A stretch of DNA of 64,000 nt from NCBI GenBank assembly GCA_009929795.1, contig RZZR01000001.1, positions 1 to 64,000 on the forward strand, written 5' to 3'. The notes under the pieces are model-generated. The model had not been told where the DNA came from. It searched no databases and saw only the letters and a program-made list of their open reading frames with translations. Made by a program: the position numbers and the translations under genes. Source of the stretch: Deltaproteobacteria bacterium (GTDB lineage Bacteria; Desulfobacterota; Desulfovibrionia; Desulfovibrionales; Desulfomicrobiaceae). This document shows, piece by piece, positions 1-64,000 of this stretch (position 1 is the first letter of the stretch; each line of letters begins with the position of its first letter).

Positions 1-107
1 GGATAGGCTTCAACAGGGCGGCCAGATTCATCGAACAGATGGAGCAGGATGGAATCATCGGCCCCCAGGACGGCAGCAAGCCCAGAGCCATTTTACGCAA
101 ACCCTGA
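1..107 (+). CDS. ftsK: DNA translocase FtsK, C-terminal end (partial)
   Basis: Only the last 34 codons are present, ending at TGA 105-107; the gene begins to the left of the window. The residues [15 protein letters not shown], followed by [12 protein letters not shown], match the winged-helix gamma domain at the C terminus of FtsK. In known FtsK proteins this domain reads the polar DNA motifs that orient chromosome pumping at the septum and contacts the dif recombinase. The stop overlaps the start of folK (TGATG), so the two are probably co-translated. The identification rests on the gamma domain alone. Confidence 0.85.
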
Positions 108-643
108 TGCTCGAATCAACGACCGGAACCAAAAAATTTGCACCCGGCATCTGTATCGGCCTGGGGTCCAACATGGGGGAGGCAGAATCCAATGTTGCCA
201 AGGCCTTGGTTCATGTGGCCGAATTGCCCGGAGTTCGCGTCGTCGCTCGATCTCCGGTCTACCGGACCGAGCCCCAAGATTTTCGAGACCAGGCTTGGTT
301 TTTAAATCAGGTCGCTATGCTCGAATGTTCGGCCTGGTGGACTCCTCAACGACTCATGCACTCACTTTTGAGCATTGAATCCCGCATGGGTCGAAATCGT
401 ATAGGTCCTGAAAAAGGGCCTCGAATTATCGACATCGATCTCTTGACCTTTGGGACGACGATCTGTTTGGGCACTGACCTTGTTCTTCCTCATCCCCGTA
501 TGCATCGCCGGGCTTTCGTGCTCGTCCCTTTGTTTGATCTGGACCCGGAATTCGTCATTCCCGGTCCGAATTCAAGTAGGATCGACGCGGTCCTTGCCAA
601 TTTGCGTTTCACGGTCGAGAATGGATTGATCAGACAAAAATAA
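107..643 (+). CDS. folK: 2-amino-4-hydroxy-6-hydroxymethyldihydropteridine pyrophosphokinase (HPPK)
   Basis: FolK transfers pyrophosphate from ATP to hydroxymethyl-dihydropterin in cytosolic folate synthesis. The 178 residues are normal for the family. The N-terminal motif IGLGSNMG, the middle SPVYRTEP, and the signature GPRIIDIDLLTFG with LPHPRMHRRAFVLVPL are all present. The two Asp of DID are the expected Mg-ATP ligands. The ATG shares bases with the ftsK stop, which fixes the start. About 13 residues precede the conserved core. No other folate gene is nearby. Confidence 0.95.
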   Translation: MLESTTGTKKFAPGICIGLGSNMGEAESNVAKALVHVAELPGVRVVARSPVYRTEPQDFRDQAWFLNQVAMLECSAWWTPQRLMHSLLSIESRMGRNRIGPEKGPRIIDIDLLTFGTTICLGTDLVLPHPRMHRRAFVLVPLFDLDPEFVIPGPNSSRIDAVLANLRFTVENGLIRQK

Positions 644-708
644 AAAAAGAATATCAAGATGATAATTGATAAATATAAACCTTTACTTTAAATACAAGGC
701 GGTCCCAG

Positions 709-981
709 ATGATCAAACTTTTGATTTTCGTCGCCGCAGCCTACATTTTGTACAAGCTGCTTACTGGCGACAAGCGCAAGAAGAACCAAGCATCTCAAAA
801 AATTCAGGACCAGAAGGTCGCCGACGGCGAAATGGTCAAGGATCCGATCTGTGGAACCTATGTGCCCAAGGACACGGACATTAGAATCCGTAACGGAGAA
901 AAGGTCCATTGTTTCTGCAGCTATGACTGCCGGGACAAGTATATGAAACAATTGGAATCCGGCCAGGAAATCAAGGAGTAG
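709..981 (+). CDS. membrane-anchored YHS-domain protein (PP0621-like)
   Basis: A 90-residue protein with one N-terminal membrane helix (about residues 2-18), a charged linker, and a C-terminal YHS-like domain carrying DPICGTYV and HCFCSYDCRDKY. YHS domains bind metal or sit in metal-handling proteins; the cysteines here could bind a metal, but the ligand is unknown. The orientation predicted from the basic residues after the helix places the domain in the cytoplasm. It lies three bases upstream of the aldolase gene, so the two are likely cotranscribed. Function is not assigned. Confidence 0.8.
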   Translation: MIKLLIFVAAAYILYKLLTGDKRKKNQASQKIQDQKVADGEMVKDPICGTYVPKDTDIRIRNGEKVHCFCSYDCRDKYMKQLESGQEIKE

Positions 982-984
982 GGC

Positions 985-1644
985 ATGCGTTTTTTTCTCG
1001 ATACCGCCAATCTGGATCAAATCTCCAAGGCCCGAGACTACGGGGTCTTGGATGGGGTGACGACCAACCCATCCATTTTGTCTAGAGAGGGCAAGGATTG
1101 GCGTGCATTGGCCGAAACCATCTGCTCGATGGTCGAGGGTCCTGTCAGCCTTGAAGTCATGGGGACGGCCACGGGCCAGATGGTTGCCGAAGCCGTGGAG
1201 CTGGCTAAAATCGGTCCCAATGTTGTGGTCAAGATTCCCATGACCAAAGATGGAATCAAGGCCGTTGCCGTATTGAGGGACATGAATATTCCAGTGAACG
1301 TCACCCTGATTTTTTCGCCGCTTCAAGCTTTGCTCGCCGCCAAGGCCGGAGCGAACTATGTCAGTCCATTTGTCGGACGACTGGATGACATTGGGCATAA
1401 CGGCATGGAAATCGTTGTTCAAATTCAGACCATCTTTGAGCAGTACGGCTACGATTCGGAGGTTCTGGTGGCCAGCGTGCGTTCCACGGCACATGTTCTC
1501 GAGGCTGCCATGGTCGGGGCGAACATCGTGACCATTCCGTTTTCCATTCTTGAGCAGCTCTTCAGTCATCCTTTGACCTCGGCCGGTCTGGACATCTTTA
1601 TGAGGGACGCTCAAGGCTCGGGCTGGAAGTCCAAGAATAGGTAA
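985..1644 (+). CDS. fsa: fructose-6-phosphate aldolase / transaldolase family protein
   Basis: A 219-residue single-domain protein of the small transaldolase (FSA/TalC) subfamily. It has FLDTANLDQI, DGVTTNPSIL and VVKIPMTKDGIKAV, where the Lys of KIPMT is the Schiff-base residue. Members either split fructose 6-phosphate or act as transaldolases; sequence alone does not separate the two. The length fits the family (about 215). It starts with ATG three bases after the YHS gene. The 222 bases downstream are AT-rich and probably hold the promoter of the next gene. Confidence 0.9.
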   Translation: MRFFLDTANLDQISKARDYGVLDGVTTNPSILSREGKDWRALAETICSMVEGPVSLEVMGTATGQMVAEAVELAKIGPNVVVKIPMTKDGIKAVAVLRDMNIPVNVTLIFSPLQALLAAKAGANYVSPFVGRLDDIGHNGMEIVVQIQTIFEQYGYDSEVLVASVRSTAHVLEAAMVGANIVTIPFSILEQLFSHPLTSAGLDIFMRDAQGSGWKSKNR

Positions 1645-1866
1645 TCTTATGTGAATACGGTGGGTTGTCTCAATATATTTTTTCTTTGTTACTAAGTCTC
1701 ATAATGTAAATTATGTAAACTTTTATAAAATTAAATCAAAAATTTGAGCGAAAAAAACTGTCGCCCCTCTAAGATCATTTTTGCAGATGATGCCCCGCTC
1801 AAACCATCAAGTTCCGCTTTAAATTTCAATTTTTCAAGTCAAACTTCAACAACCGGAATACTCCAC

Positions 1867-3894
1867 ATGTTCGTCCGTGCTCTGATGCTTAATCTCTGTC
1901 TCGCCATTCTGACGATTAATCTGGGAATTATCCCGGCAAATGCGGCCAAGGATCAGGAATTCTCCTCCTGGCTCAGAGATCTCGACGCCTGGGATGCCTT
2001 TGCCCGTGAAATGGCCAGGCAAAACCCTACCCAGGAGACTGTCTTGTCCCAGGCCGAGGCCCTCATTTTTAGCGACAATCCCGAGGAGGCACTTGGACTC
2101 CTAAATGCCTTTGGGCATTTCGATGGGACTCTCGAAGGTCGTAGACTCTGGCTCAAGGGACGGGCTCAACGTCAACTAGGACTGTTTCCCGAGGCGGTCC
2201 TGGATTTTGCCGAGGCCTGCTCATCTCTCGATCCCACCCAGGCATTGAAATCGCTCCGGGAAGAGCCCAGACTCGAAACCCTTTGGGACATGGTCTGGAC
2301 CCGCTGGTTCTGGGACCTGTGGAAAAATCCGAATCAGGATATCGTTCAGGCCCGTCATGGAATTTTGGACAGGACCTTGAGTTTGGCCAACCAAGCCTGG
2401 CCAAACTCGCGTCGTTGGCAGGCCATCGCCCAGATATGGGCACTTAAGCCACTTTCCTTTGAACAGGATGACCATGCAGGCATCTCGTCTGCTCCATCCG
2501 GTGAACGGGTACTTCTGGTCCGAGCCCTAGCCGCTTGGTCCGTGGGCTTTTGGAGCGTCGGCCATAAGGCCGTCGAAGGTCTCTCCAATGCCGACCAGCG
2601 AAATTTCTGGTTCCGATTTGGCGAGTACCTCAAAAACGGTGCCGAAGAAACATCCATTCAAGCAGAAGCCGCCCCTTCGATGGAGCTTTCCTTTTGGGAG
2701 GTTTATCGACCCCAGCTTCGGAACATGGCATCCGGAGGATGGGCTCTGTCCGGCCCGAACACTCTGTCCTGGCCTCATTTTCTGGCCCGTTTATCCGAGC
2801 TCAGTCCGGGCCAGGCCCTGCAGGCTGTTCGAAAGGAAAAGGAATCCTCACTTCTCGACGAGGGTATTCGGTCTTCCTTGTCCGATCTTGAAATCGTTTT
2901 CCGAGTCTTGGATGGTGATCTGTCTGTTTTTGTGGACAGCAACACCACTGCTTCACATCCATGGGATCATTCTCTTTGTCTGGCTTTGTCCCGGATTTTG
3001 GCTAAAAACACATTTCCTGATACCTTTGCTGACACTGATCAAAAGTTGCTCATCCTGTCTCTGGCCAATGCCGGAGGTGTTTTAGCTTCGCCATCTATTC
3101 AGGCCCCCTTCTGGACCGTTTCGGAACAGGCAAAATCCTGGCCCTTGGATCCGCTTCTTCTGTACACCGATCTTGCCGAAAGTCTCCAGAGCCCGGAAGG
3201 CAAACAGGCCTCGGCCGCAATGTTGGCTTTTTTGTACTCCCGAAGTGTTGCCGGACAACGCGGGTTTCTGGTTTTGGCCCAGGAAGCCCATGGCCAAGGC
3301 CGCATCGCCTTGGCCTGGAAATACGTTAGAGAAATTGACGAACAAGATATCGGACCGGGATGGGGCAATGCCTATCTGCTGGCCCGGGCCGGACTGGAGA
3401 TGGAACAGGGCATGGAGGCTGAATCCCTCCAAACCTACAAGAGCATTCTGGAGATCACTCCCGAGAGTGTCACCGTGGCGAGAAGGCTCAAACTCGCCCT
3501 CCTTGCTCAAAGGCTCGGGCAATGGACTTGGGCCCAGGACATGCTCGAAAAAATTTGGTCGGAAAGAGATGGGTTACCCAGGGATCTCCAAGCCGAAACC
3601 CTATTTTGGATGGGGGAAGGGGCACAATATCTTGGGAATGAAGACCAAGCCCTGGATTACTATCTGATACTCGGCTGGAAATTTCCCGAACAGAACATCT
3701 GGGCATTGACGGCCTTGTATCGGGCCGGGCTGATCTATGAAAATCAAGGCAGATTCACGGCCGCGTCAAGGCTCTTTTCCCGGGTGGCCAAGAATGCTGA
3801 TCGTAAGAGCCAGAAGGAAGCTGCCGAACAACGGGTCAAGGCCCTGGAAAAGAAGACCGGGCAGGCGGCTAAGGGCACGGTCCCATTGTTTTGA
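1867..3894 (+). CDS. secreted tetratricopeptide-repeat protein
   Basis: About 675 residues. I prefer the ATG at 1867 over an upstream in-frame TTG at 1744, because it gives a clean signal peptide: Met-Phe-Val-Arg, a hydrophobic core, then an Ala-rich cleavage site near residue 27. The mature part is mostly helical. Recognisable TPR motifs lie near the C terminus (EDQALDYYLILGWKFP, ALYRAGLIYENQGRF), resembling periplasmic YbgF/CpoB-like scaffolds. No catalytic motif is visible. A periplasmic protein-protein scaffold is the best guess. The upstream 222 bases are AT-rich without a clear -35/-10 pair. Confidence 0.75.
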   Translation: MFVRALMLNLCLAILTINLGIIPANAAKDQEFSSWLRDLDAWDAFAREMARQNPTQETVLSQAEALIFSDNPEEALGLLNAFGHFDGTLEGRRLWLKGRAQRQLGLFPEAVLDFAEACSSLDPTQALKSLREEPRLETLWDMVWTRWFWDLWKNPNQDIVQARHGILDRTLSLANQAWPNSRRWQAIAQIWALKPLSFEQDDHAGISSAPSGERVLLVRALAAWSVGFWSVGHKAVEGLSNADQRNFWFRFGEYLKNGAEETSIQAEAAPSMELSFWEVYRPQLRNMASGGWALSGPNTLSWPHFLARLSELSPGQALQAVRKEKESSLLDEGIRSSLSDLEIVFRVLDGDLSVFVDSNTTASHPWDHSLCLALSRILAKNTFPDTFADTDQKLLILSLANAGGVLASPSIQAPFWTVSEQAKSWPLDPLLLYTDLAESLQSPEGKQASAAMLAFLYSRSVAGQRGFLVLAQEAHGQGRIALAWKYVREIDEQDIGPGWGNAYLLARAGLEMEQGMEAESLQTYKSILEITPESVTVARRLKLALLAQRLGQWTWAQDMLEKIWSERDGLPRDLQAETLFWMGEGAQYLGNEDQALDYYLILGWKFPEQNIWALTALYRAGLIYENQGRFTAASRLFSRVAKNADRKSQKEAAEQRVKALEKKTGQAAKGTVPLF

Positions 3895-3994
3895 GGCCTG
3901 CCATGGGCGGCGCACTGCAATATAAAGTGATGCTTGAGGTATTGGCCTTGATTGGAGGATCGGACTTGAATCACAAGAAGCAGGGGACAATCCG

Positions 3995-4231
3995 ATGATG
4001 AAGTACATCGTATTCGAAGATTTTTCCGGACAGGAGCTTCCGGTCCTATTTCCGGACAGGATCGGGCATGGCGAGATGCGAGCCCAGATCCCCTACTCCA
4101 AAATCATTTCGGCCGGATTCGTCGAGATCAATAAATCTCGGATTTCCTGTAGCGGAGGTTCCAAATCGTTGGGGGTCGAATTTCGACCGGAGGACTCAGA
4201 AACCATAGCCACCCATCTCGAGCCTTCCTGA
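3995..4231 (+). CDS. small conserved-looking hypothetical protein
   Basis: A 78-residue protein beginning MKYIVFEDFSGQELPVLFPD, probably a compact alpha/beta fold; no signal, no membrane helix and no cysteine pair. Two ATG codons in tandem (3995, 3998) could start it; GAAGCAGGGG upstream is a fair ribosome site. Six bases after its stop lies the stop of the convergent acyltransferase. I do not recognise the family. Length, start context and coding composition support a real gene. Confidence 0.6.
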   Translation: MMKYIVFEDFSGQELPVLFPDRIGHGEMRAQIPYSKIISAGFVEINKSRISCSGGSKSLGVEFRPEDSETIATHLEPS

Positions 4232-4237
4232 AGCCCC

Positions 4238-5119
4238 TTATAGGCAGTCTTCAGGCCGGGTCTTCCATCTGCGGTGCATCCAAAACCACTGTTCCGGATA
4301 GGCCCTGACGATTCTCTCCACGGCTTCGGTGTAGAACCGGGCCGCCGCCTCAATTCGTTCCCCGATCGGTCCCTGCAGGTCCCGGGTGTCCAGCGGAGTT
4401 TCCCATACCAGTCGATACCCCTTTGGTTCTCGACGTACGAGAAAAATTGGTAAGATCGTGGCCTGAGAGCGAACGGCCAAAACAGCCGGACCGATGTTGA
4501 CTGCCGCCTCCAACCCAAGGAATGGAATGAACGTGGCCTCTTCGACCATGGTGTTGTGGTCGACCAAAAAGGCACTGACCCCATTTTTTCGAAGGCAGCG
4601 TAAGACCGACTTTACCGCTTGACGATGGCGAACGATCTCGACCCGGGCCAAAGTTCTCATGTGAAGCATGAGCAGGCCCAGCTCCCTGTCCTTCGGAAGA
4701 CGGACGACAACCTGATTGGGACGCCCTTCCGGCACGAACAAATTAAGCATTCCAGCCAGAAGTTCCCATGCCCCCATGTGCCCGGTGACTCCGATTATGG
4801 GCCGATCCAACTCGGCCAAAGCCACAAGAGAGGCCATATCCGGGATTTCGACCCTGTCCAGGAATCTCCAGTCCACATTGCGGGTCATGAAAATTTCCAT
4901 GAAGGACTGGCCGCTGTTGATGAAGCTTGCCTTGGCGACGACTTTGGCCCAATCAGGGGAAAGATTCAGGCGCTCTTGAACCGATCGAGTCGATTCCCGG
5001 CGACGACTTCCGAGTACGGCCCACATTATCCGGCCCAAGCCCCGTCCCAAACAGATCAGGACTCTCTCGGGCAAGGCCTGGGCTACTCGAAAAAAACTCC
5101 AGTAGAATGCATCCTTCAT
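4238..5119 (-). CDS. lysophospholipid / lipid A acyltransferase (LpxL/HtrB family)
   Basis: A 293-residue inner-membrane acyltransferase. The family adds secondary acyl chains to Kdo-lipid A on the cytoplasmic face. The HX4E catalytic motif is GHMGAWE (about residue 113), and LVDHNTMVEE plus PIFLVRREP are typical of HtrB proteins. One hydrophobic N-terminal segment is present. Its ATG overlaps the stop of the DUF374 gene by four bases, so the two acyltransferases are coupled. Which acyl position is modified cannot be told; LpxL versus LpxM is unresolved. Confidence 0.88.
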   Translation of the reverse strand: MKDAFYWSFFRVAQALPERVLICLGRGLGRIMWAVLGSRRRESTRSVQERLNLSPDWAKVVAKASFINSGQSFMEIFMTRNVDWRFLDRVEIPDMASLVALAELDRPIIGVTGHMGAWELLAGMLNLFVPEGRPNQVVVRLPKDRELGLLMLHMRTLARVEIVRHRQAVKSVLRCLRKNGVSAFLVDHNTMVEEATFIPFLGLEAAVNIGPAVLAVRSQATILPIFLVRREPKGYRLVWETPLDTRDLQGPIGERIEAAARFYTEAVERIVRAYPEQWFWMHRRWKTRPEDCL

Positions 5120-5754
5120 CGGTTACCCTCCACCGCATCCGTCAAGGCGTTGAGCCTGGCCTCAAGGTGTTCTCTCTCCTGGGCCAAACCTCGACGATCG
5201 AGATCTCTGGGCACTTCGTAGGGTGAACCGTAGAAAACGTCGCATCTGGAAAACGGCAGAGGCAGTTGGAACCGATCCCATGAACGTTCAAAGACCTTGG
5301 CCCTGTGCATGATCGTCCTGACTGGGATAATCATGGCCCCGATTTTGGAGGCCACGAACACGGCCCCTTCCTTGACCCGATGCCTGGGCCCACGGGGCCC
5401 GTCCACGGCCAAGACCAGTCCTGCCCCACGTCGCTTCATTTCGCGCATGGAACTCATGACCGCCTGCATTCCCCCTCTCGTACTTGAGCCTCTCGTTACG
5501 GCGTACCCGAGTCTCTGGGCGATTCTGGTGGCCACCTCCCCGTCCTTGCTCTGGCTGACGACAGCGATATGGCCTTCGTCTCGATGTAAATAGGTGACAG
5601 GAAACAATTCATCGTGCCAGACGGCGCAGACAAAACGGTTGTCGACTCCCCGGGCGGCCTGGGCCTGTTCAAAGCCTTGGAGACTGAAGTGCAGGGTCGA
5701 ACCCCAGGTTCGAATGAGTCCCGCCATAAGTATCGGTGCCAAATAACCGCTCAT
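5116..5754 (-). CDS. DUF374 lysophospholipid acyltransferase family protein
   Basis: About 212 residues of the DUF374 family, related to lysophospholipid acyltransferases. Visible motifs are WHDELFPV (HX4-type acyltransferase box), SQSKDGE, RGSSTRGG and VDGPRGPRH, all characteristic of DUF374. In other Gram-negatives such genes sit in lipid A or Kdo loci. I prefer ATG 5754 to GTG 5769, because the only Shine-Dalgarno-like AAGGAG is too close to the GTG. Coupled to the downstream LpxL-like gene by ATGA. It diverges from hypF with 162 bases between starts. Confidence 0.85.
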   Translation of the reverse strand: MSGYLAPILMAGLIRTWGSTLHFSLQGFEQAQAARGVDNRFVCAVWHDELFPVTYLHRDEGHIAVVSQSKDGEVATRIAQRLGYAVTRGSSTRGGMQAVMSSMREMKRRGAGLVLAVDGPRGPRHRVKEGAVFVASKIGAMIIPVRTIMHRAKVFERSWDRFQLPLPFSRCDVFYGSPYEVPRDLDRRGLAQEREHLEARLNALTDAVEGNR

Positions 5755-5916
5755 CGTACTTCGTCTCACTCCTTGGCTGCCACTGATTTATTAGCGTTAC
5801 GTGTTTCTTGCCGCCTCATCCCTAAATGTGCGGACGGTCGAGGTCAATTCTTGTCTGTGTCCACGAAAGGCTCTAGACCTGCCATGAACGGAACGTATCC
5901 CGAAGGAGATTCATCC

Positions 5917-8223
5917 ATGCAGCGTTTGGTTTTCATCATCACCGGCCAGGTTCAGGGGGTCGGCTTCAGACCCTTTGTCTACAGGTTGGCCGCGGAAGAG
6001 GTCCTGACCGGATTCGTTCTCAACGACTCCAAGGGGGTCAGGATCGAGATTCAGGGGTCAGAAGACCGGCTTAAGTCTTTTTCTTTGCGGCTACGGGACG
6101 AACTTCCTCCTCTGGCCGCCATTGTCTCCTTGGAGTGGGAGAATATGCCCGTCGTCGAAGCTGAAGAACGGTTTGTCATCCAAGCCAGCCGGTCCGGGGC
6201 CGGACATTCCGTTCTTATCTCTCCCGACGTGGCTACCTGTCCGGATTGTCTTCAGGACATCTTCGCCCCCAAGAATCGACGATACGGCTATGCCTTCACC
6301 AATTGCACGAATTGCGGCCCGCGGTTCACCATTACGGCCAGAATTCCCTACGACCGTCCATCGACGTCCATGGCATGTTTTCCCCTCTGTACTGACTGCC
6401 GACTGGAATACGAAGACCCCTTGGACCGAAGATTTCACGCCCAGCCCAATGCCTGCCCGGTGTGCGGGCCCCGACTTTGGTTACAAAAGAATGAAATTCG
6501 TCTGGCCGAAGGTTCTGAGGCCCTGGCCGGTTTGGTTCAAAAATTGGCTGAGGGAGGCATAGCGGCCGTTAAGGGTCTGGGAGGGTTTCATCTTGTTTGT
6601 GACGCCGCCAATCCCGAGGCGGTCAGAACATTGCGGGCCAGAAAGAAGCGTTTCGGCAAGCCCCTGGCGGTCATGGTTCCGGATCTTGCAACGGCCCGGA
6701 GCCTTTGTTGCGTGGACCCAACCGAGGCCGATCTCCTGTCCGGGATAAAGCGGCCCATCGTCCTCTTGAGACGCAAGGAAGATTGCCCTTTGGATCGGGA
6801 ACTGGCTCCGGACACGGACTATCTCGGAATCATGCTTCCCTACACCCCGCTCCACCACCTCATCCTAGCCCGGTTCGCGGCATTGAGACCAAAAAGAATT
6901 CCGGCCCTGGTCATGACCTCGGGAAATATGAGCTCCGAACCGATTTGCTTGGGAAACCGCGAGGCCTTGTCTCGTTTGACTCGCATAGCCGACCTATTCT
7001 TGCTTCATGACCGCGACATTTTGATCCGGTGCGACGATTCCGTGGTTCGCGTCGTCGACGGTCGAGCGATTCTCCTTCGTCGGGCCAGAGGCTACACACC
7101 ATCGCCGGTTTTCTTGCCCCGAAGTGGACCAAGCGTTTTCGGAACCGGCCCAGAACTCAAGGCTACCATGTGCCTGACCAAGGGCAACCAGGCGTTTCCC
7201 TCCCAGCACATCGGGGACATGTCCAATCTGGAAACCATGGAGTTCTACCGGGAGATGGCTGCCCATCTCCCGGATATCCTGCAATGCGAGCCAAAGGCCC
7301 AAGTTCGGGATGTGCATCCCAACTACATGACCACGGCTTTTGCCCAGGAGCGATCCCATCTGCCAACCATGACGCTTCAGCACCATGTAGCCCATGTCTG
7401 GGCTTGCATAGCCGAAAATCGCATCGACGAGCCCTGTCTTGGCATCGCCTTGGACGGTACCGGACTCGGCGAGGACGGCACCCTTTGGGGCGGCGAACTC
7501 TTTCTTGTCGATCCAATCCGGGCACAACATCAGAGAATCGGTCGTTTGGCCAGGGTGCGCCTGCCGGGAGGGGATCAGGCAGTTGTGGAACCCTGGAGAA
7601 TTGCCAAGGCCTTTGTCCATAGCCTGGGCCTCGCGCCTCCCGCAGGCAGAGCCTGGCCATGGATGGAGCAATATGCCACGGCAGACTCCATCGTTCAGAC
7701 CATGCTGGACCGAGGAATCAATTCTCCCATCAGTTCGAGTTGCGGCCGTCTGTTCGATGCAGTGTCCGCTCTTCTCGGCCTGTGTCTGGTCATTGATTAC
7801 GAAGGTCAGGCGGCCATTCGTCTCGAATCGGCGCAGGCGGAAGACGATCGGATTGCCTACCCCTGCCCTCTTCGACATGACGAGGGCCTGACAATCCTGG
7901 ACACGCACGAAATTTTCAAATGCGTTTTTATTGATTGGCGAAATGAGGTGCCGACGGGAATCATTTCCGGACGGTTTCACCGAGGACTGATCAGGGGGCT
8001 CGTGGACTGGACTTTGGACGGGGCGACCAGGACTGGAATCAGAAAGGTGGTCTTAAGCGGAGGGGTATTCCAGAATGCGACTCTGGCTAGATGCCTCCCA
8101 ACGGCGCTTCAAAAGCGTGATCTGGAACCATCGGTCCACACCCTCGTGCCCCCCAACGACGCCTGCATTTCTCTTGGTCAGGCCTGGTACGGGATTTGTG
8201 CTCTTGAAGCTGAGGAAAAGTGA
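5917..8223 (+). CDS. hypF: [NiFe] hydrogenase maturation carbamoyltransferase HypF
   Basis: HypF makes the CN ligands of the NiFe site from carbamoyl phosphate, passing a thiocarboxamide to HypE. The 768 residues show all modules: an N-terminal acylphosphatase domain (GQVQGVGFRPFVYRLA), paired zinc fingers (CPDC, CTNCGPRFT, CTDC, CPVCGP), a YrdC-like domain and a Kae1-like C-terminal domain (HHVAHVWACIAE, GTGLGEDGTLWGGE, LSGGVFQN). AAGGAG lies 8-9 bases before ATG 5917, which decides the start within a longer open frame. It is a lone hyp gene here. The NiFe hydrogenase it could serve lies at the far end of the window. Confidence 0.96.
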   Translation: MQRLVFIITGQVQGVGFRPFVYRLAAEEVLTGFVLNDSKGVRIEIQGSEDRLKSFSLRLRDELPPLAAIVSLEWENMPVVEAEERFVIQASRSGAGHSVLISPDVATCPDCLQDIFAPKNRRYGYAFTNCTNCGPRFTITARIPYDRPSTSMACFPLCTDCRLEYEDPLDRRFHAQPNACPVCGPRLWLQKNEIRLAEGSEALAGLVQKLAEGGIAAVKGLGGFHLVCDAANPEAVRTLRARKKRFGKPLAVMVPDLATARSLCCVDPTEADLLSGIKRPIVLLRRKEDCPLDRELAPDTDYLGIMLPYTPLHHLILARFAALRPKRIPALVMTSGNMSSEPICLGNREALSRLTRIADLFLLHDRDILIRCDDSVVRVVDGRAILLRRARGYTPSPVFLPRSGPSVFGTGPELKATMCLTKGNQAFPSQHIGDMSNLETMEFYREMAAHLPDILQCEPKAQVRDVHPNYMTTAFAQERSHLPTMTLQHHVAHVWACIAENRIDEPCLGIALDGTGLGEDGTLWGGELFLVDPIRAQHQRIGRLARVRLPGGDQAVVEPWRIAKAFVHSLGLAPPAGRAWPWMEQYATADSIVQTMLDRGINSPISSSCGRLFDAVSALLGLCLVIDYEGQAAIRLESAQAEDDRIAYPCPLRHDEGLTILDTHEIFKCVFIDWRNEVPTGIISGRFHRGLIRGLVDWTLDGATRTGIRKVVLSGGVFQNATLARCLPTALQKRDLEPSVHTLVPPNDACISLGQAWYGICALEAEEK

Positions 8224-8239
8224 CCGACTTTGAGGCGCC

Positions 8240-9439
8240 TCAACGAACCAAGGGCTGTGCACTCCATGGATTGTCGAGTCTGGAATACCGGTCGCAGACG
8301 TCGGCGCCCAGAGCCGCTGTCCGACCTAGGCGACACCGCAAAAATTCGTGAATCAGAATCTTTTCCATCTCAAGTCTGGGCATGGCGTCCAGATAAGAGT
8401 CGTCGGCCAGCAATTCGCTGAAGGGGTCGCGTCTGAGGATCGGGTCATCCGCAGAAGCCAGAGTTCGGAAATAGGGGCGCAAAAGATCACGGAGTTCTCG
8501 GTTTTCCAGGGTGCCGAGTTCGGCCCTGCGGTCGAGAAGTTCATCATAGCTTGGCAAAAACGGGGATTCAAGGATGGTCTTCAGGTCTGATACGAATCGG
8601 GTCATCCCCCGCTCGATGTGCGAGGACTTGACCATATTCATGTTGGACCACCCTGCCTTGAGCCATTTGAAGATGACGCATTGAACCGAGGTCGGGCCGG
8701 TCTCCACGAAGACCGAAACCGTAAAGCCGTTATACATGTAGGTGCTGGCCCACCCCAACCCGGACATGCTCACTCCTTCTTCATTGGAATAGATGTAATT
8801 CCAATTCTGGTCGTCGCCGACCACGGCCCCTTTGCGGCCCACATCGGATTTGTCGGCCTGCCGGGATACAGAGACCACTGCTTTTTCAGGACCGGGAAGA
8901 ATCGTCATGCTCCGGTACAAGTCATACCCGTAGTAGGCGCCGGTGTTCAGGTCCGGAGTAATCTCCTCACGCTCCACTCCACGAACGAAAAACGGCTCTT
9001 GAAGATTGTCGAACATCTTCCAGAGCAGGGGGAACCCGTCAGGATGGTTTTCAACCGATTTCCATTCGGTCATCCGCATGGAGGAAGGCATGACAATATA
9101 GCACGGCAGATTAGGGTCGTACATGTATTGCATGAGCTTTTTAAGCGGCACGTCAATTCGGAAGCTAATGAATGCCGGAGTGGCCCCTTCCCGTTTGTCG
9201 AGTTTGAGTGCAGATCCGGATGGGGTGGTTTTGGCAAAATGCACCAACGGGGCCAAAAGGCCCCGATCGACATGGGAAGGTCCGTTCGGCAGGCAGGTTG
9301 ACAGCGTGTAGTCCAATGCTTGGTCAATTTCCGCCGAAATCTTCTGGTCGGCAAGAATGATTTGCGGGGTTGACAGGATGAACAGCATGGCCAGCAGGCC
9401 GGACGCTACGAAAAAGAATGATTTTTTGTTGGAAAACAT
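8240..9439 (-). CDS. secreted hypothetical protein
   Basis: About 399 residues from ATG 9439, chosen because it opens a signal peptide: MFSNKKSFFF, a long hydrophobic core, then cleavage near ILADQ. The mature protein is soluble and mixed alpha/beta, with aromatic-rich stretches such as YIYSNEEGVSMSGLGWAS, and few cysteines. It ends 16 bases from the convergent hypF stop and is divergent from the binding-protein gene at 9560. I recognise no family. A periplasmic role is inferred from the signal only. Confidence 0.7.
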   Translation of the reverse strand: MFSNKKSFFFVASGLLAMLFILSTPQIILADQKISAEIDQALDYTLSTCLPNGPSHVDRGLLAPLVHFAKTTPSGSALKLDKREGATPAFISFRIDVPLKKLMQYMYDPNLPCYIVMPSSMRMTEWKSVENHPDGFPLLWKMFDNLQEPFFVRGVEREEITPDLNTGAYYGYDLYRSMTILPGPEKAVVSVSRQADKSDVGRKGAVVGDDQNWNYIYSNEEGVSMSGLGWASTYMYNGFTVSVFVETGPTSVQCVIFKWLKAGWSNMNMVKSSHIERGMTRFVSDLKTILESPFLPSYDELLDRRAELGTLENRELRDLLRPYFRTLASADDPILRRDPFSELLADDSYLDAMPRLEMEKILIHEFLRCRLGRTAALGADVCDRYSRLDNPWSAQPLVR

Positions 9440-9559
9440 GCAGTTTTGATTATCCGAGAACAAGGTCAAAATCAAGCCGAGCAACTCGTCGTTTCGCCGG
9501 AGCCTGCCTTGCGCGGAGGACAGTCTTGCCATTGCCCTGAGCATTGGATAGCTTTTATT

Positions 9560-10594
9560 ATGATTTTGCTTCAAAGAGAGCCGATCCATGTCTGCTTGCT
9601 TCCGCCCGGAAAAATCATCGTCGAACCTATTCTAGTGTTTTTGATCCTGACGGCTTTGGTTCTGCCTTCCTGTAGTAACGAAATATCCAGTAAAACAAGG
9701 AAGTATATGCAGCCAATCAAGGTCGCCTGGTGTCAGTGGCCAGGCTGGTATCCCATGGCTATCGCCAAGGAAAAGGGCCTGTTCGAAAAACATGGGGCCC
9801 ATATAGAACCTATCTTCTACTCGACATACGTCCAGATTCTTCCGGACATCGGAGCCGGAGAACTCGGTGGGGGCTGCATGGGCCTCTACGAGGCCCTCAA
9901 GTCAGGTCTTCCCAATCTTCGGGTGGTTATGGCCACCGATTTTTCAAAAGGGGCCGAAGGGCTAATTGCCTTGCCAGACATCGACGGTCCGAAAGATCTG
10001 ATTGGAAAACGCGTTGGAACCCAAGGCTCTCTGTCGGGAAGTGAGTTCATCCTGACCACCTATCTCCGGAGAGCCGGACAGGATGGCAGAGAATTATCCC
10101 TCATCGACGTTCCCATTGAACTGGTCATCGACAAAATGTCCTCCGGTTCCATCCAGGCCGGGTATACGTGGAACCCGTTTCTGGCCCTAGCAGAGGCAAA
10201 TGGTTATCATGTTTTGTTCACCACAGCCGATACTCCCGGCATGATCCTCGATGTTGTCTGCTTCACGGAGGATGTTGTCAAAAAACGCCACGATGACATT
10301 CGAGGATTCGTGGCAGCATGGTTTGAGGCTTTGGATTTCTGGCTGAGACACCCAGAAGAAGCAACCCGGATCATTGCTGATGCCGTGGGCAAGCGGCCCA
10401 AAGAGGTGTCACTGGCCGGATGTGATCTTTTGAATCTGGAGGACAACCAGCTGCTTTTTTCGTCCGAAAAAGACTCCATCTATGACATCGCTACGGCCCA
10501 GATCAATTTTTTCATCAACCTTGGCGATGCATCTTCCGCTCCAAATCCCAAAGACATGATCGACGGCGGCTTTGTTCTAAACCGGAACCGGTAA
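9560..10594 (+). CDS. NMT1/SsuA-like periplasmic substrate-binding lipoprotein
   Basis: About 344 residues. ATG 9560 gives a lipoprotein signal ending in the lipobox LPSC, so the mature protein should be lipid-anchored. The mature part is a type 2 periplasmic binding fold of the NitT/TauT/THI5-like group: PIKVAWCQWPGWYPM, AIAKEKGLFEKHG, GKRVGTQGSLSG. The ligand is not evident. No ABC permease or ATPase of the matching family follows. Instead a Cache histidine kinase starts 34 bases downstream, which suggests a sensory rather than an uptake role. That is an inference. Confidence 0.82.
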   Translation: MILLQREPIHVCLLPPGKIIVEPILVFLILTALVLPSCSNEISSKTRKYMQPIKVAWCQWPGWYPMAIAKEKGLFEKHGAHIEPIFYSTYVQILPDIGAGELGGGCMGLYEALKSGLPNLRVVMATDFSKGAEGLIALPDIDGPKDLIGKRVGTQGSLSGSEFILTTYLRRAGQDGRELSLIDVPIELVIDKMSSGSIQAGYTWNPFLALAEANGYHVLFTTADTPGMILDVVCFTEDVVKKRHDDIRGFVAAWFEALDFWLRHPEEATRIIADAVGKRPKEVSLAGCDLLNLEDNQLLFSSEKDSIYDIATAQINFFINLGDASSAPNPKDMIDGGFVLNRNR

Positions 10595-10628
10595 AAATCC
10601 GACCCGAAACCGAGACGTTTTTCAAGTA

Positions 10629-13586
10629 ATGCACGATGCCAGCGGGAAGAGAACGAATCGCGGGATGAAAGTCCGGGCCCGGCAAATCTTCACGTCGGAA
10701 TCAGACCCGGCAGGCCGCCGAGTGGTGGCCTGCGTGTGCGTCCTTCTGGCAGCCATGGGCCTCGCTCCCTTTGCTCCGCTCCTGCTCACCGATCATGGGA
10801 ACCAGAGTTTTCTGTTCCCGTTGTCGGTTGCTCTCTTCCAGCTTGTGGCGGCCTTTCTGCTCATCCGTTTCTTTTCCCGGCTGAGACTTCAGACCAAGCT
10901 CACCTTGGCCTTCCTTCTGCTGACCCTGTTTCCCATTGCCTTTCAGTCGTTAATTTCCGGCGCCATCATGCGCGAAGCCCTGATGGATACGGCCAAACAA
11001 TCGCTTCGCGGTGCGGCTCAACAAACGGCAAGGACACTGGACAGTTTTTTCTCTTCGAGTCTAAATACCATCCGGACCCAGGCCCTGCTTCCGGAATTCA
11101 GATTGCTGTTCGAGCTTGATCCAGACTTGAGAGTAGGCAGTCTTCAGGAGCAGAGGTGCATGGCCTCTCTCGTCGCCCTCAAGCGGCTCGATCAAGTTTT
11201 CATCAATTCCTATGCGATCCTCGATATCGAAGGCCAAGTGATCCTGGACACATCCATTCTTTCGTCCGGTGAAAGCCGCCAAGATCGTAATTATTTCGTC
11301 CAAGCCATCAAAACCGGCCTTCCATATGCGTCCGACATCTTCATCTCTCCTAGCAACGGCCGGCCATCCATCGTCTTCTCCAGCGTCATTCGTGACGTGC
11401 AGGGCCAAACCGTCGGTCTCATTCGATGCAGATACGATGCGGCCATACTCCAGAGCCTCGTCGCCCGGGAAAACGGTCTGCTCGGCATCGGCTCTTATGC
11501 CCTTGTTGTCGACGATCACCGAGTCTGCATCGCAGCTGGCTCCGACCCCTCCTGGCGTGGGCGACCCTTTTGGCACGGACACAAAGGTCTGGATAGCCAG
11601 CCTGGCCTCGGACGCGCTCTTTCGACCGCGAAGCAAGCCGTCCCGTTCTTCGCAGGGGCCTCATCCAGCGGCGCGCCCCTGATTTCTTTCGCCGAAATCG
11701 AGGTACAGAGGGAACCCATGTGGTTCGCCGAAGTTTCCTTGACCGAAAAACCGTGGCACGTCGCATTCGGTCAGACCCGGGAAAGTTTTATCCGTTCGAG
11801 TGTGGCCCAGACCACCGTGACCGGAATCTTGACCGCGGGCCTGGCCTTGGTGGCTTTTGCCTGTTCCCTGATGGTCGCCGGGAGTTTGGCTCGTCCCATC
11901 AGGCATTTGGAAGGCATGGCTCGAGACATGTCCCAGGGGTCTTTCGAAAAAAGGGTTCCCGTCGATTCCGACGACGAGCTCGGCCAGCTGTCCCGATCCT
12001 TCAACAACATGGCCGAAGCGGTCCAGAAGGCTAGGCAAATCCAAGCCCGTTTGAGCGAACGACTGAGGCAGGTCTTGAACACCATCCCTGACGTGATCGC
12101 CCTCACCGACCTCGAAGGAACGGTGCTTGAGATTAACGAGAGTTGCGTCAGAATTTTTGGTTACGAGGCAGAGGAATTAGTTGACAAGCCGATTTTTGTC
12201 CTGAGCGGAGAATCGTTTGAAGGAAGCGGGCTGCAATTCGAGATTCGTCAAACTGGGGTCGACATTCCAGTGGACCGGGAGTGGAAAGGTCAAAGAAAAA
12301 ACGGCACCTTTTTTCCAATTCAACTCCGAGCTCACAGAATTCTTTTGCCGGAGGGTTTGAGATATCTGGTTTTGATCACAGACATCAGCCGCCGAAAATT
12401 GGCTGAGGAGGCCCTAGAATCCTACAGGCGTTCCTTCCAGACCATGTTTGACTCCATCCCATCCATTTTGGCGGCCGTCGACGCGGACGGACTGGTTACC
12501 CACTGGAATTTTCAGGCCGAGGAAACCCTGTCCCGGCCTATAAGCGACGCCGTCGGCAAACCTCTGGATTCGGTCCTGCCGCTGATGGCAGGCTCCATGG
12601 ATGTGGTTTCGGAATGCATCCGTTTCCGCAAGACCAAAAGGTTGGAACGGGTTCCTCTTGATGGGCCCGAGGGCATCCGCTATTTTGACGTGACCTTGGC
12701 GCCCCTACTTTCGGACAGCCTCCCGGGGATGCTGGTCAGAGTCGACGAAGTCACGGCCCGAGTCCGGCTCGAGGAGATGATGGCCCAGACCGAGAAAATG
12801 ATGTCCATCGGCGGACTTGCCGCCGGAATCGCTCACGAGATCAACAATCCTCTGGCGTCCATCACCCTCGGAGCCCAGATATTGGAACAGCGTCTTTTAA
12901 ACGATTCCAGAGCCAACGACGAAGCCGCCGTAAAGCTTGGCCTCTCGATGGATCGAATTTGGTCGTATCTTGATGCCAGAAAAATTCCGTCCAGGATTCA
13001 TGATATTCAAAACGCCGCTGACAGAGCCTCCAAAATCGTCAGCGGGATGCTCGAGATGAGCGGCAAGAAATCCGGCGGCTACGCCATGGCCGACTTCAAC
13101 GCCCTTGTCCTTCAATGCATCGAGGTCGCCCGAAGCGAACAGACCCTGAGGAGCAAGCGGTTCTGGAACATAATCCGAATCGAAACGGATCTGGACCCAA
13201 ATCTGCCTCCAGTCGAGTGTTCACAGTCCGAAATCGAACAGGTCATGGTCAATCTCCTGCGCAATGCCGCCCAGGCCATGAGTGGACAGAACGCAGGGAG
13301 GGAGCCAAGGATCAACATCCGAACCAGGGCCGTGGCCAAAAGCGTGGTCCTTGAGGTCGAGGACAGCGGGCCTGGAGTGGACGAGGCCTCTCGGAAGCGA
13401 ATTTTCGAACCGTTCTTCACCACTAAGCCCCCCGGCTCCGGCACGGGACTGGGACTGTCCGTATCCTTCTTCATCGTTGTCCGGAATCACAACGGAAGCA
13501 TGAGTGTCGATGCCGCCCCTCTGGGCGGGGCTCTCTTTCGAATAATTTTGCCCTTGAGTCAAAAAACAGCCGGGAGCGTTCCGTGA
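10629..13586 (+). CDS. membrane sensor histidine kinase (Cache-HAMP-PAS-PAS-HisKA-HATPase)
   Basis: A 985-residue kinase. Hydrophobic segments lie in residues 35-120, followed by a periplasmic Cache-like domain (about 125-390), a membrane helix (about 395-415), HAMP (about 415-470), two PAS domains (about 485-590 and 605-715), the H box GLAAGIAHEINNPLA with His736, and the HATPase boxes NLLRNAAQAM, DSGPGVDE and GTGLGLSVSF. The H box is followed by an extended helical insert before the second HisKA helix. No response regulator is in the window. Its TGA overlaps the GTG of mlaE, so kinase and transporter are translationally coupled. The start could also be Met13 (10665). Confidence 0.92.
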   Translation: MHDASGKRTNRGMKVRARQIFTSESDPAGRRVVACVCVLLAAMGLAPFAPLLLTDHGNQSFLFPLSVALFQLVAAFLLIRFFSRLRLQTKLTLAFLLLTLFPIAFQSLISGAIMREALMDTAKQSLRGAAQQTARTLDSFFSSSLNTIRTQALLPEFRLLFELDPDLRVGSLQEQRCMASLVALKRLDQVFINSYAILDIEGQVILDTSILSSGESRQDRNYFVQAIKTGLPYASDIFISPSNGRPSIVFSSVIRDVQGQTVGLIRCRYDAAILQSLVARENGLLGIGSYALVVDDHRVCIAAGSDPSWRGRPFWHGHKGLDSQPGLGRALSTAKQAVPFFAGASSSGAPLISFAEIEVQREPMWFAEVSLTEKPWHVAFGQTRESFIRSSVAQTTVTGILTAGLALVAFACSLMVAGSLARPIRHLEGMARDMSQGSFEKRVPVDSDDELGQLSRSFNNMAEAVQKARQIQARLSERLRQVLNTIPDVIALTDLEGTVLEINESCVRIFGYEAEELVDKPIFVLSGESFEGSGLQFEIRQTGVDIPVDREWKGQRKNGTFFPIQLRAHRILLPEGLRYLVLITDISRRKLAEEALESYRRSFQTMFDSIPSILAAVDADGLVTHWNFQAEETLSRPISDAVGKPLDSVLPLMAGSMDVVSECIRFRKTKRLERVPLDGPEGIRYFDVTLAPLLSDSLPGMLVRVDEVTARVRLEEMMAQTEKMMSIGGLAAGIAHEINNPLASITLGAQILEQRLLNDSRANDEAAVKLGLSMDRIWSYLDARKIPSRIHDIQNAADRASKIVSGMLEMSGKKSGGYAMADFNALVLQCIEVARSEQTLRSKRFWNIIRIETDLDPNLPPVECSQSEIEQVMVNLLRNAAQAMSGQNAGREPRINIRTRAVAKSVVLEVEDSGPGVDEASRKRIFEPFFTTKPPGSGTGLGLSVSFFIVVRNHNGSMSVDAAPLGGALFRIILPLSQKTAGSVP

Positions 13587-14740
13587 CGGTCAACGCCCGC
13601 AAGGATGTCTCAGTACAGATTCAGGGGGCCGATCTTCGAATCTGCTGGCCTGAATTGGCGATGGCCGAAGTCGCCGTCGCCGGCTCGTTCGACCGGCGAA
13701 ACGCCTCGGCATGCATCGCCTGGATCGACCGTGTTCTTAAGAAGCGAAAGGCCGACATGACCGTGGATCTGTCCGGAGTGATATCCATGGATGACTACGG
13801 TATCTTGGTCCTGGACGCCTTGCGTCGTCGGGCCACGACTCGGGAGGCCTTTTTCCTCAGGAATGTCCCCCGGGAAATCGCCCGCCAGCTGGAGATTGTT
13901 CATTTCAAACAGCTGGGGCAGAGCCTGTCATTCAGAGGAGAAAAGGTTGGAGGAATATTTTATCGTCTAGGTGACGCGAGCATCACCATATACCGAGACA
14001 CGCTTCGCCTCCTCGGCTTCATTGGCGACGTCTGCCTGAGTCTGGCCTTCGTTATCCGTCATCCAGGCCGAATCCGCTATGAAGAGACCTTCACCTACAT
14101 GCAACGGGTCGGCGTTGACGCCCTGCCCATCGTCGGGCTGATCAGCTTTCTCCTCGGCCTGATCATGGCCTTCATGTCCGCAGTTCAGCTCCAGCAATTC
14201 GGGGCCAACATCTATGTGGCTTCCCTAGTCAGCCTGTCCATGGTCCGGGAGCTGGGCCCGATCATGACGGCCATCATCGTGGCTGGCCGGTCTGGATCGG
14301 CCTTTGCTGCTGAAATTGGGAGCATGATCATCTCCGAGGAGGTGGACGCCCTGACGACCATGGGCTTCAACACCACGGTATTCCTGGTCATTCCCAAGCT
14401 TTTGGCCACCCTGGCCGTGGTACCTCTCCTGACCCTTTTTTCCGATCTCTTCGCCATTTTCGGAGGTCTCATCGTCGGTGTGGGCATGCTCGATCTGACG
14501 GCCCATTCGTATATCGAACAAACCATCCGGACCCTCAAGGTCTTCGATGTGGTCTGGGGTTTTTTCAAGAGTGCCATCTTCGCCCTGCTCATCTCCTGGA
14601 TCGGATGTTTCAGGGGCTTCCAGGTCCGTGGCGGAGCCGATGCCGTCGGTCGGGCCACGACCTCGGCTGTTGTCAGCGCCATCTTTCTCATCATTCTGGC
14701 CGACTCCATTCTGGCCGTGATCCTCAGGTACTGGCGGTAG
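13583..14740 (+). CDS. mlaE: ABC transporter permease MlaE with N-terminal STAS domain
   Basis: A 385-residue protein. Residues 1-115 form a STAS-like domain (MTVDLSGVISMDDYGILVLD), the counterpart of separate MlaB, fused to an MlaE permease with about five to six membrane helices (SMVRELGPIMTAIIVAGRSG, AAEIGSMIISEEVDAL). In known systems MlaFEDB moves phospholipids between the inner membrane and the MCE ring. The STAS loop has Asp-Asp-Tyr where many STAS proteins have a phosphorylatable Ser. It starts with GTG inside the kinase stop. MlaF follows after two bases. Confidence 0.93.
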   Translation: MTVNARKDVSVQIQGADLRICWPELAMAEVAVAGSFDRRNASACIAWIDRVLKKRKADMTVDLSGVISMDDYGILVLDALRRRATTREAFFLRNVPREIARQLEIVHFKQLGQSLSFRGEKVGGIFYRLGDASITIYRDTLRLLGFIGDVCLSLAFVIRHPGRIRYEETFTYMQRVGVDALPIVGLISFLLGLIMAFMSAVQLQQFGANIYVASLVSLSMVRELGPIMTAIIVAGRSGSAFAAEIGSMIISEEVDALTTMGFNTTVFLVIPKLLATLAVVPLLTLFSDLFAIFGGLIVGVGMLDLTAHSYIEQTIRTLKVFDVVWGFFKSAIFALLISWIGCFRGFQVRGGADAVGRATTSAVVSAIFLIILADSILAVILRYWR

Positions 14741-14742
14741 CC

Positions 14743-15498
14743 ATGGATGATGTCGTCATCAAAGTCAGAGGACTGCATATGGGCTTCCCCGGCAATCTTC
14801 TTCTGGAGAACGAAGATTTCTCCATCCGGCGAGGAGAAATCTTCGTCATTCTTGGAGGAAGCGGATGCGGCAAAAGCACCCTGCTCAAGCACCTCATCGG
14901 CCTTCATCCTCCCCTCCAAGGTCAAATCACCATTGAGGGACAGATCCTGGATTCATCCAACGACGATATCTACAAGAAGATCCTCAGGGGTATCGGAGTC
15001 ATGTATCAGGCTGGAGCTCTGTTTGGGTCTATGACCCTGGCCGAAAATATCGCCCTGCCCATTAGGGAGTACACAGACCTGCCAACCAAAGCCGTGGATA
15101 CCCTGGTGTCCATGAAGCTGGCTCAGGTCAATTTGGACGGCTTCGAGAATCATCTGCCCTCGGAGATAAGTGGGGGGATGAAGAAACGGGCGGCCATTGC
15201 CCGGGCCTTGGCTCTCAATCCCGGAATTCTCTTTCTGGACGAGCCGTCGGCCGGGCTGGACCCCATCACTTCGGCCGAGTTGGATCGGCTCATCCTCCGG
15301 CTCAACGAGACCCTGGGTATGACCATGGTTATCGTCACCCACGAACTCTCCAGTATCTTCGCCATTGCCGACCGCGTCATCATGCTGGACAAGCAATCCA
15401 GATCCATCATAGCCGAGGGGGACCCGGCCTGGCTTCGAGACCATGGCGAACATCCCTTTGTCCGCCAATTTTTCAACCGTGAGGCCGAGCCCCAATGA
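14743..15498 (+). CDS. mlaF: ABC transporter ATPase MlaF
   Basis: A 251-residue ATPase that powers the MCE lipid transporter from the cytoplasmic side. Walker A is GGSGCGKST, the signature is SGGMKKRAAIARAL, Walker B is GILFLDEPSAGLDP, and the switch His is in VIVTHEL. MYQAGALFGSMTLAENI is typical of MlaF Q-loop regions. The ATG at 14743 lies two bases after the mlaE stop. Length matches the family (about 250-270). Confidence 0.95.
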   Translation: MDDVVIKVRGLHMGFPGNLLLENEDFSIRRGEIFVILGGSGCGKSTLLKHLIGLHPPLQGQITIEGQILDSSNDDIYKKILRGIGVMYQAGALFGSMTLAENIALPIREYTDLPTKAVDTLVSMKLAQVNLDGFENHLPSEISGGMKKRAAIARALALNPGILFLDEPSAGLDPITSAELDRLILRLNETLGMTMVIVTHELSSIFAIADRVIMLDKQSRSIIAEGDPAWLRDHGEHPFVRQFFNREAEPQ

Positions 15499-15532
15499 AC
15501 CGGAACAACGCATACGAGCAGACGCAATAACC

Positions 15533-16540
15533 ATGGCAAACGCACGCACCAAGGTCTTGGTCGGACTTTTCGTGGCCTCGGGACTGGGGATCTCCATCGT
15601 TTCCATTCTTGTCCTGGGAATGAACAATTTTTTTCAGCACGGGAACAAGTACCAGATATTTTTCAATGAATCGGTCCAAGGACTCAACGTCGACGCCCCG
15701 GTCAAGTTCCGTGGAGTTCCCGCCGGTCTGGTCCGCTCCATCGAATTGGCCCCTGACGGGACTCTGGTCCAGGTCGTTCTGGACGTCGGCCAAAACGTAC
15801 GGCTCCCGGAGAACACCGTGGCCCAGCTCTCGGCCGTAGGCATCACCGGGGCCATGTTCATTGAACTCGATTCCGGGCGACCGTCCGGGCGGTATTTCAA
15901 GCCTCCGTCTGATATGCAACTCGAATACGACTACCCTGTCCTGGCCACTCGTCAGTCATCTATCCAGCAATTCATGGAGGGAGTTGACGAGTTGTACGGC
16001 AAGATCAACGCCATCGACTTCGAGGGCATTTCTTCGCGCATCGTGGCTCTACTCGATCACGCTGATCAGGCTGTCCTCGACATCAGGGCGGCCGAACTCT
16101 CCACGCAGGTCCAGACCGCGATCCATAAAGTGAACAATCTGCTCCATGACCCTCGTCTATCGAACTTCTTGAATCACGCCGACCAAGCTGGAAGGCAAGC
16201 CAACGCGATCCTGTCCGAGATGGAGGATGGAATGGTCGCCGTTAGGGAGATCGTGGACAAAGTTTCGGACACGGTCGGCGTCAGCGGAGTCCTGATCGAA
16301 GAATCCCTGAAAGATATCCGGGCCTCGGCCCGTCGTTCCGATGTACTGCTTGCCCAGGGGCAGGAGGTCTTTCGTCAGAGCCGTGAAAATCTCGACTCGA
16401 CTGAACGCTCGATCCTGGTCACGGTCCAGAATCTCGAGCGGTCCAGCGAGGCATTGACCCGCCTGCTCCAAAAACTCGAAACCTATCCGGCCCAACTGCT
16501 TTTCGGCCAGCCGCCGGCGCCCAGAACCATCGAGCCATAA
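15533..16540 (+). CDS. mlaD: MCE-domain lipid-binding protein MlaD
   Basis: 335 residues, with one N-terminal membrane helix (about 9-31), an MCE domain (about 38-120: FNESVQGLNVDAPVKFRGV) and a long helical C-terminal tail (about 150-335) with repeated coiled-coil segments. E. coli MlaD is about 183 residues, so this is the longer type seen in many other bacteria, where the tail may form a tube or needle across the periplasm. ATG 15533 puts the membrane helix at the N terminus. Confidence 0.93.
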   Translation: MANARTKVLVGLFVASGLGISIVSILVLGMNNFFQHGNKYQIFFNESVQGLNVDAPVKFRGVPAGLVRSIELAPDGTLVQVVLDVGQNVRLPENTVAQLSAVGITGAMFIELDSGRPSGRYFKPPSDMQLEYDYPVLATRQSSIQQFMEGVDELYGKINAIDFEGISSRIVALLDHADQAVLDIRAAELSTQVQTAIHKVNNLLHDPRLSNFLNHADQAGRQANAILSEMEDGMVAVREIVDKVSDTVGVSGVLIEESLKDIRASARRSDVLLAQGQEVFRQSRENLDSTERSILVTVQNLERSSEALTRLLQKLETYPAQLLFGQPPAPRTIEP

Positions 16541-16554
16541 AAGAGGTCTTCAGC

Positions 16555-17259
16555 ATGGATCATCGCAGCACATTGTTACCGAAAATTTGCCCTTTGGGGC
16601 GCTCTGGAAAAGCTTGCAAATCCGGGCCCGTCATCCTTGCCGTGTTCGCGGTCTGCATCCTGGGCCTCGGCTGCGCCGGCAAGACCGGCCAAACGCCCCC
16701 CATTTCCAGCTACACCCTGGAATACACCGTTCCCGAACCGACTGCGCCCCCTCTGTCCGTGATTCTCGGAGTGACCAGATTCAGTGTCGCGCCGGAGTAT
16801 GACACCCAGTCCATCGTCTACAGGGACGGAGATCTCGTTCGTCGGGAGTATGCCTATCACTTCTGGCGGGCCAACCCAGGCCTGCTCGTATCGTCATTCC
16901 TTCGCAGGGACATGATCGCTTCCGGCTTGGCTCAAGCCGTCACCGGACCGGGTACCACTCTGCGGCCCGTTTATACGGTCGAAGGGGTCGTGCAGGATTT
17001 TTACGAGTTCGATCTGCACGACAGATGGCAGGCCGTGCTGAGCCTCGTGATTACCCTGGTCGATGCCAGGACTCCGGATCCAGCCCAGGAGGTTTTGTTC
17101 CAGCGGACCTACTCCCGACGTGAAAATTGCCAAAAAAGAAACCCGGAATCCCTTGCACAGGCCATGAGCCGGGCCATGTCGGGCGTATCGGCTGACATCG
17201 TCCTGGATGTCCGCCAAAGCATCGCTGAACGGATGTCTGCCGGCCAGGCCGGTTCATGA
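16555..17259 (+). CDS. ABC-type transport auxiliary lipoprotein
   Basis: 234 residues with an N-terminal signal and the lipobox LGLGC. The mature part resembles the ABC_trans_aux (DUF330/PqiC-like) family: YTLEYTVPEP, then ILGVTRFSVAPEYDTQSIVYR. In other MCE systems this protein sits in the outer membrane or on the periplasmic tip and docks the MCE tube. No MlaA or MlaC gene is present here, so it may take the outer-membrane partner role; that is inferred. It lies 14 bases after mlaD and overlaps the next gene by four. Confidence 0.85.
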   Translation: MDHRSTLLPKICPLGRSGKACKSGPVILAVFAVCILGLGCAGKTGQTPPISSYTLEYTVPEPTAPPLSVILGVTRFSVAPEYDTQSIVYRDGDLVRREYAYHFWRANPGLLVSSFLRRDMIASGLAQAVTGPGTTLRPVYTVEGVVQDFYEFDLHDRWQAVLSLVITLVDARTPDPAQEVLFQRTYSRRENCQKRNPESLAQAMSRAMSGVSADIVLDVRQSIAERMSAGQAGS

Positions 17260-18266
17260 AGCTTTCGGTCCTTCTCCCCTGCCGGAACGCCGCCGGGACC
17301 ATCGGACCCTGCCTGGAAAGTCTGATCGTCCAGAACTGCTCGGAGTATGAGATCGTGGCCGTCGACGACGGCTCCACAGACGGAACCGGGGCCGCTCTCG
17401 ACGACTGGGCCCGTCAACATCCCCGAATTCGAGTCGTGCACCTTCCCCCTGTGGGCATTGTCGAGGCCTTGAACATCGGCCTTTCCCAGTGCCACGGCTT
17501 TTGGGTGGCTCGCATGGACGCCGACGACATCGCTCTGCCCGAACGATTGGACGCCCAGATGGCCTGGCTTGAGGATCACCCGAAGACTCAATTGAATGGG
17601 TGTCTGGTCCGGCACGGGGGAAACAGCTTGTCCCAGGGCGGATATGCCCGATACGTGGATTGGATCAACTCCAAGATTTTTCCCAAGGACATCGCCATGT
17701 CCCGTTTTGTCGAATCTCCTTTCGCACACCCTTCGGTGGTCTTCAATCGAAGATTGGTCCTTGATCTTGGAGGATACCGGCAGGGGGAGTTTCCGGAAGA
17801 CTATGACCTGGTTCTGCGTCTTTTGCAGCTGGGGACGGTCATGGACAAGGTTCGAAAGACCCTTTTAATTTGGAACGATCCTCCAGACCGCCTGTCTCGG
17901 ACCGATTCCAGGTACTCCATTTCGGCTTTCTATCGCCTGAAATCCCAGTTTTTGGCCGACTGGCTAAGGGAACACAATCCCTTCCATCCCGAGATTCATG
18001 TTTTCGGATCCAGCCGGACGGTCCGCCAAAGAGCTTCCTGCCTTGTAGAGCGTGGTATTCGAGTTCGCGGCTATTTCGACGTTGACCCCCGCAGAATCGG
18101 CCGTTTGATCCACGGCGCAGAAGTCCGGCATCTCCGGGATTTGCCCGCAGCAGGACGGATGTTCGGGGTTTCCCTGCTTGGAAAGCGAGGGGTTCGAGAA
18201 GATTTGGAGATATTTTTGACTGCCCGCGGGCATCGGGTCGGAGAAGATTATATCCTTGCGGCCTGA
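17256..18266 (+). CDS. family 2 glycosyltransferase with C-terminal Rossmann-like domain
   Basis: 336 residues. The N-terminal 210 are a GT-A glycosyltransferase: MKLSVLLPCRNAAGTI, VDDGSTDGT, the metal-binding ARMDADDIALPERL, and EDYDLVLRLL. From about residue 245 a second domain begins (VFGSSRTVRQRA, then GYFDVDPRRIG), resembling the nucleotide-binding half-domains found before sugar acyltransferases. Acceptor and donor are unknown. The ATG overlaps the lipoprotein stop, so it belongs to the Mla operon; a surface-glycan role is plausible. Confidence 0.87.
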   Translation: MKLSVLLPCRNAAGTIGPCLESLIVQNCSEYEIVAVDDGSTDGTGAALDDWARQHPRIRVVHLPPVGIVEALNIGLSQCHGFWVARMDADDIALPERLDAQMAWLEDHPKTQLNGCLVRHGGNSLSQGGYARYVDWINSKIFPKDIAMSRFVESPFAHPSVVFNRRLVLDLGGYRQGEFPEDYDLVLRLLQLGTVMDKVRKTLLIWNDPPDRLSRTDSRYSISAFYRLKSQFLADWLREHNPFHPEIHVFGSSRTVRQRASCLVERGIRVRGYFDVDPRRIGRLIHGAEVRHLRDLPAAGRMFGVSLLGKRGVREDLEIFLTARGHRVGEDYILAA

Positions 18267-18296
18267 ATTTTGGTCACTAAAACCTCATGCTTTGGT

Positions 18297-18911
18297 TTAA
18301 AAAATACGCAACTTCGGAGGGCCTGCCAGAATGAACTCGGACAGGGTCAGTTTGATCCGGGCCAGGGAACGCAAGGCATTGAGACCGACAAAGTCCCGCT
18401 CTATGATGGCCAGACGACGGTAGAAGTCGGTCCGGTCCAGGGTGGGGATTGAACCGCTCGAAAAATTCGCCACCAGCTCCCGGCTTTTGAAGCAACCCGG
18501 GAAATCTTGGATTCGACCATCGGGCATGTGGACCTTGTTCGGTACTCCGTGGAGCCGACAGATCATCATCCGGTGCCCGTAAAGGGCGCAAAGGCCATTT
18601 TCGTTCAGGGGACACATCAATCCTGGAGAGCCCTGCTGACCTCCAGCCACCCAGAACCGAAGGCCTTCCATGTACTCCTTTGCCCGAATTTTTAATAAGT
18701 CTTGACGCTCTTGAGACAGGGATGACAGCCCGCGCCAGAGATAGGCCCACTCGATATAGGTGTGATGCTGGAAAAAACTCGTACAGCAATTGTCAGGGCA
18801 TCCGGAACATGTCAGCCCAAGTTCTCCGGAGATTTTGTCATAGGCACTCCGCATATCGTCATACAAGGCCTCGAGACGCCTGAAAGCCACGACTGGAAGA
18901 ACTTTCTTCAT
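18297..18911 (-). CDS. Cys-rich YkgJ-like protein (putative metal-binding)
   Basis: About 204 residues. The clusters CSGCPDNCC (about residues 36-44), MCPLNENGLCALYGHR, CRLHG and PGC are like the CxxCxxxCC region of the YkgJ family, thought to bind zinc or an iron-sulfur cluster. No catalytic function is known. ATG 18911 overlaps the stop of the shikimate-kinase-like gene (ATGA), which decides the start over an upstream TTG. Its 3' end faces the Mla operon with 30 bases between them and only a weak hairpin. Confidence 0.78.
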   Translation of the reverse strand: MKKVLPVVAFRRLEALYDDMRSAYDKISGELGLTCSGCPDNCCTSFFQHHTYIEWAYLWRGLSSLSQERQDLLKIRAKEYMEGLRFWVAGGQQGSPGLMCPLNENGLCALYGHRMMICRLHGVPNKVHMPDGRIQDFPGCFKSRELVANFSSGSIPTLDRTDFYRRLAIIERDFVGLNALRSLARIKLTLSEFILAGPPKLRIF

Positions 18912-19459
18912 ATCTTTTTCAGCCAAAGATCGAGAATGGTCTGTACGGCATCGGCCTCGGCCACTCCGTCCGTTGAAACCCGAAACTGTTCATATCGGAG
19001 ATAGAGTTCCTGTCGTTCGTAATAGACGTCGTCGAGGGAATAGCCTGGAGGCATGGCCAGGCCGCGGTTCGGGGCTGCCTCGATGCGGGATCGAATGGTA
19101 TCTAGACCGGCGTGAATGTGGACGATGGTGCCCATGGCCCGTAGGCGTCGCATGGCCGGTTCGCTATAGACCACGCTTCCGCCGGTGGAGATCACCGCTC
19201 GCTGAATGTTGAGATACAGGATTGTCTGCTCTTCGGCCCTAAGAAAGTCTTCGAGTCCCAAGCGTTGGCGGAGGGATTCGAGGTCCTGTCCCCACCATGC
19301 CTCCATAATGTGATCGGTGTCCACGTGCGCCCAAGCTAGGGCCCTGGCCACGGCCCGGCCAATGGTCGTCTTGCCGGCCCCAGCCATGCCGACCAGGATC
19401 AGACAAGGTTCCACATCCGTGGGTCGATCGAGGAAGCGGGGAAGGCCCGATTTGGCCAT
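18908..19459 (-). CDS. shikimate-kinase-like small-molecule kinase
   Basis: A 183-residue P-loop kinase of the AroK/AroL fold: Walker A GMAGAGKTT, DTDHIME (the shikimate-binding Asp of AroK), and a lid with YERQELY. Two substrate motifs differ from true shikimate kinases. The GGG motif is STGGS, and the FR of the helix carrying the shikimate-binding Arg is FL. From memory, a Desulfovibrio protein of this general type was reported to be a homoserine kinase; I cannot verify orthology here. Start ATG 19459 follows the livF stop by 40 bases. Likely in one transcript with livF and the Cys-rich gene. Confidence 0.8.
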   Translation of the reverse strand: MAKSGLPRFLDRPTDVEPCLILVGMAGAGKTTIGRAVARALAWAHVDTDHIMEAWWGQDLESLRQRLGLEDFLRAEEQTILYLNIQRAVISTGGSVVYSEPAMRRLRAMGTIVHIHAGLDTIRSRIEAAPNRGLAMPPGYSLDDVYYERQELYLRYEQFRVSTDGVAEADAVQTILDLWLKKI

Positions 19460-19499
19460 GATTCGTGACCTTTCAGAACGGCAGCAATTCGAACGACGG

Positions 19500-20225
19500 C
19501 TACCCGCCAAGATAGGCCTTTTTGATATCCGGATTGGTCATCAATTCAGCGGCCGTTCCGGATGCGACGATCTCCCCGGTGTCCAGAACGTAGCCTCGTC
19601 CGGCGAACTGAAGGGCGAGCTTGGCGTTCTGCTCGATCAAGAGGATGGTCATTCCCTGCTCGTTTAAGGCCTTGAGGGCCCGAAACATGTCGTACATGAG
19701 CAAGGGCGCCAATCCCATGGAAGGCTCGTCCAACATGATGAAATCGCTTCCGGTCATAAGGGCCCGGCCCACGGCCAGCATCTGCTGCTCTCCACCACTC
19801 AGGGATTCGCTTCGCTGTTTGCGGCGCTCGTAGAGTCTTGGAAACAGATCGTAGACGCGTTTGTAGTCGGCCTGGATCCCCTGTTCGTCCTTGCGGGCGT
19901 ATGTGGCCAGACGCAGATTCTCCTCCACGGTCAGGTTGCCGAAGATGTGCCGCCCTTCCGGGGCCAGGGCGATACGATATTTCTGGACCACCATATGGGC
20001 CTCGACGCCTAGGAGGCTTTCCCCCTCATAGAGAATATCTCCTTGGGTCACCTTGGATCCCTCGGGCGGAGGAACGCGGGTGATGGCATGCAAAGTTGTT
20101 GTCTTGCCCGCTCCGTTGGCCCCGATGAGGGTCACAATTTCTCCCCGGTCCACGGTGAAATTGATCCCGTGGAGAGCCTCGATATTGCCGTATTTCACAT
20201 GCAGGTCGCGTATTTCGAGCAGCAT
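19500..20225 (-). CDS. livF: branched-chain amino acid ABC transporter ATPase LivF
   Basis: 241 residues, the second ATPase of the Liv importer. Walker A is GANGAGKTT, the signature SLSGGEQQMLAVGRAL, Walker B FIMLDEPSMGLAP, followed by LLIEQNAKLAL, the usual LivF form. Its ATG overlaps the last base of the livG stop (TAATG). Energises uptake of Leu/Ile/Val-type substrates, though ligand range is set by LivK and unknown here. Confidence 0.95.
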   Translation of the reverse strand: MLLEIRDLHVKYGNIEALHGINFTVDRGEIVTLIGANGAGKTTTLHAITRVPPPEGSKVTQGDILYEGESLLGVEAHMVVQKYRIALAPEGRHIFGNLTVEENLRLATYARKDEQGIQADYKRVYDLFPRLYERRKQRSESLSGGEQQMLAVGRALMTGSDFIMLDEPSMGLAPLLMYDMFRALKALNEQGMTILLIEQNAKLALQFAGRGYVLDTGEIVASGTAAELMTNPDIKKAYLGG

Positions 20226-20992
20226 TAGATTGCCTCGTCTCCAAGATAGGCTTTGATGACGTCCGGATTGTTCTGGATTTCCTCCGGCGTGCCCTCGGCA
20301 ATGGTCGCTCCAAAATCGATGACCTTGATCCAGGAGCAGAGGCTCATGACCACGGCCATCTGATGTTCGATCATCCAGATGGCGATCTCGAACTCGTCGT
20401 GAATCCAGCGTATGAGGTCGATGAGTCCGCGGACATCGGCCGAGTTCAGGCCGGCGGCAGGCTCATCCAGCAGTAGGAGTTTGGGGCTGATGGACAATGC
20501 TCTGGCAATCTCCACCCGACGCTGAATGCCGTAGGGAAGGTTCTTCGGAAGTTCGTCGATATATTTTCTGAGCTCCAGGGCATCCAGGATATCCTCGGCC
20601 TTCTTGGTCAGGCGGCCTTCATTTTTAGTGTATGTCTTGGTCCGCATCAAAGCGTCCAAAAGCGTGTACCCGAGATGGTGGTGCTGGGAAATGCGGATAT
20701 TGTCCAGGACGGTCATGCCGTGCCAGAGCCGGATGTTCTGGAAGGTCCGGGCGATGCCCAGGGCAGTGACTTGATGTGGCTTCAACCCGCCGATGTTACG
20801 ACCATTGAAGACGATCTCGCCCTGGGAGGCCTTGTAGAATCCGCTGACGATGTTGAAGACTGTGGTCTTGCCGGCCCCGTTGGGGCCGATGAGCCCCATG
20901 AGTTCGCGACCCTCGAAGGTAACGGAAAAATCCGAAACGGCACAGAGCCCGCCGAAGTACTGGGTCAGGCCGTTGATCTGCAGAAGTGGCAT
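20225..20992 (-). CDS. livG: branched-chain amino acid ABC transporter ATPase LivG
   Basis: 255 residues. Walker A GPNGAGKTT, signature LPYGIQRRVEIARAL (the LivG variant in place of LSGGQ), Walker B LLLLDEPAAGLN, and the long LivG insert between Walker A and signature (about residues 90-135). The C-terminal IEEIQNNPDVIKAYLG type ending is diagnostic of LivG. It lies 19 bases after livM. Confidence 0.95.
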   Translation of the reverse strand: MPLLQINGLTQYFGGLCAVSDFSVTFEGRELMGLIGPNGAGKTTVFNIVSGFYKASQGEIVFNGRNIGGLKPHQVTALGIARTFQNIRLWHGMTVLDNIRISQHHHLGYTLLDALMRTKTYTKNEGRLTKKAEDILDALELRKYIDELPKNLPYGIQRRVEIARALSISPKLLLLDEPAAGLNSADVRGLIDLIRWIHDEFEIAIWMIEHQMAVVMSLCSWIKVIDFGATIAEGTPEEIQNNPDVIKAYLGDEAI

Positions 20993-21011
20993 TGGCTTCG
21001 CTCCGGCGTGG

Positions 21012-22088
21012 TTACTTGAATTTATAGAAACGCTTGAGCCTCGGGAAGACGTCGGACAGCTCCCTATTTCCCATGATGCCCTCTGGCCTGAACTGCATGA
21101 GCAGGATGAGGATAAGCGGGATGATGACCCATTTCCAGACTTGGCTCAGTTCGTACCCTTCGGGGAGCAGGTGGGCATAGTGCATCACGGTGTCCATCCA
21201 AGGAATTACGAAGCGGAAAGACTCCATGAGCAAGGTGAAGAGGATCGCCGAGATGACCGAGCCACTGAGCGAGCCCATGCCGCCCAGATAGACCATAACC
21301 AGGCACTCTGTGGATTTGAGGATGCCGAAGGAGTTGGGGTTGATGTAGCCGAGGATGTGGGCAAAGAGCCCTCCGGCAATGCCGGCCAGGCCTGATGAGA
21401 GCATAAAGGCAACCAATTTCATCTTGTTGGTGTTGACGCTCATGATCTCGGCGGCCACTTCGTCCTGTTTGATGGCAATGATGCCCTTGCCGTAGGTCGA
21501 GGTGACGTAGCGGCGGATGATGAAGACCGTGCCGACAGTAAAGATCAGGACCCAGAGGAAGATCCATGGGATGTCATAGCTGTCGCCCATGGCAAAAATA
21601 ACTTTCTTCATGCCCATGAAGCCTCTGGCTCCACCAATAACGTCGATATTGATGATGGTGCTGATGATGATGAAGTTGGCGGCGATGGTGATGATGGCCA
21701 GGTAGTCGTCACGAGTCTTGAACGAGGGGATGGCTACGAGCAGTCCGGTCACGGCGGCGGCGGCTCCACCCACCAGCAAGACAAAGGGGAACAGGTACAC
21801 GGCCAACTCCGGGGACATCACGGCGGCGCCGAAGACCTTGTCATCGGTGAAGAGCCAGACGTTGAGGATGGAGCTGACGTAAGCGCCCACTGCCATGAAG
21901 CCCGCGTGCCCGCAGGCGAACTCGCCCATGTATCCGTTCACGATATTGAAACTGCTGGACAGGATGATGTTCACGCCCATGAACATGATGACGGACTGAA
22001 CATAGAGGTCCATGTATTCCCGATGGGACATGAACACGATCACGCCTATCAGCGCTAAAAGAATCGTGGGGACGGTTAATCTTCGCAT
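21012..22088 (-). CDS. livM: branched-chain amino acid ABC transporter permease LivM
   Basis: 358 residues with about nine membrane helices. NGYMGEFACGHAGFMAVGAY near residue 52 and the cytoplasmic coupling region GKGIIAIKQDEVAAEIMSVN (about 195-215) mark LivM. A GAGGAATT ribosome site precedes ATG 22088. It forms the membrane channel with LivH. The spacer to livH is 65 bases without a terminator. Confidence 0.94.
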   Translation of the reverse strand: MRRLTVPTILLALIGVIVFMSHREYMDLYVQSVIMFMGVNIILSSSFNIVNGYMGEFACGHAGFMAVGAYVSSILNVWLFTDDKVFGAAVMSPELAVYLFPFVLLVGGAAAAVTGLLVAIPSFKTRDDYLAIITIAANFIIISTIINIDVIGGARGFMGMKKVIFAMGDSYDIPWIFLWVLIFTVGTVFIIRRYVTSTYGKGIIAIKQDEVAAEIMSVNTNKMKLVAFMLSSGLAGIAGGLFAHILGYINPNSFGILKSTECLVMVYLGGMGSLSGSVISAILFTLLMESFRFVIPWMDTVMHYAHLLPEGYELSQVWKWVIIPLILILLMQFRPEGIMGNRELSDVFPRLKRFYKFK

Positions 22089-22153
22089 TGAATTCCTCGG
22101 CTACCAAGTGAAGGAGAAAAGTGTGAAGCCCCTCGGTAAAATGTATCTGTCCT

Positions 22154-23068
22154 TTAGATCTTTGTCGTGCCGGCCACGCCGAACATGCCTGTGGGCTTTA
22201 TGCACAGGATGGCCATCAGGATGGAGAAAGCGATGAGTTCCCGGAACGTGGATGGAAAGACCGCGACAACGAGGATTTCCACGAATCCGAGGAGGAATCC
22301 GCCGAAGAATGCTCCGCGAATGTCTCCAATCCCGCCGACCACGGCGGCAATAAAGGCTTTCCAGCCGATGAGAGCGCCCATGTATGGGTCGAGGATGGGA
22401 TAGGACATGGCAAAGAGCAGTCCTGCCAGGCCGGCGAAGGAGGAGCCGAGAATGAAGGTAAAGACGATGACCGTGTCAATGGGGATGCCCATGAGTGGCA
22501 CCGCGAATTTGTCATAGGAGATGGCGCGCATGGCCATGCCGATTCTGGTCCGGGTGATGATCAACTGCAGAATAACAAAAACCAGGATCGCGGCGAAGAC
22601 AACGCCGATTTTGAGGTTGGTCATGCTCACGTTGCCGACGGTGTAGACGACCTTGTCGACAATGTCGGGGAAACTCTTACGGCTGGCTCCAAGCAGGGCC
22701 AGGTTGCCGTTCTCCAGGACCAAACCGCACATCAGAGCCGTGATGACGACGTACAGCCGATGGGCGCCCTTGCGGCGCAGCGGGCGGTACGCGATACGTT
22801 CGATGGAAACTCCGACGAAGGCGGTGAGGATCATGGTCAGAGGTATGATCATGGCCAGGATCACCCAGCCGGGCAGGGGCAGGGCCATGCCCAGGATCGC
22901 CGTGGCGATGAAAAAGGAGATGTAGGCGCCGACCATGAAAATATCGCCGTGCGCGAAATTGATCAGCCGCAGCACACCGTACACCAGCGTGTAACCCAGC
23001 GCGATGAGGGAGTAGAAACTGCCCCACTGAAACGCGTTGAAAAGGTTCTGCATAATACTTGCGAGCAC
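22154..23068 (-). CDS. livH: branched-chain amino acid ABC transporter permease LivH
   Basis: About 304 residues with eight or so membrane helices. GSFYSLIALGYTLVYGVLRL and INFAHGDIFMVGAY are the LivH signature, and RAISYDKFAVPLMGIP is the coupling helix. The GTG at 23068 has AGGGG at a good distance; ATG 23053 is an alternative that removes five residues. The strong terminator after livK lies between this gene and its substrate-binding protein gene. Confidence 0.94.
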   Translation of the reverse strand: MLASIMQNLFNAFQWGSFYSLIALGYTLVYGVLRLINFAHGDIFMVGAYISFFIATAILGMALPLPGWVILAMIIPLTMILTAFVGVSIERIAYRPLRRKGAHRLYVVITALMCGLVLENGNLALLGASRKSFPDIVDKVVYTVGNVSMTNLKIGVVFAAILVFVILQLIITRTRIGMAMRAISYDKFAVPLMGIPIDTVIVFTFILGSSFAGLAGLLFAMSYPILDPYMGALIGWKAFIAAVVGGIGDIRGAFFGGFLLGFVEILVVAVFPSTFRELIAFSILMAILCIKPTGMFGVAGTTKI

Positions 23069-23115
23069 GTCTTATCCCCTATGTTCCAATGTCCCGAAGG
23101 CGCGAGTTGACAATG

Positions 23116-23172
23116 AAAAAACCCGGACGGGTCTTGAAAAAAAGGTGCGCGGAGTTGTTCGCTCCGCGCACC
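23116..23172 (-). terminator. intrinsic terminator(s) after livK
   Basis: On the minus strand an 11-bp perfect stem (23144-23154 with 23162-23172, arms GGTGCGCGGAG / CTCCGCGCACC) with a 7-base loop is followed by seven T. A smaller stem (ACCC/GGGT around 23120-23131) with another T run follows. Together they form a tandem terminator 13 bases after the livK stop, upstream of livH. This should let livK be transcribed in excess over the permease genes, by partial read-through. Confidence 0.85.
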
Positions 23173-23184
23173 TGTTCCGGTTTG

Positions 23185-24351
23185 TTACGGACAAACGGAT
23201 TTGGTGAACACAAATTCACCCTGCTCACTGATCTGCACGACGACGGCGCACTTGATCGGGTCGCCTTCCTCGTCGAACTTCATGTCGCCCGTGATGCCGG
23301 GAAACTCGGGGATGGCGGCCATGGCGTCACGGATGGCCTTGCGGTCGGCACGCACTTTCCCTGTCAGGCCGCCGGTGTTCTGGATGGCCTGCAGCACCAG
23401 ACGGGTCGCATCCCAGGTCAGGGCGGCTACGTCGGCGGGCTCATAGCCGTATTTTTCCTTGTAGCGGTCGATAAATACCTTGGTGGCGCCGGTGGCGCCG
23501 GCCGCGGCGTAGTGGGTGGAGAAGAATTGTCCCTTGCAGTTGTCGCCGCACAGGGGCATTAGCTCGGAGTTGCCCCAGGCATCAGCTCCCATGAAGGGGT
23601 TCTTCCAGCCGAGGTCGTGGGCCTGTTTGATGATCAGGGCCACTTCGTTGTAGTTGTTGGGCAGGAAGATGAAATCGGGCTTGGCGGCCAGGATCTTGGT
23701 CAGCTGGGCACTGAAGTCCTGGTCTTTGGATGAGTATGATTCAAAGGCCTTGACGCTGCCCGCGCCATTCTTGGCGATGAAGTCGTCGCGGAAAATTTCA
23801 GCCAAGCCCTTGGAATAGTCGTTGTCCAGAGCGTACAGCACGGCCGCGGTCTTGGCGCCGAACTGCTCCATGGCAAAATCCACGGCCACGGGTCCCTGGA
23901 AGGGATCAAGAAAAGCGGCGCGGAAAACCCAGGGGCGATCCTTGGTGGTGTCGGGGTTGGTGGACCAGGGCGAAATCATTGGAGTTTGGTTGTCGTCGGC
24001 GACCTGGCCAGCCGGAACAGCCTGCTTGCTGGAGTTCGGGCCGACAATGGCCAGCACGTTGTCGCGCTCAATGAGTTTCAATGATGCGGAAACGGCGGAT
24101 TCGGCCTTGGACTCATTGTCCTCGTAGATGAATTCGAGCATGTACTTCTTGCCGCCGACTTCAAGTCCACCCGCGGAGTTGATGTCTTCCTTGAGCATTT
24201 CGCCGGCGAACTTGGATTCCTCTCCCACTTTGGGAATGTCCCCGGTCAGGGGGATGTTGAAGCCGATCTTGATCGTGTCGGCCGCATAGCACAGGCCGCT
24301 GAAGGCCAGGGCCACGACCACCAGCACCATAGACGAAAAAAGTTTTTTCAC
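23185..24351 (-). CDS. livK: branched-chain amino acid substrate-binding protein (LivK/LivJ-like)
   Basis: 388 residues with a signal peptide (MKKLFSSMVLVVVALAFSG, cleavage near CYAA-D) and a type 1 periplasmic binding fold: IKIGFNIPLTGD, AIVGPNSSKQAVPAGQVA and LTWDATRLVLQA. It captures the ligand in the periplasm for LivHMGF. The start is GTG with GGGAGG seven bases before it. The signal-peptide Cys is followed by YAAD and does not form a convincing lipobox. The 220 bases upstream are shared with gmhA, facing the other way. Confidence 0.93.
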   Translation of the reverse strand: MKKLFSSMVLVVVALAFSGLCYAADTIKIGFNIPLTGDIPKVGEESKFAGEMLKEDINSAGGLEVGGKKYMLEFIYEDNESKAESAVSASLKLIERDNVLAIVGPNSSKQAVPAGQVADDNQTPMISPWSTNPDTTKDRPWVFRAAFLDPFQGPVAVDFAMEQFGAKTAAVLYALDNDYSKGLAEIFRDDFIAKNGAGSVKAFESYSSKDQDFSAQLTKILAAKPDFIFLPNNYNEVALIIKQAHDLGWKNPFMGADAWGNSELMPLCGDNCKGQFFSTHYAAAGATGATKVFIDRYKEKYGYEPADVAALTWDATRLVLQAIQNTGGLTGKVRADRKAIRDAMAAIPEFPGITGDMKFDEEGDPIKCAVVVQISEQGEFVFTKSVCP

Positions 24352-24571
24352 AGCCTACCTCCCTTTGAAAGTGATGGGTTTGGACGAATTGGTGAGCTAT
24401 AATCAAACTCGTTGGAAAATGAAAGTCTTTTATTGCTCGGACCGACGGGAAAATGTCTCGGCATCAAGGTTTGGACCATTTGTCTTCCGTCATGAAATGC
24501 GTTAGCCCACATCCGGCTTCCAAGGCACGGAGCCGGAAAAAAAATCGAGTCCCTATAAAATCGGAGAAGAG

Positions 24572-25219
24572 ATGATGCAGACCAGAGCCCTTGAGATCAT
24601 TCACGGTCATCTCGAGGCAGGCGAAGAGCTTCGAAAACGGTTCTTCGACCAGAACGCCGAACGGATCGTCCAATGCGCCCGGGCCATTGCCGTTTGTCTG
24701 GCTCGAGGCGCCAAGGTTCTCCTCTGCGGTAACGGCGGAAGCGCTGCCGACAGCCAGCACATCGCGGCCGAGTTCGTCAATCGGTATCGGATGGAGCGTC
24801 CACCCCTGCCGGCCATCGCCCTGACCACTGACACATCCATTCTGACGGCCATAGCCAACGACTATTCCTTTGACCAGGTATTCGTAAAACAGGTCCAGGC
24901 CCTCGGACTGCCGGGAGACGTGCTGATCGGTATTTCCACCTCCGGAAACAGCCCCAACGTCAACCGGGCCATGAACACGGCCAGGGAAGCCGGTATTTTG
25001 ACTATTGGACTCTGCGGCGGCAACGGGGGCAACATGTCCGGATGCTGCGATCATTTTTTGCTTGTCCCGATAGCCAACACCCCCGTGGTCCAGGAAATCC
25101 ACATCTGCATCGGTCATCTGCTCTGCGAATTGACCGACTATTTTCTCTTCGAAGGAATCTCGGAAATTCAATCCGACATTGCCGCGCTTGACGGCAACGA
25201 TGACGTTTTGGCCGAATGA
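24572..25219 (+). CDS. gmhA: D-sedoheptulose 7-phosphate isomerase GmhA
   Basis: 215 residues, a SIS-domain isomerase for the first step of ADP-heptose synthesis (LPS inner core). CGNGGSAADSQHIAAEFVNR, ISTSGNSPNV and GCCDHFLLVP are standard; the Glu and His of AEFVNR and the C-terminal QEIHICIGHLLCE provide the zinc and catalytic site. Tandem ATG codons at 24572 and 24575 follow GGAGAAGAG. The partner gmhB lies 14 kb away. Confidence 0.96.
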   Translation: MMQTRALEIIHGHLEAGEELRKRFFDQNAERIVQCARAIAVCLARGAKVLLCGNGGSAADSQHIAAEFVNRYRMERPPLPAIALTTDTSILTAIANDYSFDQVFVKQVQALGLPGDVLIGISTSGNSPNVNRAMNTAREAGILTIGLCGGNGGNMSGCCDHFLLVPIANTPVVQEIHICIGHLLCELTDYFLFEGISEIQSDIAALDGNDDVLAE

Positions 25220-25266
25220 ACGCTAAAAAAATGAGCTTATAATAGTTGAAGGAGGAGGACAGACCA

Positions 25267-25515
25267 ATGCCTATTTTTGAATTTCGATGTGCCACATGCG
25301 GTCGTGTCTTTGAAGAAATTATTCTCAAGGAAGATGAAGAGGTTGTCTGCCCTCAATGCCAGTCACGGCAGACGGAAAAACTCATCTCCAGCAGCCATTT
25401 CAGGACAGGAGGCCCCATTGTGGCCGGATCCCCCAGTGCCAACGCCGTGACCACCAGGGGCACCAGTCCCTGCTCCTCCTGTTCGGGCAAGAGTTGCTCG
25501 ACCTGCAGTCATTAG
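25267..25515 (+). CDS. FmdB-family zinc-ribbon protein
   Basis: An 82-residue protein: MPIFEFRCATCGRVFE then VVCPQCQSRQTEKL, the CxxC...CxxC zinc ribbon of the FmdB/CxxC-CxxC-SSSS family. The C terminus is Ser- and Cys-rich (CSSCSGKSCSTCSH), as in many members. GGAGGAGG before ATG 25267 sets the start. The family name implies regulation, but the molecular role is not established. It is 20 bases upstream of hemC. Confidence 0.87.
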   Translation: MPIFEFRCATCGRVFEEIILKEDEEVVCPQCQSRQTEKLISSSHFRTGGPIVAGSPSANAVTTRGTSPCSSCSGKSCSTCSH

Positions 25516-25535
25516 AGCCAACGGATGCACAGCCG

Positions 25536-26474
25536 ATGAAAACCCTCACCATCGCCACTCGGGGAAGCAAGTTGGCCCTGTGGCAAGCGGAACACGTCAA
25601 GGAACGGATCGAGACCTTTCATTCGGGCGAGGTTTCCGTCCGCCTGGAGATCGTCAAGACCACCGGGGACAAGATTCAGGACGTGCCCCTGGCCCAAGTC
25701 GGGGGCAAGGGGCTGTTCGTCAAGGAAATCGAAGAGGCCATCCTAAACGGTCGGGCCGACTTGGCCGTGCACAGCATGAAAGACGTGCCCACGGAACTTC
25801 CGGATCCTCTGCACATCGGAGTGGTCACCGAACGTGAGGACTGCGTCGACCTCCTGCTTTCGACGAAATATTCTGGCCTCGACGCCTTGCCGGACAAGGC
25901 CATAGTCGGGACCAGCAGCCTCCGTCGCCAATGCCAGCTCCTTTCCCTGCGTCCGGAACTCGACATTCGCATGCTGCGAGGCAATCTCGACACTCGGCTG
26001 GGGAAGCTCCACGACGGCCTCTATGATGCCATAGTCGTGGCCGCAGCCGGCATGCGCCGTCTGGGGTTGTCGGCTCCTTACGTCACCCCTCTGGTTCCAC
26101 CTGATTTTCTTCCGGCTGTGGCCCAAGGAGCATTAGGTCTGGAGTTTTCGACCGAACGGCGGGATCTGGCCGACCTTCTCGCTTTTCTGGACCATCGTCC
26201 GACCCATGACTGCATCCGGGCCGAACGGGCCTTTCTGCACGGATTGGACGGCGGCTGTCAGGTACCCATTGCCTGCTGGGCACGGTTCGACTTGTCCGGC
26301 GAGATGCGGCTGGATGGATTGGTGGGAAGCGTTGACGGCAGACGGATCATCCGAAAATCAGGAGCCGGAAACGATCCGGAATCTCTGGGACGGGTTTTGG
26401 CCGCTTCAATCCTCGAAGACGGAGGCCTCCAAATTCTGCGCGAGGTTTACGGATTGGATTCAGCTCGATCATAG
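25536..26474 (+). CDS. hemC: porphobilinogen deaminase (hydroxymethylbilane synthase)
   Basis: 312 residues. HemC joins four porphobilinogens into hydroxymethylbilane in heme, siroheme and cobalamin synthesis. IATRGSKLALWQAEHV, VKTTGDKIQD, GKGLFVKEIEEAIL, AVHSMKDVPTELP and LRRQCQLL are hallmark; the dipyrromethane cofactor Cys is in GGCQVPIACWA. ATG 25536 lies 20 bases after the zinc-ribbon gene. A weak stem (CTCGG/CCGAG, about 26493-26514) before TTTT may end the transcript. Confidence 0.96.
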   Translation: MKTLTIATRGSKLALWQAEHVKERIETFHSGEVSVRLEIVKTTGDKIQDVPLAQVGGKGLFVKEIEEAILNGRADLAVHSMKDVPTELPDPLHIGVVTEREDCVDLLLSTKYSGLDALPDKAIVGTSSLRRQCQLLSLRPELDIRMLRGNLDTRLGKLHDGLYDAIVVAAAGMRRLGLSAPYVTPLVPPDFLPAVAQGALGLEFSTERRDLADLLAFLDHRPTHDCIRAERAFLHGLDGGCQVPIACWARFDLSGEMRLDGLVGSVDGRRIIRKSGAGNDPESLGRVLAASILEDGGLQILREVYGLDSARS

Positions 26475-26554
26475 CGGTTCGAAATGCGATTACTCGGAAT
26501 CCATTGGACCGAGCGAGTTTTGATCCTTTCAGTCCACAATCGGCTCCCCTCACC

Positions 26555-27670
26555 TTATTTTCCCTGAAGCACGTCCCGCAGGGCCTGGCAGAATTCCTCC
26601 ATTACCGGTCGTCGGACCAGGCTGACCCGGATCCAGCCAGGAAAACGGAATCCGGTCATGGTCCGGACCAGAATCCCCTTCATGGCCAGCTTGCGATACA
26701 GCAGGGTGTCGGACATGGGCACCCGGACCATGATGAAATTCCCCTGGCCGCAAATCCAGGCCAAATCCAGAGAGTCGAACTCGGCCTGAAGCATGGCCTT
26801 GTCTTCAGCCACCATGGTTCGGGTGGCGGCGATGAAATCGTCGTCGTCCACCACTGCCACCGCGGCCGCTTTCTGCCCTAGAGTGTTCACCGAATAGACC
26901 ACGTGGGTCTTGCGGATGACCTCCACCACCTCCATGGATCCACACAGATAACCAACGCGAAGCGCCGCCAAACCGTACATCTTCGAAAAGGTCCGGAAGA
27001 CCACGACATTGGGGTGGTCCAGCATGAGGGACATGCCGTCCGGGTAATCATCCTCGGCCACGTATTCGAAATAGGCCTCGTCAATGACCACGATGGCATC
27101 CGAACCCACGGAGTGCAAAAAACCGTCCATGGTGTCCCTGTCCCAATAGGTTCCAGTGGGATTGTTCGGATTGCAGACGAAGAATATCTTGGTCCGGCCG
27201 TCGGCCGCGTCGAGCATGGCCTGGGGATCCATTGTCTGATCTCTGAGCGGCACCAGGCGGGCCTGGAAACCCGAAAACTCGGCCACCCATTCGTAGACGG
27301 CAAAGGTTTTGTCCGCAGTGACAATGTTGTCGCCCCGTTCGCAAAAGGCCTTGATGACGCTGGCGATGACCTCGCACGATCCATTGCCGATCAGAAACTG
27401 GTTGGGGTCCTTGCCGAATTTGGAAGCCAAGCAGGTCCGGAGGTCGAAGCAGTCGCCGCTGGGATAGATCGGAACCAGATCCGGATCGAATTCTTCGATG
27501 ACGCGTTTCGCATTTGGCGGGGGCCCGAGCACATTCTCATTGTTGTTCAGACGATGGAGATGATCGACCCCGAACAGTCGCATGAGTTCGCGGTCCGGCC
27601 GACTCGGAACGTAGGCTTCAAATCGCCGGATGTATCCCGGAACGAGACGGTCAAGTGGCAGGCTGGACAT
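26555..27670 (-). CDS. hisC: histidinol-phosphate aminotransferase (PLP class I/II)
   Basis: 371 residues of the HisC group. NNNENVLGPPP, GNGSCEVIASVIKAFC, CNPNNPTGTYW, VIDEAYFEY and the PLP lysine in RTFSKMYGLAALRVGY are present, with the C-terminal Arg in GWIRVSLVRR. HisC makes histidinol phosphate; close relatives act on aromatic or Cob-pathway substrates, so the substrate is probable rather than certain. It overlaps the 3' end of the upstream gene by 20 bases. No other his gene is near. Confidence 0.88.
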   Translation of the reverse strand: MSSLPLDRLVPGYIRRFEAYVPSRPDRELMRLFGVDHLHRLNNNENVLGPPPNAKRVIEEFDPDLVPIYPSGDCFDLRTCLASKFGKDPNQFLIGNGSCEVIASVIKAFCERGDNIVTADKTFAVYEWVAEFSGFQARLVPLRDQTMDPQAMLDAADGRTKIFFVCNPNNPTGTYWDRDTMDGFLHSVGSDAIVVIDEAYFEYVAEDDYPDGMSLMLDHPNVVVFRTFSKMYGLAALRVGYLCGSMEVVEVIRKTHVVYSVNTLGQKAAAVAVVDDDDFIAATRTMVAEDKAMLQAEFDSLDLAWICGQGNFIMVRVPMSDTLLYRKLAMKGILVRTMTGFRFPGWIRVSLVRRPVMEEFCQALRDVLQGK

Positions 27671-28979
27671 ATACGAAGGTCAAAATGTCGGATCGACCGC
27701 CATAGGGCAGCACGAAAAGAGGTTGGCAACCGTGCTCGATCAGAAGACCGGACAGGGCGGCCTGCCAGCCTTCGGCCAGATCAATGGAGAAAAAGATCCG
27801 TTCGTACCCCTCCTTGGCAAGGACTTGGAGGTGGCGTTGGATGTTTTCACCGTTGTCGAATCCGTCCAGCAAAGGACGAATGATGACTTCGCTCATCTCG
27901 GGCTTCAGTTCGGCCGCGAACAGGGACCGATCACCCTTGTGGCGGCCGGTCTCGACCACGGCCTGGATGATCCTGGGCAGAAAGAGGCGTCCGTAAATAT
28001 CCTCGAGAAAAGAGACGCAGGCGGGATGGGACCAGACCGTCAAGCCGTTGTCCTCGTTCAATTGGCGAAACCAGATCGGGACGGGATCAGAGGGACCCAA
28101 CATGGAGGCCGGAGTCGGCATGAAGGCCAGATGCTCGAACCCATGCTTCCCGAAATCGAGGCCGGGCGGGGTTGCGTCCGGGTCGTTGAACAGGCTGACC
28201 GTTGCGCTTCTGGCCAGGATCGAGAGCATGTGCTCCAGAAGGAGGGGAACTCCGTTTCCCCCTGAAGCAAACACCCATGGTCCGGAAAAGGTGACGCATC
28301 GTTCCGACAGCGTGTGCCAGGACAGCAAGGCGCAAGGGATGTCGGTTGCATCCATGGCCATGGCCACATGGAGATCGCCGCTGGCGACCAGGTCTGCGGC
28401 CTGGCCTGGCCTGACAAACCAGGGTGGAAGGTTGCCCTCGGGAAAAGCGGCCAGGGTCCGGGCACAGCCTTCGGCGATCAGGGTTGGATCGGGAGAGTCC
28501 TCCACCCGCAACGGGGCCCTGACCGGCCCGGGCTTCGAAAGATTGGGGCTGATCGTGGGATAGACGTGATTCTGGCGTAAACAAAGATGGATGTCCTGGC
28601 CGATGCGGTTCACGTCCAGACTGTCGCTGATGCGTGAGGCCAGAATCAGTGGCAGGTCATGACCGTCGTCTTCATCGCCCTCAAGCTTGGCGACGACGTT
28701 CATGGCCGAAAGATCGAGGGATTTGGCGGAAAGGGAGAACATGGCCCGAACCGAGGATTTATCCGGTCCCACCGTAATTTTGATCGACTCCCCGGGAAGG
28801 ATCCGGCTCAAAAAGACAAGGATCTCTTCCATGCCCATGGCCAGACGCAGACCTTTGTTCCTGTCCAGGCCAAAGGCCCTGGCCCCTGTTTCAGCCATGG
28901 TCTGAAGGACGGGCACCCAGGCCGGGTTTGCCGACATGGCCAGGGTGATGGAACGCGGATCGAGCTTCATGGTTTCCAA
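27651..28979 (-). CDS. hypothetical protein with possible N-terminal anti-sigma-like ATPase fold
   Basis: 442 residues with no signal or membrane helix. The first 100 residues (ETGARAFGLDRNKGLRLAMG, then MEEILVFLSRIL) look like the start of the serine-kinase/anti-sigma HATPase fold, but the Mg-ATP motifs are not clear. The rest has GNAT-like stretches (about 330-440) without a definite acetyl-CoA loop. The first start, TTG 28979, has GGAGG eight bases before it; ATG 28970 is an alternative. It overlaps hisC by 20 bases. Function unknown. Confidence 0.65.
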   Translation of the reverse strand: METMKLDPRSITLAMSANPAWVPVLQTMAETGARAFGLDRNKGLRLAMGMEEILVFLSRILPGESIKITVGPDKSSVRAMFSLSAKSLDLSAMNVVAKLEGDEDDGHDLPLILASRISDSLDVNRIGQDIHLCLRQNHVYPTISPNLSKPGPVRAPLRVEDSPDPTLIAEGCARTLAAFPEGNLPPWFVRPGQAADLVASGDLHVAMAMDATDIPCALLSWHTLSERCVTFSGPWVFASGGNGVPLLLEHMLSILARSATVSLFNDPDATPPGLDFGKHGFEHLAFMPTPASMLGPSDPVPIWFRQLNEDNGLTVWSHPACVSFLEDIYGRLFLPRIIQAVVETGRHKGDRSLFAAELKPEMSEVIIRPLLDGFDNGENIQRHLQVLAKEGYERIFFSIDLAEGWQAALSGLLIEHGCQPLFVLPYGGRSDILTFVYVQPAT

Positions 28980-29018
28980 TGTCGTATCCTCCGGGAACAG
29001 ACTATAAGCCGATCTGAA

Positions 29019-29690
29019 TCAAAAATACCCCAGGCTGCGGAGTTCCTCCATCTTCGACTCCTTGGCCTGGCTGCGACCTAGGCGTTCGGAGCCCTCACCC
29101 GAGATCAAGGCCGTGCAGGGCCGGCATCCGAGAGACCTGTACCCCTGATCGTAGAGCGGACAATAGGCGAGCTTTTCTTGAACAACAAAGGCCCAGATAT
29201 CCATTTCCGTCCAATGATGGATGACGTGGGCACGGACCACCCCATGCCGGTTCTCCTGCCAGGGAATGTCGAGCCGGGCCGGATGTTCGTCGTGACGGAC
29301 TCCGGTAAGCAAAGCCAATATCCCCTCGCTCTTCAGGCAGGATTCCAAGGGGACGATCTTCAAGTCGCGGCAACAGGTCACGGGGTCTTCGGCCACGGGA
29401 TATTCGGGCGGAATCGGATCCGGTCGGGCCACGTAGACCTTTACCCCCCAAATCTCGGCCATCCGGTCCCTGAAGGCCAGGACATCGGGAAATTTGAGTC
29501 CTGTGTCGACGGAAACGGCCTTTGGCCTTTCGTCCCGTCCGGCTCGGACCAGAGTCTCTCTCCACAAGGCCATGACCACGGTCGAATCCTTGCCTCCGCT
29601 CCAGGCCACGGCAGTCCGTTCTGGACCGTGGGTTTCCAGAATCCGCGCCATGCGCTCCAGGGTCAGTTCTGTGGTCTGGGTCAGATCCAT
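29019..29690 (-). CDS. CysH-like PP-loop protein with four-cysteine cluster motif
   Basis: 223 residues of the PAPS/APS reductase-like PP-loop superfamily: WSGGKDSTVVMALW, VDTGLKFPDVLAFRDRM, VTCCRDLKIVPL, GVRHDEH, HHWTEMDIWAF and GCRPCTAL. The Cys-Cys plus CxxC set is the [4Fe-4S] ligand pattern of assimilatory APS reductases. The C-terminal ECGLH segment with the catalytic Cys is absent; the protein ends LRSLGYF. So it likely activates a substrate with ATP near an iron-sulfur cluster but is probably not a reductase. ATG 29690 is preferred over a longer frame. A strong terminator lies just upstream. Confidence 0.8.
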   Translation of the reverse strand: MDLTQTTELTLERMARILETHGPERTAVAWSGGKDSTVVMALWRETLVRAGRDERPKAVSVDTGLKFPDVLAFRDRMAEIWGVKVYVARPDPIPPEYPVAEDPVTCCRDLKIVPLESCLKSEGILALLTGVRHDEHPARLDIPWQENRHGVVRAHVIHHWTEMDIWAFVVQEKLAYCPLYDQGYRSLGCRPCTALISGEGSERLGRSQAKESKMEELRSLGYF

Positions 29691-29741
29691 GACCAGATTA
29701 GGGAAAAGGTTTTCATGATATCCGCGTAGTCGAGCCCAATA

Positions 29742-29786
29742 CAAAAGGCAACCGGGCCGTCGGGAGAATCCCTGCGGCCCGGTTGC
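29742..29786 (-). terminator. intrinsic terminator
   Basis: A 12-bp perfect stem (29748-29759 with 29775-29786, arms GCAACCGGGCCG / CGGCCCGGTTGC) with a loop that itself can pair (GGGA/TCCC). Read on the minus strand it is followed by CTTTTG. It lies about 30 bases past the stop at 29817 and closes the transcript coming from the ccm side. Confidence 0.85.
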
Positions 29787-29816
29787 TATCGGCTCTGTTG
29801 ATGTCGTCCGAGCTGT

Positions 29817-30179
29817 TCAACCAGCCCGGTTGACGAATCTGCTGCTGATGGGCGTGACCTTGGCCGCCTGACTGTAGCTGCTGATGCGCCTACTTTGTCC
29901 ACGCAAGGCGGTCAGTTCGTCTCTGATCGCACCGTGAAGCCTTTTGGCCTCAAAGGTGATCTTGGTCTGGAGTTTTGCAAGCTCCTTGATTTTGTCCGAA
30001 AGAGCGCTCTTGTCGCTCGGCGTCTCGAATGTATGGTTCATGAGTCTTCCCCTCTCCAGAGCGAGTTCGGTCGCTTCGTCGTCATTGTTCTCCATCCAGC
30101 ACACGAGCTCTCGTGAACCGATGAGCAGGGCCCGGTCAATGGCCTCATCCGGAGAGAGCATTTCCTCACGAACGTTCAT
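29817..30179 (-). CDS. small helical hypothetical protein
   Basis: 120 residues, almost all helical and charged, no cysteine motif and no signal: MNVREEMLSPDEAIDRALL, then IKELAKLQTKITFEAKRLHG. The size and pattern recall small export chaperones such as FliT, but I see no specific motif. Its start lies inside the end of the upstream gene (14-base overlap), so it is translated with it. A terminator follows. Function unknown. Confidence 0.6.
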   Translation of the reverse strand: MNVREEMLSPDEAIDRALLIGSRELVCWMENNDDEATELALERGRLMNHTFETPSDKSALSDKIKELAKLQTKITFEAKRLHGAIRDELTALRGQSRRISSYSQAAKVTPISSRFVNRAG

Positions 30180-30768
30180 TTCGGATCTGCGCCCTCAGAT
30201 CGGCGATGATCTTTTTCCACTTGCCCACGGCCGGGAGGAATTCGTATTCAAGCAGATCGGCCAGAAGAATCCAGTCCTCATTTTCCTGGACTTCGATCAT
30301 TTCCGAAAAGAGTTCGGTCAACTCTTTACCGGCAGTTTCAATACCCAATGATCCCGAAGCCGCGTACTGCTGACGGAGTAAGGTGATCATACCCAGGAAA
30401 TCCCGCATAACGTCCAGAAGGTCCTGGTAGGTCTCCAGGGCCTCGGCGTCGTCGGCTTGACGGAAAAGATCGGCCACATGGCGTCCACCATTCTCCATCA
30501 GGGTGATGACCTTGTACAGTTCCCGGGTGATATCCACGGCCATTTCGACGCTCGGAACGCTGACGATTTCAACACGATCGACTTCCTCAATCTCGATGTC
30601 CTCGGCCTGGTGAGGATAGATCTCGGAAAATGCTTCCCCGTTGAGCAGCACGTCCGTGACCACCCGGTCCTTGAAGTAGTCTGCTTCGACGGTGTTTTGG
30701 AGGACTTCCTCCAGATTGGCATAACTTTTGACATTCACATCGGCCTGCCGGCCATCAATGATCAGCAT
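30166..30768 (-). CDS. hypothetical acidic protein
   Basis: 200 residues, acidic, no signal. The N-terminal 75 residues look like a small beta-rich module (MLIIDGRQADVNVKSYANL, then a run of EDIEIEEVDRVEIVSV); the rest is helical (about 80-200). A GGAGGCGAG ribosome site precedes ATG 30768. It forms a pair with the 120-residue gene and lies downstream of the family 9 glycosyltransferase. I do not recognise it. The pairing with a glycosyltransferase could hint at flagellar or surface glycosylation, but nothing in the sequence proves that. Confidence 0.6.
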   Translation of the reverse strand: MLIIDGRQADVNVKSYANLEEVLQNTVEADYFKDRVVTDVLLNGEAFSEIYPHQAEDIEIEEVDRVEIVSVPSVEMAVDITRELYKVITLMENGGRHVADLFRQADDAEALETYQDLLDVMRDFLGMITLLRQQYAASGSLGIETAGKELTELFSEMIEVQENEDWILLADLLEYEFLPAVGKWKKIIADLRAQIRNERS

Positions 30769-30890
30769 TGTCTCGCCTCCTTGTACTTCGATGTGGGCTG
30801 GGCTTTCGATGGCAAAGGCCCTGCCGGAAGAAATAACCGTTACGTGTCTTTGGAGGGATCCAATTCAAGTTTTGTGCCGAAAACGAAGAA

Positions 30891-32447
30891 TTATCGAAGG
30901 TCGTTGGCCCAGGCTTGGACAAAGGCCTCCCATTCCCTGACTTTGGAGGAGAGGACCAAGTGGTCGCCGGCCAAAACATTGGCCTCGCTCTGCCACATCC
31001 GGCCGAGAATCGGAAAACATTGTCCTTCGGAAAGCATGGCCTGAAGCCTGTTCCATGTGGCCATGGCCTTGTCCCGGAAGGCAGGTCGTCCGATCTTGGC
31101 CACCAGAGCCATCTGCTCCCGAAACACGGCCAGAAGTCCGGAGACGGACTCAAGCTCCTGTCGAAAGGAAGTCAGATCGTCGACGCGTCCCCAGTCTCCT
31201 GGAAAGGTCTGGAACCCGGCATTGTCAAGCAGTTGACGATACCAATGGCGTTGAATCTTCATCCAGCGAGTCCTCAGTTCGGCGTCATGACCGCTTAAGG
31301 ATTTGAGGTCCATGAAGCCCTTGGAGTCCCGGACGGACTCCCAGACTCTGGCACCGGAAAAAGATAGCCCCTTCTCCCCTGCCCGTTCCCGGCTCTCGAT
31401 GCAGCTCAGAACCGTTTCCGGAGACACGGCTCTGCGGCAGGCCAGGTTGTGCTGGCAAATCCGGCCGAAGGAACAGGGGTGGCAGGCCAGATCGGGCTCC
31501 AGGCAAAGGGAACCCTCGAGCCAAGGGCCTGTATCCCAGGGCTGGGCCGTGGAAAGGAATATCCCTGCCAGAGGCACACCAAGTCCGGCTGCCAAGTGCA
31601 TGGTGCCTGTATCGTTGGTGATCAGGAACCGGAGCACGGCCAGAACGGCGGCCAATTCCTCGGCTTTGGTCCGGCCGATGAGATCGATGCAAGGCGCCGA
31701 AGACATGGACCTGTACCTGGATCCGAGAGCCGACTCGTTGGATGTGCCCAGAAGAACCGGACACCAATTCAGACGGTCCAGGACCAGCTCTCCGAGCCGG
31801 GCGAAAAATTCCACGGGCCAACGCCGGTCGTCATCGCTGGCTCCGAGCTGAAACCCTATGTAGCCTTGAAACGAGGCGCCGCATCCGGAAACCAGCAAGT
31901 CCTCGGCTTGAGCAACCGCCCCGGAGTCCGGCCTTCGGAGTCGAAAAGGTGGAGGGGTTTGGATCTCGGCCATCCGACAGAACACATCGACGATGTTCAT
32001 GGGGCTTGCCGCCCGATTGACGCTCGCCGCCTGGAGGTAGGCGGCCCAATGGGACGAGGGAGCGCTGAAGCCGTCTTCGTCCAGGGCAAAGCCAAGGCAC
32101 TTTCGGCCTTGAAGCAGTCTGGCCAGAAGGCCCGATGACGGACCGGGGGTCAGATTCAAGACCAAATCCGGAGTGTCGGGTATCAAGGCTTGATGAACCC
32201 AGCGACGAAGCCTGTTCATGGCCTCGGGCCAAGACCGGTCCAGATCGGCCAGCAGACCTGCCCCTGGCAAAGGCAGGATTTCGTCCACCCCGTCAAGCAG
32301 TCCGGCCGCGGTTTGAAAATTTTCCTGACAGACCATGGATACGGACAGACCTTGCCCGATCAGTCCTGCAACCACGGGCTGAGTCTGCAGGATGTCGCCG
32401 AACCTGGTCAAATTGAGCACCACGGCCCGGCCGCGATCCTCAGTCAT
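30891..32447 (-). CDS. family 9 glycosyltransferase (heptosyltransferase-like) with C-terminal extension
   Basis: About 518 residues from ATG 32447. Residues 1-350 are a GT-B heptosyltransferase fold: VVLNLTRFGDILQTQPV, QLGASDDDRRWPVEFFARL and FLITNDTGTMHLAAGLGVPL. LPS heptosyltransferases are about 330-350 residues, so the last 165 or so, mostly helical, are an addition of unknown role. The donor is probably an ADP-heptose-like nucleotide sugar. It follows the ccm/TPR cluster by 61 bases on the same strand. Confidence 0.85.
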   Translation of the reverse strand: MTEDRGRAVVLNLTRFGDILQTQPVVAGLIGQGLSVSMVCQENFQTAAGLLDGVDEILPLPGAGLLADLDRSWPEAMNRLRRWVHQALIPDTPDLVLNLTPGPSSGLLARLLQGRKCLGFALDEDGFSAPSSHWAAYLQAASVNRAASPMNIVDVFCRMAEIQTPPPFRLRRPDSGAVAQAEDLLVSGCGASFQGYIGFQLGASDDDRRWPVEFFARLGELVLDRLNWCPVLLGTSNESALGSRYRSMSSAPCIDLIGRTKAEELAAVLAVLRFLITNDTGTMHLAAGLGVPLAGIFLSTAQPWDTGPWLEGSLCLEPDLACHPCSFGRICQHNLACRRAVSPETVLSCIESRERAGEKGLSFSGARVWESVRDSKGFMDLKSLSGHDAELRTRWMKIQRHWYRQLLDNAGFQTFPGDWGRVDDLTSFRQELESVSGLLAVFREQMALVAKIGRPAFRDKAMATWNRLQAMLSEGQCFPILGRMWQSEANVLAGDHLVLSSKVREWEAFVQAWANDLR

Positions 32448-32508
32448 GCCGGATTCCAAAACCAGCAACAGACATGAAAAAAACCGGTTCGGCCCAGAAT
32501 TACGCCGG

Positions 32509-33108
32509 TCATGATCCCTGGGAAGCCTCAAGCAGCTCGAGTTCCCTGGCGACTTCCTCAAGGAGCCCGGGCTCCTCGGGTTCGATACGAACCACGGCCT
32601 GGAAATGCTCCCTGGCCGCAGTCGGATCGTTTAGATAATACTTGTGTACGATAGCCAAATTGTAGTGGGCCCGATAGTCGTCGGGATCCAAGGCCACCAG
32701 TTCGCCGAAAGCCTGGGCTCCCTCCTCGTGGCGGTCCATTTGAAACAGGGCCACTCCCTTTTGATTTAGGGCCATCCTGTTCTTTGGGTCCACGTCAAGG
32801 GCCCGGTTCCAAAACACCAGCGCCCTGTCCCAGGCCTCCATGCGCATGAAGGCCACTCCCAGATTCAAAAGGGCCTCCATGTTCCGGGGATCTTCCTGGA
32901 GCATGGCCATGTGGGCGGCGACATCGGTCATGGCCCCAGAATCCATGCCCTGGCCCTTCTTTCCCTGGTCTCCGCTCCGAGCGACCAGGGTCAGGGACGG
33001 GTTGGTCATCCGATAGACGAAGGAGGAGATCAGAATCATGACTAGACATAGGGCCGCCGCGGCCACGACCAGGGTCGCCCGGCTTTGGGGGGCGGTCTCA
33101 GCGGTCAT
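32509..33108 (-). CDS. TPR protein of the cytochrome c maturation cluster (CcmI/NrfG-like)
   Basis: 199 residues: an N-terminal membrane helix (about 11-31), then TPR repeats from residue 70 (NMEALLNLGVAFMRMEAWDRAL, in pieces; GVALFQMDRHEEGAQAFGEL; YNLAIVHKYYLNDPTAAREH). In other bacteria CcmI or NrfG TPR domains hold apocytochrome c for heme ligation. It starts inside the end of ccmD (11-base overlap). No CcmG or CcmH lies next to it. Confidence 0.82.
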   Translation of the reverse strand: MTAETAPQSRATLVVAAAALCLVMILISSFVYRMTNPSLTLVARSGDQGKKGQGMDSGAMTDVAAHMAMLQEDPRNMEALLNLGVAFMRMEAWDRALVFWNRALDVDPKNRMALNQKGVALFQMDRHEEGAQAFGELVALDPDDYRAHYNLAIVHKYYLNDPTAAREHFQAVVRIEPEEPGLLEEVARELELLEASQGS

Positions 33109-33229
33109 TGCCGAACCCCTCCAGTTGTTGAAGCCGGCGTTCGATGCGCCGCTGCCCAGCCCACAGAACAAGCGTGTACAGGCCGATCCCGATCCAGACG
33201 CAGACGTTGGCCGTCAAAAGATAGTCCAT
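33098..33229 (-). CDS. ccmD: heme exporter protein CcmD
   Basis: A 43-residue protein: MDYLLTANVCVWIGIGLYTL, one membrane helix (about 6-24), then basic ERRLQQLEG. This is the classic CcmD layout; CcmD stabilises the CcmC-heme-CcmE complex and helps release holo-CcmE. It lies between ccmC and the TPR gene, as expected. ATG 33229 has GGGAGCGG before it. The short length and divergent sequence are normal for the family. Confidence 0.85.
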   Translation of the reverse strand: MDYLLTANVCVWIGIGLYTLVLWAGQRRIERRLQQLEGFGNDR

Positions 33230-33271
33230 AGCCGCTCCCGTTGAGAAAATATGTTCAAAAAATCAAGCTAG

Positions 33272-33958
33272 TTATCCTCGAAGAAATCCGGCCACCAGAA
33301 CATCGATCCTGTGGGCGGCCAGGCCCTGCCTGAGTCTTAAAAGGACCAGAACCGCGGCCAGCGCCAGAAAGGCAGCCGAGCTGACCAGTATTGTGTTCCA
33401 CATCTCCGGCTCCAGTCCCCCTCCCTCGGAGGCGAACACGGCCGGATGGATGCTCCGCCACATCCGGGCCGACAGAAAGACCAGCGGGACGTCCAGAAAG
33501 GCCACCACTCCGACTACTGCCGCAATTCTGGTCCTCTTCAAGCCGCCCAGATCGGTCCGTCTAAGCACGAGATATCCCACATAGACGAACCACATGATGA
33601 TGGTCGTGGTCAGCCTTGGGTCCCAGGTCCACCAGGTGTTCCATGCCGCCCTGGCCCACAGGGAGCCCGTGGCCAGGGCCAGTCCGCTGGTGAGCACGCC
33701 GACCTCGGCGCAGGCTCCGGCCAGGAGATCCCAGCCGGGGCCTTTTCCGGCCAGAACGCCGACCGAGGTAACGAACACGGCGAAAAAACAGGCCAGCCCG
33801 ACCCAAGCCATGGGCAGATGAAAGTAAAATATTTTTTGGGTCATGCCCATGGTGGCCTCTTCCGGTACGTGGACCCAGATGAACCACTGGGCCGTCAGCA
33901 AGAGACTCGTGGCCAGGAGGCAGAGCCAAGGCATCAGATGGTCGACGGCGTCGCGCAT
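33272..33958 (-). CDS. ccmC: heme export/attachment permease CcmC
   Basis: 228 residues with six membrane helices. The tryptophan-rich WWD domain ARAAWNTWWTWDPRLTTT is present with flanking His (FYFHLPMAW and SIHPAVF), the expected heme ligands. CcmC hands heme to CcmE. It is six bases after ccmB. Confidence 0.95.
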   Translation of the reverse strand: MRDAVDHLMPWLCLLATSLLLTAQWFIWVHVPEEATMGMTQKIFYFHLPMAWVGLACFFAVFVTSVGVLAGKGPGWDLLAGACAEVGVLTSGLALATGSLWARAAWNTWWTWDPRLTTTIIMWFVYVGYLVLRRTDLGGLKRTRIAAVVGVVAFLDVPLVFLSARMWRSIHPAVFASEGGGLEPEMWNTILVSSAAFLALAAVLVLLRLRQGLAAHRIDVLVAGFLRG

Positions 33959-33964
33959 GTCGCT

Positions 33965-34636
33965 CTATTCTCCTCTGTAGAGATATGGAAACAGGAGCAG
34001 GGCCGCTCCGGCAAAGACAACATCAAAGGCCGCGACAAGCCCCATCCAGCCCGACGCCTCGGCCTGATCTCCCGCCCCGAGCCCGGCCGAGCCCAGTCGG
34101 ATTCCCCCGAGAAGCAGGGGCACGAGCAGAGGGAAGAGAATGATGGTCATCAGCGAGTCCCGTGCCTCCCGGCCTTGGGAAACGGCCCCGATGAGGGAAC
34201 CGAGGATGCACAGCCCCAGGTTCACCCCCATCAGGGAGCCGAACAGTAGACCGGGATTGACCTCTCCGGTCAGGCCGAGAAACACGATCAGGCCGGGAGC
34301 GAACAGGGCCTGGGACACGAGCAGGACAACCAGGCCGGCCATTAGCTTGCCCAGCCAAATCGCCTGGACCGGCATGGGGGCCATGGTCAGGGCCGTGCGT
34401 AGGCCATTTTGTTCCTCAAGCCGATACAGTGTGTTGAACACCAGGACCAACCCGAAGCAAGATGCCAGCCAGAAGATGGAAACGGCGGTCTGGACAGGAA
34501 CCCGTTGGCCGGGTGGCGTGGCCAGACTGAAGATGAAAATGAGCAGAAGACCCAGGAGCACGGCCTGAACCGCGCCACCGCCGCGGAGCAAGACCTGGCG
34601 GAGGTCCTTCACCGCGAGAACCAGGCAGCCTCTCAT
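33965..34636 (-). CDS. ccmB: heme exporter permease CcmB
   Basis: 223 residues with six membrane helices. NGLRTALTMAPMPVQAIWLGK and LLVPLLLGGIRL are CcmB features. With CcmA (and CcmC) it forms the ABC complex that releases holo-CcmE. ATG overlaps the ccmA stop (ATGA). Confidence 0.93.
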   Translation of the reverse strand: MRGCLVLAVKDLRQVLLRGGGAVQAVLLGLLLIFIFSLATPPGQRVPVQTAVSIFWLASCFGLVLVFNTLYRLEEQNGLRTALTMAPMPVQAIWLGKLMAGLVVLLVSQALFAPGLIVFLGLTGEVNPGLLFGSLMGVNLGLCILGSLIGAVSQGREARDSLMTIILFPLLVPLLLGGIRLGSAGLGAGDQAEASGWMGLVAAFDVVFAGAALLLFPYLYRGE

Positions 34637-35292
34637 GCCGACATCCTCCCCGCTTCGAATTGCCCGGCCGGACCTGACCAGGACAGTCTGCCTCCGGACA
34701 GATAGGCGACCGTGTCGGCCATGGACACGTCCCGATCAGGATCGTGGCTGACCCAGACCACCCCGGCACCTCGACCGGCCGCCGCGGCCACCTCGTCGTG
34801 CAGCAACCGCCGGGCCGTTCGGTCGAGTCCGGTGGCCGGTTCGTCGAGAAGGACCAACTCCGGTCCGATGAGCAGTATCCTGGCAAGCCCGAGTTTCTGG
34901 AGCATGCCTCGGGAGAATGTTCCGGCCCGCTCGTGTCTGAACCGCTCGAGGCCCATGCGTTCAAGGATGTCCCGCAAGGCTCCGCGGTCATGTCCAGTCT
35001 GGTAGAGATCCCGCCAGAAGGACAGGTTCTCCAGGGCCGTCAGCTCTTCGTAGACAAAGGTTCCGTGACCCATGAAGGCCACTCGTTCCGGGCTCGTCAG
35101 CAGTTCGATCTCACCCAGGGTGGCCTCGACGATGCCGGCCATGATTTTCAGTAATGTGCTTTTGCCGGCCCCGTTGGGACCCATGAGCAGGAGAATCTGA
35201 CCCGCTCCGACGTCCAGGTCCACGTTTTTGAAGACCGGCGTCGTCCCGTAGGCGTGGCCGACCCCTCTGGCCCGGATCAGGGCCCCGGTCAT
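34633..35292 (-). CDS. ccmA: cytochrome c biogenesis ABC ATPase CcmA
   Basis: 219 residues: Walker A GPNGAGKST, signature TFSRGMLQKLGLARIL (the CcmA variant of LSGGQ), Walker B LVLLDEPATGLD, switch VWVSHDP. Start ATG 35292 overlaps the ccmF stop and opens MTGALIRARGVGHAYG. The ATPase drives release of heme-loaded CcmE rather than heme transport itself in characterised systems. Confidence 0.95.
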   Translation of the reverse strand: MTGALIRARGVGHAYGTTPVFKNVDLDVGAGQILLLMGPNGAGKSTLLKIMAGIVEATLGEIELLTSPERVAFMGHGTFVYEELTALENLSFWRDLYQTGHDRGALRDILERMGLERFRHERAGTFSRGMLQKLGLARILLIGPELVLLDEPATGLDRTARRLLHDEVAAAAGRGAGVVWVSHDPDRDVSMADTVAYLSGGRLSWSGPAGQFEAGRMSA

Positions 35293-37193
35293 GAACGGTC
35301 GCCCTCCCCTCCCCCGCCGTTTCGCCTTGTGCGGCCCAGACCGATGAATCCGGCCAGACACATGATGGTCCCGCCGATCCAGATCCAGTTCACCAGAGGG
35401 TTCAGGCTCAGCTTGAGGCTGACGTTGAGATCCTGGTCAAAGGCCAGGAGCGTGGCGTAGATTTCGTCGCCCAGGGAAGGGATGACCGAAACCTCGGCGA
35501 AACTCTGGTCGAAATTTCGATACAGCCGTTTCTGGGGTTTGAGAATTCCGACGGGCCTGTCGCCTTTGGCCACCAGGAGTTCGGCTTCGACCAGGGCCAT
35601 GGACTCGGTTTCCCGATCGTCGAAGCTCCGGTAGAGGATGCTGAAGGATCCGATATCCACGGTTCCGCCCTTGGTCAGGATGACCTCCTTCTCGGCCTTG
35701 TAGGGTCCGGATATGGCGATGCCCAGGACGACCAGTCCCAAGCCGAGATGGACTCCGAGAGCCCCCCACAACTTGCGGGACGATCGGGCGCTATGGTCGA
35801 CAAAAAAGACGGCCAAAGAGCTGAAGACCACGGTTAGTCCGGCGGCCGCCCCGACAAGGGCCAGGGGGATTCTGATCCCCATCCACCACAGCCCGGCAAG
35901 GCACAAGACCAGAACGGCCGCCGAGACCAAGGCGCCCCGGCGTGATGTGAGTCCGTCCCGCCAGGAGAACCAGGGGCAGAAGGCCAGCAAAAGGGACAAT
36001 AAAACGAACGGAGGCAGGCAGACCCGGTTGTAGAACTTGGCATCCAGGCCCATGGGACTCGCGCTCCACAGACTCGAAATATTCGGCCAGAGTATCCCGA
36101 GCACGACGATCCCGCCCAGGGCCAGAAAGATCCAGGCCGCCACGAGCATCATTCCCTGCCTGCTGGCCAGGTCCCCAATGGACGGCCCGGGCCCTTCGCT
36201 TTTGGCGAAGGTGACCGCCAGGATCAGAAGCAGGATAAGGGCCATGGACGCGAGCAGCGGAGTGGCCACCCCTCCACCGCCAAAGGCGTGGAGCGAGTCG
36301 ATGAACCCGCTACGAACGACAAAGGTAGCGAAAATACACATGAGGAAGGTCAGTCCGGCCAAAAAGACGTTGGTCTTGCCCAGGGCCCCCTTGGCCCGTC
36401 CGACGACCGCCGTGTGGACCAGGGCCGTTCCGGCCAGCCAAGGGACGAGGGAGGCGTTCTCCACCGGATCCCAAGCCCAGTATCCGCCCCAGCCGAGCTC
36501 CATGTACGACCACCAGGCCCCAAGGATGATGCCGGCGGTCAGAAAGATCCAGGAGATCAAGATCCAATTTCGACCGACGGAGATCCAGTCGTTGGAACGA
36601 CCGCCCAGGCTGAAGGCCGCGGCCAGGCAGCAGGGGATGGTGAACCCGGCATAGCCGATGAACAGCAAAGGGGGATGGAAGATCATGCCCGGATTCTGAA
36701 GGAGCGGATTCATGCCGTTCCCTTGGAGGGGAACCGGAGATAGCCTGAGGAATGGGTTGCTCGGACCTGTCAAGATGAGGAGAAACAAGGCCTGAGCCAG
36801 GAAGAAGAAGAGCCAGAAGGCTGCTTTGACCCTGACCGGGGCTCTGTCCAGGCCCGATCCCATGGCCACGAAAACGCCCATAACGGCGATGGCCGCAGTC
36901 CAGAACAGGAACGATCCGCTCTGTCCGGCCCAGAAGGCCGTGACCAGATAGAAAAATGGCAGAAAGGTGTCCGTGTATCCGTGGACATATTCGTAGGAAA
37001 AATCTCGAACCATGAGTGCCCGAAAAAGAATGGCACAGGCGACGAGGATGAAGCCTGCCACGGCAGCCTGGGCCATTCGGGCCCGGCGGTCGAAACCGGG
37101 AGATCCGGTCTTGAAGGACCAGGCCGCAGCCAGCCCTCCGAAAGAGGCGACGACAAGAGCGAGCAGGAGGCAGGCAAAAGCGACGACATGCAT
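35289..37193 (-). CDS. ccmF: cytochrome c heme lyase subunit CcmF
   Basis: 634 residues with about 14-15 membrane helices. The WWD domain is WGGYWAWDPVENASLVPWL (about residue 233); RSGFIDSLHAFG and NPLLQNPGMIFHPPLLFIGY are conserved CcmF segments carrying heme-ligand His residues. CcmF takes heme from CcmE and attaches it to CxxCH apocytochromes. Length is normal. Since CcmG/CcmH genes are absent from the cluster, CcmF here may act with other thiol-redox partners. Confidence 0.96.
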   Translation of the reverse strand: MHVVAFACLLLALVVASFGGLAAAWSFKTGSPGFDRRARMAQAAVAGFILVACAILFRALMVRDFSYEYVHGYTDTFLPFFYLVTAFWAGQSGSFLFWTAAIAVMGVFVAMGSGLDRAPVRVKAAFWLFFFLAQALFLLILTGPSNPFLRLSPVPLQGNGMNPLLQNPGMIFHPPLLFIGYAGFTIPCCLAAAFSLGGRSNDWISVGRNWILISWIFLTAGIILGAWWSYMELGWGGYWAWDPVENASLVPWLAGTALVHTAVVGRAKGALGKTNVFLAGLTFLMCIFATFVVRSGFIDSLHAFGGGGVATPLLASMALILLLILAVTFAKSEGPGPSIGDLASRQGMMLVAAWIFLALGGIVVLGILWPNISSLWSASPMGLDAKFYNRVCLPPFVLLSLLLAFCPWFSWRDGLTSRRGALVSAAVLVLCLAGLWWMGIRIPLALVGAAAGLTVVFSSLAVFFVDHSARSSRKLWGALGVHLGLGLVVLGIAISGPYKAEKEVILTKGGTVDIGSFSILYRSFDDRETESMALVEAELLVAKGDRPVGILKPQKRLYRNFDQSFAEVSVIPSLGDEIYATLLAFDQDLNVSLKLSLNPLVNWIWIGGTIMCLAGFIGLGRTRRNGGGGEGDRS

Positions 37194-37261
37194 GTGGAAA
37201 TCCTGTGTGGGAAAAGGGAACGCCCCGGCGGGATCTTACAGTCGGACAAGGCCGACCGGGA

Positions 37262-37681
37262 TCAGGACTCTTCGATGTTCTTGGTGTATTTGGAAGGACA
37301 CTTGGTCAGCAGGGTTCCGGCCTGGAAGCGACCCGTACCCGGATCGAACCCGCCCTCGACGATGACCTCCACCCCGGGTTTAAAGGTATCAGGTATCGCC
37401 CCCCGATAAGAGACTCGCAGAGATTTGGAGGCATCGACTTTGTCCACCAGATTGAAATCTACTCCCAGGCCACCGGCGGCTGTGTCGATCCCGTCCCCGG
37501 CCACAGTTCCGAAGAGGCGGGCTTGGGAGATGGTCGAAGTTTCCATGGCCAACGCCTCGGAAACGTTTAGAAAATAGACAGAGTCCTGCCTTAGTCCTGT
37601 AAAAACGAGAAAGACGATGCCGCCTCCGATGAGCAGGAAGGCCGTGATGAAAAGCCCGCGTTGGTTCTTTCGAGTCTTCAT
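37262..37681 (-). CDS. ccmE: cytochrome c maturation heme chaperone CcmE (Cys variant)
   Basis: 139 residues: N-terminal membrane anchor (about 10-28) and an OB-fold periplasmic domain (about 35-120). Most CcmE bind heme covalently through His in HxxxY; here the motif is CPSKY (Cys128, Tyr132). The Cys variant with loss of CcmG and CcmH is known from Desulfovibrio and archaea (CcmE* type), and works in Desulfovibrio desulfuricans as I recall. It begins the ccm gene set; an 8-bp-arm palindrome sits over its presumed ribosome site. Confidence 0.94.
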   Translation of the reverse strand: MKTRKNQRGLFITAFLLIGGGIVFLVFTGLRQDSVYFLNVSEALAMETSTISQARLFGTVAGDGIDTAAGGLGVDFNLVDKVDASKSLRVSYRGAIPDTFKPGVEVIVEGGFDPGTGRFQAGTLLTKCPSKYTKNIEES

Positions 37682-37697
37682 GGCGTTTTTTGGTCCC

Positions 37698-37714
37698 CCT
37701 TGATTTAATCAAGG
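37698..37714. repeat. 17-bp palindrome between CBS protein gene and ccmE
   Basis: Arms CCTTGATT and AATCAAGG around a single T, perfectly symmetric. On the minus strand the right half overlaps AAGGGGG, the likely ribosome site of ccmE, and the left half covers the stop of the preceding gene. It could reduce ccmE translation or be a small operator. There is no T run on the minus strand, so it is not a terminator for that direction. Confidence 0.5.
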
Positions 37715-38757
37715 CTACTGGACTCGCCTCCGGCAGTCAAGCTCCTACGGCGTTTTCGGGCCAGTTCCCGCATATCCACGAACTCGTCGGTTTCGTCCAC
37801 GATCTCGTTGCCCAGAATTTCTTCCAGAACGTCCTCCAGGGTCACTACTCCGGCCACGCCGCCGTATTCGTCCAGAACGACAAAAAGATGTTGGCGGGAT
37901 TCCAGAAAATCGACCAAAAGCTTGTCCAGGGTCAGAGTCTCAATCACGAAACGGACCGGCTTCATGAGATCGGACAATGTCTTGTCGTTTTCATCATTGG
38001 CCAAAGCCTCGAGGACCTCCCGTCGGTAGACCAGCCCGACAATGTCCTCCGGGTCCTCGTCATCATAGACCGGAATCCGGCTGTTGGGCCAGACGCTCTT
38101 GTCGGCCCGGGCCTGGAATACGGTGATGTTGGCGGGCAGAGAAAAAATCACCATCCTGGGGGTCATGACGTCTCGAACGATCTTTTTGTCCAGGCTGAGG
38201 ATATTTCGCATGGACAGGGCTTCCCGGGGGTCGATATGCCCGGCCTTGTGGGTTAGACTGATCTGGGCCAGGAGATCCTCTTCGGAAACGGTATGCTCGG
38301 CTTGGTGTTTGTGCATAAAACTGATCAGGAATCTGGAAATCCAGATAACCGGAATTGAAAGAATGACAAGCCATTGGAGAGGCCTGGCCAAAATAATGGC
38401 CAGCTTCCGATTATAGGTCACTCCCATGACTTTGGGAAGAATTTCGGAAAAAAATAGAATAAAGGCAGTGAAAATCAATGAAAAAAGAAAAAGATGTTCG
38501 TGTCCGAAAAACTCCACGGCCATAGCTCCGGACACGGCGGCTCCGGCTGTATGGGAAAGAGTGTTCAGGGTCAGGATGGCTGTGATGGGCCTGTCCACAT
38601 TTCGACGCAGCTCAAAAAAAATACGGCCCGACTTTCGACCGGAATTCTTGAGAGTCTCGAGATGGCTCAAGCTGACCGAATAGAGCACGGCTTCGGCCAG
38701 GGAACACAAAAAGGAAATGAAAAGAGTCAGAAAAACGACAACAAGAAGTGGTGTCAT
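37705..38757 (-). CDS. CNNM/CorC-type membrane protein with CBS pair
   Basis: 350 residues: an N-terminal DUF21/CNNM domain with three to four membrane helices (about 1-150), then two CBS domains (about 195-320: VMTPRMVIFSL; LDEYGGVAGVVTLEDVLEEI). The family is linked to Mg or Co efflux and was once called hemolysin. The usual C-terminal CorC_HlyC domain is missing; the protein ends soon after the second CBS domain. Start ATG 38757. It lies 23 bases upstream of ccmE on the same strand. Confidence 0.88.
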   Translation of the reverse strand: MTPLLVVVFLTLFISFLCSLAEAVLYSVSLSHLETLKNSGRKSGRIFFELRRNVDRPITAILTLNTLSHTAGAAVSGAMAVEFFGHEHLFLFSLIFTAFILFFSEILPKVMGVTYNRKLAIILARPLQWLVILSIPVIWISRFLISFMHKHQAEHTVSEEDLLAQISLTHKAGHIDPREALSMRNILSLDKKIVRDVMTPRMVIFSLPANITVFQARADKSVWPNSRIPVYDDEDPEDIVGLVYRREVLEALANDENDKTLSDLMKPVRFVIETLTLDKLLVDFLESRQHLFVVLDEYGGVAGVVTLEDVLEEILGNEIVDETDEFVDMRELARKRRRSLTAGGESSSLD

Positions 38758-38928
38758 GCAGAGTGAAAAAGGACCGGCCCAGCCTCCATCTGGAACTTCG
38801 ATCCTGTTGCCGGCGAAGATGCCGACGATCGGACATGGCGGGTCCCAGGCCGACGCCACGACCAATCCCTAACAGAGGCCAATGGCCAGGGCAAGGGTTT
38901 CCGGGCCGGTTTCGAGGTCGGATCGGGC

Positions 38929-39588
38929 TTGACCTCGCCCGACATTCCATCCACATTTCAGGACCCCACTGACGTCACCAACCACAGGGCAGGGCATTTG
39001 GACATCATTCTCGATCGTGACGGAACCCTCATCGAGGAAGAGCATTACCTCCGCGATCCAAGCAGGGTCCGCCTGATTCCGGGTGCCGGCAGGGCCATGC
39101 ACCGCCTTCAGGAAGCAGGAGCCCGCTTCCATCTGGTCACCAATCAGAGCGGCATTGGCCGGGGCTATTTCACCCTCGACGATTACCTGGCGGTCCAGGC
39201 CCGTTTGGACACCCTTCTGCTTGAACATAAGGTTCGGCTGCATGGCGTGCGGTTCTGTCCCCATGCCCCGGAAGAAAACTGTCGCTGCCGCAAACCGGCC
39301 ATTGGCCTTTGGGATTCCCTGCGTCGGGAATACGACTTGGATCCCGACCGATGCGTCATGATCGGCGACAAAGAGGCCGATCTTGAATTCGCCTCCCAGA
39401 CCGGGTTGAAAACGGCAATATTGGTTCTGACCGGGCACGGTCCAGAAGAGGCGGCCCGGCTTGGACTGCCCCGGCCGAAGCCCCCGGAAAACGTGATCCG
39501 CATATCCGACCAGGGAACCACCGTGCGTTTCGTAGCCGCATCTCTGCCCCTGGCGCTTGATTGGCTGGGCCGGGAGCCTCGCCCATGA
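38929..39588 (+). CDS. gmhB: D-glycero-D-manno-heptose 1,7-bisphosphate 7-phosphatase (GmhB-like)
   Basis: 219 residues of the HAD superfamily. ILDRDGTLIEE is the nucleophile motif, VTNQSGIGRG motif II, CPHAPEENCRCRKP the zinc loop of GmhB, and MIGDKEADLEFA the metal motif. GmhB removes the 7-phosphate in ADP-heptose synthesis. The only in-frame start is TTG 38929; no upstream ATG or GTG exists before a stop. HisB-type histidinol phosphatases are related, but neighbours (glycosyltransferases) favour heptose. Confidence 0.88.
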   Translation: MTSPDIPSTFQDPTDVTNHRAGHLDIILDRDGTLIEEEHYLRDPSRVRLIPGAGRAMHRLQEAGARFHLVTNQSGIGRGYFTLDDYLAVQARLDTLLLEHKVRLHGVRFCPHAPEENCRCRKPAIGLWDSLRREYDLDPDRCVMIGDKEADLEFASQTGLKTAILVLTGHGPEEAARLGLPRPKPPENVIRISDQGTTVRFVAASLPLALDWLGREPRP

Positions 39589-40712
39589 GAATCGCCTTCG
39601 AGGCCAAGAGGTTTTTCACCAACAGGACGGGGCTCGGCAACTACGCTCGAAGCACGGTCCACAACCTGCGTCGTCTGGATTCGTCTTTGGAGTGCATTCT
39701 CTACACGCCGAGGATCGAGGGACCCTTTGCCTCCTTCGCCGAGAGTATGGGATGCCAGGCCTGCGTCCCCCACGGGCTTGACGCGACCATGAACGGTTCA
39801 TTCTGGAGAACTTTCGGCCTGGGACGGGTCGCCGCCCGGGACCAAGCCGATCTCTTTCACGGCCTGTCCCACGAATTGCCTCTGGACATCGGACGATTTC
39901 CCGGGCCCAGCGTGGTCACGGTCCACGACCTCATTTTTCTTCGCCGGCCCGACGACTATCCCTGGCTGGATCGGACCATGTACCGGCTCAAATACGTGGG
40001 AAGCGCCAAAAGGGCCGACCGAATCGTGGCCGTCAGCCGAAAAACGGCCGACGACCTGGTCGAATTGCTGGGCATTCCCGAAGACAGAATTTCAGTCGTC
40101 CACCAATCCTGCAAAGCAGAGTTTATGATTCCCCCATCCCTCGAAGCCCGTCGTGCCATTCGGGATTCCCTCAAAATTCCTGAGTCCTACGCACTTTTCG
40201 TGGGCTCCCTGACCAGACGGAAAAACCCCCTCGTTCTCGTGGACGCCCTGGCCCTCATGCCCTCTTCCATCCGCCCTTGTCTGATCCTGGTCGGCTCCGG
40301 CCCGCTGGCTTCTGAAATTCGGACCAGGGTCTCGGCCAGGAGGCTGGAAAAAAACGTCTTTCTCCTTAAAAATGTCGAAGACGACCAGCTTCCGGCCCTG
40401 TACGCCGGGGCTTCGGTCTTTGTCTATCCATCGTTTTACGAGGGCTTCGGTATCCCCATTTTGGAGGCCCTCTGGAGCCGGGTTCCGGTGGTGGCCGCCA
40501 CGGGCTCCTGCCTGAAGGAAGCCGGCGGGCCCGGTTCCATCTATGTCTCGCCCGATTCCGCCGAGGAGATGGCTGCTGCCCTGAAACGGGTTCTGACCGA
40601 CAGTGAATTGGCCGCGAACATGGTCCGAGCCGGTCTGGAACACGCGGCCACATTCACACCCGAGGCCTCGGCCCGAAATCTTATGGAGGTCTATCGTGGT
40701 CTGCTCAGCTAA
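39585..40712 (+). CDS. family 4 glycosyltransferase
   Basis: 375 residues, GT-B fold: MRIAFEAKRFFTNRTGLGNY at the N terminus, VVTVHDLIFLRRPDDYP, then the donor site LPALYAGASVFVYPSFYEGF (about residue 268) followed by GIPILEALWSRVPVVA. The Glu pair of the EX7E motif is present. Typical of LPS or capsule assembly. ATG overlaps the gmhB stop. Donor and acceptor unknown. Confidence 0.92.
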   Translation: MRIAFEAKRFFTNRTGLGNYARSTVHNLRRLDSSLECILYTPRIEGPFASFAESMGCQACVPHGLDATMNGSFWRTFGLGRVAARDQADLFHGLSHELPLDIGRFPGPSVVTVHDLIFLRRPDDYPWLDRTMYRLKYVGSAKRADRIVAVSRKTADDLVELLGIPEDRISVVHQSCKAEFMIPPSLEARRAIRDSLKIPESYALFVGSLTRRKNPLVLVDALALMPSSIRPCLILVGSGPLASEIRTRVSARRLEKNVFLLKNVEDDQLPALYAGASVFVYPSFYEGFGIPILEALWSRVPVVAATGSCLKEAGGPGSIYVSPDSAEEMAAALKRVLTDSELAANMVRAGLEHAATFTPEASARNLMEVYRGLLS

Positions 40713-40725
40713 ACATGGTTCGAAC

Positions 40726-41709
40726 ATGACCATGATCCGACTGGGCGCCCTGGGGGATTTGGTCCTGACCACCGGCCCTCTTCTCCACTGGCACCGGACC
40801 CGGGGGCTGGTCTTCGACGTGGTCACCCGGGCCTCATTGGCCCCGATACTCCAGGGGCATCCGGCCGTGGGCCGAATTCAGGGACTGGAAGAACAGGCCT
40901 TGAACGGAGCCGCTTGGATAAAAACGGCCCGGGACCTTGCCCGATTCCAAGCCGGTTCGACCCTGGTCGATCTTCACGGCAACCTGAGAACCACAATTCT
41001 TCGAGCTTTCTGGAAGGGGCCGGTTCGCTCATCACTCAAACTTGGCCTCGAACGACGACTGTATCTCCAGACCGGGAATACCTCGATCGGCCGCCGGCTC
41101 CTGTCCCTGACCGTACCCCAGCGTTACGCCCTGGCCCTGGACGAGACAACCCCGCCAATTTGGCGATTGCATCCAGCCGTATTCCTTTCGCATGAAGAAC
41201 AGGAGGCCGCAGACAGGTTGCTAAACCCTTGGGCCCAGGGCCGGCCCATCGTGGCCCTCCACCCCTACGCCACCCATCCGGCCAAGGCCTGGCCTCGCCA
41301 ATCCTGGCTGGCCCTGGCCGCCCTGCTCCAGGCCCGGGGTCTGGCCGTCCTCGCTATCGGACGAAGCCCGGACCCTCTGGTCACCGGCGAGGCAGTCCTG
41401 AACCTTACCGATCAAACCGGAATCAGGGAGACCTGCGCCCTTCTCTCCCGATGCCGGGTTCTGGTCACCGGAGACTCAGGCCCCATGCATTTGGCCTGGG
41501 CCGTGAACACCCCCCTGGTGGCCCTGTTCGGTCCGACCACCAGACATTGGGGCTTCGCTCCTTGCGGCCCTCTGGCCACGGTCCTTGAATTCGACCTGCC
41601 CTGCCGCCCCTGTTCCCTCCACGGCCAGGACCGGTGCCGTTTTGGCCATGCCTGTCTGACCGAGATTTCAGCGGAAAAAGTGGCCAGGGCCGTCAGACGG
41701 TACGTCTAA
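40726..41709 (+). CDS. family 9 glycosyltransferase (ADP-heptose:LPS heptosyltransferase-like)
   Basis: About 327 residues. MIRLGALGDLVLTTGPLLHW, VDLHGNLRTT, ALHPYATHPAKAWP and VTGDSGPMHLAWAVNTPLVA are heptosyltransferase motifs. It would add heptose to the lipid A-Kdo core at the inner membrane. ATG 40726 and 40732 are both possible starts. The C-terminal CxxC-rich loop (CRPCSLHGQDRCRFGHAC) is common in GT9 proteins of this lineage. It completes a gmhB-GT4-GT9 LPS operon. Confidence 0.92.
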   Translation: MTMIRLGALGDLVLTTGPLLHWHRTRGLVFDVVTRASLAPILQGHPAVGRIQGLEEQALNGAAWIKTARDLARFQAGSTLVDLHGNLRTTILRAFWKGPVRSSLKLGLERRLYLQTGNTSIGRRLLSLTVPQRYALALDETTPPIWRLHPAVFLSHEEQEAADRLLNPWAQGRPIVALHPYATHPAKAWPRQSWLALAALLQARGLAVLAIGRSPDPLVTGEAVLNLTDQTGIRETCALLSRCRVLVTGDSGPMHLAWAVNTPLVALFGPTTRHWGFAPCGPLATVLEFDLPCRPCSLHGQDRCRFGHACLTEISAEKVARAVRRYV

Positions 41710-41750
41710 AAACGAAACGGCCCGGATTTTTCCAGACCGCTTCCAAAGCA

Positions 41751-42674
41751 TCACGGTCTGTTGGTCAGCCAGACACCGCCGATGACCATGACCCCGCCGG
41801 TCAAAAGGCTCAGATGGATCGGTTCGTCCAGAAGAAAGAACCCCATGAGCACGGCGAAGACCGGGACGAGATTGATGAACACCCCGGCCCGCGAGGCCCC
41901 GATGGTGTTGATGGCCGCATAGTACCAGTAGTAGGCCACGCCCGTGGCCAAGGTTCCAAGAAACACCAGACAGCCCCATTCGACCATGCCGGCCCGTATC
42001 AAGTCCGACGGCACATGCCCCCAGGCCGCCGGGATTAGCATGAAGGTCCCGACCAGACAGGACCAGGTCACCGCCGACAGGGGTTCCATGGTCCTCATCA
42101 CCGAGCGGCCCCCAAGGGAATAGGCGGCCCAAGCGGCCACGCAGCCCAGGATATAGACGTCCCCCGTCTGCACTCCCCCTTGAAGCAGGACCATGGGATT
42201 GCCGTCGGCGATGACCACTGCCACTCCAACCAGAGAAATCAACGTCCCCAAGATGCGTACCGGGCCAAACCGTTCCTTCCAGAAAACGGCCGACAGGGCC
42301 GCGATGCAGACCGGGATGCAGGCCACGATCAGGGCCGCCCGGCCGGCCGGAATCGTCTGGAGCCCGGTGAAAAAGAAACGGTTGTAGAAAAACACCCCGG
42401 TCAGGGCTAGAAACAGGACCGGCAGGAATTCCGATTTCCGTAGCGAGGGCCATCGGCCGCGAGAAAAACGGTACAGACCGACAAGAAAGCTGCTGGCCAA
42501 GGCCAGCCGGAGAAGAGCCGAAGTCATGGGATGCAAAGATTGGGACAAGAGCCGGCCAGCGATCCAGGTCCCTCCCCATAGGGCCATGACCCCCACCAGC
42601 CGGGCGTAAACGGGCCACAGGAGATAGCTGCCGGGCGATCCGGAACTGGAAAAGGTATTCAAAGCAAACTCCAA
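41751..42674 (-). CDS. EamA/DMT-family membrane transporter
   Basis: 307 residues with ten predicted membrane helices in two EamA repeats (about 25-150 and 170-305): PVYARLVGVMALWGGTWIAG and GTLATGVAYYWYYAAINTIG. The drug/metabolite transporter superfamily exports amino acids or other small metabolites; substrate unknown. Divergent from the AmrS gene with 253 bases between, in which I find no convincing promoter. Confidence 0.9.
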   Translation of the reverse strand: MEFALNTFSSSGSPGSYLLWPVYARLVGVMALWGGTWIAGRLLSQSLHPMTSALLRLALASSFLVGLYRFSRGRWPSLRKSEFLPVLFLALTGVFFYNRFFFTGLQTIPAGRAALIVACIPVCIAALSAVFWKERFGPVRILGTLISLVGVAVVIADGNPMVLLQGGVQTGDVYILGCVAAWAAYSLGGRSVMRTMEPLSAVTWSCLVGTFMLIPAAWGHVPSDLIRAGMVEWGCLVFLGTLATGVAYYWYYAAINTIGASRAGVFINLVPVFAVLMGFFLLDEPIHLSLLTGGVMVIGGVWLTNRP

Positions 42675-42927
42675 ATCAAATCGGGCGGGGTATGAATCGG
42701 ACCATTTCGGGAATGCCTTTGTTCAGACAGCGCGTTTCCTCATTTGTGGCCGACGATCGGCACGGCGGACATAATCAATGAATCGTTGCCTGCCAAGACA
42801 AGGTCCATCACCATTTTTACACCATCGGACCAAGGCGAACTCGGATGAATTTTTGGGCCCTTGCATTGGCAACCTGCAATGACGTAGTTTCAACAGACTG
42901 TAATCGCAAATACAAGGAGACCTGCTC

Positions 42928-43935
42928 ATGCGCGAAGCCAGACTCTGGAAAACCGAAAAGGACGATTGCGTCCTCTGCCTGCTCTGTGCCCATCATTGCC
43001 GCTTGAAGACGAACGAAAGGGGCCGGTGCGGGGTCCGACTGAACCAGGGAGGAAAATTGGTCACCCTGGCCGACCGGGTGCCGAGTATGGGCTTTGATCC
43101 CGTGGAGAAGAAACCGCTCTTCCACTTTTTGCCCGGGACCACGACCCTGTCTTTCGGAACCATGGGCTGCAATTTTTCCTGCCTTTTCTGCCAGAACAGC
43201 TCCTTGTCGCAAACTCCAAAACTTGGTGGCCGCATCCAGGGCGATGTCGTCGAGGCTGAATCACTGGTGGCTCTGGCCGGCCAACACGGGGCCCGGAGTA
43301 TTTCCTACACCTACTCGGAACCAACGATTTTTTTCGAGCTCATGCAGGACACGGCCCTGAAGGCCAAAGAAGCCGGGATGGCCAACATCATGGTCAGCAA
43401 CGGTTTTCAGAGCCCGCAATGCCTGGAGGCACTCGACGGCCTGATCGACGCCGCCAATATCGACCTCAAAGCCTTCACGGACACATTCTATCGGGACATC
43501 TGCGATGGGAGCCTGAAACCGGTCTTGAGGAATCTGAAACATATCCGGGAAATGGGCTGGCATCTGGAAGTGACCACTCTGCTCATCCCCGGCTTGAACG
43601 ATTCCGACAAAGAACTGGGGGAAATGGCGAATTTCATCGGCAAGGAATTGGGGCCGGACGTTCCCTGGCACATTTCCGGATTTTATCCGACCTTCAAGAT
43701 GATGGACCGCCCGCCCACTCCGTTGGAAACTTTGGAACGGGCCCGAAGAATCGGGCAGAAGGCAGGACTGTGGTTCGTCTATCATGGGAACCGCCACGGC
43801 CGTGGCGGTGAGGACACGATCTGCCCGGGGTGCGGCAAGACGGTCATGTCCCGCTCGGGCTTCACTCTTTTGGAAACCCGTCTCAAGGGAAGCGATTGTT
43901 CGTTCTGCGGCCACCGGATTCTCGCCGCCCACTGA
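42928..43935 (+). CDS. amrS: AmmeMemoRadiSam-system radical SAM enzyme (AmrS, PflA-like)
   Basis: 335 residues. The radical SAM cluster is CNFSCLFCQN (CxxxCxxC), preceded by an N-terminal Cys region (CVLCLLCAHHCRLKTNERGR, exactly as in AmrS) and followed by YTYSEPTIFFE. The C terminus has a zinc ribbon (CPGCGKT; CSFCGH). AmrS proteins normally occur with MEMO1 and AMMECR1 homologues in an undefined modification system; neither is adjacent here. AAGGAGACC precedes ATG 42928. Confidence 0.92.
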   Translation: MREARLWKTEKDDCVLCLLCAHHCRLKTNERGRCGVRLNQGGKLVTLADRVPSMGFDPVEKKPLFHFLPGTTTLSFGTMGCNFSCLFCQNSSLSQTPKLGGRIQGDVVEAESLVALAGQHGARSISYTYSEPTIFFELMQDTALKAKEAGMANIMVSNGFQSPQCLEALDGLIDAANIDLKAFTDTFYRDICDGSLKPVLRNLKHIREMGWHLEVTTLLIPGLNDSDKELGEMANFIGKELGPDVPWHISGFYPTFKMMDRPPTPLETLERARRIGQKAGLWFVYHGNRHGRGGEDTICPGCGKTVMSRSGFTLLETRLKGSDCSFCGHRILAAH

Positions 43936-43972
43936 CCGTCAAAACGGCCGGAACATGATGGCCGCCTGAAAG

Positions 43973-45235
43973 CTATCGGGACTGTTCGGGTTTTCCCGGA
44001 TACCCCAAGGCTTCCCGGACGCCGTAGGCTGCGTCGTACAGGGCGAAAAAGCAATGCTGGAATGTGTCCATGCCCCTGCTCACGTCCAAGAAGGGCAGGC
44101 AGACGACCACTGAAACCTCGGCTTCCGGATCGTAGGCCATCATGGACAGATACCCGACCCGGCACCCGTTGTGCCCGTAGCCGAGATTGGGGCGGTATTC
44201 GCAGCCCAGGGCATAGGTTGGCTGGGCCGTCGAGCCGTCGGTCATCATCAGTTCGACCGTTTCCGGCTCGAGGATGTTTTCCCCCCGAAACAGGGTCCGG
44301 ACGAATCGGTTCAGGCCGGCCAGGGTTCCCCATCCGTTGCCTTCGGCCACCTGGGCGCTCATGTTCATCCGCGAGAAGACCAAGGTCCCTCCCTCCGTGA
44401 CGATGGTTCCCGGTACGAACGGTTCGGGAATCGTCTGGTCCGTGGACTTCCAGGGAAAATCAATGTCCAGGGGCACGGGAGCCTGCTCTCCCACGATCAT
44501 GTCACGCAAGTAGTCCGTCAGGGTCTTGCTCGTTCCGGTCCTGAAGGAATAGACCCGGGCCACGATCTCGCCAAGCATGGTGTACCCGGTGTTGCTGTAG
44601 TGATAGCCCTGGCCCGGCTCGAAATACGACAGGCTGTGCAAGGCGGCCTGTCCCACCAGTTCGGAGGCCGAGAACTGATGGTCGGGTTTCAGACCCTGTT
44701 TCCAGGCCGTGTAGGACTCCCCTCCGCATCCGGGCACCTCGTCGTTGTCCACGTCGTAGACCCCGGCGGCGTGCTGGAGAAGAAGTTCGATGGTGATTTC
44801 GTCTTTCCAGGGGACGTTCCACTCGACCGTGTCTGGAACGTAGGGGATGGTCGAGCCGGGGATGAGGTCCGTGATCCGATTATTGATGTCCAGCCACCCG
44901 TCCTGATGCATGCGCAGGATGCAGGTCGAGGTGAAGGTCTTGGTGTTGCTGGCGAACCGAAAATGGGTGTCAGCCGTCATGGCCTGCTCCGGTGATGCCG
45001 ACGAGGACGCGAAGATGATCGTGGAAGGAGTCTGGATGATCAACCCCAGGACAGGCACGTCTCGGCCGAGGACGGATTGGAGATCATCCCTGACCTTGTC
45101 GACTGCTGCCCGAGCCCGCTCCTCGTCGGTCTGGTCCCCCGAGGAATTGCCCGTGCGGCATCCGCAGCCAAGAACCAGCAACATGGCCGCTACGGTCAGT
45201 ATCATCGCCCGGCCGCTCATACATCCCTTCTTCAT
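43973..45235 (-). CDS. secreted serine hydrolase of the beta-lactamase/DD-peptidase fold
   Basis: 420 residues: a lipoprotein-type signal (MILTVAAMLLVLGCGC) and a class C beta-lactamase-like domain. The SxxK is SNTK (FRFASNTKTFTS), the YxN is YSN (YHYSNTGYTMLGE), and the third motif is HNG (GYGHNGCRVGY), as in DD-peptidase and esterase relatives rather than KTG lactamases. Likely periplasmic. It lies just after the tol-pal operon on the same strand, 47 bases past pal2. Resistance activity should not be assumed. Confidence 0.88.
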   Translation of the reverse strand: MKKGCMSGRAMILTVAAMLLVLGCGCRTGNSSGDQTDEERARAAVDKVRDDLQSVLGRDVPVLGLIIQTPSTIIFASSSASPEQAMTADTHFRFASNTKTFTSTCILRMHQDGWLDINNRITDLIPGSTIPYVPDTVEWNVPWKDEITIELLLQHAAGVYDVDNDEVPGCGGESYTAWKQGLKPDHQFSASELVGQAALHSLSYFEPGQGYHYSNTGYTMLGEIVARVYSFRTGTSKTLTDYLRDMIVGEQAPVPLDIDFPWKSTDQTIPEPFVPGTIVTEGGTLVFSRMNMSAQVAEGNGWGTLAGLNRFVRTLFRGENILEPETVELMMTDGSTAQPTYALGCEYRPNLGYGHNGCRVGYLSMMAYDPEAEVSVVVCLPFLDVSRGMDTFQHCFFALYDAAYGVREALGYPGKPEQSR

Positions 45236-45282
45236 GTCTGGCCTCCCGAGAGTTAATTTCTCAACAATCAGACGTCTGAAGA

Positions 45283-45918
45283 CTATTGTATGATTTTGAA
45301 CTCGTCCCGGCGATTCTGGGCCCAGGCCGACTCGTTCTGGCCGTGAACGGCAGGATATTCCTCGCCGTAGCTGATGATCTGCATCCGCCCCGATTCCAAA
45401 CCCAGGAGGATCAGGAACTCGTAAGCCGCCCTGGCCCGACGCTCGCCCAGGGCCAGATTGTATTCCTCGGTTCCCCGGTCGTCCGTATGTCCTTCGACGA
45501 GAAGGCGCACCCCCGGATTGGTCTTCAACCTGTCGGCCAGGACCTGGAGTTTCTCCCGGGCCTCGGCCTTAAGTTCAAAGGAGTCGAAATCGAACAGGAC
45601 GACCAGATTCCTGACCTCTTCCTCCAGGGCGGCCAACCGTGTCGGATCTCCCTGAGTTCCCTCGGACTCCAGGGCCAAACGTCTGGCCTCTTCGTCCTGA
45701 AGCTCGCTCTCGTGAAGCTCCCGCTCCTGAAGTTCACGAAGTTTCTTGGCCTCTTCGGTTTCGGCATCGGCAGGCCCGCCATCCTGGAAGCTGCCGGTCT
45801 GGGCTCCGGTTCGGGTCATGGGCGAAGAACCGACGCTGACCTGCTTCTTGGTGCATCCGCCGGCAAAAAGAAATGCAGCCACCAGGGCCGCCAAGAGCAT
45901 CCAACTCATTCTGCGCAT
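45283..45918 (-). CDS. Pal/OmpA-family lipoprotein, second tandem copy
   Basis: About 211 residues from ATG 45918: lipobox FAGGC, then a Glu-rich coiled segment (about 45-95, EEAKKLRELQERELHESE), then an OmpA domain with VLFDFDSFELKAEAREKLQ, VEGHTDDRGTEEYNLALGER and RRDEFKI. Like Pal it should bind peptidoglycan from the outer membrane. The OmpA part is very close to the adjacent pal gene, so this is a tandem duplicate with an added coiled region. Confidence 0.92.
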   Translation of the reverse strand: MRRMSWMLLAALVAAFLFAGGCTKKQVSVGSSPMTRTGAQTGSFQDGGPADAETEEAKKLRELQERELHESELQDEEARRLALESEGTQGDPTRLAALEEEVRNLVVLFDFDSFELKAEAREKLQVLADRLKTNPGVRLLVEGHTDDRGTEEYNLALGERRARAAYEFLILLGLESGRMQIISYGEEYPAVHGQNESAWAQNRRDEFKIIQ

Positions 45919-45946
45919 CTGTTGCCTCCTCGATGTTTTCCGCGAT

Positions 45947-45975
45947 GGGAGGGCGGACTTGTGATCCACCCTCCC
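45947..45975. repeat. GC-rich inverted repeat between the two pal genes
   Basis: Arms GGGAGGG (45947-45953) and CCCTCCC (45969-45975), with extra pairs inside (GGA/TCC). No T run follows on the minus strand, so it is more likely an mRNA-stabilising or processing hairpin between pal copies than a terminator. Confidence 0.5.
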
Positions 45976-45987
45976 TGTTTCGGTATC

Positions 45988-46515
45988 CTACTGAATGGGT
46001 TTGAATTCGGCGCGGCGGTTCTGGGACCAGGCCGTTTCATTATGTCCGGAAGCCACGGGCCGCTCCTCTCCGTAGCTGAGGATCTCCGTCCTGGACAATT
46101 CCACACCGAGCAGGACAAGGAATTCACGGGCCGCCCGAGCCCGGCGTTCACCCAGGGCCAAGTTGTATTCCTCGGTGCCTCGCTCGTCGCAATGCCCTTC
46201 AATCAGAACCCGGACGGTCTGGTTGGCCTTCAACGTGTCGGCTACAAGCTGCAGGTTCGCTCTGGCCTCGGGCTTGAGATCCGAGGAGTCGAAGTCGAAA
46301 TGGATGGTCAACTGCCGAAGCTCCCTTTCGACCAGAACCCTGGGGTCCTCCACTTCGACGATCTCGATCGTTTCCTGCTCAACAACGACCACCGGCTCGG
46401 GCTGGGGCTGGGGCACCGAGGTCGAGTCGCCGCTCACCTTGCGGCTGGCGCATCCCGAAGCCAAAAACGATCCGGCCAGCACGACCATCAATACCAACCA
46501 AATTCCTTTGCGCAT
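45988..46515 (-). CDS. pal: peptidoglycan-associated lipoprotein Pal
   Basis: About 175 residues. ATG 46515 starts a signal with lipobox LASGC. The OmpA domain has IHFDFDSSDLKPEARANLQL, IEGHCDERGTEEYNLALGER and the C-terminal NRRAEFKP. Pal anchors the outer membrane to peptidoglycan and binds TolB. It comes directly after tolB in the usual order; the longer copy follows. Confidence 0.95.
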   Translation of the reverse strand: MRKGIWLVLMVVLAGSFLASGCASRKVSGDSTSVPQPQPEPVVVVEQETIEIVEVEDPRVLVERELRQLTIHFDFDSSDLKPEARANLQLVADTLKANQTVRVLIEGHCDERGTEEYNLALGERRARAAREFLVLLGVELSRTEILSYGEERPVASGHNETAWSQNRRAEFKPIQ

Positions 46516-46572
46516 GTTCTCTTCCTCCCAAAAAAATTGTTTTTGAAACCGACCCATATAGCACGGGCACGC

Positions 46573-47907
46573 TTATCGCCCTTTTGCGTATTCCCTTCCC
46601 CAGGCCGGAGCCGAGGCTTCCCCGGGACCGGTGGGCACCAGTCTGGCCTCATCTCCATGCCGGGTGGTCAGATAAATCTTATACCCGCCCTCGCGGTTGG
46701 AAGTGAAAGCCAGGAAATATCCGTCCGGAGACCAAACCGGATCCTCGTCGTTTCGAGGGCCGAAGCTCACCTGCCGTTCCCGTCCCGTGGTCAGGTCCAT
46801 GACGAAAATCCGATGGCCGTTCTCGGTCTCCCCCGCGTAGGCCAGAAACTTGCCGTCAGGGCTGATGTCGGCTCCGGTGTTGTATTTTCCGGCGTATGTG
46901 GCCCGACTGACCTCCCCGGATGGCATGTCGAGAACAAAGACGTGCGGATTGCCTGCCCGGCTGGAGACAAAGGCCATTTTGTGTCCCGCGGAGTCGAAGC
47001 TCGGGGAAATGTCGATGGCCCAATGCTGGACCAGGGGCTTGTCCAGCCTAAAACTTCGGTCCAGTAGGAAGATGTCTGAGCTGCCCTGGGGATTGATGCT
47101 TACGGCTAATCGCCCGTCGGGCAGAAAAACCGGGGAAATGACCGTGTTTCCAGGCAGGGTCCTGGTCGTGACCTTGTCCGTTTCGCCGTCCCAAAGTCCG
47201 AGCATATGCTCACGTCCGGAAAGATAGGTGAAGGCCAGATAGCGACCATCAGGGGACCAGGCCGGACTCAAACAGATGCCTCCAAGGCGGGTGACCTGTC
47301 TGAAATCCCGGCCCAGGGCGTCGGCCACGTAGATTTCCTTGTTTCGACCGATTTTTTTGACGAAGGCCAGCTTGGAATCAAAAAAAAGCCCGCTCCCGGT
47401 CAATATCTCCATCAGGGCTGAGCAAAACTTGGCGGCGACCTGCGGAATCTGTTCCGTCCCCTGGATCTGGTAGGCCTTGCCGAGCACGAGCCGCTGGGTG
47501 AAGACCTCGTAGGCCCTGAGCTCGACCTCACCGAGGATGCCCGGCCTCTGGGCCCAGGCCGAGGTGCAGGCCAGATCGACCTTGGAGAGCTGAAGCTTCC
47601 TGAAGTCCATGTTCCTGGCTAGATACCCGCCAAGGCCCCCTCCTCCCAGCATGTCCGCCGAGGAAACCAGATGAAAGAAAGGCAGGAAGGACAGGTTGGC
47701 CCTCAACTCCTTCTCCAGATTTACCGCCGGATCGAGATCGACGCCCTCACGACCCTCCAAGGGCAATGGCGACGCCAGATAGAGGTTCATTCGGGTCTGG
47801 CCGGGGCCGTGGATGTCGATGTTCAAGGCATCCTGGGCCACGGCCGGCAATGCGGCCAAAAAGAGGGCCGACAAGGCCAGGAGGAAAAGAATGATGACTT
47901 TGTTCAT
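46573..47907 (-). CDS. tolB: Tol-Pal system beta-propeller protein TolB
   Basis: 444 residues: signal peptide (cleavage near AVAQD), an N-terminal TolB_N domain (about 25-160) and a six-blade WD40-like propeller (SPAWSPDGRYLAFTYLSG; ISPSFDSAGHKMAFVSSRAG; DPVWSPDGYFLAFTSNREGG). TolB is periplasmic and links TolA to Pal. It starts four bases after the tolA stop. Confidence 0.96.
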   Translation of the reverse strand: MNKVIILFLLALSALFLAALPAVAQDALNIDIHGPGQTRMNLYLASPLPLEGREGVDLDPAVNLEKELRANLSFLPFFHLVSSADMLGGGGLGGYLARNMDFRKLQLSKVDLACTSAWAQRPGILGEVELRAYEVFTQRLVLGKAYQIQGTEQIPQVAAKFCSALMEILTGSGLFFDSKLAFVKKIGRNKEIYVADALGRDFRQVTRLGGICLSPAWSPDGRYLAFTYLSGREHMLGLWDGETDKVTTRTLPGNTVISPVFLPDGRLAVSINPQGSSDIFLLDRSFRLDKPLVQHWAIDISPSFDSAGHKMAFVSSRAGNPHVFVLDMPSGEVSRATYAGKYNTGADISPDGKFLAYAGETENGHRIFVMDLTTGRERQVSFGPRNDEDPVWSPDGYFLAFTSNREGGYKIYLTTRHGDEARLVPTGPGEASAPAWGREYAKGR

Positions 47908-47911
47908 ATGC

Positions 47912-48781
47912 TCACGAGATGAGTTCATTCAGATTGAAACGGATGACCAATCGACGGATCCCCAGAGGAGGCTTGGGAAAAACCTTGGTTTCGGCCACGG
48001 CCTGCATGGCCGAGGCATCGAAATCGGATCGGCCGGATGACTCGACGATTCTGGACCCGACGATTGTTCCGGCGTCGTCGATGTCGATCTCGACTCCGAC
48101 CACCAGGGCACCACCTCCGACCCGCGGAAATCTCCAATTCTCCTTGACCTTGGCCTCGGCCAGGGACGCGTAGATATCCAGGAGGGTCACCCCTCCGCTC
48201 CCTTCGCCGCCCTCGCCAGGGGATCCCACTGCAGCGGCCTCTTGCCGGGCCTGAGCCAGAGCTCCGGCCACGGTGTCCTTTTGGGCTCGATCGCTGCGGG
48301 CGGCCTGTTCCCGGGCACTCCCCAGGGCGCTGGCCAGGATGTCCTCCCGGCTTTCCTTTTTCTCCGGCCTCTTTTTGGGCTCTTCCTTGGGCTTAGCCTT
48401 GGCCTCGGGCTTGGCCTTGGGTTTCGTATCCTGGGCCTTCTTGGCCGGACTGATGTCCTTGGGCGTCGGTTTTGGCTCGACCTTGGCTGCGGGCTTTGGG
48501 GTCGGTTTCGGATCGGCCTTTTTCTGGACTGCGGCCGATTTCGGTGTCTGGGAGGCTCCGCCCTTGGCCGGGCCCGGAGCCTTGAGGGTTACCAGATCAA
48601 CGGTGTAGACTCTTTTATTCAGGTCGATCTTGGCCATGGAGTTTCCGCTTCCGGCCTGGAGCAGGGCCACGGCCACGATGACATGCACGAGGACCGACAG
48701 GACCAGGCTGAGTCCGCGCATGCCCGCCCCATCGCCCCCAAACTTGGAGAATGACCGGCCCGACGGAAAGGAAAGCCTCAC
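47912..48781 (-). CDS. tolA: TolA-like energy-transducing protein (TonB C-terminal)
   Basis: 289 residues: an N-terminal membrane helix (about 24-42), a long Lys/Pro/Ala/Glu-rich spacer (about 70-150), a short helical part and a C-terminal TonB/TolA domain (about 200-289; WRFPRVGGGALVVGVEIDID). It transmits proton-motive force from TolQR to TolB/Pal. The spacer is low complexity, as usual. ATGA overlap with tolR. Confidence 0.93.
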   Translation of the reverse strand: MRLSFPSGRSFSKFGGDGAGMRGLSLVLSVLVHVIVAVALLQAGSGNSMAKIDLNKRVYTVDLVTLKAPGPAKGGASQTPKSAAVQKKADPKPTPKPAAKVEPKPTPKDISPAKKAQDTKPKAKPEAKAKPKEEPKKRPEKKESREDILASALGSAREQAARSDRAQKDTVAGALAQARQEAAAVGSPGEGGEGSGGVTLLDIYASLAEAKVKENWRFPRVGGGALVVGVEIDIDDAGTIVGSRIVESSGRSDFDASAMQAVAETKVFPKPPLGIRRLVIRFNLNELIS

Positions 48782-49188
48782 GGATCGGTTTCCTCCTCGG
48801 CCACCACGCCCAGTTTTTCAACCCCCGCCGCCTTGGCCCTGGCCATGACCTTGACCACGACCCCGTAGGGAACGGCCCTATCGGCCTTGAGATACAAGAG
48901 TTTGTTCGTGCCTGACATGACCGTGGCCAGATGCTTTTCAAGCTCGTCCAATTCCAATCGATACTCGTCGAGGAAAAGAGTTCCGTTCCCGCTGACGGTC
49001 AGAATCACGTGATCACTGTCCTCGGGCAGTGAGGCCACTGTCCTGGTCTGAGGCAGATCGACCTCTATGCCCTGGGTCATCAGAGGGGCCGTGACCATGA
49101 AAATGATCAGCAAGACCAGCATAACGTCCACGAAGGGCGTGACGTTGATCTCGGAAACGAACCCTTTCCCCCCGACCCCGAGCGCCAT
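48778..49188 (-). CDS. tolR: biopolymer transport protein TolR
   Basis: 136 residues: EINVTPFVDVMLVLLIIFMV is the ExbD/TolR helix with the essential Asp (about residue 20), followed by a periplasmic domain. With TolQ it forms the proton channel. It begins one base after tolQ. Confidence 0.95.
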   Translation of the reverse strand: MALGVGGKGFVSEINVTPFVDVMLVLLIIFMVTAPLMTQGIEVDLPQTRTVASLPEDSDHVILTVSGNGTLFLDEYRLELDELEKHLATVMSGTNKLLYLKADRAVPYGVVVKVMARAKAAGVEKLGVVAEEETDP

Positions 49189-49189
49189 C

Positions 49190-49888
49190 TCACTCCTCCC
49201 GGGTCTTGAGATCCATCCAGGGAATCTCGCGCTGGACCCTGTTCAAAAATGTTCCGGCGAAATTCACGAATTCCTTCTCGATACTGTTCAGCATCCCTAG
49301 AAAGGTGTTGTAGGCCACCGTGGCCGGGATGGCCACGAAGAGTCCGATGGCCGTGGCCACCAGAGCCTCGGAGATGCCTGGAGCCACCGCGGCCAGGGCC
49401 GCCGATTTCTGTATGCCTATGGTATGGAAGGCGTGCATTATCCCCCAGACCGTCCCGAACAGGCCTATGAACGGCGCAGCGTTGGCGCAGGTGGCCAGGA
49501 AGGGAAGAGACCTGGAGATGCGGTCCAATTCCCGGCTCACCCCCTGCTTCAGGACCCGACGGACGTTGTCCTCGGAGATCTTGTACTTGACCTCGGGTCG
49601 GATCTTGGCCCGCTCCAGATTCTTGATCTCTCCCAGGGCCAGATTGGCCACCGGAAACAAGGGCGAGCCCGACCCGGCTTTCAGCAGGCGCAGGGCGCTG
49701 GGCAGATCAGGGGCCTTGTTGAACCGTTCCAAATCCTGGAGGGATCGCTTGCGGACCCTGTTCAGCTGGATAGTCTTATAGAAGATGATGTACCAGCTGG
49801 TCATAGACATGGCTCCAAGAACGAGAAGGACCAACTGGACCATGGTCGTGGCCTGGGCCAGCATGTCCCAAAAACTGAATGAATGCAT
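49190..49888 (-). CDS. tolQ: TolQ/ExbB proton-channel protein
   Basis: 232 residues, three membrane helices (about 12-36, 135-160, 175-195). FLATCANAAPFIGLFGTVWG and GISEALVATAIGLFVAIPAT are the conserved ExbB/TolQ segments. First of the tolQRAB-pal-pal set, 45 bases after the PHP gene, with no terminator between them. Confidence 0.95.
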   Translation of the reverse strand: MHSFSFWDMLAQATTMVQLVLLVLGAMSMTSWYIIFYKTIQLNRVRKRSLQDLERFNKAPDLPSALRLLKAGSGSPLFPVANLALGEIKNLERAKIRPEVKYKISEDNVRRVLKQGVSRELDRISRSLPFLATCANAAPFIGLFGTVWGIMHAFHTIGIQKSAALAAVAPGISEALVATAIGLFVAIPATVAYNTFLGMLNSIEKEFVNFAGTFLNRVQREIPWMDLKTREE

Positions 49889-49933
49889 GACTGTTTCGTT
49901 TATGTTGAGGTGAAGGGCCCCATAGCCCCGGCC

Positions 49934-50605
49934 TCAGGCTTGGACCGTCCCTCGGGCGGCCAGGATTTTTCGGGCCAGACCGTCACCGTTGGCCTCGGCT
50001 CGCCGGTATTCATTTTCGGTCATACCCGCCCCCAGGGCGGTGATGCGCCGAAAGTCCCTCGAAACCAAATCCCCCGGGGCATGGGCGTCGTTGTTGATGA
50101 CCAGACCGGCCCCGAATTTTCTGGCCATGGCCAATACGTGGCCGTTGGCCAAAGAATGCCCTTTGCGAGTCGTGATCTCCAAAAAAACTCCACGCTCGGC
50201 GGCCAGACGGACGTCCTGCTCGGTAATGAGCCCGGGGTGGGCTAGTATGTCCGCCCCGGCCTCGATGGCCGCCAGATTCGTGCCCAGAGCCACAGGCTCG
50301 ACCACAGTCTCTCCATGGACAACCACCACCTGCGCCCCCAATTCCCTGGCCCGAGCGACAAGAACTGGCACCAAGCCGGGCGGAACGTGGGTCAATTCCA
50401 CTCCGGCCAGCAGATCGAGGCCCATGTGCGGACCATATTCCCGGGCCACGGCCAAGAGTCCGGCCAGGGTCGTTTCCAGGTTGGAATCGTCCACATGATC
50501 GGTAAAGGCGATGCCCGAATACCCGGCCACCTTCGCCCTTCTGGCCAGTTCGGCCGGAATGAGCTCCCCGTCGCTGAAAACCGTGTGTGTATGCAGATCG
50601 AACAT
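49934..50605 (-). CDS. PHP-domain metal-dependent phosphoesterase
   Basis: 223 residues. MFDLHTHTVFSDGELIPAEL, AFTDHVDD, GVELTHVPP, HGETVVEP, ILAHPGL and NNDAHAPGD form the His/Asp metal sites of PHP proteins, so the active site is intact. Relatives hydrolyse phosphate esters (histidinol phosphate, nucleotides); the substrate is unclear. ATG 50605 lies two bases after the DUF151 stop. Confidence 0.9.
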   Translation of the reverse strand: MFDLHTHTVFSDGELIPAELARRAKVAGYSGIAFTDHVDDSNLETTLAGLLAVAREYGPHMGLDLLAGVELTHVPPGLVPVLVARARELGAQVVVVHGETVVEPVALGTNLAAIEAGADILAHPGLITEQDVRLAAERGVFLEITTRKGHSLANGHVLAMARKFGAGLVINNDAHAPGDLVSRDFRRITALGAGMTENEYRRAEANGDGLARKILAARGTVQA

Positions 50606-50607
50606 GA

Positions 50608-51102
50608 TCACATCGAATAGGGTTTGCCGTCCGGATCGAACTTGGCCAGCACTTCGGTCCATTTGTCCGACTCGGCGTCGTCCAACACGGCCTGGAATGG
50701 TTTCTCGGCTCCTTTGGCCACGGTCTCCAGCAAGGTCTCGGTGGCCAAGACCGGGACACCGGCCCTGAGCGCCAGGGCGATAGCGTCCGAGGGACGGCTG
50801 TCCAAGCGCCTCTGCCGATCTCCTGTCGAAAGGACCAGCTCTGCGTAATAGGTGCCCTCGCTCAGGGCGGTCAACTCGACCCGATCCAGGGAGGTTTCAA
50901 GGTTCTCCAGGAGCCTCAGAAAAAGGTCATGCGTCAAGGGTCTCTGGACCTGTATCTTGTTGATGGCCATGGAGATGGCCACGGCCTCCATGTTCCCGAT
51001 CCAGATGGGCAGGACAAAACGGCCGTCCCCATCCTTGAGGATGAGAATCGGAACCTGAGATTCCTCGTCCAGGGCCAGCCCAAAAACGTGCATTTCTACC
51101 AT
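50608..51102 (-). CDS. bifunctional nuclease family protein (DUF151)
   Basis: 164 residues of the DUF151/bfn family: LPIWIGNMEAVAISMAI, RPLTHDLFLRLLENL, SRPSDAIALALRAGVPVLA. The plant member has DNase/RNase activity in vitro; bacterial role is uncertain. It overlaps the end of miaB by seven bases, and the pair is commonly seen together in this lineage as far as I recall. Confidence 0.9.
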   Translation of the reverse strand: MVEMHVFGLALDEESQVPILILKDGDGRFVLPIWIGNMEAVAISMAINKIQVQRPLTHDLFLRLLENLETSLDRVELTALSEGTYYAELVLSTGDRQRRLDSRPSDAIALALRAGVPVLATETLLETVAKGAEKPFQAVLDDAESDKWTEVLAKFDPDGKPYSM

Positions 51103-52433
51103 GGTGCTCCTTGCGTCTCGCCGGACAGACTGTGCCCTCCGGAACCGGTGACTTTTACCGCGACCATGCGCCCGGCCAGATCCGGGATAACGTGATCAAA
51201 ATGGACGATCCTCCCCCCGGGATCCCGGCCCTGCCAGCGGATTTGACTTCCGAACTGCTTCTGGTTCGGCCTTTCAACCAAAACAGTCGTTTCATTCCCG
51301 ACCATGCCCGCCAGATGGGACGCGGTCAACTCATCCTGTCGGCGCTGCAGCCGAGTCAGACGGTCGAGCTTTTCGCTGCGGTCGATCTTCAAGGGCATCG
51401 CGGCTGCCTGGGTTCCGGGCCGGTCCGAATACATGAACGAAAAGCTTCCGGCGTAGTCCACCTCATCCAGCAGGCTCATGGTCTCCTGAAAATCCTGCTC
51501 GCTCTCTCCGGGAAACCCGACGATGATGTCCGTGCTCAGAGCCAAATCCGGCCGGACCCCGCGCAGGGCCCTGACGATATCAACATAGCGTTCCCTGGTG
51601 TACTTCCTGCCCATGGCCTTCAGAATCCGATTTGATCCGGACTGGACCGGCAGATGCAGTTGTGGACACAGAACCGGCAACGATCCAAAGGCCTCGATGA
51701 CTTCAGGGGCAATGTCCTTGGGATGAGAGGTCGTGAACCGGAGACGCTCCAGGCCCGGAATGTCGGCCACCGCTGTCAGTAGCTCGGCAAATGACGGGCT
51801 GCTTGGCCTGTCAAGCCCGAAGCTGTTGACATTCTGCCCAAGCAGGGTCAACTCTCTCGCTCCCCGCTGCACCAAGGTCGAACATTCTCGCAACACCGAA
51901 TCTATATCCCGGGATTTCTGCCTCCCCCGGGTGAAAGGCACGATGCAATACGCGCAAAAATTGTCGCAGCCCTGCATGATGTTCACGAAGGCCTGGCCGG
52001 GAATCTGATCCGGCAGGCCGCCGTGGCGCTCGGGATAGGCGTCCTCGAAGTCCAGCAGGGCCGCCCGACCTATTTCACCCCGAACAAGACGGTCCATGGT
52101 TTGAGGCACCCGATGGACCCCGTCCGTACCGAAGACAAGCCGCACAAAGGGAAAACGCTTCCAGATGGCCCGGCCGACCTGCTGGGCCACGCAGCCCCCC
52201 ACCACGGCGAAGCCGTCAGGGATGGACTGCAGCCTGGGACCGATCCGCCCCAAAACGCTATACACTTTCTGCTCTGGCTTGTCCCGAACGCTGCAGGTGT
52301 TCAGGACGACCACATCGGCCTCTTCCTCGACAGTCTCCTCCCATCCCCTGCTTCGCAAGGAAGCAGAAATCCAGGACGAGTCGCAGACGTTCATCTGACA
52401 GCCGAAGGTCAGGACGTGGAAACTCCGGCTCAC
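51096..52433 (-). CDS. miaB: tRNA-2-methylthio-N6-dimethylallyladenosine synthase MiaB
   Basis: 445 residues: UPF0004 domain (FGCQMNVCDS, VLNTCSVRDKPEQK, GCVAQQ), radical SAM site GCDNFCAYCIVPFTRG, and a C-terminal TRAM domain (about 380-440). It adds the methylthio group to ms2i6A37 in tRNA. The GTG at 52433 overlaps the stop of the CysC-like gene (GTGA), which fixes the start. Confidence 0.95.
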   Translation of the reverse strand: MSRSFHVLTFGCQMNVCDSSWISASLRSRGWEETVEEEADVVVLNTCSVRDKPEQKVYSVLGRIGPRLQSIPDGFAVVGGCVAQQVGRAIWKRFPFVRLVFGTDGVHRVPQTMDRLVRGEIGRAALLDFEDAYPERHGGLPDQIPGQAFVNIMQGCDNFCAYCIVPFTRGRQKSRDIDSVLRECSTLVQRGARELTLLGQNVNSFGLDRPSSPSFAELLTAVADIPGLERLRFTTSHPKDIAPEVIEAFGSLPVLCPQLHLPVQSGSNRILKAMGRKYTRERYVDIVRALRGVRPDLALSTDIIVGFPGESEQDFQETMSLLDEVDYAGSFSFMYSDRPGTQAAAMPLKIDRSEKLDRLTRLQRRQDELTASHLAGMVGNETTVLVERPNQKQFGSQIRWQGRDPGGRIVHFDHVIPDLAGRMVAVKVTGSGGHSLSGETQGAPW

Positions 52434-53023
52434 CTTCGGAAATCCCCCAACCAGCGACGAAGAAACTCCAGAACGGCCGCCACCCCTCTTTCCGGGTCCG
52501 GGCAATCATTCTCGATCACCAGTTCGGCCTCTGGATTCTCCTCGAAGGGCACATCCACCCCGACCACCTGCCCCAGACCGGGAAAGTTTTGACCGGTGCG
52601 CCTGCGCTCCAAGGCCTTCTCATACAGCCCGGCCATGACCAGCCCTTCGGGCCGGGCCGCCTCCCGGGCCATGGCCGTTTCCAGTCTGCATCGAACCATA
52701 ACCTCAACGAACCGTGGGGCCAGGTTTCGGCAATGATCCCTCATGGCCCGTTTGGGAGCGGTGCCGTCCATGACCACCCGTCTCCCGTCCCTGGCCAGGG
52801 CAGCCCCTTCCTCGGCGAATAGGCGATAGGCCTCGGCCCGTTCCTCGCCGGAATAGGTCGGATTCGGAAAATAGGATTTCCTGCGGGCATCCATCTCCAA
52901 AAGATCCACGTCCATGCCTTCGGCCCGCAGGGCTTTGGCCACGCCCCGGGCCAGGCTGCTCTTGCCGGAACCGGGCAGGCCGACGAACCACATCGCCCAT
53001 CCTTTTTTGAAGATTCCGCTCAC
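52430..53023 (-). CDS. divergent CysC-like P-loop kinase
   Basis: 197 residues. Walker A GLPGSGKSS and the overall layout, including EGLVMAGLYEKAL near the end, follow APS kinase (CysC). The APS-site motifs are changed: DGDNVR is EMDARR, and the FISP segment is DGTAPKR. So it probably phosphorylates something other than adenylyl sulfate. Overlaps the phosphotransferase gene by four bases on one side and miaB on the other. Sulfate reducers do not need PAPS for energy metabolism, which fits a different substrate. Confidence 0.8.
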   Translation of the reverse strand: MSGIFKKGWAMWFVGLPGSGKSSLARGVAKALRAEGMDVDLLEMDARRKSYFPNPTYSGEERAEAYRLFAEEGAALARDGRRVVMDGTAPKRAMRDHCRNLAPRFVEVMVRCRLETAMAREAARPEGLVMAGLYEKALERRRTGQNFPGLGQVVGVDVPFEENPEAELVIENDCPDPERGVAAVLEFLRRWLGDFRR

Positions 53024-54102
53024 GGCACCATGTACTTGTTAATGTTCCGCCAGTCGAAGACCTCGTCATCGAGCACACGTTCCATGAACCGGAACAGGCC
53101 TTCCCTGACCTGGGGCGGATGGTTCGGATACCATTCGGGAGAGGCGATGACCAGAGCCCGGAACACGAAGTACGGGGCGATGACCTCCAGCATTTCCGAA
53201 TCCTCGGTCCGTCCGAGGTATTCTTCCCAGAAGGCCGTGTATAGAGCTTCGAAATGCCCGCCGAGCCCGGCATGTCCGTAGAGACTGAACAGAAGATAAT
53301 TGCAGGTCATGGTGGACACGTCGTCGGCCGGCTCGCCCCATTCACCCCGGCTGCGGTCCAATACGGTGAAGTCGCCGTCCGGGCGGACCAGGACGTTCCA
53401 GGGATGGAAATCCCCATGCACGGCGCAGAGACGGTGGGTATAGCCCCGCAGCTTCCAGCGCCAGTCGATCAGGCGTTTTTCCAGGGCCTTGATTCGCTTG
53501 ACCGGAAATGGCTCGTAAGGAAAAGGATATCCGTCGACAATGCCCCAGATGCACTCGGAATCCCCGAGGAGCTGTCTGGTCCGGCGGACGTAGAGGTCAG
53601 CCGCCTCGTGTTTCCGGGCGTGGACCTCGCTCAGCCAAGCGGCGAAATCCCGGGCCAGACGAACGTCCGAATCGCGAAACTCGCCGTTTTTGATCCGTTC
53701 CAGATGCAGGAAATAGTCGTCGCCTTCGACCTTTTCGTTGACGATAAAAAATTCTTTCGGATCCAGGACTGGTTCCAACCGTCCCTGGCCGTCCACATAG
53801 CCCAGGCCCAGTGGGCAAACGTGCTTGGGCATCCGGGATCCGGCATCGTACTGGAACATGAGGATGGCGGCCCGGTCCCAGAGAAATTGGTGACCGTACT
53901 TGTCCCCGCGCATCATGGACAAGACAGCCTGCCTGGGACGGCCGTCCACTTCAAAACTGACGAGCATCGGCTTGCCGTACCCGAAGTCCTTCATCCCCTG
54001 CTCGTCCAGGGAACCGATGTCCCCCACTCCTGTCAGACGGACCTGACCTGGAAAGGTTCGCGTCAGGTAGTTCTCGATATTGGCCAGGCTGAGTTCGATC
54101 AT
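53020..54102 (-). CDS. APH-family phosphotransferase
   Basis: 360 residues with the aminoglycoside-phosphotransferase/choline-kinase fold. VHGDFHPWNVLV (about residue 238) is the catalytic loop with Asp, and TVLDRSRGEWG the metal-binding Asp (the usual FxIDxx form). The Lys-containing N lobe is less clear. Substrate unknown; small-molecule, sugar or antibiotic kinases all use this fold. Coupled by ATGA to the CysC-like kinase, so two phosphotransferases are made together. Confidence 0.85.
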   Translation of the reverse strand: MIELSLANIENYLTRTFPGQVRLTGVGDIGSLDEQGMKDFGYGKPMLVSFEVDGRPRQAVLSMMRGDKYGHQFLWDRAAILMFQYDAGSRMPKHVCPLGLGYVDGQGRLEPVLDPKEFFIVNEKVEGDDYFLHLERIKNGEFRDSDVRLARDFAAWLSEVHARKHEAADLYVRRTRQLLGDSECIWGIVDGYPFPYEPFPVKRIKALEKRLIDWRWKLRGYTHRLCAVHGDFHPWNVLVRPDGDFTVLDRSRGEWGEPADDVSTMTCNYLLFSLYGHAGLGGHFEALYTAFWEEYLGRTEDSEMLEVIAPYFVFRALVIASPEWYPNHPPQVREGLFRFMERVLDDEVFDWRNINKYMVP

Positions 54103-54216
54103 GGCTTTCTCCTGTTCAGATCACGATTTTCAAGGCCCCGAGAGGGTGCCATGACCGCCGTCGGCAGTCAACGAATATCGGACCTCCGAGGGCCGAACCA
54201 TCATCGAAAAAGGAAT

Positions 54217-55617
54217 TCAGGCCGCGATCCTGGCCGTATTCACGGCCATCTTCGACTGGGCCACCTCACCGAGCTCCGTCGCCAAGTCCCGGGTCAACCA
54301 TCCATTCCGATGCGGGGTAACCAGGGCGTAGAGACTGATCCACGACAATCCCACCAGCCAGAAGGCCGCATAGGGAAAGGCCCAGAGAAAGTCGGTGTTC
54401 CGGTTCCGCACGAAATGGAACAAGGCCGGAACCAAAGCCGCCGTGACGAGGCCGATGAGGAGATTGTAGCCGGCCAACAAAGGCCAGATCATCAGGACCA
54501 GGGGAAGGGACAGCTTGAAGCATTCGCCAACGGACATCCTGAGGAGATGGACGAGAAGGTTGATCCGGGCCCCGGTAGCTCCTTCCGGGCGAAAACGTTT
54601 GAAGGCGAACCGACAGAGTGCCAGGGTTTCCCGGATGTTGCTCCGGGCCCAGCGCAAAAGCATCTTGCACAGTCCCCGATATGCCGTCGGGACCTTGGTG
54701 TAGACAACGGCGTCGTGCTGGAAGTGGACCAGCCAGCCCTGCCGGAGGATGAGGTTGGTCATGGCCCGGTCTTCCCCGATATTGGCCTCCCGACCGAGAA
54801 AGGTCTGGTTGAGCCATTCATCGAGAATGGGCACCACGGCACTGCGGCGGTATCCTGACAATGCCCCGGGCGTGCACATGACCGTGTTCACCCGGCTCTG
54901 GGATGCTCTGATGAAGTCAAAGGAAAAGGTAAAGGAAACGTCCAGCATCTTGGGAATCAGCCCCTCCCCGACGTTCAAAACCCTGACGTTCCCGGCCACG
55001 GCCCCCACTCGCCCGTTGCGGACCATGACGCTGGCCAGACTGCGGATGGTTCCGGGGGCAACCTCGGAATCGCTGTCGATGGTTACCAGAATTTCGCCCC
55101 TGGCCCGGACGAAACCCTCGTAGAGGGCTCTTCGCTTGCCGTGGTTGATCGGCTGCCGGACAAGCTCCAGCCGGTCTGGAAACTCCCTGGCCGCAGCCTG
55201 CATCCAGATCCAGGTATCGTCTCTGCTGCCGTCGTCCACGCAGACGACCTGCATTCGTGTCCAGGGGTAGTCGCTGGCCATGACGCTCCGGACCGTATCC
55301 AGGACCTGACGGCCTTCGTTGTAGGCCGGTATGACCACCGTGCAGAGAGGAAGGTCCTTGTCGGGACACGATGGAGTCGATCGGTAGCCGACAACCAGGA
55401 AGATCCTCCAGACCAGGACGAGAAAACTCAAGACGATCATGGCCAAACCGACCCAGGCCCAGGGGCTTTGGAAAGCCTCGAGTCGAAGCCGTTCCAGATC
55501 ATCGGCCAGATGAAGACGCATCGCGACGGCCAGGGCCAGGATCGTCACCAAGCTCAGGGCAACGGTCACCTTGCTCCAGTTGAACCTCCAGCCCAAATTG
55601 TCAACCGGTTTCGTCAT
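54217..55617 (-). CDS. processive family 2 glycosyltransferase (hyaluronan/cellulose-synthase-like)
   Basis: About 466 residues from ATG 55617; ATG 55665 and GTG 55761 are also possible and no ribosome site decides. Two N-terminal membrane helices, a GT-A domain with VDDGSRDDTW, TIDSDSEVAPGT, GEDRAMTN and the RWARS form of QxxRW, then about four C-terminal helices. This is the layout of membrane synthases that make and extrude a polysaccharide. The sugar is unknown. Separate from the kinase pair by 114 bases. Confidence 0.87.
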   Translation of the reverse strand: MTKPVDNLGWRFNWSKVTVALSLVTILALAVAMRLHLADDLERLRLEAFQSPWAWVGLAMIVLSFLVLVWRIFLVVGYRSTPSCPDKDLPLCTVVIPAYNEGRQVLDTVRSVMASDYPWTRMQVVCVDDGSRDDTWIWMQAAAREFPDRLELVRQPINHGKRRALYEGFVRARGEILVTIDSDSEVAPGTIRSLASVMVRNGRVGAVAGNVRVLNVGEGLIPKMLDVSFTFSFDFIRASQSRVNTVMCTPGALSGYRRSAVVPILDEWLNQTFLGREANIGEDRAMTNLILRQGWLVHFQHDAVVYTKVPTAYRGLCKMLLRWARSNIRETLALCRFAFKRFRPEGATGARINLLVHLLRMSVGECFKLSLPLVLMIWPLLAGYNLLIGLVTAALVPALFHFVRNRNTDFLWAFPYAAFWLVGLSWISLYALVTPHRNGWLTRDLATELGEVAQSKMAVNTARIAA

Positions 55618-55950
55618 CGATACGAGTTTATTTGTGAGGACGAACGAATCCGACTTCCGGCTCATGAACGCGTTGGAATGCACGGCAACCTTCCTCGTGA
55701 TCTTTTCTGTATAAGGAGAAGAGTTGGAATGAACTTCCCGAATGGACAGGGCAGGACGCACTGTCGAGGAAAACGCCTTTTGACCTAAACGCTGACAAAG
55801 TCAATGAAAATAAAATCAACATTCACAGTATGTTATAAACTCATGATTAAACAATGCCTCGAAAATCGGCCCGGCAGGCCATTTCCGGAGCTAAACACAA
55901 TCATTTGAAAATCTGGGAAAAAAAGAAAATCGAATGGACGCGGAGTGGTT

Positions 55951-56556
55951 TTACATCTCCAGCAGGAGGGCGGCGACTTCATCCGGCCGTTCGGTCATGG
56001 CGAAATGTCCGGAATCCAGGGTCATGACCCGCCATCGAGCAGCAGGGACTGCATTTCGAGCCGCCTCAAAGGCCTGGCGCGTCACGGCGGCAAAATCACT
56101 TTTGACACACCAGACGTAAAGTTTGGGGATATCGTTCAACGCGGCCATGTCCACCATCGACGGGGCCGTGTACGGATGAAGGGCCTCCAGACCGAAATCT
56201 TTCCGAGGATCGAGTCCAGAAAGGCCCAAAAGATCGAACAGGGACTTGCCGAGTTGGGGAACCGCGGCGTCGAGGAATACCATGGCCTTGACCAGACCGG
56301 GCCGCTGTCTGGCCGCTTCGGCGACGACCAGGCCCCCGTAGCTGTGTCCGGTCAGGACTACGGGTTGGTCGGCTGCGGCCACGGATAACACCTGAACGAT
56401 CTGTTCTCCGTGATCCTGCAAAGTGCTTGACTCCGGCAAAGACAGATCCGGGTGGAAGACCTTCCGACCAAGGGCCTCGAGCCTCATGGTCACCGGGTTC
56501 CAGACGGCCCCATGGGAACCTCCGCCATGAACGAGAACGATGTTTGGAATCGGCAT
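55951..56556 (-). CDS. alpha/beta hydrolase (esterase-like)
   Basis: 201 residues. ATG 56556 follows TGGAGGATT, which sets the start within a longer open frame. IVLVHGGGSHGAVW is the oxyanion region, GHSYGG holds the nucleophile Ser (about 82), and DSGHFAMTERPDEVA the catalytic His. No signal, so cytosolic. Related to salicylate-esterase/hydroxynitrile-lyase types. Substrate unknown. Divergent from the PAS-PocR gene. Confidence 0.88.
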   Translation of the reverse strand: MPIPNIVLVHGGGSHGAVWNPVTMRLEALGRKVFHPDLSLPESSTLQDHGEQIVQVLSVAAADQPVVLTGHSYGGLVVAEAARQRPGLVKAMVFLDAAVPQLGKSLFDLLGLSGLDPRKDFGLEALHPYTAPSMVDMAALNDIPKLYVWCVKSDFAAVTRQAFEAARNAVPAARWRVMTLDSGHFAMTERPDEVAALLLEM

Positions 56557-56782
56557 GAAATCCTCCATGGAGTCAGGGCAAAAAAACGGTCCCAAAATGC
56601 AAGCCGGATTCGTCCCAAATGAATTCGTCACGGAACGTATACGTGGATAGACCAATCCCGCCCATGAGAAAAGGCCTTTAAACAGCCCAGATCCAAAGTT
56701 AAAACCTTGCGGTGGGTGACGGTTTGACATAGGGATTTCTGAATTATTCGAGAATTCATCGAAAACGCCAGGAGATTCCGTC

Positions 56783-58255
56783 ATGCCCACGGTCACAAGA
56801 CAGCCATCGGACCACTCAAAAATTCGCAGCCGCGAGATTCTCGAAAACGCACCTATTGGATTTTTCGAGGCCGACTTGGAAGGACGGATTCTTTTCGCCA
56901 ATCCCGCTTTGGCCAAAATCCACGGCTACGAATCCGTCGAAGCCATGGTCGCGGCCGAAATTTTTTCTGCAGTCTGTGCCGACCCTGGAAGCTGGGAAAG
57001 ATTGGTGGATCTTTTGAAACTTCAAGGTCGCGTGAACGATTTCGAATGCCGTCACAAAAAAATGGATGGGACCCTGTTCTGGACAACGGTTCATGCCTGT
57101 CTCGACAATTATGCGGGCAAGGATAACGCCGTTGTCCAAGCCTTCTGCATCGACGCCACCGATGCCAGTGGGGCGGCGGCGAAACTGGAAAAATTCCGCT
57201 GGCTCGTCTGTCCCGAGCGGACGGAAAAAGGTCTGATCGCCCCTTCCGGACAATGTCCGGCCAACCCGGCCTACAAAACCGAATTTAGCGGCACCGGAGC
57301 CATTGGCCGATGTCTGGACCCGGATCTGCTGCGGCAAATGGCCGGAGAGTGCGTTGAACTTCTGGGAACGTCCATCGCCGTCATGGAAAAGGACGGAACC
57401 TACGTCCTCAAGGCCGACATCTCCCAATGGTGTTCCCTGCTCGACACGGCCTCCAGGACCAATTGTATGGCCGAAAGCAACGCCATGGCCATGAATTCGG
57501 GCCAATGGCTCTGCCATGAATGCTGGATGAAAACCTGCACCAAGGCCATGCGCATCCGTGAACCCGAGGAATCGGATTGCCCCGGAGGCATACGATGTTA
57601 TGCCGTTCCAATCCTGGCCAACGACGAGGTCATCGGATCCATCGCCCTGGGCCTGGGCTCGCCGCCCCTGGATTCCGGAAGCTTGAAGACCCTGGCCTGG
57701 CGCTACCGAATCCCCGACGATCGACTGCATGCCGCGGCCACGATCTACGACCCCCGCCCGACGTTCCTCATCGAATCGACGAAAAACCGGGTTCTGAGCG
57801 TGGCCAGGCTCATCGGTTCCATGGTCGAACGCTTCCGGGCCGAGGATGCCCTTCGGCAGAGCGAAGACCTCTACAGGGTCCTGGTTGCCAACGCCTCCCA
57901 AGCCATTCTGGTCATTCAGAACGGGTTCATCACCTTCGCCAACGCCTATGCCGAAAAAATTTCCGGGTTCACCGCCGAGGAGATCAGCGGACACCCCATT
58001 CATCGATTCGTCCACCCCGATGACCAGGAACGGGTCTTCACGAATTTCATCCGCAGGCTGTCCGGGGAGAGCCTCGAACCCTATCCGTTCCGGTTCATCG
58101 CCCGGGACGGAAGCGTCAAATGGGTCGAGACCACCGGAGTAGTCTTTCAATTGCAAGGCAAGGACGCTTCTCTCATCTTTCTGACCGACATCACTCGGCA
58201 TAAACTGACCGAAAAAGCCTTGGCCCAGGCGACAGGATCGACCACCGGCATCTAA
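56783..58255 (+). CDS. PAS-PocR-PAS sensory protein without an output domain
   Basis: 490 residues. PAS 1 at about 15-130 (ENAPIGFFEADLEGRI), a PocR ligand-binding domain at about 175-340 (Cys-rich: CHECWMKTCTK, CPGGIRCYAVPI), and PAS 2 at about 365-480. PocR domains bind small organic ligands such as diols and hydrocarbon derivatives. The protein ends 10 residues after PAS 2 with no kinase, cyclase or DNA-binding domain; no frameshift or downstream fragment is visible. A TTGACA lies at 56724-56729 and AGGAG before the ATG. Confidence 0.88.
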   Translation: MPTVTRQPSDHSKIRSREILENAPIGFFEADLEGRILFANPALAKIHGYESVEAMVAAEIFSAVCADPGSWERLVDLLKLQGRVNDFECRHKKMDGTLFWTTVHACLDNYAGKDNAVVQAFCIDATDASGAAAKLEKFRWLVCPERTEKGLIAPSGQCPANPAYKTEFSGTGAIGRCLDPDLLRQMAGECVELLGTSIAVMEKDGTYVLKADISQWCSLLDTASRTNCMAESNAMAMNSGQWLCHECWMKTCTKAMRIREPEESDCPGGIRCYAVPILANDEVIGSIALGLGSPPLDSGSLKTLAWRYRIPDDRLHAAATIYDPRPTFLIESTKNRVLSVARLIGSMVERFRAEDALRQSEDLYRVLVANASQAILVIQNGFITFANAYAEKISGFTAEEISGHPIHRFVHPDDQERVFTNFIRRLSGESLEPYPFRFIARDGSVKWVETTGVVFQLQGKDASLIFLTDITRHKLTEKALAQATGSTTGI

Positions 58256-58303
58256 AGGCCACGACAGAGCGCGTTCAAAACACAACCCAATGGAGCCAGA
58301 CCC

Positions 58304-59545
58304 ATGTCCGTCCGCCCATCCCTGTCCATCATGGTCACGGTCAGTTTTCTCGTCGTCGGCAACCTCATTGGAGTAGGCATTCTGGCCCTGCCCATCAACA
58401 CCGGCCTGGCCGGATTCATCCCCGCCCTTGCGGGCATGGTCCTCCTTGGCGGAGCCATGTTCTTCTCTGCCATGGTCCTGGCACGGGAGGCCGTCCAGGC
58501 CCGGAAGGAGACCTTCAACCTGCCAAGCCTCTACGGGGCCTACCTGGGTCGGACCGGAAAATGGGTGGCCATTCTGGCCAACATGCTGATCCTCTACGGA
58601 CTGCTCGTAGCCTACCTGACCGGAGGAACGACCATCATCGGAAACATCTTCGGCCTGCCCGAACAATTCAATTGGCTGGTAACCTTAATTTTCTTTGCCG
58701 TACTGACCGGCACGGCCCTGATGAAGGTGGACATGATCCTCAAGTACAACAGTCTGATCATGATCTGTCTGTTCATCTTTTTTGGGCTCATGGTCGGAAT
58801 CGGGGAAACCAATGTGGAAAGTGGCGCTCTCGGCTACATGGACTGGAGGTTCTTGCCCTACACCGCACCCATCATCGTCACCGCCTTCCACTTTCACAAT
58901 ATCATCCCGGACGTCTGTACCAGTCTGAAATGGGATCTTTCCGCCGTCTGGAAAACCATGCTTGGCGGCATGCTCATCGGCTTTGTCATGAACGCCGTGT
59001 GGATCCAGGTCGGCATCGGCGTCCTACCCCTGGAGGGAACCGAAAACAGCCTCCTGGCCGCCTTCGAACAGAACCTTCCGGCCACGGTACCCATGTCTGC
59101 CGTCATCCATTCCAAGCTGTTCCTCGTGGCCTCCCTGGTCTTCTCCCTTCTGGCCATCATGACCTCCTATCTCGCCAACGGCATGGGACTTCTGAGCTTC
59201 ATCCGGGACATGACCGAAAACCAGTTCCATTTTCAGAACCGCAGCCTGGCCGCAGCCTTGACATTTGGTCCGCCCCTGGCCATCGCCCTGCTCTGGCCCG
59301 ACGTCTTTCTGACGGCCATAAACGTCGTTGGCGGGGTGGGCATCGTCGTCCTCTTCGGCATCCTGCCGAGCCTCATCTTTCTGCGCAAGAATCCCGGACC
59401 GGGAACAAGGGTTCTTGGCCTGATCATGCTCGTTCTCTTTCTCGTCTGCCTGGGACTTGAAATCGGCCAGGAGGCAGGTCTTCTGCACATTCATCCCGAG
59501 GTGGAACACTGGCACCCGCAATTGGACTCGATTCCCGCCCCATGA
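58304..59545 (+). CDS. aromatic amino acid permease (HAAAP/TyrP-Mtr family)
   Basis: 413 residues with 11 membrane helices. VGNLIGVGILALPINTGLAG (about 19-38) and FHFHNIIPDVC (about 196) match the hydroxy/aromatic amino acid permease family (TyrP, Mtr, TdcC). Which amino acid is carried is not clear. It lies 48 bases after the PAS-PocR gene and may be regulated by, or share a stimulus with, it. Confidence 0.88.
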   Translation: MSVRPSLSIMVTVSFLVVGNLIGVGILALPINTGLAGFIPALAGMVLLGGAMFFSAMVLAREAVQARKETFNLPSLYGAYLGRTGKWVAILANMLILYGLLVAYLTGGTTIIGNIFGLPEQFNWLVTLIFFAVLTGTALMKVDMILKYNSLIMICLFIFFGLMVGIGETNVESGALGYMDWRFLPYTAPIIVTAFHFHNIIPDVCTSLKWDLSAVWKTMLGGMLIGFVMNAVWIQVGIGVLPLEGTENSLLAAFEQNLPATVPMSAVIHSKLFLVASLVFSLLAIMTSYLANGMGLLSFIRDMTENQFHFQNRSLAAALTFGPPLAIALLWPDVFLTAINVVGGVGIVVLFGILPSLIFLRKNPGPGTRVLGLIMLVLFLVCLGLEIGQEAGLLHIHPEVEHWHPQLDSIPAP

Positions 59546-59607
59546 GGGCAAGCATGGCCGGTGATGCCTGTTTGATTGCGGCGTTTTCCCCGGGCATCAA
59601 CCATGCC

Positions 59608-59625
59608 TTGTGAGAAAAGAAACAA
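59608..59625. promoter_or_regulatory. possible CRP/FNR-family (HcpR-like) site upstream of hydBGDA
   Basis: TTGTGA then six bases then AAACAA; the right half matches four of six positions of TCACAA, giving 10/12 to the TTGTGA-N6-TCACAA pattern known for HcpR and CRP proteins of sulfate reducers. It ends two bases before the proposed -35. No regulator gene of this family lies in the window. Confidence 0.4.
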
Positions 59626-59627
59626 TC

Positions 59628-59656
59628 TTGTCAGCCTGTTTTTCGTTCCGTATGTG
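59628..59656 (+). promoter_or_regulatory. candidate sigma-70 promoter for the hydrogenase operon
   Basis: TTGTCA (-35, five of six), a 17-bp spacer and TATGTG (-10, four of six) lie 55 bases upstream of the hydB start. This is the best-spaced promoter I find in that 165-base gap. Confidence 0.45.
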
Positions 59657-59710
59657 TGCGTGACATTCATCTCGAAGTGATGAAACCCTCCCTTCGCAGG
59701 AGTACGACGT

Positions 59711-60748
59711 ATGACAGCCTACACGGTGTATCTGGAACAGCTTCCCGGTCTGCTCGACGCATGGTCAAGAGACTATGCCGTACACGTGCCCGTTCAGACC
59801 GAACCGGGCTTCTACGATTTCGCCCCCTGGGGGAAAGAGGTTGAAATCGCCTGGGACTACGATGTGGCATACAACTCCCCCAAACGTTTTCTTCTCCCTT
59901 CCCAGGAAGACCTTATCGCCTACGACGCCCGGTCCTGCACGGCTGAACCTGTGTTTGAGGCCCCCAAGCAGCTCCTCTTTGGAGTCCATCCCTACGACGT
60001 CAGGGCCATCGCTCAGCTTGACCAGCTCCTGGAATCCGGGGCTCCCGACCAGTCCTACCGCCGACGACGGGAACAGACCCTGATCTTCGCCCTGGACCCC
60101 ATCCGGGTGGCCGAAACTGCCTTCTGGTCGACCATGGGGGCCGGACAGGCCGACTTGGGCTTCGATCTCTACTGGACCAAGATCGGACCGGCTGCCTTCC
60201 TGGTCGTGGTCGGCTCGGCCAAGGGCGAGGAACTCCTCAAGGCCTCCGGACCAATACCCCAGGCCAGCGTGGCCGAACGCGACGCGGCCAGACGAACCGC
60301 CGAAGCCGTGCGCCTGGTGGCCGATCGCCGAGGGCTGCGTTTCCCCTGGCAGGATATCCCGGCCCTGCTCGAAAAATCATGGAACTCCCGGCTCTGGCGG
60401 GAACGCTCGGAAATGTGTCTGGCCTGCGGGTCCTGCAACGTGGTTTGTCCGACCTGCTACTGCTTCGATATCCGGGAGGAGATGGATCTGAACATGAAAA
60501 CCGGACGCCGATTCCGGACCTGGGACGCGTGCATGCTCCCCTCCTTCGCCCTCATTGCCGGCGGCCATAACTTCCGGGCCAAGGCTTTGGAGCGCTACCG
60601 GCACCGATACTATCGAAAGGGCAAGTACATTTACGACCTTGTGGGCGAGCTCGGCTGCGTGGGCTGCGGCCGCTGCGTGAGAGCCTGCACTGCGGGCATC
60701 GCCAATCCCATGGAGGTCTACAACGCCCTGTGGGAGGAATTCAAATGA
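59711..60748 (+). CDS. hydB: hydrogenase iron-sulfur subunit, beta (HydB-like)
   Basis: 345 residues. An N-terminal region of unknown fold (to about 225) is followed by two ferredoxin-type [4Fe-4S] sites: CLACGSCNVVCPTC (Cys236, 239, 242, 246) and CVGCGRCVRAC (Cys316, 319, 322, 326). It matches HydB of the four-subunit cytoplasmic sulfhydrogenases, order beta-gamma-delta-alpha. It passes electrons between the small subunit and the flavin subunit. GCAGGAG sits eight bases before ATG 59711. Confidence 0.92.
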   Translation: MTAYTVYLEQLPGLLDAWSRDYAVHVPVQTEPGFYDFAPWGKEVEIAWDYDVAYNSPKRFLLPSQEDLIAYDARSCTAEPVFEAPKQLLFGVHPYDVRAIAQLDQLLESGAPDQSYRRRREQTLIFALDPIRVAETAFWSTMGAGQADLGFDLYWTKIGPAAFLVVVGSAKGEELLKASGPIPQASVAERDAARRTAEAVRLVADRRGLRFPWQDIPALLEKSWNSRLWRERSEMCLACGSCNVVCPTCYCFDIREEMDLNMKTGRRFRTWDACMLPSFALIAGGHNFRAKALERYRHRYYRKGKYIYDLVGELGCVGCGRCVRACTAGIANPMEVYNALWEEFK

Positions 60749-61578
60749 ACCGTCGGAACTTTTCTCCCTACGTCCCGCGCCCGGCCACCCTCATCCGCAA
60801 GGAACGACTGTCCGCGCTGGTAACCCTGTTCGAGTTCGCCCCGGACAACGGACGCCCCTTGGCCCACAAGCCCGGGCAATTCATCCAGGTCTCGGTCTTC
60901 GGTGTGGGCGAAGCTCCCTTTTCCATCAGTTCCTTTCCCAACCCGGACACCCACCACTTCGAGATTGCCGTCCGCAAAATCGGGTCTGTGACCAACGCCC
61001 TGCACGTGCTAAACGAAGGCGACAAGGTCGCCATCCGCGGTCCCTACGGCTCCTTCTTTCCCATTCAGGAATTTGTGGGCAAGGACACCATTTTCGTGGC
61101 CGGAGGACTCGGATACATCCCCCTGCGCAGCCTGCTCCGCTACCAGCTCAAGCACCGCAACGAGTTCGGCCGGATCATACTCCTGGTCGGCACCCGCAAT
61201 CCGTCTGAGCGCATCTTCGTCGACAGACTGGCCGAACTTTCGGCCCGGCCCGACGTGGACGTCTATGAGACCGTTGACGTTCCCGATGAACACTGGACCG
61301 GTCACGTGGGGCTCGTCACCACCCTGCTGCCCAAGCTGACTTTCGATCCCGACAACACCTACGTGGCCATGGTCGGACCGCCGGTCATGTACAAATTCGT
61401 CATCGCCGGCTGCAAGGATTTGGGCATCCACCCCTCCCGAATCTACGTCTCCCTGGAACGAAAGATGAAATGCGGCCTGGGCAAATGCGGCCATTGTCAG
61501 ATCAACGGCCTGAACGCCTGCATTTCCGGACCGGTATTCCGCTACACCGACATCGAGTCCCTGCAGGAGGCCCTGTAG
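60745..61578 (+). CDS. hydG: hydrogenase flavin subunit, gamma (HydG-like)
   Basis: 277 residues of the ferredoxin-NADP reductase family: an FAD domain (APFSISSFP, about residue 56) and an NAD(P) domain (VAGGLGYIPLRSLLRYQ), then a C-terminal [2Fe-2S] motif CGLGKCGHC...C. It exchanges electrons with NAD(P)H. ATG overlaps the hydB stop. Not to be confused with the radical SAM HydG of FeFe hydrogenases. Confidence 0.92.
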   Translation: MNRRNFSPYVPRPATLIRKERLSALVTLFEFAPDNGRPLAHKPGQFIQVSVFGVGEAPFSISSFPNPDTHHFEIAVRKIGSVTNALHVLNEGDKVAIRGPYGSFFPIQEFVGKDTIFVAGGLGYIPLRSLLRYQLKHRNEFGRIILLVGTRNPSERIFVDRLAELSARPDVDVYETVDVPDEHWTGHVGLVTTLLPKLTFDPDNTYVAMVGPPVMYKFVIAGCKDLGIHPSRIYVSLERKMKCGLGKCGHCQINGLNACISGPVFRYTDIESLQEAL

Positions 61579-61615
61579 CCACCGGCTTCGGACGCATCAC
61601 TTTTTTGGAGGACCC

Positions 61616-62362
61616 ATGGCCAGCAAACCCAGAATCGCCTTCTTCGACTTCGCCGGTTGCGAGGGCGACCAGCTTCAGGTGGCCAACCTGGAGGAACGGC
61701 TTCTCGACCTCCTTGAACATGTCGAGGTGGTCAATTTCCGGGAGGTCATGACCGAAAGGAGCGACGACTACGACATCGCCTTTGTCGAGGGCTCCATCAC
61801 CACCCCGGCCGACATAGACCGAATCAAGGGTATCCGGAAACGGGCCAAGATTCTGGTTGCCTTGGGGGCCTGCGCCACCATCGGTGGGGTGAACTGCATG
61901 AAGAATTTCATGGACGAGTCCGTGTACCGGACCCATGTCTACGGCCCCATGGCCCGGGCCTACGAAACCATCCCGGCCCGGCCCGTCTCGGCCGTCGTCC
62001 CTGTGGACGCCGAGATTCACGGCTGCCCCATCGACAAGGAGGAATTCCTGCGGGTCACCAAGGAACTTCTCCTGGGCCGGACCCCCTGGCTCCCGGACTA
62101 CCCGGTGTGCATGGAGTGCAAGGCCGCCGGCAACATCTGCCGCTACGAATTGGGCAGACCCTGCCTCGGTATCATCACCCGGGCCGGCTGCGGCGCGGTC
62201 TGCGTCACCGAGGGGGCCCATTGCTGGGGCTGCCGCGGACTGGCCCCCCACGCCAACCTCGACGCCGCCAAGTACGTCATGATCGATCGGGGCGGGTTCT
62301 CCCGTCGCCAGGTTCAGGATCTTTTGCGATTCTACAACGGCTACACCAGCGCGCCCCTTTAG
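61616..62362 (+). CDS. hydD: NiFe hydrogenase small subunit, delta (HydD-like), with Asp at a proximal-cluster position
   Basis: 248 residues. The proximal cluster motif is CEGDQ (Cys15, Asp18), where relatives such as Pyrococcus HydD have CxxC. The other ligands are Cys86 (VALGACATIGG) and Cys137 (HGCPID). The C-terminal half carries Cys165, 168, 175, 183, 192, 196, 203 and 206 for two more [4Fe-4S] clusters. It bridges the NiFe site to HydB. No signal peptide, so cytoplasmic. The Asp ligand recalls the 3Cys1Asp proximal cluster of some oxygen-insensitive hydrogenases; that link is inference. Confidence 0.93.
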   Translation: MASKPRIAFFDFAGCEGDQLQVANLEERLLDLLEHVEVVNFREVMTERSDDYDIAFVEGSITTPADIDRIKGIRKRAKILVALGACATIGGVNCMKNFMDESVYRTHVYGPMARAYETIPARPVSAVVPVDAEIHGCPIDKEEFLRVTKELLLGRTPWLPDYPVCMECKAAGNICRYELGRPCLGIITRAGCGAVCVTEGAHCWGCRGLAPHANLDAAKYVMIDRGGFSRRQVQDLLRFYNGYTSAPL

Positions 62363-62388
62363 GCCGCGCCAAGGCACACGGAGCGGAT

Positions 62389-63756
62389 ATGAGCGACCTT
62401 GAACAGACCGCCGGGACCCCCGGCCCCAAGAAAATCAACGTCCACCACCTGACTCGGGTCGAAGGCCACGGCAACATCGTGGCCGAGATCGGCACCGACG
62501 GCCAGGTCGAGGCCTGCCGATGGGAGGTGCCCGAGGCTCCGCGCTTTTTCGAGGCCATGCTTCTGGGCAAGCATTTTTCAGATGTCCATCAGATCACCTC
62601 CCGCATCTGCGGCATCTGCTCCATCGGCCATCAACTGGCCTCTCTCCAGGCCACCGAGGATGCCATGGGGATCCGGCCCTCGATCCAGACCGTGGCACTG
62701 CGCAAACTGGCCCTGCACGCCGAAAACCTCCAGAGCCATCTGCTGCACGTGGCCTATCTGGTGTTGCCAGACCTTTTTGGTGTGGGCTCGGTCATTCCTC
62801 TGGCTTCCACCCACAAGAATGAACTGAAGACACTCATCTCCCTCCACCGCATGGCCAACGAGTTCAGCCGGGTCGTGTGCGGACGGACGACCCACCCCCA
62901 GCGACTCGTGCCCGGCGGGTTCGCCAAGCTGCCCACGGTCAAGGATCTCGAAACTCTGCGCCGGGATCTCAAGGATTCCCTCTCCGGCCTTCAGACCGCC
63001 GTTGACGTGCTGGCCTCGGTGGCTGGGGCCATTCCGGCATTCACCCGGCCCACTGAATACGTGGGTCTCGTTTCTCCGGCCGAATACGCCCTGCTTCACG
63101 GCCATATCAGCACCAGTCTTGACCAGACCCGACCGGCCGGCCACTACCGGGACGTGACCAACGAATACATGGTCCGCCAGTCCACGGCCAAATGGACCAA
63201 GAACAAGATGGGCTCCCTCATGGTCGGGGCCTTGGCCCGCTTCAACCTGAACCACGCCTACCTAACGCCTCGGGCCAAGGCCGCGGCCAAGGCCTTGGGC
63301 TTGAGTGCCCCCTGTCACAATCCCTACATGATTTCCGTGGCCCAATTGGTCGAGTGCGTCCACAGCGTGGAAGATTCTCTTGCCCTCGTGGACGGTCTTG
63401 TGGCCAGGGGCATCAAGGCCGAGGCCCGCATGGACATCCGGCCCCGGGCCGGCAAGGGCGTGGGCACGGTGGAGGTTCCCCGGGGGCTTCTCATCCACGC
63501 CTACGAATACGACGACCAGGGGCGCATCGTGGACGCCGACTGCGTCATCCCCACCAACCAGAACCACGGCAACATCCAGAAGGACATGGACGCCCTCATC
63601 CCCGACCTGCGGGATTTGACCGAAGCCGAGATCGAGCTGCGCCTGTCCATGCTTGTGCGGGCCTACGATCCGTGCATCTCCTGTTCGACCCATTTCATCG
63701 ACATCCGTGGGGGTGGAGGTCGGGGGTCCATGGTTCGTTTTGTTCACCCGAACTGA
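62389..63756 (+). CDS. hydA: NiFe hydrogenase large subunit, alpha (HydA-like)
   Basis: 455 residues. The nickel site is formed by RICGICSIGH (Cys74, 77) and DPCISCSTH (Cys429, 432), both intact. Group 3 large subunits end a few residues after the His; here 20 follow (FIDIRGGGGRGS, then to PN), likely removed by a maturation peptidase if processed. ATG 62389 lies 26 bases after hydD. No peptidase gene follows. Confidence 0.95.
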   Translation: MSDLEQTAGTPGPKKINVHHLTRVEGHGNIVAEIGTDGQVEACRWEVPEAPRFFEAMLLGKHFSDVHQITSRICGICSIGHQLASLQATEDAMGIRPSIQTVALRKLALHAENLQSHLLHVAYLVLPDLFGVGSVIPLASTHKNELKTLISLHRMANEFSRVVCGRTTHPQRLVPGGFAKLPTVKDLETLRRDLKDSLSGLQTAVDVLASVAGAIPAFTRPTEYVGLVSPAEYALLHGHISTSLDQTRPAGHYRDVTNEYMVRQSTAKWTKNKMGSLMVGALARFNLNHAYLTPRAKAAAKALGLSAPCHNPYMISVAQLVECVHSVEDSLALVDGLVARGIKAEARMDIRPRAGKGVGTVEVPRGLLIHAYEYDDQGRIVDADCVIPTNQNHGNIQKDMDALIPDLRDLTEAEIELRLSMLVRAYDPCISCSTHFIDIRGGGGRGSMVRFVHPN

Positions 63757-63778
63757 AGCCGAGCCCTCCAAAAAATCG

Positions 63779-63813
63779 AACGGCCCGGGCGGTAGTATCG
63801 TCCGGGCCGTTTT
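63779..63813 (+). terminator. intrinsic terminator of the hydrogenase operon
   Basis: Arms AACGGCCCGG (63779-63788) and CCGGGCCGTT (63802-63811), a 13-base loop and TTTT. It lies 22 bases after the hydA stop. Confidence 0.85.
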
Positions 63814-63864
63814 GATTCTGAATCGACTCTTTGGTCGAAGCCTCTGTTTTTCGGCCGTCAAACC

Positions 63865-63907
63865 GATTTTTACAACCAGTCAATCGGATTGACAGATTGT
63901 AAAAATC
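63865..63907. repeat. 43-bp near-perfect palindrome
   Basis: Centred on G63886. Outer arms GATTTTTACAA / TTGTAAAAATC and inner arms GTCAATC / GATTGAC, with 19 of 21 symmetric pairs matching (mismatches at 63876/63896 and 63878/63894). AT-rich outside, no T run after it. Could be a large operator, a recombination site or a transcript hairpin. Nothing else is recognised in 63814-64000. Confidence 0.7.
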
Positions 63908-64000
63908 TGACAGCGTTCAGTAAAAACTATGGATTGACGAGGCGTATCGGCCCGTAGCGACTAGGCCGGCCAGAAGATGGGCAGAAGCCAGACACAGACA

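Follow-up and report, generated by a model that had tools for sequence, protein, structure and literature searches.

A predicted aspartate ligand to the proximal iron-sulfur cluster in a cross-domain clade of group 3b-like [NiFe]-hydrogenases

Does an aspartate that replaces a cysteine in the small subunit of a [NiFe]-hydrogenase bind the proximal cluster, and if so, what does the exchange do? The question arises from an operon in the window, by which we mean the whole 64,000-nucleotide stretch of DNA analysed here. The operon is intact, with the gene order hydB-hydG-hydD-hydA, hydB and hydG lying upstream of the small-subunit gene hydD and hydA downstream (Table 1). An earlier note on this DNA had drawn attention to the motif C15-E-G-D18 together with Cys86 and Cys137, and the translated ORF carries these residues exactly as described. 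Its contrast with Pyrococcus was also borne out: the solved SHI delta subunit reads SCYGCQ at the aligned site, whereas the N-terminal proximal motif of the studied protein is CEGD rather than the CxxC of SHI.

Table 1. Hydrogenase genes of the operon and residues discussed in the text (positions in the window).
Feature	Position	Strand	Remarks
hydB-like iron-sulfur subunit	59711..60748	+	Fer4_22
hydG-like FAD/NAD(P)-binding subunit	60730..61578	+	DHODB-type Fe-S domain; start codon uncertain, ATG at 60745 being an alternative to 60730
hydD-like [NiFe]-hydrogenase small subunit	61616..62362	+	ATG start, 248 aa; HydD/ShyD NCBIfam, PF01058, SHI delta fold match
Cys15 (TGC), first proximal-cluster ligand	61658..61660	+	invariant in 203 homologues
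Asp18 (GAC), predicted fourth proximal-cluster ligand replacing Cys	61667..61669	+	Cys or Asp only in 203 homologues
Cys86, proximal-cluster ligand	61871..61873	+	invariant in homologues
Cys137, proximal-cluster ligand	62024..62026	+	invariant in homologues
hydA-like large subunit	62389..63756	+	RICGIC and DPCISCSTH intact
Large-subunit T168-H169-P170-Q171-R172	62890..62904	+	

The gene set, including the FAD/NAD(P)-binding HydG, is that of group 3b, and HydA, in which both the L1 and L2 Cys motifs are intact, has its nearest solved structure in SHI alpha (215 bits, vs 165 for Mvh and at most 84 for Frh). By sequence, the small subunit carries the ligands of three [4Fe-4S] clusters, the proximal, the medial and the distal one; among solved structures it is closest to SHI delta (38% identity, 165 bits), and its predicted structure, of moderate confidence (mean pLDDT 68.7) and modelled with no cluster or cofactor, matches the SHI delta fold (9e1j_A, TMq 0.81). 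Pyrococcus furiosus SHI (HydBGDA, group 3b) thus resembles the locus in subunit set, in its three cluster sites and in the Ni ligands of the large subunit, and differs from it in the cysteine at position 18. Despite scores below the curated cut-offs of the SHI (NF040836; 166 vs 500 bits) and SHII (NF040831; 157 vs 460 bits) equivalogs, the operon is best described as encoding a predicted group 3b-like, cytoplasmic [NiFe]-hydrogenase, and its gene content supports the NAD(P) linkage that had been proposed for it. With a dsrA in the genome that scores over its cut-off, the host organism is very probably sulfate-reducing.

Some features of the operon vary among relatives. The studied large subunit extends ~20 residues beyond DPCISCSTH (63697-63756), a C-terminus expected to be cleaved on maturation; the large subunits at loci L028 and L030 have only four residues (CIFL) at the matching end. 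HydB and HydG are apparently fused into one ORF of ~640 aa in relatives from Bathyarchaeota and many Thermoplasmatota (L031:3079-4995, L194:2-1498 and similar loci). The hydrogenase was absent from all 21 genomes surveyed from the source's own family (G001-G021; E<=1e-20) and present in other families of the same order, a patchy distribution that points to loss or transfer.

To place Asp18 among its relatives, small subunits were extracted from named genomes, from whole genomes within the source's order and phylum, and from whole genomes in the phyla to which two archaeal relatives belong, these being an even draw of some phyla plus the best 80 matches of one scan, and 203 non-redundant sequences were aligned; Actinobacteria, Chloroflexota and methanogens lie outside this survey. 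Position 18 is Cys in 132 sequences, Asp in 71 and nothing else, so that the rarity of Asp18 implied earlier was wrong: the residue is common in its clade. Both codons are used for it (GAC in 47 sequences, GAT in 24), and each lies two bases from a Cys codon (TGY vs GAY). Cys15, Cys86, Cys137 and eight C-terminal ligand cysteines, eleven in all, are invariant in Asp and Cys types alike, and a column restricted to C or D amid invariant ligands is, in this alignment, what a metal ligand looks like. A substitute cysteine was also sought. Cys94 was the only nearby candidate and is variable in both types, being present in 36 of the 71 Asp-type and 30 of the 132 Cys-type proteins; with no conserved candidate among the 203 homologues, replacement of the ligand by another nearby cysteine was ruled out. 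Glycine directly precedes the first Cys in 70 of the 71 Asp types, as it does in the FrhG and HofK proteins discussed below, and, because some Cys types carry it too, it may be permissive only.

Asp ligation of a proximal cluster has precedents in other hydrogenases, the closest of which is FrhG of Methanothermobacter marburgensis (group 3a). As in the studied protein, Asp occupies the second ligand position with the three cysteines kept (GCTGD vs GCEGD): the PDB chain reads SGC57-T-G-D60, and alignment offsets put Asp60 opposite Asp18. This Asp ligand was first noted in PMC3591093, and clear density shows Asp60 bound to the proximal cluster (PMC3930138). The two enzymes are unlike in other respects, FrhG having F420 as acceptor and other partner subunits and showing little sequence similarity (40 bits against the studied small subunit). 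FrhG sequences were compared as PDB chains, a search of Thermoproteota genomes having returned no FrhG match. Since the chains of M. barkeri and M. thermolithotrophicus have Cys at the Asp60 position (GCTGC) where M. marburgensis has Asp, group 3a by its sequences also toggles between Cys and Asp at the homologous position.

The precedent first proposed, that of group 1h, stands in part. HofK of Ralstonia eutropha HofKG (PDB 5aa5) reads GLGCDGD, and thus has the GCxGD motif, and its Asp is reported as a proximal ligand (PMC5364354). As a comparison it is incomplete, however, because group 3a is closer and because in groups 1f and 2a, too, Asp or Asn stands in for a proximal Cys of the small subunit (PMC5364354, PMC4070099). 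HofKG belongs to a different hydrogenase group and is an aerobic, oxygen-insensitive enzyme, and 5aa5 was absent from the matches of the studied small subunit at E<=1. Groups 1f and 2a, likened here from their descriptions, are again other hydrogenase groups in which, as in our protein, a residue other than Cys occupies one of the proximal ligand sites. The Alteromonas macleodii hydrogenase stayed active when Asp was introduced at its second proximal position (C81D; PMC4070099). In the plasmid collection, HofK (L226:4963-6018; NC_005241.1 59962-61017; identical to 5aa5_A) is annotated as 'hydrogenase expression protein HypE', a misannotation.

Because the homologous Asp60 of FrhG is a proven ligand and HofK of group 1h reads GCDGD, we consider it very likely that Asp18 is a ligand of the proximal cluster. 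The 3Cys1Asp [4Fe-4S] cluster predicted in the earlier note is well supported by the strict C/D split, the invariance of the other ligands and the structure of FrhG. We found no earlier mention, structure or spectroscopy of an Asp-ligated proximal cluster in group 3b, in a literature search that was short on subscription journals and is weak evidence on this point. What is new here is the extent of the Asp trait in group 3b, the toggling between C and D, and the presence of clade-specific large-subunit residues beside the proximal-cluster His.

On a tree built with the trait column (position 18) excluded, the Asp types form essentially one clade, which spans Desulfovibrionales, a second Desulfobacterota family (L098-L102), Bathyarchaeota, Thermoplasmatota and Bipolaricaulota, as well as one Aerophobetes and one Phycisphaerae bin. 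Nested within it, beside the Asp-bearing L029, are three Desulfobacterales-related proteins (L028, L030 and L036) that have Cys. With joint small- and large-subunit data, a clade of all main-clade Asp rows was rejected (AU p 3e-8) and a clade of the Asp rows together with these three was accepted (p 0.53), a topology that implies reversion to Cys within the Asp clade. Two Thermoproteota proteins (L182 and L187), placed near Pyrococcus SHI on the tree (L187 scores 215 bits against SHI delta), carry GCGGD and represent, by their placement, a second and separate origin of Asp in SHI-like enzymes. The minimum number of Cys/Asp changes on the tree is 3 to 4. Ahead of their counterpart of the ligand Cys86, these two proteins also read GDCA, not G(A/S)CA, so that an additional Asp adjoins the cluster site.

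The large subunit also bears a mark of the Asp clade. Of its 455 positions, twelve are diagnostic for the main clade of Asp types, and four of these (160, 168, 171 and 172) lie within 17 residues around GRTTH169PQR, a clustering with a hypergeometric p of 6e-4 for a segment picked after seeing the data; T168, Q171 and R172 are the diagnostic residues that flank His169. In other hydrogenases a conserved histidine, His229 of Hyd-5 (PMC3940037) and His235 of Desulfovibrio vulgaris (PMC10017518), adjoins the proximal cluster, the latter falling at FGAKNPH in the PDB chain sequence. As the motif is shared and the region aligns to SHI alpha, we infer that HydA His169 is this histidine. The residues around it hint at a remodelled second sphere. 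Strict co-variation with Asp was not borne out, since the Cys revertants L028, L030 and L036 keep the same large-subunit residues; the diagnostic positions would then reflect one event, and may be simple clade markers that record ancestry.

In an enzyme of the HydBGDA type, electrons would be exchanged between H2 and NAD(P)H. Their route would start at the NiFe site of HydA, enter HydD at its proximal cluster, continue over the medial and distal clusters and those of HydB, and lead by way of the HydG-bound FAD to the nucleotide. Within the Asp-type clade, the fourth Fe of the proximal [4Fe-4S] cluster would be bound by the carboxylate of Asp18, not by a Cys thiolate. More speculatively, this swap may tune the potential or proton coupling of the cluster and so shift the bias between H2 uptake and evolution, as opposed to protecting against O2. 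The direction of any effect on potential is not predictable, as reported Cys-to-Asp shifts are unreliable on sign. Extended across groups, with Asp in 1h, toggling in 3a and, in 3b, two gains of Asp and one return to Cys, the exchange could be a recurrent dial that sets proximal potential or proton coupling, and hence bias, with the second sphere adjusted to it (Gly14, as well as T168, Q171 and R172 of the large subunit around His169); we offer this tentatively and regard it as rather unlikely.

A serious possibility, though one we place somewhat short of an even chance, is that Asp18 does ligate the cluster but is near-equivalent to Cys, so that toggling is largely neutral and fixed by lineage history. 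This opposes tuning only and leaves ligation untouched. It would fit the return of Cys in L028, L030 and L036, the separate appearance of Asp in L182 and L187, the variation of FrhG between methanogen species and the frequent tolerance of engineered Asp ligands. Against it, a switch takes no more than two base changes, yet few are seen across a very broad tree, and Asp has been kept across the distance between bacteria and archaea, which suggests some constraint.

Ligation itself could fail if Asp18 merely formed hydrogen bonds nearby, leaving a three-Cys [3Fe-4S] cluster or a [4Fe-4S] cluster with water or hydroxide on the fourth Fe. Three-Cys sites are able to hold [3Fe-4S] clusters, and an artificial Cys-to-Asp change in PsaC can yield one (PMC4070099). 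We nevertheless judge a non-ligating Asp18 improbable: position 18 is never N, S, E, G or A in the 203 sequences, the Asp of FrhG that is homologous to it is a ligand with clear density, and changes between Asp and Cys occur in both directions, as would be expected if both residues ligate.

Reading Asp ligation as an adaptation to oxygen, as is suspected for group 1h, is less probable still. The GCxGD motif is indeed common to HofK, and Asp has been named in papers as a possible clue to oxygen tolerance. However, most members of the clade belong to anaerobic lineages (sulfate reducers, Bathyarchaeota, Bipolaricaulota), with lifestyle mostly inferred from lineage, the methanogen M. marburgensis has the same Asp ligand in Frh, and Asp ligation leaves one Fe labile in air in Pyrococcus ferredoxin (PMC4070099). 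Together with the dsrA of the source genome, these observations leave the link to oxygen response that had been suggested for this protein unsupported. A sequencing error or decayed gene, for which the fragmented assembly (407 contigs) might speak, has a negligible probability and is ruled out by an intact ORF and operon, by the same Asp, encoded by GAC or GAT, in 70 other sequences (71 of the 203 homologues in all) and by the two-base difference between Cys and Asp codons.

With Asp18 as the very likely fourth ligand, natural Asp ligation of the proximal cluster would now take in a large clade of NAD(P)-linked hydrogenases from both bacteria and archaea, and oxygen tolerance is no longer the default reading of such a ligand. 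The Asp-bearing L029 and its Cys-bearing neighbours L028, L030 and L036 are natural near-twins that would allow a direct measurement of how the ligand affects potential, bias and oxygen response.
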